A stretch of DNA of 22,206 nucleotides, taken from the IMG/VR virus record IMGVR_UViG_3300036900_000183, positions 1 to 22,206 of that record. The stretch is one strand, 5' to 3'. This DNA comes from a virus. The notes under the pieces were generated by a model. That model searched no databases and was not told where the DNA came from. It saw nothing but the letters and a program-made list of their open reading frames with translations. The translations under genes and the position numbers were made by a program. Positions 1 through 22,206 of the stretch are shown piece by piece (the stretch's first letter is position 1; each line of letters begins with the position of its first letter).

Positions 1-1754
1 ACTTTGGGATCGGTCGTTGTCGATATGACTGCCGGGAATTCGATTTCTCCGGATTCTAGAGCCTCCCTGAGCCCTTGGCGCGCCACGTCGCCGCGATATA
101 CGACGCCATCGACCGCAAGGCCTGCGGCTTTGGCGTCTACCAGGAAATTCTGCAACTTTTCATTTTTTGCAAGCTGCGCCTCATATCCGGATTGCCCAAG
201 TCTCTTTATGGTTTTCTCAGGCTCAAAAACGGCCGAGGTCATATCGTCGAAATCGGACATCGTATACCGCTTCACGACTTCCGTTTCTTCCGGTCGACTC
301 TCGGCAAATACCTTCACCTTCGGTGCGTTATCCTTCGCCTGCTGCAGGGCCGACGAGACCTCCGATTCGCTGATCGGTCCTTTCGGCGCACGCGCAGCAC
401 TCTCGGCGGTGAGCGGCGATAGCGTCTCCGGAAGAGCCTCTATAGGATTGGCTGCCGCAGCAACCTCATCGAGCTTCTGCCGCAAAAGCTTCAACTCGCG
501 CTCTGCCGCTCTAGCCTGGCTCATGGCGCCAGACACGCCCTGCTTTCGCAGAGACTTTACAAGCGCGTCACCATCAGCGAGTAGCTTCTCAACGTCAGGC
601 GCTACGGTCGGGTTCGCCTCCATGATCGCGGCGGCCTTTTCACGAGCAGCGCCAATCTCCGCGCCAATATCGCGCCGCAGTTGCCCGATGTTGTCAGCAA
701 TGTCTTGAGGCTTGGTCGATGCCTCAAACACGGTCTTCCCGGCATTCGGGCCCTCCGCAATCTTGCGCTCGAGCAGCATCCCGGCGCTGGCGTCTTTCCA
801 GCCCTCAGCGACTTCGCGAGACTGACCCTTGCCGACATTCTCGAAGTCGCGACCTAGCTGTTTACGGGCGAACCCAGTCGCCATGTCGGTAAGCTTTTCG
901 CTGGTCGGAAGCTTCCCAAGAACGGCACCGCCGAGTTCTCCAGCAGCCCCGATCCCAGCGCCCAGGACACCGCCGAACAGCGCTCCTTGCCCCATGCCGG
1001 CTGCTAGAGCTTCGGTTGTGAGCGGGTCACCCTTGAGTGCAGAATCCGATAGCGTCTGTCCCGCGCCGAAGATAGCGCCCTCAGTCGCCCCAGAAGCCCC
1101 GAGGCTGATGGCCTTGGACGCAACCCGTCCAGCTAGCGAGCTACCGACACCAGCCGCCTCTAATCCTCCAGATGCCAGCCCACCGACAGCCTCACCGACC
1201 GCGCCGACTGCGCGCATTGGCGCCCCCAGCACCTTGCCAGCGGTAGCCAGTCCTGATCCGATACCAGCAGCCGCACTGCCAGCCTCAGCGCCCTCAGCTA
1301 GCGCTGCTCCACCACCAGTTAGCAACGCAGGAGCAACAATCCCAGCCACCTCGCCAGCGCCCGAGCTGATGGGGTTCTGTCGCTTAAGAGCTTCAAGTGA
1401 AGAAGCCGCCTCCTCGCCACCGATGGCTCGAGCCGCAACGTCTGACAGACCTAATGACGCCGCTCGTGCAGCGCCAGCACCGAAAGCCTTTGCCTCATTG
1501 CCGAAGCCCCTGCCGTAGACGCGCTTTTCATTGATGGCCGCCACTTCTTCGGGAGCCAACACCTTGACGCCCGGATGAGCAGCATCCTCGGGAGCGACCG
1601 TGATAAGCCGGCCCTCGCTCGAGCGCGCAAGTATCTTGGCTCCCTGCTGGAAGAACGCATTGCCGCTGGCGACTGCAGCTGGCACATCGCGCGGCGCGAT
1701 CGCCTTGCCGTCGGCCGTGTAGGCTTGTGGCTGAATGAGGGGCACGTCAGCCAT
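1..1754 (-). CDS. Large internal virion protein with C-terminal ADP-ribosyltransferase-like domain (3' end cut by window)
   Basis: The reading frame is open from ATG at 1754 to the window edge: 584 residues are visible and the C-terminus is missing. Residues 1-75 are a short repeat-like region, with GAKILARSSEGRLITVAPED around 38-57. Residues 80-280 are very rich in Gly and Ala with hydrophobic stretches (about 134-230 and 250-280) that could enter a membrane. Residues 350-440 look helical or coiled-coil. Near the visible end are VYRG (552-555) and ISTTTDP (577-583). A (V/L)YRG strand followed 20-30 residues later by S-T-S/T is the hallmark of R-S-E class ADP-ribosyltransferases; the catalytic E-x-E should lie beyond base 1. 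The gene is last in the tail and ejection block, and its ATG shares one base with the preceding stop (TAATG). I infer a protein packaged in the virion and delivered with the DNA, as T4 Alt is. The ejection role comes from position and composition only. Confidence 0.7.
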   Translation of the reverse strand, partial: MADVPLIQPQAYTADGKAIAPRDVPAAVASGNAFFQQGAKILARSSEGRLITVAPEDAAHPGVKVLAPEEVAAINEKRVYGRGFGNEAKAFGAGAARAASLGLSDVAARAIGGEEAASSLEALKRQNPISSGAGEVAGIVAPALLTGGGAALAEGAEAGSAAAGIGSGLATAGKVLGAPMRAVGAVGEAVGGLASGGLEAAGVGSSLAGRVASKAISLGASGATEGAIFGAGQTLSDSALKGDPLTTEALAAGMGQGALFGGVLGAGIGAAGELGGAVLGKLPTSEKLTDMATGFARKQLGRDFENVGKGQSREVAEGWKDASAGMLLERKIAEGPNAGKTVFEASTKPQDIADNIGQLRRDIGAEIGAAREKAAAIMEANPTVAPDVEKLLADGDALVKSLRKQGVSGAMSQARAAERELKLLRQKLDEVAAAANPIEALPETLSPLTAESAARAPKGPISESEVSSALQQAKDNAPKVKVFAESRPEETEVVKRYTMSDFDDMTSAVFEPEKTIKRLGQSGYEAQLAKNEKLQNFLVDAKAAGLAVDGVVYRGDVARQGLREALESGEIEFPAVISTTTDPK

Positions 1755-3598
1755 TATTCGGTAATCTCCTGCGCAGAGTCAGGCAGGTCGTTCTCGGTCT
1801 CGTCCGGGGCATCGCTGCCGCCGCTACCCTTGCCCGCCGGGGCTAGGAACTTCTTCTGATTGCGGATCTCATCCTCCATTTGGCGCTTCAGCTCATCGAG
1901 CTTCGCGGCAGCGGACGGGTTCCGGAAGAAAGCGGCCGGATTCCCGATCATTTCGTGCATCATGTCTTTGGTGGCCTGCTGGAATGTGGCCACGCCGATT
2001 GCATCGTGAGCCTTGAATGTCAGGCCGCCAGCGAGAGTCTTCGCGCGCTCCTCGTCCTCACTGCCCCACGTGCGCGAGCTCGCGTCTTTCGTTAGCTGTT
2101 GCAGGCGAGCGATATCCTCAATTGCACCGTGAGCGCTGCGAACAATCTTCTGTGATTGCGTCTTCTCTCTTGAGTTGCCGGCGAGACGCACAGATCCATC
2201 AGGGAATCGAACCGCTAGAGGAGAGGCGTCGGCAGACTTGAACGGTTTTCCGTTAACGTCCGTGTTGCCTTCGAGGTAATCGAGGCCCTTCTTTGCCTCA
2301 GCAGCCTTCTTGATGCGAGCGAACGGGTCATTCCCGCCACCGCCACCGGTCATAGAGAGCTTCGCGGTCACATGAGCGCCGGCCAATTGCTGAGCTTGCG
2401 CGGTCAACTGTTCGCGCTTGAGCTGGCTATCCTGTAGCGCTAACTGGGCCTGACCGAGAGCGTCTTGTGTGCCGATTTGCTCGGCGGTGTTTTTGACCAG
2501 CGCATCCTTCGCGGCAAGCGCCTGGAGCTGCAAATTAGTACGAGCAAGCTCGGGGCTGCCGTACGTTGCCAGCGCATCCTTGTAGGCGTTATTGGTAAGC
2601 GTCGCCTTATCCTTGGCCGCGCTGTAGGCTTGGATTTGGTCATTGGTCCAGCGGTCAATCATCTGGTTGACCATCTTATCGCCCTGATTTTCGCCACCCG
2701 TTCGGAGCGCAAGCTGTCCACCGAAAATCATGGCCACGCCAGCGGCGAGACGAACGCCGACGCCCTTGTCCTTCCAGAACTGGTCGACCTGTTTTGGCTT
2801 CGCGTTTGCTAGCTCATCTTGCGCCGTTTGAGACTTCGTGTTGAGTCGCTGGATCTCGGCGTCGATGGCCTGGCGGCGCTTGATTTGGTCCTGAACATTG
2901 AGGGCTTGTTGTCGCTCGAGTTCCGCTTGCTGTTCGAGATAGTCACCCTTGTGTAGCGCCTGGTCCTCGAGGGAGTTGCTGGTCGACTGGTCGAGCTCGT
3001 CTTGACGCTTCTTGATGTCCTCAGCCAACGCCGGGTCTACGCGGCCAGGCTCGTTGTATTCGCGAGTCTCGCCAGTCACCGCGAGCTTCGGGCGGCCACC
3101 ACCGCCGCCGCCTCCACCATTCTTGATGTAGTCGGCGAACAAGGGATCCATACCGCCGGCCTCTGGCGTTTCCGCTTGTCGTTTCTTGCCGGCGCCGACC
3201 TGCACCAAATCGGGAGGCTTCGGCGGGCCTCCGGCTTCCCCTGGTAGGCGCACATCGAACTTACTAGCCGGCGCCGTTTCATGTGAAACAGACTTCGGCG
3301 GAGCGAGCAACTGCTGAGCGACAACGCGCGGATCCGGAGAAGGCGGCTTCTCGGCGTAGACGCCAGCGCCCGTCATGGTGTCCACTGGGCCACCCCCAAT
3401 GCCAGCCACAGCATCAGGCGATTTCGATATGCTGTAGGGGTTGCTCATCTCGGGAGGCGCGAGAGCTGGCGCCTGCGAGGCATCCGGCTGCAGACCTTGC
3501 GCGAGCGCATCCTGCTCGGACATCGGCACGACCATGCTAGCGCCATCGTCTCTCGTGACGCTAAGCAGGCCCGGTTGCAGTGTGCGAAATGTAGCCAC
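1754..3598 (-). CDS. Putative internal virion / DNA-ejection protein (614 aa)
   Basis: The start is GTG at 3598, directly abutting the TGA of the preceding gene, with a purine-rich GGCGGG stretch 7-8 bases upstream. The N-terminal 150 residues are Pro/Ala-rich and look disordered. A run of eight glycines (161-168) is written with mixed GGT/GGA/GGC codons, so it is not a simple nucleotide repeat. Residues 185-265 form a highly charged Gln/Glu/Arg coiled coil. Residues 279-299 form one hydrophobic segment that could cross a membrane. Residues 320-410 are again helical and rich in Ala and Gln. The last 30 residues are acidic. This composition and the position between two other large tail-end proteins are typical of podovirus ejection proteins, which form a conduit across the host envelope. 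I cannot assign a named family. The gene product could also be an inner core component that never leaves the capsid. Confidence 0.75.
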   Translation of the reverse strand: MATFRTLQPGLLSVTRDDGASMVVPMSEQDALAQGLQPDASQAPALAPPEMSNPYSISKSPDAVAGIGGGPVDTMTGAGVYAEKPPSPDPRVVAQQLLAPPKSVSHETAPASKFDVRLPGEAGGPPKPPDLVQVGAGKKRQAETPEAGGMDPLFADYIKNGGGGGGGGRPKLAVTGETREYNEPGRVDPALAEDIKKRQDELDQSTSNSLEDQALHKGDYLEQQAELERQQALNVQDQIKRRQAIDAEIQRLNTKSQTAQDELANAKPKQVDQFWKDKGVGVRLAAGVAMIFGGQLALRTGGENQGDKMVNQMIDRWTNDQIQAYSAAKDKATLTNNAYKDALATYGSPELARTNLQLQALAAKDALVKNTAEQIGTQDALGQAQLALQDSQLKREQLTAQAQQLAGAHVTAKLSMTGGGGGNDPFARIKKAAEAKKGLDYLEGNTDVNGKPFKSADASPLAVRFPDGSVRLAGNSREKTQSQKIVRSAHGAIEDIARLQQLTKDASSRTWGSEDEERAKTLAGGLTFKAHDAIGVATFQQATKDMMHEMIGNPAAFFRNPSAAAKLDELKRQMEDEIRNQKKFLAPAGKGSGGSDAPDETENDLPDSAQEITE

Positions 3599-5620
3599 TC
3601 AGTAGCCCGCCTGGGTTTGCGGATAGAGTCCCGCCTGGTATGGCGCCGGCTGGGCCTGTCCGCCGCCCATTGCCTCGAGTTGCTGAATCTTGCGCTGCAG
3701 CTCGCTGATGGCCGCGGTATTGGTCATCGTGAGGCGCGGCGTATCGACTTGGAGTCCATGTCTGGTGTCGTGCACCGCTGGAGCCGCGGCCGTCTTGAGC
3801 AGGTCCTGAGCCATCGGACCCACCTGTCGGCCAGGGACAGCGCCGGGGGCGCTCGGGTCCTTGTAGTTGTAGGCGTACCCCTTGGCTGCCGTCAGATCTA
3901 CAGCCGGCCGCGGAGCCCCGCCTTGGCTCACATAGGCCTGATCTAGTGAAGCGGTGTCGGGCTGCTGAGGCGCGAACGAAGCTGTCGGCGGGCCCTGAAG
4001 AGCAGCTAATTGGGACTCGAGCTCGCGAATCCTGGTCTTACTGTGCGCATCACTGGCCACGAATGGGGTGGTGGAGATCGGCGCCGTTCGTTGTTGGGCG
4101 GCCATCGCTGGCGCCACTGACGATTGGTAAGGACGCCCCGGGTTAACCGCAGGCGCCGGGGCGGCGCGCTGTCCTGCTAGAAACGAAAGTAGCGACGACT
4201 GTGAAGCGCTCGGCCCAAACCCCGCGTTATTACGTCGGTTCAACGTATCCGCTCCGAGCTGCTGGTCGAGCGAGTGGTAGTAGTTCGCGCCGTTGATTTG
4301 GTTGAGATAACTTTGCGCCGCAGAAGGCGTCGGTGGAGGGCGATGGATTGTGGTTGCCTGTTGAAATGCTCCAGGATCCTGCCCGGCGGCGGGCGACACC
4401 TCCCCTCGAGATATCACCATCCCGGGTTCCGTCACTATCGCCTGCGGGCTGCCAGCGGGCACGAACCCGCCAGCATACCCCTGCTCGATCTGCGGCAGTT
4501 CAAGCGGTACGATGTCGGTCTTCTGACGCTCGTCGGAAGCGACGCCGCTCGCGCCCACCTTTGCCGCGTCCTCAACCAACTGTAGTTGGCGGTTTTGCTT
4601 CGCGGCAGCCGCCGCATCGTCTGCCTGGTTATTAGCCATCGAAACAGCGGTCTTTGCGCCGCCAAGCGCCATGTTCGCGTTGAGCTGGGCGCCCATGATG
4701 TTGTCGTTTCGCTGCGCGCCCGCATTGAACGCGGCCTCACCCATTTGGTTGGCCTGCATCCCGAGATTTTGCTGACTAACGCCAAGATTGTTGTAAATCC
4801 CAGTCGTCGCGTTGTTGATTTGCTGCTGGTTCTGGCCAAGCGCCGCGTTTTGAGCCTGAACACCTTCGTTTCCGGTCCGAATCGTGGTCGCCTGGTTGCC
4901 GGCCTGCCCCGCGAGCGAACCGCCCTGCCCATAAGCATTGCCGGCCTGCCCAAGCGCACCCGCTTGGAACTGGTTGTAGGCGTTTTGCTCTTGGATCCGG
5001 GCAATCGCAGCAGCCTGGTTGGTTTGCTGGCTCAGCGCGGAGTTGTTGAACGCCGCCTGGTTCATCGCGGCCTGCCCGCTGCCGAGCGAGCGCCCCGAGC
5101 GCGCCATGCTCAGCTGCTGAGCCATGCCTCCAGCCAGCCCCTGCTGAAGTTGAGCCGCGGCGTAGCTGTCACCCATGGGTCGCGTGCCTAGCGCTTGAAG
5201 CTGATTGCCGACCTGGTTGACGTTGCCCATTGCGGCATTCGTTCCGCCGAGAGCCGCTAGCTGAGCTTGCTTGTCGGCGAGCGAGGTCGTGATTTGCGGT
5301 CCACCGCGCATCTGGGCGGCGTTCGCGATATCGAAGTTACCGTTAGCCTGGTTGTAGAAGGCTGACTCGCGCGCGTTCTGGTCGGACTGGTGCTGTAGTC
5401 CGGTGCTGTAGGCGTTCGCGGCGATGGCATTCGCGTCGGCAGAATTGGGGCCGTTTCCGTACTGAAAATTCTGCGCGTCAGGCGCGGCTGTCGGCGTCGT
5501 TTGCGGCTTTCCGAGGATGTTCCCGTCCTCGCTAGCCCACCTATAGGCCTCGGAGCCGCCAAACGTCCCCGCTGCTGCAGCGATTCGACCCAAGTCCCAT
5601 TTGCCGCCTAAAAATGCCAT
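3599..5620 (-). CDS. Ala/Gln/Asn-rich virion protein with C-terminal Peptidase_S74-like chaperone motifs (673 aa)
   Basis: ATG at 5620 overlaps the stop of the preceding gene (TGATG). Residues 50-345 are extremely rich in Ala, Gln, Asn and Gly with irregular NQ-containing repeats, as in internal virion proteins. The C-terminal third shows signs of an intramolecular chaperone of the endosialidase type (Peptidase_S74). These are SDERQKTDI at 362-370, a second copy SDAHSKTRI at 523-531, an aromatic-Lys-Asp block YAYNYKDP (582-589), RQVGPMAQDL (598-607) and a terminal helix ISELQRKIQQLEA (638-650). In known S74 domains the Ser and the Lys five residues later form the self-cleavage dyad; here these would be S362/K367 or S523/K528. 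S74 domains usually mature fibres and spikes, so this could be a fibre-like protein, but the low-complexity body and the neighbours suggest an internal or tail-tip component. Confidence 0.75.
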   Translation of the reverse strand: MAFLGGKWDLGRIAAAAGTFGGSEAYRWASEDGNILGKPQTTPTAAPDAQNFQYGNGPNSADANAIAANAYSTGLQHQSDQNARESAFYNQANGNFDIANAAQMRGGPQITTSLADKQAQLAALGGTNAAMGNVNQVGNQLQALGTRPMGDSYAAAQLQQGLAGGMAQQLSMARSGRSLGSGQAAMNQAAFNNSALSQQTNQAAAIARIQEQNAYNQFQAGALGQAGNAYGQGGSLAGQAGNQATTIRTGNEGVQAQNAALGQNQQQINNATTGIYNNLGVSQQNLGMQANQMGEAAFNAGAQRNDNIMGAQLNANMALGGAKTAVSMANNQADDAAAAAKQNRQLQLVEDAAKVGASGVASDERQKTDIVPLELPQIEQGYAGGFVPAGSPQAIVTEPGMVISRGEVSPAAGQDPGAFQQATTIHRPPPTPSAAQSYLNQINGANYYHSLDQQLGADTLNRRNNAGFGPSASQSSLLSFLAGQRAAPAPAVNPGRPYQSSVAPAMAAQQRTAPISTTPFVASDAHSKTRIRELESQLAALQGPPTASFAPQQPDTASLDQAYVSQGGAPRPAVDLTAAKGYAYNYKDPSAPGAVPGRQVGPMAQDLLKTAAAPAVHDTRHGLQVDTPRLTMTNTAAISELQRKIQQLEAMGGGQAQPAPYQAGLYPQTQAGY

Positions 5621-8600
5621 CAGGTATTCCTGCTCAGTGTGGAGACTCGCTTCAGGCCTTCGCCTTGCTCATGCTCGAGGGTCATCGCAATTAGAGCGAG
5701 CCCTTCGGAAGTGCTCGTCTCATCATACTGCACTCGCACGCTCAAAGCATCCCGAAGCTCCGCATTTCCTAGCGACGTCTCGACGACCGTCAGGTCACCG
5801 ATCTGCGCGTCGCCGGCTGCAAGAGCGAAGAAACGTTGCGACGTGTACGACCCAAACTCCGTGGTCTTGGTGATGCTCAGTAGGCACGCCGATCGCACCT
5901 CAGCCAGTAGGTCAACCTTGCTGATGACGCCCTGCGAGAGCACGCCGAACGGTCGCATGTCACCGGTTCGAAGCTCCATTTGGATCGGGGTGTTGTTGGC
6001 GTCCGAATAGACGCCGTTGGATGCCTGAAGCCCGTTCGCGCCGGTCGTCGCCCCAAATTGCGCGACTTCTCCGCCGATCCATTGCCCAATCCCGCACGGA
6101 GCGGTCCCGTTTCCGGCTGAATCTACGTAATTGTCTACGCCCCACGACTTGTGCGCCATGTCGTACACGATTCGGATCCCCTGAGTGCCGCTCGTGTTGG
6201 AGCACGTCCAAAGCACGCTCTGCTCTTGCTGCTTTGTGATGGTCGTAACGCCAGTGATAATCGGGAAAGCCTGCAGCGAGGTCATCACGTTGTCGCCGGC
6301 AGGCACCGGGGAGCCGAAGCCGCGAGGCAGCAAATAAAGGCCGCGTGAGGTCTGAAAGAAGCAGCCGTCATCGATTACCTTGACGCTGCGCGGCTCGATG
6401 CAGCCGAGCTCATACGGCATTCGAGTCAGGTTGCCGAAATCTCCCAGCCCGTCATCGGATGGACCGTCGCCGCTCGCGATGTAGATACCCTCCGCGGTGA
6501 ACATCACCAGCACGTCGAGCCAGGCAATCCCTGTGCACGGAGCCGGAAGCACAATACGAAATGCGTCGCTGTCAGCGAAGCTCGGGGACTGGTCGCCGAA
6601 GATGAGCTTGCTGGCTTGAATCACGTCCGGGCGCATTAGGCCGCCAAGGAACAGACGTTGCCCGCCCACGCAGCCGAAGCGCGCTGGGGGAGGGAACGAA
6701 TTGGCCAGCGTTTGCCCTACCTGGACGTACAGAGCCTTGTTGCCCTGGATGCTTGCGTCCGATGCCTGGTCAACGATGGTGTAAATCCCCTGGCCGCCAT
6801 CGATGACCGACGCCAGGTAATAGGTCTGGCCATTGGAAAGCGTGCGGTAAATCTCGAGCTGGCAGCTCGTGCGCGCCGATAACGGCAGGCCGCTGACAGC
6901 AATCGTGACCTGTGTTTGCCCGGCCCCCATCGTTACCTTTCGCGGCGTCGCCGGGGCTGATATCTCCACGCGCCCAAGGCTGGTGCGAGACACGTAGACG
7001 GCGGTGTAATAGTAGTCAGAGGAGGCGGTTAACGCCCCGCCTGCTGCCGGTGTTCCGGTTCCGAATTGAGGTGCGGCGATGTATCCTTGCTCAACGCATC
7101 CGCGGTCGTCCACCCTAGTAAGCGCACCCATCGGGATAAACGATGACGAATCCGCGTAGATTGGCACAAGCGAGCGGGACTGCGCAGCGTCAGAGTAATG
7201 CGTCGCCTGCAGCGTCCTGAATTCGTGCCCGATAGTTACCGATCCGGGGATGGCGAAGTAAGTGGGAACCGTACACGCGAACACCGCCGACGTTCCGAGT
7301 TGAGCCACGGTCGGCACACCGCGCAAGTCAGCTCCGGTCGTGAGCAGACCATCGCTCACGGCGTAATCCTGCACTGACATCTCGATTGGCAGAGAGATGT
7401 TGCTGTTAGAGGAGAACGAGTTTGGTAGCGGGAGCCGAAGTAGCGTCGCATATGCAGGGCCGCTCGTAGCTGTCTCGGTCCAAATGTAGACCTCGGTCCC
7501 CGCCTGAAACGGGAGCGAGATCGGGTACGCCCCAAACGAGGTCACCGTTATGATTTGTGCAGTGCCGGTAGCGTCAACATCCCGCACAAAGAATGAACCG
7601 AACTTAGGGTTCCCGGTGTACGAGGCGCCGAACACAGCGCGCACTCCGCCACCTCCGATGCCCAAAACTGTAGATCGGTATGACAGCAGCGGCTTAGACG
7701 AGACTGTCGCGGTGAGCACACCGGTCCCAATGGCCGCGCCGAGTCCAGCCGGGAATACTGCTACCTTGGTTGACGTGGTAGCGGGGGCACCGTACCCGAC
7801 ATAGATGCCGTTCGTATTGCCGAGCACAGTGCATTCTGCGGCGATTTCAGCGATCGTGCGCGTCGCTGCGATAGCCCATGTCGCCACCGTAACTAGGTCG
7901 ACAATTAGGTTTGCCGCCGTGCGCGTATATGTCACCAGGAACTGCGTAGAGCTATACGAACTCGCGTCGTAGGACGTGATCGATGCCGCAGGAACGATTG
8001 CGGTCTCAGCTCCGAAACGACCAGCGAGCGAGGTTAGAAGGCGCCCCATGATCGCCGTAGTTGCAGCTCCAGACGTGTACAGGTACGTGAGGACTACCTG
8101 ATTGCCGGCCACAATTAGCTTGGGGTAGGTGATGCCGCCGAAGCCGTTCAATGCGGGCGCGAAGTCCTGCATAAACACCAGAGTCTGGTCAGCTGGATCC
8201 GTCGCGACGACGCGAATCATCTGGTCGCCGAGCCCTGTCTGCTGCACGAATTGAACCGCGGTCCACAGGTACCCGAGCGCGTAACAGCTCGAGCAGGGGG
8301 TGGTGTTCTGCCCCTGCAGAGACTTGGCGGGCACAGGGAAAAAGCTGTTGTTTGGTAGCCATCCGCTAGCAGCGCCGGCCACACGCACCGTAGGATCCGC
8401 ACCAATGGTACCGATCGGGAGGCCGAGGATCGATAGCGAACGGTCAAAGAATGCGTTGGTTACGCTATCGAAATTGCTGCACTGGTCATCAACTAAGGCA
8501 AACGCGCTGTTGCCGGCTGAGCCTATCGCGCGAGGGCTACCGCCGAGTTGAGCCGTGCCGAGCGTAGCGACGCTAAGCGCAGTATGCCCGTAGCGCTTGC

Positions 8601-8730
8601 CCCACCGCGACCCCTTTCGCAGGCGCACGTTAAACGCGATATCCAGTTGCGGCATCGGCAGCACCGCGCGCTCGATGCCCTGGTTTTGGCCAGCCGTTAG
8701 AAGGTTGTCGTTGATATCCGTGCCCGCCAT
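5620..8730 (-). CDS. Large tail protein, nozzle / tail-tube B-like (1036 aa)
   Basis: The frame is open to a TTG at 8742, but ATG at 8730 forms a TGATG overlap with the preceding stop and is the preferred start. The protein is almost entirely beta-rich, with many Gly, Ser and Thr. From about residue 690 to 850 it carries a pattern common in podovirus nozzle proteins. It begins with a PPARFGCVGGQRLFLGG block, where a site description starts. It continues with IAWLDVLVMFTAEGIYI, with MPYELGCIEPRSVKVIDDGC and with FFQTSRGLYLLPRGF, which read like successive propeller blades. T7 gp12 and P22 gp10 are the functional comparators: they close the tail end and bind the tailspike or fibres. The gene follows the adaptor gene and one small gene, as expected for a distal tail piece. 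The length is greater than in T7 or P22, so extra domains are present. The fold assignment is by pattern, not by alignment. Confidence 0.75.
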   Translation of the reverse strand: MAGTDINDNLLTAGQNQGIERAVLPMPQLDIAFNVRLRKGSRWGKRYGHTALSVATLGTAQLGGSPRAIGSAGNSAFALVDDQCSNFDSVTNAFFDRSLSILGLPIGTIGADPTVRVAGAASGWLPNNSFFPVPAKSLQGQNTTPCSSCYALGYLWTAVQFVQQTGLGDQMIRVVATDPADQTLVFMQDFAPALNGFGGITYPKLIVAGNQVVLTYLYTSGAATTAIMGRLLTSLAGRFGAETAIVPAASITSYDASSYSSTQFLVTYTRTAANLIVDLVTVATWAIAATRTIAEIAAECTVLGNTNGIYVGYGAPATTSTKVAVFPAGLGAAIGTGVLTATVSSKPLLSYRSTVLGIGGGGVRAVFGASYTGNPKFGSFFVRDVDATGTAQIITVTSFGAYPISLPFQAGTEVYIWTETATSGPAYATLLRLPLPNSFSSNSNISLPIEMSVQDYAVSDGLLTTGADLRGVPTVAQLGTSAVFACTVPTYFAIPGSVTIGHEFRTLQATHYSDAAQSRSLVPIYADSSSFIPMGALTRVDDRGCVEQGYIAAPQFGTGTPAAGGALTASSDYYYTAVYVSRTSLGRVEISAPATPRKVTMGAGQTQVTIAVSGLPLSARTSCQLEIYRTLSNGQTYYLASVIDGGQGIYTIVDQASDASIQGNKALYVQVGQTLANSFPPPARFGCVGGQRLFLGGLMRPDVIQASKLIFGDQSPSFADSDAFRIVLPAPCTGIAWLDVLVMFTAEGIYIASGDGPSDDGLGDFGNLTRMPYELGCIEPRSVKVIDDGCFFQTSRGLYLLPRGFGSPVPAGDNVMTSLQAFPIITGVTTITKQQEQSVLWTCSNTSGTQGIRIVYDMAHKSWGVDNYVDSAGNGTAPCGIGQWIGGEVAQFGATTGANGLQASNGVYSDANNTPIQMELRTGDMRPFGVLSQGVISKVDLLAEVRSACLLSITKTTEFGSYTSQRFFALAAGDAQIGDLTVVETSLGNAELRDALSVRVQYDETSTSEGLALIAMTLEHEQGEGLKRVSTLSRNT

Positions 8731-9146
8731 CACGCCCACCAATCCGAACCGTCGTAGTAGATCCAGTACATGCCGACCGCGGCGTAAGTTTTGCTAGTGG
8801 TCGCATTGATGCGACGAGCAACGCCGGCAGCCGAGAACCCGCTAGGGAACACGTTCACGTTGTTGGCTGCGAAGCGCTTGACGATGGCTAGCCACCCCGG
8901 CGTCTTGTCTGGAGCTGAAAGCGTAACAGTCACATTCCCCAGGTTCGAATCGCAGAGAGCAAGCTGACCAGGAAGCACTGACGCAATTGTGTCGGCGACG
9001 CTGGTGAACCTGCGCGGCACTAGCGCCGGCTGATACGTCGCACGGATACCGTCGGTCTCGGCCTTTACGTTGCTCTCAAATGTACTGAGTTGAGACGAGA
9101 GGCGGCTGGCGCTCTCAGTGATGAACTGATGGATCTGCTTGAGCAT
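8730..9146 (-). CDS. Small virion protein with C-terminal beta domain (138 aa)
   Basis: ATG at 9146 directly follows the stop of the adaptor gene at 9147. Residues 1-35 form a polar helix. Residues 60-138 are beta-rich and end in the pattern VTVTLSAPDK...ARRINATTSKTYAAVGMYWIYYDGSDWW. Such a run of short strands closing on a DG-x-x-W-W aromatic motif recurs in small phage head-fibre, collar and tail-associated domains that trimerise. By position between the adaptor and the nozzle it could be a collar, plug or fibre-anchoring component. I do not recognise a named family, and its assembly role is inference. Confidence 0.7.
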   Translation of the reverse strand: MLKQIHQFITESASRLSSQLSTFESNVKAETDGIRATYQPALVPRRFTSVADTIASVLPGQLALCDSNLGNVTVTLSAPDKTPGWLAIVKRFAANNVNVFPSGFSAAGVARRINATTSKTYAAVGMYWIYYDGSDWWA

Positions 9147-9875
9147 TCAGATCCACCGCCGATCGCCGACCCATTCCCCGATGAAGCTGTCCGGATTCAC
9201 GTCGACAATACGCGGCGGCATGTTTGCCGAACGCTGGTCAGCGAGCCCCTTGATGCGCTCATGCTCCTCCGCGTAGCGCTGCGTAAGAAACCCAGGCGAC
9301 TTGTCTGCTGCCATCCGCAGATCGAGCGCCGCGCCAAGCGCAACCAGTACCTCCCAGCCGTTCACACCGTCGAATGTCGCGTTGTCATCGGGGAGAGCTA
9401 CAAATGCAGGGATATACCGAGCCGTGCACGAGACGACTACGGTCGGCGTCGGGAAGAACTCCAGGGTGCTCGCGCTCGCCGTCTGGACGCCCCGGAGGCG
9501 GTAGGCCTTTGGAGACCAACGTGACCACGTTTGCAGCCAGTTCTGGTAATTGCTGCGCTGGAAGACCGAAGTATCCTGGACTGCCTCGATGTTCTGCGCG
9601 TCCCAGTTCAGCCGCACGTCGAGCAGCTGATAGAAAGGCGGCGTGAGAGCCGCGAACGAGTAGGTTGGCGTGCCGTTCGCGGTGTTGAAGGTGTAGTCGC
9701 TGGCGTAGTATTCGTGGCCGCGAGCCGCTACGAGTAGATCGTAAAGGCTCGCGATCCGCAGGTTGATGAGGCTATTCAGGTCCGTGTCAGACACGAACGC
9801 ATTGGTTCCGCCTGGGTTTTGGTTGCTGTACACCCTGGCGAGCGTGCGCAGCTGCACCAGGGTGATGCTAGCCAA
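9147..9875 (-). CDS. Head-tail adaptor / tail-tube A-like connector protein (242 aa)
   Basis: The first codon is TTG at 9875, immediately after the TGA of the preceding gene, with a GAGGGC stretch upstream. No in-frame ATG exists near the N-terminus, so a TTG start is the best reading. The N-terminal half is helical (ITLVQLRTLARVYSNQNPGG, then a DTDLNSLINLRIASLYDLL helix). The middle is a beta domain (DYTFNTANGTPTYSFAAL, a LLDVRLNWD strand, then YRLRGVQ, with TLEFFPTP further on) and the C-terminus is helical again. This helix-beta-helix plan and length match proteins that dock as a dodecameric ring under the portal in T7-like and P22-like phages (T7 gp11, P22 gp4). It is followed by the tail genes, as expected. 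Confidence is good for the role and moderate for the family. Confidence 0.72.
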   Translation of the reverse strand: MASITLVQLRTLARVYSNQNPGGTNAFVSDTDLNSLINLRIASLYDLLVAARGHEYYASDYTFNTANGTPTYSFAALTPPFYQLLDVRLNWDAQNIEAVQDTSVFQRSNYQNWLQTWSRWSPKAYRLRGVQTASASTLEFFPTPTVVVSCTARYIPAFVALPDDNATFDGVNGWEVLVALGAALDLRMAADKSPGFLTQRYAEEHERIKGLADQRSANMPPRIVDVNPDSFIGEWVGDRRWI

Positions 9876-10094
9876 TCAGCCCTCGCCCTCGGCGTCCTCT
9901 TCCGACATGCACGACATCGCGATCCGGCGAATGATGTCCTTCAAAGCCGCGCCATCGCGGTCCTTGATGGCATTCGTCAGATCCTCGGCGTCGGTATCGC
10001 TTTCCTTTTCGCCTCCCTCTTCCACTGGCCCAGCGCCGCCTTTCGGGGTGAGAGCCAGCAGAAGCGCGGCTTTGGTGTCTTTGCCGGCCATCAT
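9876..10094 (-). CDS. Small acidic protein of the head-tail block (72 aa)
   Basis: The frame is open from GTG at 10097, but ATG at 10094 overlaps the preceding TGA (TGATG) and is preferred; a second ATG follows at 10091. The protein has a short helical N-terminus (MAGKDTKAALLLAL), a Gly/Glu-rich linker, then two helices around DLTNAIKDRDGAALKDIIRR, and ends in an acidic tail (EEDAEGEG). The two-helix core with an AxxxDxxA-like spacing is common in small phage proteins, but I do not recognise a function. Its stop abuts the adaptor gene, so it is probably made with the head-tail parts. Confidence 0.65.
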   Translation of the reverse strand: MMAGKDTKAALLLALTPKGGAGPVEEGGEKESDTDAEDLTNAIKDRDGAALKDIIRRIAMSCMSEEDAEGEG

Positions 10095-10498
10095 CACTCG
10101 GTGTAGGTGTCGACGATGGTCAAGACACCGTTGACGAACACGTTTGCATTTGCAGCAGGCGGGTCGGCTACGGCGCCGTTGACGAGGATAAACACTACCG
10201 CAGTGGGCGGTGATGCCGGGTTGTATGCCGCACCGAACCCAGTCGTCGGTCCAGCCTGAGCGTAGGCGGTGCTAGCTGCGTTGAGCGCGAGCTCTGCGTA
10301 GAAAGCGCCAATGATGCACCCGGTATCGCGGAACGTCAGAGTGTACACACCTTGCGAGGTGCGCACGACGCTAGCCACCCAGTTGTTCAGCGGAGCTGGC
10401 GCCAATGTCGGCGCGTTGCCTGCATCTACGAAGAACTTGAAGTTCAAGTCCTTCTGCATCGGGTTATTGGTAAACCCAGGATACCCGCCGCGTTCCAT
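10094..10498 (-). CDS. Beta-rich structural protein of unknown role (134 aa)
   Basis: ATG at 10498 overlaps the stop of the preceding gene (TGATG). After a short N-terminus (MERGGYPGFTNNPMQKDLNF) the protein is a string of beta strands. Visible examples are NNWVASVVRTSQGVYTLTFRD, shown here only to residue 60 or so, then FYAELALNAA, and the final VVFILVNGAVADPPA and NVFVNGVLTIVDTYTE. This resembles small beta-barrel proteins that sit next to capsid genes in many podoviruses and siphoviruses, possibly capsid decoration or joining proteins. No catalytic motif is visible. A structural role is inferred from the location two genes after the major capsid protein. Confidence 0.68.
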   Translation of the reverse strand: MERGGYPGFTNNPMQKDLNFKFFVDAGNAPTLAPAPLNNWVASVVRTSQGVYTLTFRDTGCIIGAFYAELALNAASTAYAQAGPTTGFGAAYNPASPPTAVVFILVNGAVADPPAANANVFVNGVLTIVDTYTE

Positions 10499-11022
10499 CA
10501 GTACTCTCCGCGGCGGAGGCGAACCGTCGTGACCGAGGCTGGCACAACGACGCCAGCTCCGGACTTGGCGATATTGATGAAGAGATTCGCGCCGGGCAGC
10601 AGCGCGATGTTTGCACCGGTTACCACCGTGAAGTTCTTCGCGATGAGCGCCGCCCAGTTGCCAGAGTCGGTGATGGCGGTCGTGAGAGTCAACGCGATGC
10701 CGGTTGCGCCGGCCGCCGCGTTGTCGGTCTTGATCGTGATGGTCGCGAAGTTGGTATTGTCGGCCGTCAGGGTGCCTGAGGTCGACACAATCTTCGCGGA
10801 CTGCACATAGAGCGTGAAGTCGTACGGGTTGTTGAAGATGATCGTGTCAGCCGTCGCCGTGCCCGCCGCGCCGTCCGCCGCTTTGGTAAACGGCGGAGCG
10901 AACACGTCGAAGGCCTGGTTGACAACGGGCTCGAGCACCGAAGTGCCCGGGAGCGGGCCACCGCCTCGGCCCACGCCGAGACTGCCATCCACGCCCTTCA
11001 TGAAATCGCCAATATTTGACAT
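10498..11022 (-). CDS. Putative head decoration / capsid-associated protein (174 aa)
   Basis: ATG at 11022 lies one base after the stop of the major capsid gene. Residues 1-55 are Gly-rich and flexible. Residues 55-174 are beta-rich (TADTIIFNNPYDFTLYVQSA, then TNFATITIKTDN, ALTLTTAITDSGNW, FTVVTGANIALLPGANLFI) and end in a basic RLRRGEY. A small beta protein encoded directly after the capsid gene is often a decoration or cementing protein, and that is the best guess here. It could also be a head fibre base. No family is recognised with certainty. Confidence 0.65.
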   Translation of the reverse strand: MSNIGDFMKGVDGSLGVGRGGGPLPGTSVLEPVVNQAFDVFAPPFTKAADGAAGTATADTIIFNNPYDFTLYVQSAKIVSTSGTLTADNTNFATITIKTDNAAAGATGIALTLTTAITDSGNWAALIAKNFTVVTGANIALLPGANLFINIAKSGAGVVVPASVTTVRLRRGEY

Positions 11023-11023
11023 G

Positions 11024-12280
11024 TTACAGCGTCCCCACGACGGCGCGCGCCGGTTCAGCGTTTTCGAAGTTCATGTAGCAGCCGTACCGGAATTGGTAAT
11101 CGTCGCTACCGGGGTTACGAAGGAACATCTTGATCCCGTCGACATCGAGCAGCATCGGCACATCGCCAGCGCTGCGCATCGTCCACGTGCTCGGGTCGAG
11201 AGCCCAAGCGAAGCCGCGCGGGATCCAAGTCTCGGAAAACACGTTCATGTTTCCGACCGCGCTTTGCAGAGTCAGCGCGTTGTACCCGATCTTCACGCCA
11301 GAGACGTCCACGTCGATGGTCTTGAAGGTGCTTTGCTCCTTGAACGCATCGCGCATATCGAGCGGGTTCATGAACACCGTCTTGATGCCAGTGAGACCGT
11401 TCTGTTTGGCTTCCGCGCCCATGTCGATGAGCGTTTGCTGCTTCGGCTGACCAGTGCCGAGCACGCGCCAACCGGACAGGAAGTTCAAGTCACCCGCCGT
11501 GAAGCGGTTGACGCCAAGGAACGAGTCCGAGACGGTCGGGTCAACCTGCGGAGCCCATGCCGGGATGCCCGACGGATAGCCCGCGTAATCGCCCGAGCGG
11601 AAGAGATAGCTGGAAGTGGTGAGACCCGGGATTTGATTCCAGTTTCCCGAAGCCAAGGTCAGCGACGTGGTACCGGTCGCCGCGTTCAGGCGCTGGACCT
11701 GACCGAGTTGAACCTGAATGCCGGCGCCGAGGACGCCAGCCGAACCCGAGTAGCCGTCGTCCACCGCTGCCTGCACAAACATGTTCTTGAAGAACGCATT
11801 CGCATCGACACGAGAGGTTAGCGTAACCGTCGAGGTCGCGAGATTGGAGGTTGTCGCGATTTGACCGCGAGAACCGCCGCCGTTACCCCAGGCCGCTCGG
11901 CTCAGGGTGACACCGAAAGCCTCGAGAGCGCGATCCATCGTGTGTCGAACGATGTCGACGATGGCGCCCTTCTTGTCGCGACCGGCGAAGATGGTCTCGC
12001 CGTCGATGCTGCCGACCTCATACAGCTTCTTGCGGGGAAGCTGGAAGCGAACCTCTTGGGTGCTGCCCTGGTTCGCGATTGCGGTAGCGATTGAGCTTGA
12101 GCCGCCGGAGCCGGGAGCGATGCTGACAACAACGTACTTGGCGCCCTGGCCGTAGAACGTCGTGTCCTTTTTCATCGATCCAAGCAGGTACGATTCTCCA
12201 TAGAGAGGCTTGGAGATGCCGTCCGGGTAAAGGACTTTGAAGATATTTGGTGCTGATGCGATTGATTCTGCGATTGCCAT
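11024..12280 (-). CDS. Major capsid protein, HK97-like fold expected (418 aa)
   Basis: ATG at 12280 has an AAAGG Shine-Dalgarno about seven bases upstream and is one of the few genes here with its own untranslated leader, fitting a highly expressed protein. The N-terminus MAIAESIASAPNIFKVLYPDG leads to an E-loop-like segment with FYGQGAKYVVVSIAPGSGGS (about 43-62). The middle helix (VRHTMDRALEAFGVTLSRAAWGNG) and later strands with IKTVFMNPLDMRDAF (about 300-314) match the spine helix and P-domain of HK97-fold capsids. The C-terminus holds WTMRSAGDVPMLLDVDG and MFLRNPGSDDYQFRYGC, as in capsid proteins that bind the trigger dsDNA-phage lattice. Scaffold and portal genes lie just upstream in the expected order. 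No protease gene is seen, so head maturation likely uses the separate scaffold. Confidence 0.88.
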   Translation of the reverse strand: MAIAESIASAPNIFKVLYPDGISKPLYGESYLLGSMKKDTTFYGQGAKYVVVSIAPGSGGSSSIATAIANQGSTQEVRFQLPRKKLYEVGSIDGETIFAGRDKKGAIVDIVRHTMDRALEAFGVTLSRAAWGNGGGSRGQIATTSNLATSTVTLTSRVDANAFFKNMFVQAAVDDGYSGSAGVLGAGIQVQLGQVQRLNAATGTTSLTLASGNWNQIPGLTTSSYLFRSGDYAGYPSGIPAWAPQVDPTVSDSFLGVNRFTAGDLNFLSGWRVLGTGQPKQQTLIDMGAEAKQNGLTGIKTVFMNPLDMRDAFKEQSTFKTIDVDVSGVKIGYNALTLQSAVGNMNVFSETWIPRGFAWALDPSTWTMRSAGDVPMLLDVDGIKMFLRNPGSDDYQFRYGCYMNFENAEPARAVVGTL

Positions 12281-12312
12281 CGGGAGCCTTTTTCAGCGCC
12301 CGACGGGTTTTC

Positions 12313-13383
12313 TCAGCCCATTCCGAAATTCTGGAACAAGCCCATCCGGTCGAACGCTTCGATTTGCGCCTGCCTCAGCTCCGACTCGCTCAGGTGTCGA
12401 TTAGTCGCACCCGGTTCGGTCGTGAGTGACGTAGGCAGCGTGCGTTGCTGCGCTGGCGCACTAGGCGCCGTCACGGGCTTCGCAAATCGCTCAGGGTTCC
12501 CGGCCTGACCTGCCACTGGGGCAGCAGCTCCTCTATTTCCGTTCGGTTGGCCACTGGCGCCGCCGGTACGCTGGAGCAACTCGTAATGAGATCGGATCTC
12601 GGTTTCGACCATATCACAAGCGGCCCGCAGGTCAAGTGGCTGCCCAGTTCGCTGGTAATGCTGCTGGCGAATGTCAACAATTCTCGCGTCGACAAGCGCC
12701 GGCTGCTCGGCGGCAAGAGAGCTCACATAGGGTAGGTCGGTGTAGGACTTAGCCTGCTCCAGTTGCGCGACTCGCGCCTGATAGATTTGCTGGTCGATCT
12801 GCGCTTCGGTTTGCTGAGCGACCTCGGCTTCCTTTTGAGCCTTCATCGCCTCGATCTCGCGGCGGAGCTCCAGCACCTCGGCGGGTACCTCTTTGGTGGG
12901 CGGCTTGCCGGTAGCGAGGTGTGTTGCGACCTTGCGCCAGTACTCTTGCGGGTCGGTCGAGCCGGTCAGTTTGGCGATGGCGTCGGTGAATTTGCCAGGG
13001 TCGCCGGAGTTGATGTCGGCCACCAGCGCGCTGATTAGCTGCTGCTGCTGCTGGAGCTGGGCTTTCTCGGACAGAACCTGGGCTTTGGTGCCCTTGAACT
13101 TGGACTCGCGTCGCTCGACCTCGGCCCGAGCATTGTGCGCCGCTTGGCGGATCTTGAGCGCCTCTTTGACTTGAGCCCGCAATAGCGCGGCCCGCTCCTG
13201 AACCACCTTCGGGTCCCGAAGCGCCTCATCGCTAAATAGGGACTCGTCTAGGGGGTCAACGAAACCCGCAGGGGGGGCCTTGGCGGCGGCTGCCGGGGTC
13301 TCGGGAGCGGCTTCAATGCTTGGCGTTACCGAGGCGGCGTTTTGCTCGATGGCTTGTTCGATGATCTCGTCGGCTACGGTCAT
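12313..13383 (-). CDS. Scaffolding-like protein (356 aa)
   Basis: ATG at 13383 overlaps the preceding stop (ATGA). The sequence is highly charged and helical. An Ala/Pro/Glu-rich N-terminus is followed by long coiled coil from about residue 75 to 120 (RRESKFKGTKAQVLSEKAQL, then a QQQQQ run) and another at about 180-220 (LELRREIEAMKAQKEAEVAQ). The tail from 290 is Gly/Pro/Ala-rich, and the final 30 residues (HLSESELRQAQIEAFDRMGL) form a helix that could bind capsid protein. Length, charge, low complexity and position between portal and capsid are all typical of podovirus scaffolds, which shape the procapsid and then leave. The assignment rests on these general features. Confidence 0.75.
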   Translation of the reverse strand: MTVADEIIEQAIEQNAASVTPSIEAAPETPAAAAKAPPAGFVDPLDESLFSDEALRDPKVVQERAALLRAQVKEALKIRQAAHNARAEVERRESKFKGTKAQVLSEKAQLQQQQQLISALVADINSGDPGKFTDAIAKLTGSTDPQEYWRKVATHLATGKPPTKEVPAEVLELRREIEAMKAQKEAEVAQQTEAQIDQQIYQARVAQLEQAKSYTDLPYVSSLAAEQPALVDARIVDIRQQHYQRTGQPLDLRAACDMVETEIRSHYELLQRTGGASGQPNGNRGAAAPVAGQAGNPERFAKPVTAPSAPAQQRTLPTSLTTEPGATNRHLSESELRQAQIEAFDRMGLFQNFGMG

Positions 13384-13628
13384 TCGTAACGCCCCTCAAT
13401 CATCGCCATTGCCAGCTCCGCGAGCCGCGTCTGGCCGCCCAACGCATCACGGATTACCTGAACCGACTTTCGGCGAGCCGAGATAGCCCGCTCCACCTGT
13501 TCACATTCGGATCGGTACCTATGAAGAAAATCATCAGGCATCCTGGAGACAGCCAGGCGGGCTGCGGCTTCGTCTGGATTAACCCCAGATAACGTGGCGC
13601 TGATTAGCTCTTGCTCTTCTTTTGTCAT
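13380..13628 (-). CDS. Small helical protein between portal and scaffold (82 aa)
   Basis: ATG at 13628 overlaps the portal stop (ATGA) and the stop overlaps the scaffold start, so the gene is locked into the packaging operon. It begins MTKEEQELISATLSGVNPDE and continues with helices AAARLAVSRMPDDFLHRYRS and a basic RRKSVQVIRDALGG. The first half (TLSGVNPDEAAARLAVSRMP) reads like a possible helix-turn-helix. I do not recognise the family. It might be a portal accessory or a scaffold partner, but nothing in the sequence decides this. Confidence 0.65.
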   Translation of the reverse strand: MTKEEQELISATLSGVNPDEAAARLAVSRMPDDFLHRYRSECEQVERAISARRKSVQVIRDALGGQTRLAELAMAMIEGRYE

Positions 13629-15598
13629 TGCATTCCTTGGGGTGGAGGCATGTTCGGCGGAGGCGCTCCACCTGCGTCAGGCGGCGGGACCGCGGCAGCC
13701 GCATTCAGCGCCTGCACATTGGCGCCAGCCGGAGCCTGATTGCCCGCGGCAGTGCCTTGCGTAATCGTGGCGTCGATCAGCTCGAGCCACTGGGTCAGCG
13801 CGTTCACGCTCTTCCAGTTGTCGGGCTCGTCAACCTGTAGCTCGTTCAGTCTCTGGATTCCGAGCTGCTTGGCCAGCTGCAAGTCCATGTACGGCGTCGG
13901 CTGCTCGAGCTCGGTAACCTCTCCGCTCTCGATGATGCTTTGCAGGCAGCGCTGGACGTTCTGCTCCATGGCCGCCCTATTTCCCATGAGCGCCTTGATA
14001 TCCGGCGCATCAATCGCATCGAAGTACTTCTCCGGCGGGAACAGCCCCTTTTCGACCATATCGGCAATCTGATCTGCGCGCTGTGCCGGATCCTGTTTGA
14101 ATAGGTTCGTCGGCCAGAGCTTCAACATGAAGAAGTTGCTGAGGCGGATGTCCTTCCACCGTTGGCGAATGAGCTTCTGGTCCTTCTCGAAAACGACCTC
14201 GAAGTCCGGGTCGTTCTCTGCAAGCTCGTCGAAGCACCGCACGATGTTCTTGTAGCAGTCGAGGTGAAACTCCTCCCACGCCTGGAACTCATCGGTGTGA
14301 CGCATGCTCTCAGTGTCCGCAAGGAACGCCATGCCCGGCTCGTGGTTGATTCCGGTCGGCTTCTGAGCCTTCATGCTCATCTCGCTCACGCCGCGCTGGT
14401 CGCGCATCCACTGCATGAGCATCTGGGTTCGCTGTAGCAGGTCGGTCGGGACTGCAGGCACGTTCTCCACCCAGATGGCGCCACCGGCCGGCCCCTTGAC
14501 CATAAAGATGTTGTCGACGTTGTTGTTTATCGAGCCCGGGTTCAGTCCAGAATCTTTGCTGATGACAGTTTTCGGCACCGCGTGCTTGCGGATGATTTGA
14601 TTGATGCGCGTGTTCCAGCGGTTTACCTCAATCTGCGCGGTCGCGAGGATCTCGGGCTCTCCACGACCCCAGTAGCTGCCGGGTACAAAGTTAGGCTTGA
14701 ACCAGGCGACAGGAAAGTGGTCGTGGGGCCATGGGACATCAACAAGCTCCACTGCGTCCCCGTCATCACCCCCATCCAAGGCCACGACATGTCGTCCATC
14801 GTGATTCGCGCGCACGCTTCTGGTTCCGTCTTCATTCTTTCCCCATGACTTATTGTCGTCCAAGTCAACACGCCCGCTCGGCAAGTGCCAAGCCTTGTAG
14901 ATGACGACCTGATCGCTCAGCTTGCTAGCGTCACGCATATCGTCATTGGTGTCCTTCCAATTGGCGGCCTGCGCGTTCTTGACGGCGTCGCGCACCCTGG
15001 GAGAGGCGGAGGCTAAAAACGAAAGGAGCACGCCTCGATCAATGAGCAGCCTCGCGAATTTCTGGCGCGGCTCACCGTGCTGGGCCTCGCGCTTCGAGAC
15101 GAAGAAGTTCCAGCACCACACCGGGGTAGCGACGATGCGAGAGTTCGCGCAGTCAGCAAACCACTCGACGCCGCCGCCCTCAAAGATGTAGCCAGCCATC
15201 GCCACGCCGCGGAGCTTCCTACCCTGGAGCTTCTGTTGATACATCACCCCGTCACACGCGCGCTGCATGGCCTCGGCGCGCTGCTTCGTGTCGGTGTCGG
15301 CCCCATCCGTGACGAACATCGGGCGAACCCGGTTCTTCAGGATGGTGTTGACCTTCGTGTCCGTGATCGCTTGGATGCCATTTTCGACGCCAGCTTCAGT
15401 AAGAACATCCACAAGTCCCAGAGGGTTAGAGTTAGACCCACGAAGGTTATGGCGAGTAGAACCGAGGTAAAGCGCAAGTGAATCCTCCGCGAGTGAGATG
15501 CGTTCTTCACCCTGTTTCGAGTAGAGCTCACGGCCTAGGCGCACGACCTCTGCGGCTGGGTCCTGACGCAAGTACCAGAGCGGCTCCATTTCAGCCAT
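13625..15598 (-). CDS. Portal protein (657 aa)
   Basis: The frame is open from GTG at 15607, but ATG at 15598 has AGGTG six bases upstream and is the preferred start; it overlaps the previous gene by eight bases. Visible portal features are an N-terminal clip region ending in NNVDNIFMVKGPAG (about 360-373), the long helix-rich stretch LQRTQMLMQWMRDQRGVSEM with the GIN-type segment KPTGINHEPGMAFLADTESM just after it, and a charged HTDEFQAWEEFHLD helix. Portal proteins of podoviruses are 550-750 aa, so the length fits. The last 40 residues are Ala/Pro/Gln-rich and probably disordered. It would form the dodecameric ring through which the terminase loads DNA. Position after the terminase and before scaffold and capsid supports the call. 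Confidence 0.87.
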   Translation of the reverse strand: MAEMEPLWYLRQDPAAEVVRLGRELYSKQGEERISLAEDSLALYLGSTRHNLRGSNSNPLGLVDVLTEAGVENGIQAITDTKVNTILKNRVRPMFVTDGADTDTKQRAEAMQRACDGVMYQQKLQGRKLRGVAMAGYIFEGGGVEWFADCANSRIVATPVWCWNFFVSKREAQHGEPRQKFARLLIDRGVLLSFLASASPRVRDAVKNAQAANWKDTNDDMRDASKLSDQVVIYKAWHLPSGRVDLDDNKSWGKNEDGTRSVRANHDGRHVVALDGGDDGDAVELVDVPWPHDHFPVAWFKPNFVPGSYWGRGEPEILATAQIEVNRWNTRINQIIRKHAVPKTVISKDSGLNPGSINNNVDNIFMVKGPAGGAIWVENVPAVPTDLLQRTQMLMQWMRDQRGVSEMSMKAQKPTGINHEPGMAFLADTESMRHTDEFQAWEEFHLDCYKNIVRCFDELAENDPDFEVVFEKDQKLIRQRWKDIRLSNFFMLKLWPTNLFKQDPAQRADQIADMVEKGLFPPEKYFDAIDAPDIKALMGNRAAMEQNVQRCLQSIIESGEVTELEQPTPYMDLQLAKQLGIQRLNELQVDEPDNWKSVNALTQWLELIDATITQGTAAGNQAPAGANVQALNAAAAVPPPDAGGAPPPNMPPPQGMQ

Positions 15599-15881
15599 TG
15601 CCAACACCTGCTAGCTTGAGAGCGTGTGACCGGCAATAACCTGGCACGATTGGGCTATTCGCCGGGTCGCCGCAGGACCCGTAGGCGCACACACCAGGCG
15701 GCTTCTCTTCGGTCGGGGCTTCTGGCTCGTCGAAGGATGGGGGCGAAGGAATCGTATCCGATAGTTCGAAGGTCATCCCGTACGCCTTGCCGTCCAGTAT
15801 TCCTAGCTCGAGACGTTTCACCCCACGCTCTCTCATCCAGGCGATCACGGAGTCAGCATCGTCGGCTTCAAGCGGCTTCAT
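15591..15881 (-). CDS. Small Cys/His protein between terminase and portal (96 aa)
   Basis: The frame runs back to 15956, but ATG at 15881 overlaps the terminase stop (ATGA) and is chosen. The protein starts MKPLEADDADSVIAWMRERG, a compact helix. A short beta unit follows (RLELGILDGKAYGMTFEL), then an acidic Pro-rich linker. The C-terminal 30 residues hold C-x4-C and, 13 residues later, C-x2-H (CAYGSC ... YCRSH). That spacing could bind zinc. No function is known to me; its place between terminase and portal suggests a packaging accessory. Confidence 0.6.
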   Translation of the reverse strand: MKPLEADDADSVIAWMRERGVKRLELGILDGKAYGMTFELSDTIPSPPSFDEPEAPTEEKPPGVCAYGSCGDPANSPIVPGYCRSHALKLAGVGNG

Positions 15882-17407
15882 ACCGTGTACCCCGTCAGTC
15901 TGGCGGCCGCCCCCGAGTCCCACGTCCGCTGCTGTGATTGCAGGTACGCGATCCACCGCTGCTCGTCGTCGCGGTCGTCGATAACCTCAGGCGCAGGTTG
16001 AGCCGGCAGCAACTGGGCACCCAGCAGCATCGCCGCGCCATAGTCGCAGTGTCGACCATCGTTTGTCTTTATGAGTACCACTTGGCTCCCGCCTGCAGCA
16101 CGGGGCCGCGTTCTGATTGCAATGAGGTCTGTCTTTAGCTGCGAGACGTTCGGGATGCTGATGGCGTTCTCCGCGAACAGATGCCGCAAACTCTGGATGG
16201 CCACGTCGTCGTTCCTGGTCGCAAGCTTCAGCGAGAAGCCGCAACAGGTAAGCTCGGCGATGTCTGAAAGATGGTCGTAACCGGCTTGGTCGGTTACGCA
16301 CTCCACCAAGTCAAACTGACGCAGCTCCTCGTCGATCTCTGGCAGTACAGCGGAAGCCTTGAGCGGCGCCGAGCGCGAGCCAATCCACTCGCGAGCCACG
16401 CACACTTCGAAGCCGCCAAGCGGTCTCGTGCCTATAATGACCAAAGTCCAGCCGTTGCCGCGCGTTGCCGGGTCGATGACCGCTACGTATCCCTGCCCCG
16501 CCGTTCGTCCGATGCGCTCGTCGCTGCGCGTACAGGCCGTCACGTTCACGGAAGCTAATAGGGCGGAGATGGGGTCAGCGAACCGCGACATGACATCCGC
16601 CTCGTAAGCACGGTCGTCGGCTTTGCGGATGCGCTCGCAGTACTCAGGCGTGTACAGCTCGGGGCGGAGCATCGGCCCGGTTGCCAGCATAACCACAAGG
16701 TCGGCACCAGGCTTACCGTGGCGCTCTGTGACGTAGTTGAACACTGGGCCTCGGGGGGCCCACAGCGAACCCACAAGGTCAATCTGTGCCCCTTTGCGCA
16801 TGCGGGCGCGGATAGCCGACAGGGCGTCATCCAGGTTCACCACACCCTCGTCCTCGCCAACCATGCGGGGCGCTTCATCAGCGATGAATCCGAGCAGCCA
16901 ACGCGACACGAGCGTCTTACCGGCTCGAGCTCCAGCCACTACTTTAATCTCAACCGGCCAGCCGGAGTGGTTGCGGATGGTCACGCTCCCGTTCTGCGGC
17001 GGCTTCACGATGAGCTGCGCCAGCATCGGCGACGAGAGTAGGGCGCCCTCTAGCTTGCTGAAGGTCTCGCGGGCTTTGTCGAGGTCAACCGATAGGATAG
17101 CGACGCGCGGAACTTCTCCAGGCGCGAGTCCCGAACAGTCTCCGAGATAAGCGTTTCGAAGTGCCTTAGCCGCGACAATCGTTGACTTACCACAGCGGAC
17201 AGCAGCCCCAAGTACGAGCATGTCCGGCGCTTCCGATGGAAGAGCAGCAACTGCGGCAGGTCCGCCAAGCATGGTAACAACGTCGTGGTCATGGGCTAAC
17301 TCCTCCAGTGGCTCGCCAGTCATCACCCGGCAAATGGCTCGCTGCACTCGGCTGATGCCTGTCATGCCGAAGCCAGCTGGCGACGCGATGAGCTGTTCCA
17401 GATTCAC
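15878..17407 (-). CDS. terL: Terminase large subunit (509 aa)
   Basis: The frame continues upstream to a TTG at 17434, but GTG at 17407 overlaps the TGA of the HNH gene (GTGA) and has a GGGG stretch seven bases upstream, so I choose it. The N-terminal ATPase has Walker A GAAVRCGKST (67-76) and Walker B FIADEAP (174-180, with the catalytic D177 E178). The C-terminal RNase H-like nuclease shows IDPATRGNGW (D312), TDQAGYD (D373) and HCDYGAA (D455), the expected three acidic positions. It would pump DNA into the procapsid through the portal and cut the concatemer. Length is normal for a terminase (450-600 aa). A small subunit should be nearby, but none of the small genes upstream is recognisable as one. 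Confidence 0.9.
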   Translation of the reverse strand: MNLEQLIASPAGFGMTGISRVQRAICRVMTGEPLEELAHDHDVVTMLGGPAAVAALPSEAPDMLVLGAAVRCGKSTIVAAKALRNAYLGDCSGLAPGEVPRVAILSVDLDKARETFSKLEGALLSSPMLAQLIVKPPQNGSVTIRNHSGWPVEIKVVAGARAGKTLVSRWLLGFIADEAPRMVGEDEGVVNLDDALSAIRARMRKGAQIDLVGSLWAPRGPVFNYVTERHGKPGADLVVMLATGPMLRPELYTPEYCERIRKADDRAYEADVMSRFADPISALLASVNVTACTRSDERIGRTAGQGYVAVIDPATRGNGWTLVIIGTRPLGGFEVCVAREWIGSRSAPLKASAVLPEIDEELRQFDLVECVTDQAGYDHLSDIAELTCCGFSLKLATRNDDVAIQSLRHLFAENAISIPNVSQLKTDLIAIRTRPRAAGGSQVVLIKTNDGRHCDYGAAMLLGAQLLPAQPAPEVIDDRDDEQRWIAYLQSQQRTWDSGAAARLTGYTV

Positions 17408-17835
17408 CAGGTAGCCCCAGTGCAGATATCGCAAATATTGGTGACAGACACGCCGTAAGCCCGCGCCACAGCTGACTTGCTTACCGGAAGAGTCTCTACG
17501 GCAAGACGGATGTCATCAACGTCCTGCGCCGACAGCTTCGAATACCGCCGACCCTTGCGAGTCATGTCTTCCAGGTTGTCGAACTGGGAACCTAAGAATA
17601 GGTGCTCAGGATTCACACATGCGCGGTTATCGCACCGATGACAGACGTAGGCATCGCCAGGATCTCCATGGTGGATAGCCCATGACGCTCGGTGTGCTCC
17701 GATGCTTCGACTACGGGTCACTCCAATTTGCCCGTACCCACAGCTGCCGAAAGATGCGATCCACTCCCAGCATCCGGTCTCGGGGTTCACAAGGTACTTC
17801 TCGTGAAACCGCTCAGCCAGCGATCGGGTCCGCAC
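17404..17835 (-). CDS. HNH homing-type endonuclease (143 aa)
   Basis: GTG at 17835 overlaps the preceding TAG by one base (TAGTG). The middle of the protein carries the HNH_3-type pattern: AHRASWAIHHGDPGD, then VCHRCDNRACVNPEHLFLGS and DNLEDMTRKGR. The His of AHRASW, the Cys pair and NPEHL are the usual metal and catalytic positions. A C-terminal helix-turn-helix (SKSAVARAYGVSVTNICDI) follows, as in free-standing homing endonucleases that use it for DNA binding. The gene lies directly before terL. HNH proteins in this spot can be selfish elements or can assist terminase cutting (as HK97 gp74 does). The HTH tail favours a homing enzyme, but the tight stop-start overlaps suggest it has been absorbed into the operon. 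Confidence 0.85.
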   Translation of the reverse strand: MRTRSLAERFHEKYLVNPETGCWEWIASFGSCGYGQIGVTRSRSIGAHRASWAIHHGDPGDAYVCHRCDNRACVNPEHLFLGSQFDNLEDMTRKGRRYSKLSAQDVDDIRLAVETLPVSKSAVARAYGVSVTNICDICTGATW

Positions 17836-18308
17836 TACGCCTTCTTCCCGGGTACAAGCCCAAGTCGATCGAGGCGTTCAGCGTCTAGGTATTCCGCCCG
17901 TCGCTCGCGAATCGCCTGCTCGATCAGCTGAACGGTATGCAACCCGGCAAGCTGCTTATCGAAGGCCTCACCAGCGAACCTTGCTTCGTCGTCCAGGTGG
18001 AAATCCACGTCGTAGTCCCGCCCCTCAGCATCGATACCCTTGAAGCGAGCCCCGAGCCCCATCAGCTCAGGCCAGCAGCCGATAAGCCGAACTCCAATGC
18101 CAGCAAGTCGCGCGTTCACAGCCTTCGCCAACTCAGCAAGCTCTCGCTCGCGTCGGGCTAGCTCGTCAGATGCGAGTTCTTGACCCTGGAAGATTAGCTT
18201 CTGCCCGCCTTCAGCCCAATCAACTTGCGCGTGCAAGGTGTCGAGGATGGTGTCGTCCTCGCTCTTGACGATGCCGGGAGTGGGGCCGATTTCCGATTCG
18301 GCAAGCAT
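17835..18308 (-). CDS. Hypothetical protein upstream of HNH and terminase genes (157 aa)
   Basis: ATG at 18308 overlaps the preceding stop (TGATG); the GTG one codon earlier is less likely. The N-terminus MLAESEIGPTPGIV is nearly repeated at the start of a micro-ORF at 18653. Residues 40-75 form a helix rich in Glu and Arg (ELARRERELAELAKAVNARL). An alpha/beta part (GVRLIGCWPELMGL, GRDYDVDFHLDDEARF) follows, then a helical C-terminus. I do not recognise a family. By position it is one of two candidates for the small terminase subunit, but no helix-turn-helix is evident, so that is a guess. Confidence 0.7.
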   Translation of the reverse strand: MLAESEIGPTPGIVKSEDDTILDTLHAQVDWAEGGQKLIFQGQELASDELARRERELAELAKAVNARLAGIGVRLIGCWPELMGLGARFKGIDAEGRDYDVDFHLDDEARFAGEAFDKQLAGLHTVQLIEQAIRERRAEYLDAERLDRLGLVPGKKA

Positions 18309-18586
18309 CACGGCTGCTCTCTATGCGGGTAGCCATTGTCAGCGCGCCACTCGTCACGTACCTCTCGGTACCATTTATTAACAGCCTCAAGCGGGACGCC
18401 CAGATCACTGAGTCTTTTCTCGGCATCCCAACAGGCGCGAGAGGCCTCGCGGTATGCAGTGAACATAGCCGGGGTCGTTAGGCTGAGGATGAATTCCTCT
18501 CTCAGTCTCTGAACGTCATCCGGCAAATGCCCGGTTTCTCTGGTGGCCACCACCGCGTCTAACAGCTTCTTTGCTAGGTCAGACAT
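18308..18586 (-). CDS. Small helical protein (92 aa)
   Basis: The frame extends to 18661, but ATG at 18586 has AAAGG eight bases upstream and overlaps a TGA (TGATG) that ends the GRPPKVA-coding frame. The chosen protein starts MSDLAKKLLDAVVATRETGH and is all helical and charged (DDVQRLREEFILSL, YREASRACWDAEKRLSDLGV, KWYREVRDEWRADNGY). It has no recognised domain. It is inside the small-gene cluster that leads to the terminase and may be a packaging or regulatory accessory. Confidence 0.7.
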   Translation of the reverse strand: MSDLAKKLLDAVVATRETGHLPDDVQRLREEFILSLTTPAMFTAYREASRACWDAEKRLSDLGVPLEAVNKWYREVRDEWRADNGYPHREQP

Positions 18587-18653
18587 CACGCAACCTTTGG
18601 CGGACGCCCCGGACGATGCCTGGTGTCGGGCCGATGTCGGAATCATCGAGCAT
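18579..18653 (-). CDS. Micro-ORF with apparent one-base frameshift (24 aa as read; 22 aa if corrected)
   Basis: ATG at 18653 follows a GGTGG stretch and overlaps the end of another micro-ORF. As read it gives MLDDSDIGPTPGIV and then an unrelated tail ending at 18579. The first 14 residues match the start of the 157-aa protein at 18308 (11 identical, three Asp/Glu or similar changes). Going back one base after GTC gives PGRPPKVA and a stop at 18586, matching the C-terminus of the 93-aa protein at 18732. One extra G in the GGGG run at 18607-18610 would join both as MLDDSDIGPTPGIVRGRPPKVA, with a TGATG link to the next gene. Codon differences within GRPPKVA and GPTPGIV are synonymous, which argues both frames are or were translated. 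Sequencing error, recent mutation or programmed shift are all possible. Confidence 0.45.
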   Translation of the reverse strand: MLDDSDIGPTPGIVRGVRQRLRDV

Positions 18654-18732
18654 GGACCCACCAGAAAGATCCAGCAGGAGCCATGTAAGCTAATGTCTTC
18701 CGGTAGTCATCCAAGAAATATAGCTTACCCAT
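18643..18732 (-). CDS. Micro-ORF, 29 aa
   Basis: ATG at 18732 overlaps the TGA of the 93-aa gene (TGATG), and the strong AAGGTGG stretch within that gene's last codons serves as its ribosome binding site. The product MGKLYFLDDYRKTLAYMAPA continues with GSFWWVHAR and stops at 18643. It is aromatic and moderately hydrophobic, but has no clear membrane segment. The same frame continues after the TGA for 17 codons into the GRPPKVA ending, so read-through would give a 47-codon protein with an AT-hook-like tail. The overlap and ribosome site support translation; the function is unknown. Confidence 0.5.
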   Translation of the reverse strand: MGKLYFLDDYRKTLAYMAPAGSFWWVHAR

Positions 18733-19013
18733 CACGCCACCTTCGGTGGGCGCCCAGGTCCACGTCTGGCAACCTCACCCAGCGGAACCGTGAAGCTATC
18801 CGAAACAGTCAGGACATCGCACGAGCTGACCTGGCTCCACGGGAGCAACAATGGAAGCGCGCGTGAGTCGTGCGACGCGATCACGCCCAGCTCCGACGAC
18901 TCGAGTTTCCACCCTTGCTCGATGCCAAGCTGGAAGACCGATTGCGAAACGTTGCGCCACTCGAGCTCAAGCCCTTTCGGGTCGGCCAGCCGTACTTTCG
19001 AAAACTGCATCAT
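18732..19013 (-). CDS. Small protein with C-terminal AT-hook-like tail (93 aa)
   Basis: Two in-frame ATG codons at 19013 and 19010 overlap the preceding TGA; TAAAGG lies just upstream. Residues 1-75 look like a beta domain (SKVRLADPKGLELEWRNVSQ, WKLESSELGVIASH, ALPLLLPWSQVSSCDVLTVS). The last residues ARRGPGRPPKVA hold the GRP core of an AT-hook flanked by basic residues, which in other proteins inserts into the minor groove of AT-rich DNA. This suggests DNA binding, perhaps in packaging or gene control. The same tail is encoded again at the end of the micro-ORF at 18586. Confidence 0.7.
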   Translation of the reverse strand: MMQFSKVRLADPKGLELEWRNVSQSVFQLGIEQGWKLESSELGVIASHDSRALPLLLPWSQVSSCDVLTVSDSFTVPLGEVARRGPGRPPKVA

Positions 19014-19375
19014 TGCGCCTTTACCAAAACCGGCCGGTCGAATGCCGACAGGTCCGGAGCCTTAACTTTTACCCGACGCGGCTCAATCGACAGAAGCCGG
19101 TGAGCGGTCTCATCGATCTTCAATGCTGTGTAGGTGTCCGGGTCCGGAGACTTGCCCCTAGCCCTTGAGAGAGCCAACGAGTGCAGGTGGTCCAGCCTGT
19201 CCAGTGCCATGGCCAGACGCTCAACCGGGTCCTCCACCTTGTCGATCTCGCGTAGAGACCGGAACAGTGGACCACGGAGCTCGTCTCCGGTGAATAGTGA
19301 TGGCTGAGGCACAAGCTCGCTCTGCCCTGCTAAGGGGGGATTAGGCGACAGAGATGCTTGAGGGCGCTTAGCCAT
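19010..19375 (-). CDS. Hypothetical protein, first gene of the terminase-proximal cluster (121 aa)
   Basis: ATG at 19375 is chosen over the GTG one codon earlier. No good ribosome binding site is visible. The N-terminal 35 residues are Pro/Ser-rich. The rest is helical: DELRGPLFRSLREIDKVEDP, VERLAMALDRLDHLHSLALS, TALKIDETAHRLLSIEPRRV. A basic, unstructured tail ends in FDRPVLVKAQ. It is one of two candidates for the small terminase subunit because it is helical, of suitable length and precedes the terminase by a few genes, but I cannot identify a DNA-binding helix. Treat the role as unknown. Confidence 0.68.
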   Translation of the reverse strand: MAKRPQASLSPNPPLAGQSELVPQPSLFTGDELRGPLFRSLREIDKVEDPVERLAMALDRLDHLHSLALSRARGKSPDPDTYTALKIDETAHRLLSIEPRRVKVKAPDLSAFDRPVLVKAQ

Positions 19376-19383
19376 CACGGCTA

Positions 19384-19412
19384 GCTATGGCAGAAATCCC
19401 CAGTCTGGTCAA
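19384..19412 (-). promoter_or_regulatory. Candidate promoter before the terminase-proximal cluster
   Basis: On the minus strand TTGACC (19407-19412, five of six to the -35 consensus) is followed after 17 bases by CATAGC (19384-19389, three of six). It lies in one of the few gaps between genes. The transcript would begin near 19377, almost at the ATG at 19375, which fits the missing ribosome binding site of that gene. The -10 is weak, so this is tentative. Confidence 0.3.
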
Positions 19413-19416
19413 GCGG

Positions 19417-19707
19417 TCAGTGCTCAACCTTCGCGCAGCACCAGGTCTTATCATTCGGATCGCCGCTAAAGCAGTCATAAGCCTCATTAGCGAGCCCGGT
19501 GATGTTTTGGCCATCCAGGTCGGCCGCGGTGCCATCGGCGCATTGGTAGGTCACTGAGGCAGCGTGGTGATAGGTCAGCGACGCTCCGCAGTACTCGGCG
19601 GGTTCGGCTGCGATGTGGCAGTTCGGTTCTGGAGCCGGGTCAGCGACCTGGCCAGCGCAGGCCGACAGGGTGAGAGCGAGAGCAGCTAGGGTGATGAGCT
19701 TGTTCAT
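19417..19707 (-). CDS. Small Cys-rich lipoprotein (96 aa)
   Basis: ATG at 19707 overlaps the preceding stop (ATGA). The N-terminus MNKLITLAALALTLSACAG is a lipoprotein signal peptide: basic residue, hydrophobic core and LSAC lipobox, with acylation expected at C17. Ala at +2 argues for outer-membrane sorting in a Gram-negative host. The mature part is short, polar and has six more cysteines (30, 40, 56, 79, 90, 91), which could pair in the periplasm. Known small phage lipoproteins include Rz1 spanins and receptor-blocking proteins such as T5 Llp. It lacks the Pro-rich body and Rz partner of a spanin, so a receptor-blocking or surface role is a possibility, not a finding. It sits in a cassette with two likely regulators. 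Confidence 0.78.
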   Translation of the reverse strand: MNKLITLAALALTLSACAGQVADPAPEPNCHIAAEPAEYCGASLTYHHAASVTYQCADGTAADLDGQNITGLANEAYDCFSGDPNDKTWCCAKVEH

Positions 19708-19934
19708 TCGGCTGGGACTTTCGTGGGTTTGAGTGCGGAATGGCTACCTGTGGCGACTTTCGCGTACAGTGTCAGTAGTGTCTGCTCGATGTAGGCTGAG
19801 CGGCCAGCAGGTTTGCGGAGTTCGTCGAGAGCCGAGGTCGCGGCCTTGGTCAGTCTGAGCTGGACCTTGACCGTGTGGCGCTGGCTCTCGGGGATGCTGG
19901 CGCCGCTTTTGCGTGGGGCTTTTTTGGTTGTCAT
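19704..19934 (-). CDS. Ribbon-helix-helix-like regulator (76 aa)
   Basis: The frame is open to 20087, but ATG at 19934 has AGGAG seven bases upstream and is clearly the start. After a basic N-terminus (MTTKKAPRKSGASIPESQ) comes a strand-helix-helix unit: HTVKVQLRLTKAATSALDEL, then RSAYIEQTLLTLYAKVAT. This matches the ribbon-helix-helix fold of CopG/Arc-type repressors, which dimerise and put the strand into the major groove. The gene lies between a wHTH-like gene and the lipoprotein. Its likely targets are in the nearby control region, but that is inference. Confidence 0.7.
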   Translation of the reverse strand: MTTKKAPRKSGASIPESQRHTVKVQLRLTKAATSALDELRKPAGRSAYIEQTLLTLYAKVATGSHSALKPTKVPAE

Positions 19935-19963
19935 CAAGCTCTCCTGGGCACTGGCGCCCGCCA

Positions 19964-19994
19964 CTGCTCGCGACCGGTGAGGGTGCACGAGCAG
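19964..19994. repeat. Inverted repeat before the ribbon-helix-helix gene
   Basis: Arms CTGCTCG (19964-19970) and CGAGCAG (19988-19994) pair perfectly around a 17-base loop in the 70-base gap between two regulatory genes. It could be an operator or a leader hairpin. Seven base pairs is modest, so it may be chance. Confidence 0.35.
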
Positions 19995-20004
19995 GGCGCG
20001 GGGG

Positions 20005-20244
20005 TCAGGCTTCGTCGCTCGTGTAATGGTCGACGCAGCTACCGCCGCAAACTCCACAGAAGGCCTCGGCGACGAGGTACGACACAATGTTTCCCCGTTG
20101 CTGTCTCTGCTCCAAAGTGACGAGCCCCATGTCGCGCAGCGCGAGGGCCACGCGGTAGTCGTGGCGGTAACACGGGACTCGACGCGGAAGCTTAGAAAGC
20201 AGCGTCTTAGCGGCGTCCGTCAGATTCAGTATTCTGCTCGCCAT
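20005..20244 (-). CDS. Winged-helix-like protein with C-terminal Cys cluster (79 aa)
   Basis: The frame extends to 20268, but ATG at 20244 has GGAG nine bases upstream and is chosen. The first 55 residues suggest a winged helix: helix LTDAAKTLLSKLP, helix YRHDYRVALALRDMGL, then a wing VTLEQRQQRGNIVSYLVAE. The C-terminus has C-x2-C-x3-C with a following His (FCGVCGGSCVDHY), a possible metal site. It is the first gene after a good leftward promoter and a leader hairpin, so it is likely an early or regulatory gene. The family is not recognised. Confidence 0.65.
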   Translation of the reverse strand: MASRILNLTDAAKTLLSKLPRRVPCYRHDYRVALALRDMGLVTLEQRQQRGNIVSYLVAEAFCGVCGGSCVDHYTSDEA

Positions 20245-20270
20245 TCGTCCAATCTCCTTCAACGCCACAA

Positions 20271-20295
20271 GCCCCGCGTCCAGAGGAGGCGGGGC
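20271..20295 (-). promoter_or_regulatory. Leader hairpin in the wHTH-like gene 5' untranslated region
   Basis: Arms GCCCCGC (20271-20277) and GCGGGGC (20289-20295) pair over seven G-C rich bases around an 11-base loop, between the promoter and the ATG at 20244. No U-tract follows on the minus strand, so it is not a terminator. It may stabilise the transcript or affect translation. Confidence 0.45.
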
Positions 20296-20312
20296 GGAAC
20301 CACCACGCTGAT

Positions 20313-20341
20313 ACTATACGGTAGCTGGGATACCAGCGCAA
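20313..20341 (-). promoter_or_regulatory. Leftward sigma70-type promoter candidate
   Basis: On the minus strand TTGCGC (20336-20341, three of six) and TATAGT (20313-20318, five of six) are separated by exactly 17 bases. Transcription would start near 20306 and run into the wHTH-like gene. It lies downstream of a terminator, as expected for the start of a new transcription unit. Confidence 0.5.
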
Positions 20342-20378
20342 GCCCTCACCACCGAAAATCGGCATCGACCAGGAGTTC

Positions 20379-20502
20379 GGCTAGCCGGCCAGCACCAGTT
20401 GCAGTCCCGCCACCTCGTCGGCTGTCATGATTCCGACGTAACTGCTCGACAGCATCCTCGAAGGCGGGGCTAGCCGCCTGTTACTGAAGGCGAGGGCTAG
20501 CC
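20379..20502. repeat. Three GGCTAGCC palindromes upstream of the leftward promoter
   Basis: The perfect 8-base palindrome GGCTAGCC occurs at 20379-20386, 20468-20475 and 20495-20502. All lie upstream of the -35 element, the nearest 37 bases away. They could be operators for the nearby regulators. Another copy is inside a coding sequence at 8886, so the word itself is not unique; the cluster is what stands out. Confidence 0.45.
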
Positions 20503-20514
20503 CACAAACGACAA

Positions 20515-20534
20515 AACCCGCCGAGAGGCGGGTT
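20515..20534 (-). terminator. Rho-independent terminator, leftward
   Basis: An 8-base-pair stem (AACCCGCC / GGCGGGTT) with a four-base loop is followed on the minus strand by TTTTGTCG. It would end leftward transcripts coming from the VapE gene and separate them from the promoter at 20313. The plus-strand side has no T-run, so it is directional. Confidence 0.7.
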
Positions 20535-20548
20535 CAGCCGGGCTCGAG

Positions 20549-20620
20549 TCACCGAAATGGCCCGATCCAATGTCCAACTTGTGAAGGGCGGGACAGGGAG
20601 ATCGTAGCCATTTCCGGTGA
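20549..20620. repeat. Long-arm inverted repeat
   Basis: TCACCGAAATGGC (20549-20561) and GCCATTTCCGGTGA (20607-20620) are inverted copies with a single extra base, 45 bases apart. It lies between the leftward terminator and the ribosome site of the plus-strand ORF. Its role is unknown; a protein-binding pair or a leader structure are options. Confidence 0.5.
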
Positions 20621-20688
20621 TTTGGGCAAGGCAGTGCTCAAAATCCAGTGCAAATGGAGGGCTATATGGCCCCGATTAAGCCTCGGCC

Positions 20689-20937
20689 ATGCCGAGAGCC
20701 GCCACCAAAGCGGCAGCCACGACCGCAGACCGTTCAACCACGGTGGCGCCCGCCACCGGTGCGCCGGCAACGGGAGTGACGTTAACGACCGCCGGGTCTG
20801 GGCTGCTGCTCACTGGCTTGGACCCCTGCAACGAGGAGCCAGCGCCCGCGCTGCGCGTCGAGCCGGGGCAGAGCTACACCGAGTGGAAGCGTAGCGGGGT
20901 TACCTACGTAGTCACTGACGCGGAGTGCAATCGGTGA
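20689..20937 (+). CDS. Small plus-strand hypothetical protein (82 aa)
   Basis: This is the only convincing plus-strand ORF. It starts MPRAATKAAATTADRSTTVA, has an Ala/Thr-rich first third, and then a plausible folded part (GSGLLLTGLDPCNEEPAPAL, RVEPGQSYTEWKRSGVTYVV, TDAECNR) with two cysteines. Codon use is G+C-rich at third positions, like the other genes. The ATG at 20689 has no ribosome site. A perfect GGAGG at 20656-20660 sits five bases before another ATG at 20666, but in a different frame (MAPIKPRP...). One extra base near 20688 would join them. So either the start is mis-set, or the sequence has a one-base loss. Function is unknown; an independently expressed accessory gene is possible. 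Confidence 0.5.
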   Translation: MPRAATKAAATTADRSTTVAPATGAPATGVTLTTAGSGLLLTGLDPCNEEPAPALRVEPGQSYTEWKRSGVTYVVTDAECNR

Positions 20938-21259
20938 TGTCGGCTTGAGCTGGCTAGAGGTAGCCCGGGGGTTGAGGTAGGGCGAGGTCATATCAGTCTA
21001 CATTTCCGATAGGGTTACCCGGATATGCGCGCGGGAGGGTAGCACGATTCGGCAAGATCGTAGCACGCAGCGTATTGAGTCAACCGTGCTCACCCTGAGC
21101 AGACCCATCTGTTTTCCGGTGTGCTCACCATTTCTTCTATCATTACCTATATTTATCATATTGAGTATACCTGAGTATATCTATTTGTTTGGCAAGAGTT
21201 GTAACTGTATAGGGTTTGGCGGATTTGGATCTCGGAAGACTCGGTGTGCTCAGTATGAC
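20938..21259. other. AT-rich intergenic region with iteron-like repeats (origin candidate)
   Basis: No convincing gene is seen. The word GTGTGCTC occurs at 21119-21126 and 21244-21251, and continues into the VapE 3' end at 21290-21297 (inverted) and 21313-21320; a partial copy, GTGCTCACC, is at 21086-21094. Between them is a markedly AT-rich stretch (about 21130-21215) with TGAGTATA at 21162-21169 and 21172-21179, ten bases (one helical turn) apart. Repeats plus an easily melted stretch next to a replication gene resemble a theta-type origin. Two copies of the 8-mer also occur elsewhere (7714 inverted, 17692), so the word alone is not specific. Confidence 0.4.
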
Positions 21260-22206
21260 TTAAACTACCGTATTCAAAGACAATTGTCCGAGCACACTGG
21301 TAAGCTCGGCATGTGTGCTCGGCCCTGGGTAATAGCGCTTCCCCTGGGCGCCATCCCGACGCTCCCTTCGCCATTCGAACCCCAGAGCTTTCAAGCAATT
21401 ACCGACCCTTGTTTGCTCTGCTCTCCCCCATTTCGATTGGTCGTGGTTCAGTGCGCCTGCAAGCGTGTCACCGATAGAGAACCCGCTCCTGGGCGTCGAA
21501 CAGTTCACGATCCATTTGGCGATCGGCTGCTCCCATTCATCACCAGCGTGTCGCGCTGCCTGCTCAGCTTTAATCTCTGGCTGCAATTCGTCGTTCGGCC
21601 ACCACTGTTCACCACGCTCGAAGAGTGCTCTGGCCTCGGCCCATATCTGGTCCCTGTCGCGCTCTAGTGCCGATCGGTTTAGCCGTGTCGTGGCTACCGG
21701 CCAGAACCGCCTAGCGCCAGTCGCGTCATGTAGGTACGCCTCATCGTTGGTCGTGGCAGCAAACACCATCTGTCGAGGCCTAGTGACCTGGAATCTGCCA
21801 TAAGGCGGGCGGTATTTATCTACCGTCCTACTCACGAAATCCTTTACGGTCGTCATGTCCTGGCGCCTAAGGGCGTCGAGCTCGCCAACCTCGGCGATCC
21901 AATTGCCTTGGAGCATGTGCCCAGCCGCGGCCTGCTTTATATCTGGCAGGCTTGGCAGGTACCATTCGCCGGCCAGAACTCGAAGCGCGGTGGACTTGCC
22001 GAGACCCTGAGCCCCTTCCAGTACGAGCATATGGTCTGCCTGGCATCCTGGCTTTAGAACTCGAGCGATCGCGCTAATCAGCCACCACTGCCCGACGGCA
22101 GATGTGTAGGCGTTTTTCGGGGCACCTAGGTAATCAGTAAGCCATGCACCTACCCTAGGCGCTCCGTCCCATTTCAGTTCGCTTAGGTATTTCTTCAGAG
22201 GGTTGA
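21260..22206 (-). CDS. VapE-family replication ATPase (5' end cut by window)
   Basis: The frame is open to the right edge, so the internal ATG at 22030 is not the true start; about 315 residues are visible. The fragment begins NPLKKYLSELKWDGAPRVGA, a typical VapE domain opening. It continues with WWLISAIARVLKPGCQADHM and the Walker A GAQGLGKST (visible residues 64-72). A Walker B-like WIAEVGELDAL and the sensor-like FAATTNDEAYLHDATGARRF then follow, all hallmarks of the family. Upstream, outside the window, one would expect a primase-like domain. VapE proteins act as replicative helicase-like ATPases in prophages, satellites and phages. The C-terminal 100 residues look like a winged-helix region. 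A terminator lies downstream at 20515. Confidence 0.92.
   Translation of the reverse strand, partial: NPLKKYLSELKWDGAPRVGAWLTDYLGAPKNAYTSAVGQWWLISAIARVLKPGCQADHMLVLEGAQGLGKSTALRVLAGEWYLPSLPDIKQAAAGHMLQGNWIAEVGELDALRRQDMTTVKDFVSRTVDKYRPPYGRFQVTRPRQMVFAATTNDEAYLHDATGARRFWPVATTRLNRSALERDRDQIWAEARALFERGEQWWPNDELQPEIKAEQAARHAGDEWEQPIAKWIVNCSTPRSGFSIGDTLAGALNHDQSKWGRAEQTRVGNCLKALGFEWRRERRDGAQGKRYYPGPSTHAELTSVLGQLSLNTVV
21288..21322. repeat. Perfect 10-bp inverted repeat in the 3' end of the VapE gene
   Basis: CCGAGCACAC (21288-21297) and GTGTGCTCGG (21313-21322) are perfect inverted copies around a 15-base spacer, within the last 20 codons of the gene. Each arm holds one iteron-like GTGTGCTC. It is likely part of the same repeat system as the adjacent intergenic copies. 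Confidence 0.6.

Follow-up and report, generated by a model that had tools for sequence, protein, structure and literature searches.

Phage P4 (alpha and ori-crr) and the Streptococcus thermophilus phage Sfi21 (with its replication-origin element) both combine a primase-helicase of a phage or satellite with a repeat-bearing origin. A further type of replicon is that of the PICIs, which in their classical form carry, to our knowledge, no structural genes of their own. PMC6092414 describes PICI origins as two sets of iterons, one on each side of an A+T-rich stretch, directly behind the 3′ end of the initiator gene, and presents this rep-ori organisation as unique to PICIs. According to PMC7581432, SaPI Rep and Cch2 act just downstream of their own genes through their C-terminal domains, and in Cch2 of SCCmec this domain binds a direct-repeat stretch at that place. 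The locus described here has the same two-set iteron layout 3′ of an initiator gene as the rep-ori replicons of SaPIbov1 and EcCICFT073, but it lies in a record with the structural genes of a tailed phage and not in a classical satellite. Cch2 differs from the VapE protein of this locus in that PMC7581432 describes it as a Primase_Cterm/D5-type helicase like SaPI5 Rep, with three iterons only (AAGTG).

The vapE locus and its repeat array

The window, that is, the whole 22,206-nt stretch of viral DNA analysed, is a 22-kb record encoding terminase-like, portal-like and weakly capsid-like proteins. Comparison of the window proteins with PHROGs identified a terminase large subunit (phrog_2, E 7.5e-10) and a portal protein (phrog_156, E 7.1e-6), while the capsid-like match, SU10_MCP, scored 20.8 bits, under the curated cut-off of 24.1 bits. 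The terminase-like and portal-like genes therefore mark the record as a phage whose putative origin is of the PICI type, as opposed to a classical PICI. The early region of this phage is absent from the record. At the end of the window lies the 3′ part of vapE, whose product belongs to PF05272 (E 1.5e-76, with 257 bits where the cut-off is 25, over profile positions 1-215 of 217). As in PICIs, iterons are found immediately 3′ of the initiator gene, and the features of the region are as follows.

21260-22204, minus strand: 3′ part of vapE, 314 codons, running off the window end; stop codon at 21260-21262; proposed initiator
21075-21322, minus strand: proposed origin, an A+T-rich stretch with ten iteron sites on its two sides (word counts, motif fits, shuffles, relatives)
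21312-21322, plus strand: iteron TGTGTGCTCGG, inside vapE coding sequence (motif fit; same place within one base in relatives L012-L014)
21288-21298, minus strand: iteron AGTGTGCTCGG, inside vapE coding sequence (motif fit and relatives)
21243-21253, plus strand: iteron GGTGTGCTCAG (motif fit and relatives)
21234-21244, plus strand: degenerate iteron GGAAGACTCGG, one turn from GGTGTGCTCAG (relatives only; missed by the window's motif fit)
21171-21181, minus strand: iteron GATATACTCAG, first of a tandem pair (motif fit and relatives)
21161-21171, minus strand: iteron GGTATACTCAA, the other member of this tandem pair, 10 bp away (motif fit and relatives)
About 21130-21169, no strand: A+T-rich stretch of 40 bp, proposed unwinding element, overlapping the end of the tandem pair
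21118-21128, plus strand: iteron GGTGTGCTCAC, across the A+T-rich stretch from the tandem pair (motif fit and relatives)
21095-21105, minus strand: iteron GGTCTGCTCAG (pattern match, motif fit and relatives)
21084-21094, plus strand: partial iteron, CCGTGCTCACC in the original prediction and GGTGAGCACGG in the strand reading of the relatives (relatives)
21075-21085, minus strand: iteron GGTTGACTCAA (relatives only; missed by the window's motif fit)

The original prediction had placed four exact copies and one partial copy of an 8-mer, in both orientations, near vapE, and had estimated that chance would give less than one copy per window. These repeats are real and lie at the places given. The word GTGTGCTC has six copies in the window, of which four belong to the array (21119+, 21244+, 21290- and 21313+) and two lie outside, the latter being the scattered copies already noticed (7714- and 17692+). 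Shuffled versions of the whole window held 0.84 copies on average (sd 0.87), and none of 100 reached six. A second word, TGAGTATA, had been seen twice, one helical turn apart; its copies at 21162 and 21172, the only two in the window, are indeed 10 bp apart, but they do not constitute a separate word, being the same motif as GTGTGCTC on the opposite strand (TATACTCA). That is, the two words form a single iteron, GGTNTRCTCAG when read in the direction of vapE (minus strand). On this strand GTGTGCTCA and GTATACTCA each match GTNTRCTCR, a pattern with nine matches in the window against 2.47 expected (a count reached by one shuffle in 100); six of the matches fall in the interval 21096-21321. With degenerate sites allowed, ten GGTNTRCTCAG sites span 21075-21322. 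The array, first placed at 21083-21322 beside vapE, does adjoin the gene, but its copies at 21290 and 21313 lie inside the vapE frame and its other end reaches about 21075. The 40 bp at 21130-21169 are the A+T-richest of the stretch scanned around the vapE stop codon (80% A+T against 40% for the locus), and five fitted sites flank this stretch on each side, a few of the fitted sites being weak.

Could such an array arise by chance, or by repetition of words related to coding? Two copies are in coding sequence, and by repeat density the array stretch ranks only fifth among 439 steps along the whole 22-kb window, so that the argument draws on more than the window by itself. Likewise, although GTGTGCTC is the only 8-mer of the window with four copies inside 210 bp, some 8-mer does so in 6 of 100 shuffled windows. 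Against this, the 300-bp array stretch holds 86 pairs of 8-mers with at most one mismatch, compared to 29.9 (sd 8.5) after shuffling, a count that none of 1000 shuffles of the stretch reached. The places of the sites and their concerted switching, common to three relatives (see below), already contradict an origin by chance, which we regard as exceedingly improbable. An RNA or hairpin element was rejected as well: at gathering scores nothing in Rfam matched, the window holds no tRNA, and single-strand folding was unremarkable (z -1.28, with 20 of 200 shuffles folding equally well).

Past the array follows a gap of about 1 kb with no recognisable gene. It contains an 82-codon ATG frame at 20689-20937 (plus strand) that none of the PHROGs match. 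Outside the array, between it and the next minus-strand gene, a terminator-like hairpin with a T-rich tail is found at 20514-20535 (minus strand); one such hairpin was found where shuffles gave 0.9. Further on, a 96-residue frame at 19417-19707 (minus strand), with a lipoprotein-like beginning (MNKLITLAALALTLSACAG), is matched by none of the PHROGs. An HNH endonuclease gene, perhaps of the homing type, lies at 17404-17835 (minus strand; phrog_59, E 6.3e-29) and overlaps the terminase-like frame (15878-17434) at the latter's start.

Fixed places and concerted letters in close relatives

A DNA similarity search with positions 20300-22206 against the phage collection gave no match, and conservation was therefore tested through the protein. 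Four VapE relatives were taken from the scan of viral contigs, three of which (L007-L009, identical to L012-L014) are 70-72% identical to the window in the VapE fragment. Motifs fitted separately in these three lie at near-identical offsets from the vapE stop codon; those of L014 are -24, 0, 45, 54, 117, 127, 170, 194, 204 and 213, with an extra site at -95. The window's own fit gave 11 sites, the offsets of which had to be moved by 39 bp, since in the window the vapE frame reaches 13 codons deeper into the array. After this shift, seven of the 11 agree to within one base with an L014 site of like orientation, another (205) overlaps an L014 site on the opposite strand, and the remaining three are unpaired. 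The window's sites at 54 and 213, two of its ten, were recognised by comparison with the relatives only. Altogether, the places shared within one base number ten in the window, L013 and L014, and nine in L012.

The letters at the ten places were then read in the four sequences, allowing one base of slack at most. In its centre the motif has T at nine of ten sites in the window and at all ten in L014; it has A there at all nine sites in L012, where the tenth place has no site, and at nine of ten in L013. CACA replaces CTCA at 18 of the 19 sites of the latter two relatives. The central letters of L012 and L014 differ at all nine shared sites, although no other of the six pairs has helicase cores so much alike (193 of 214 residues, 90%). 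Thus the letters of the array change together while its geometry is kept, as expected of binding sites for a single protein. Conservation among relatives, the lack of which was part of what the original prediction would have taken as refutation, was found, in the form of a conserved layout with switched letters. The fourth relative, L010 (the same as L023), carries another word, TCTCTC, behind its vapE.

Single residues that might explain CTCA versus CACA were sought and abandoned. Six alignment columns separate the two pairs, including residue 281 (E and E versus Q and A) in the predicted first strand of the wing. The other two possible pairings give five and nine separating columns, so that the residue columns are no evidence.

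In the contig of the relative G002, the stretch 3′ of vapE ranks 29th of 682 in repeat density. Bases 1-300 of this contig (L153) are its most repeat-dense stretch (z 35.1). Among 18 proteins compared with PHROGs, 17 of them encoded by G002 and one by the relative L007, no primase or helicase family was matched other than on VapE itself.

The array across wider vapE loci

An alignment search provided the best 80 of 177 viral-contig loci and 48 genome-contig loci, which together with the window make 129. Of these, 124 were usable (three had no stop codon in the fetched DNA and two had less than 250 bp beyond it), and 73 were left after removal of near-copies. The most repeat-dense 300-bp interval of the locus falls between -50 and +250 relative to the vapE stop codon in 48 of the 73 non-redundant loci, where about five would be expected; this 3′ interval is among the top two of its locus in 57, and the remaining 16 have no top-two interval there. 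The iteron words themselves vary greatly by lineage (for example GTCCCAC, GTCTCTC, GTCGTGA, CGTCACA and GTGTATG). At two loci, repeat stretches far stronger than the vapE array occur at a distance from the vapE stop codon (L026 at about +2429, z 115; L081 at about +1756, z 89.5).

A separate set of 48 loci was selected for a top-two 3′ interval and a motif score of at least 40, and is thus not a random sample. In this set, of the 249 direct neighbours no more than 14 bp apart, 201 have a spacing of 8-10 bp, where the fit allowed nothing under 7. In 44 loci, against 10.2 expected, the A+T-richest 40 bp have at least two fitted sites on each side. In L118, twelve fitted sites stand in a row with 9-11 bp spacing, from -29 to +74 of the vapE stop codon; elsewhere the sites are grouped in pairs or triplets. 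A downstream gene is common to only 83 of 1128 locus pairs, none of which involves the window (eight loci had less than the full 1.8 kb). The genes downstream being mostly unrelated, the array belongs with vapE and not with a neighbouring gene.

These results bear on whether the repeats could instead be an operator array, through which VapE or another phage regulator controls vapE or the genes beyond, with no origin at the site. The sites are paired and inverted, as in operators, the gap of about 1 kb follows them, and one promoter-like match lies inside the array (21155-21183, minus strand; shuffles average 0.5). However, the array sits 3′ of vapE in loci whose downstream genes are mostly unrelated, tandem spacing of 8-10 bp around an A+T-rich core is origin-like, and no repressor family was matched among the window proteins scanned. 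We therefore think it improbable that regulation is the sole role of the array, although autoregulation alongside an origin function is possible.

Isolated phages

Twenty records of isolated phages were examined, ten of the 60 best-listed (chosen for host diversity) and ten taken from 30 rows at intervals along a ranking of 943. The 3′ interval ranks first in seven of the first ten and in four of the second ten, leaving nine of the 20 with no top interval directly 3′ of vapE. In Haddon, RcJoli and Taco, a strong array further downstream is the top interval of the locus (+520, +251 and +733, respectively), and in Bacteroides phage BO668P2 the 3′ interval comes second, with a weak motif. No array was found directly behind vapE in Phocaeicola phage BV739P1, Achromobacter phage Mano, Leuconostoc phage LM0121, Pseudomonas phage Nemo and Burkholderia phage Mica. 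The rule thus does not hold for the whole superfamily.

Genome-wide repeat density was calculated for three complete phages picked from the seven that already ranked first locally. The 3′ interval was first of 838 in Marinobacter phage PS3, first of 694 in YeP5 and first of 877 in Corynebacterium phage Adelaide. The array of PS3 lies at about 35.3 kb, with the terminase gene at 26.2-28.0 kb, and that of Adelaide at about 36.8 kb, with the terminase gene at 0.4-2.0 kb. Such distances weigh against the repeats being packaging (cos or pac) or integration (attP) sites whose place beside vapE is incidental. That reading would fit a gap that separates the replication gene from the structural module, with an HNH gene and terminase about 4 kb away. 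The array nevertheless accompanies vapE at loci whose neighbouring genes differ, among them the satellite record Javan325, and no integrase family was matched among the window proteins scanned, which makes a packaging or integration site very unlikely. GC skew failed as an origin marker: the inflection that the original prediction had looked for is absent, the extremes lying away from the site in the window, in G002 and in the three complete phages.

The VapE protein

An AF2 model of the VapE fragment (27 aligned sequences, mean pLDDT 89) consists of an SF3/AAA+-type helicase core followed by a predicted C-terminal winged helix, with helices at residues 225-233, 244-250 and 261-273 and strands at 276-283 and 286-293. 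Its best structural match is 7pds, PriRep1 with double-stranded DNA (Z 27.8, rmsd 4.1 over 294 residues; next entry Z 14.4). This protein, annotated as ‘similar to D. nodosus vapE’, is the closest solved fold and covers model residues 1-302, including the winged helix, though identity to the VapE of the window is just 25-30%. The SaPI5 primase-helicase (7ola and 7om0) aligns over residues 1-220, that is, the helicase core (Z 12.1-12.4).

Iteron similarity between loci correlates with identity in the C-terminal domain (0.454) about as with identity in the core (0.436), the two identities being correlated with each other at 0.798. The partial correlation with the C-terminal domain is 0.196 (4 of 2000 permutations as high); for the helicase core, once the C-terminal domain is controlled for, the value is little lower, 0.137 (68 of 2000). 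When loci with poor motifs were dropped (42 of 48 kept), the values were 0.210 (1 of 2000) for the C-terminal domain and 0.111 (111 of 2000) for the core. These sequence comparisons only modestly favour the C-terminal domain as the reader of the iterons.

Discussion

Layout, comparison and fold make it well supported that the array behind vapE is an origin. The original prediction of an origin beside a replication gene is borne out by the place of the array 3′ of vapE, by the flanked A+T-rich stretch, by the relatives and by its recurrence at the wider loci. We put at about 0.84 the probability that 21075-21322 is the replication origin of this phage, at which VapE would bind, melt the DNA and load itself. 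In the mechanism that we propose, VapE, made from the gene immediately upstream, would bind the GGTNTRCTCAG iterons through its C-terminal winged helix and assemble as a ring-shaped helicase on the two sets of sites that flank the A+T-rich stretch. Binding would melt this stretch, VapE would load itself there as the replicative helicase, and replication would start at this place.

A broader picture is tentative, and we hold it to be somewhat less probable than its opposite. The private origin words of different lineages may have been rewritten in concert at about ten fixed positions, the geometry remaining frozen, and VapE phages may form a large replicon class. The word and the winged helix might then set compatibility groups among co-infecting phages and satellites, with a recognition code readable from paired vapE and origin sequences.

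If the origin reading is right, the origin of many VapE phages could be read from the first 250 bp after vapE, without culture and in uncultivated viruses as well. The switch from CTCA to CACA between cores that are 90% identical would offer natural pairs for studying how a self-loading helicase changes its DNA specificity. Finally, an organisation described as unique to PICIs would be widened to tailed phages, which bears on the source of the replicons of the satellites.
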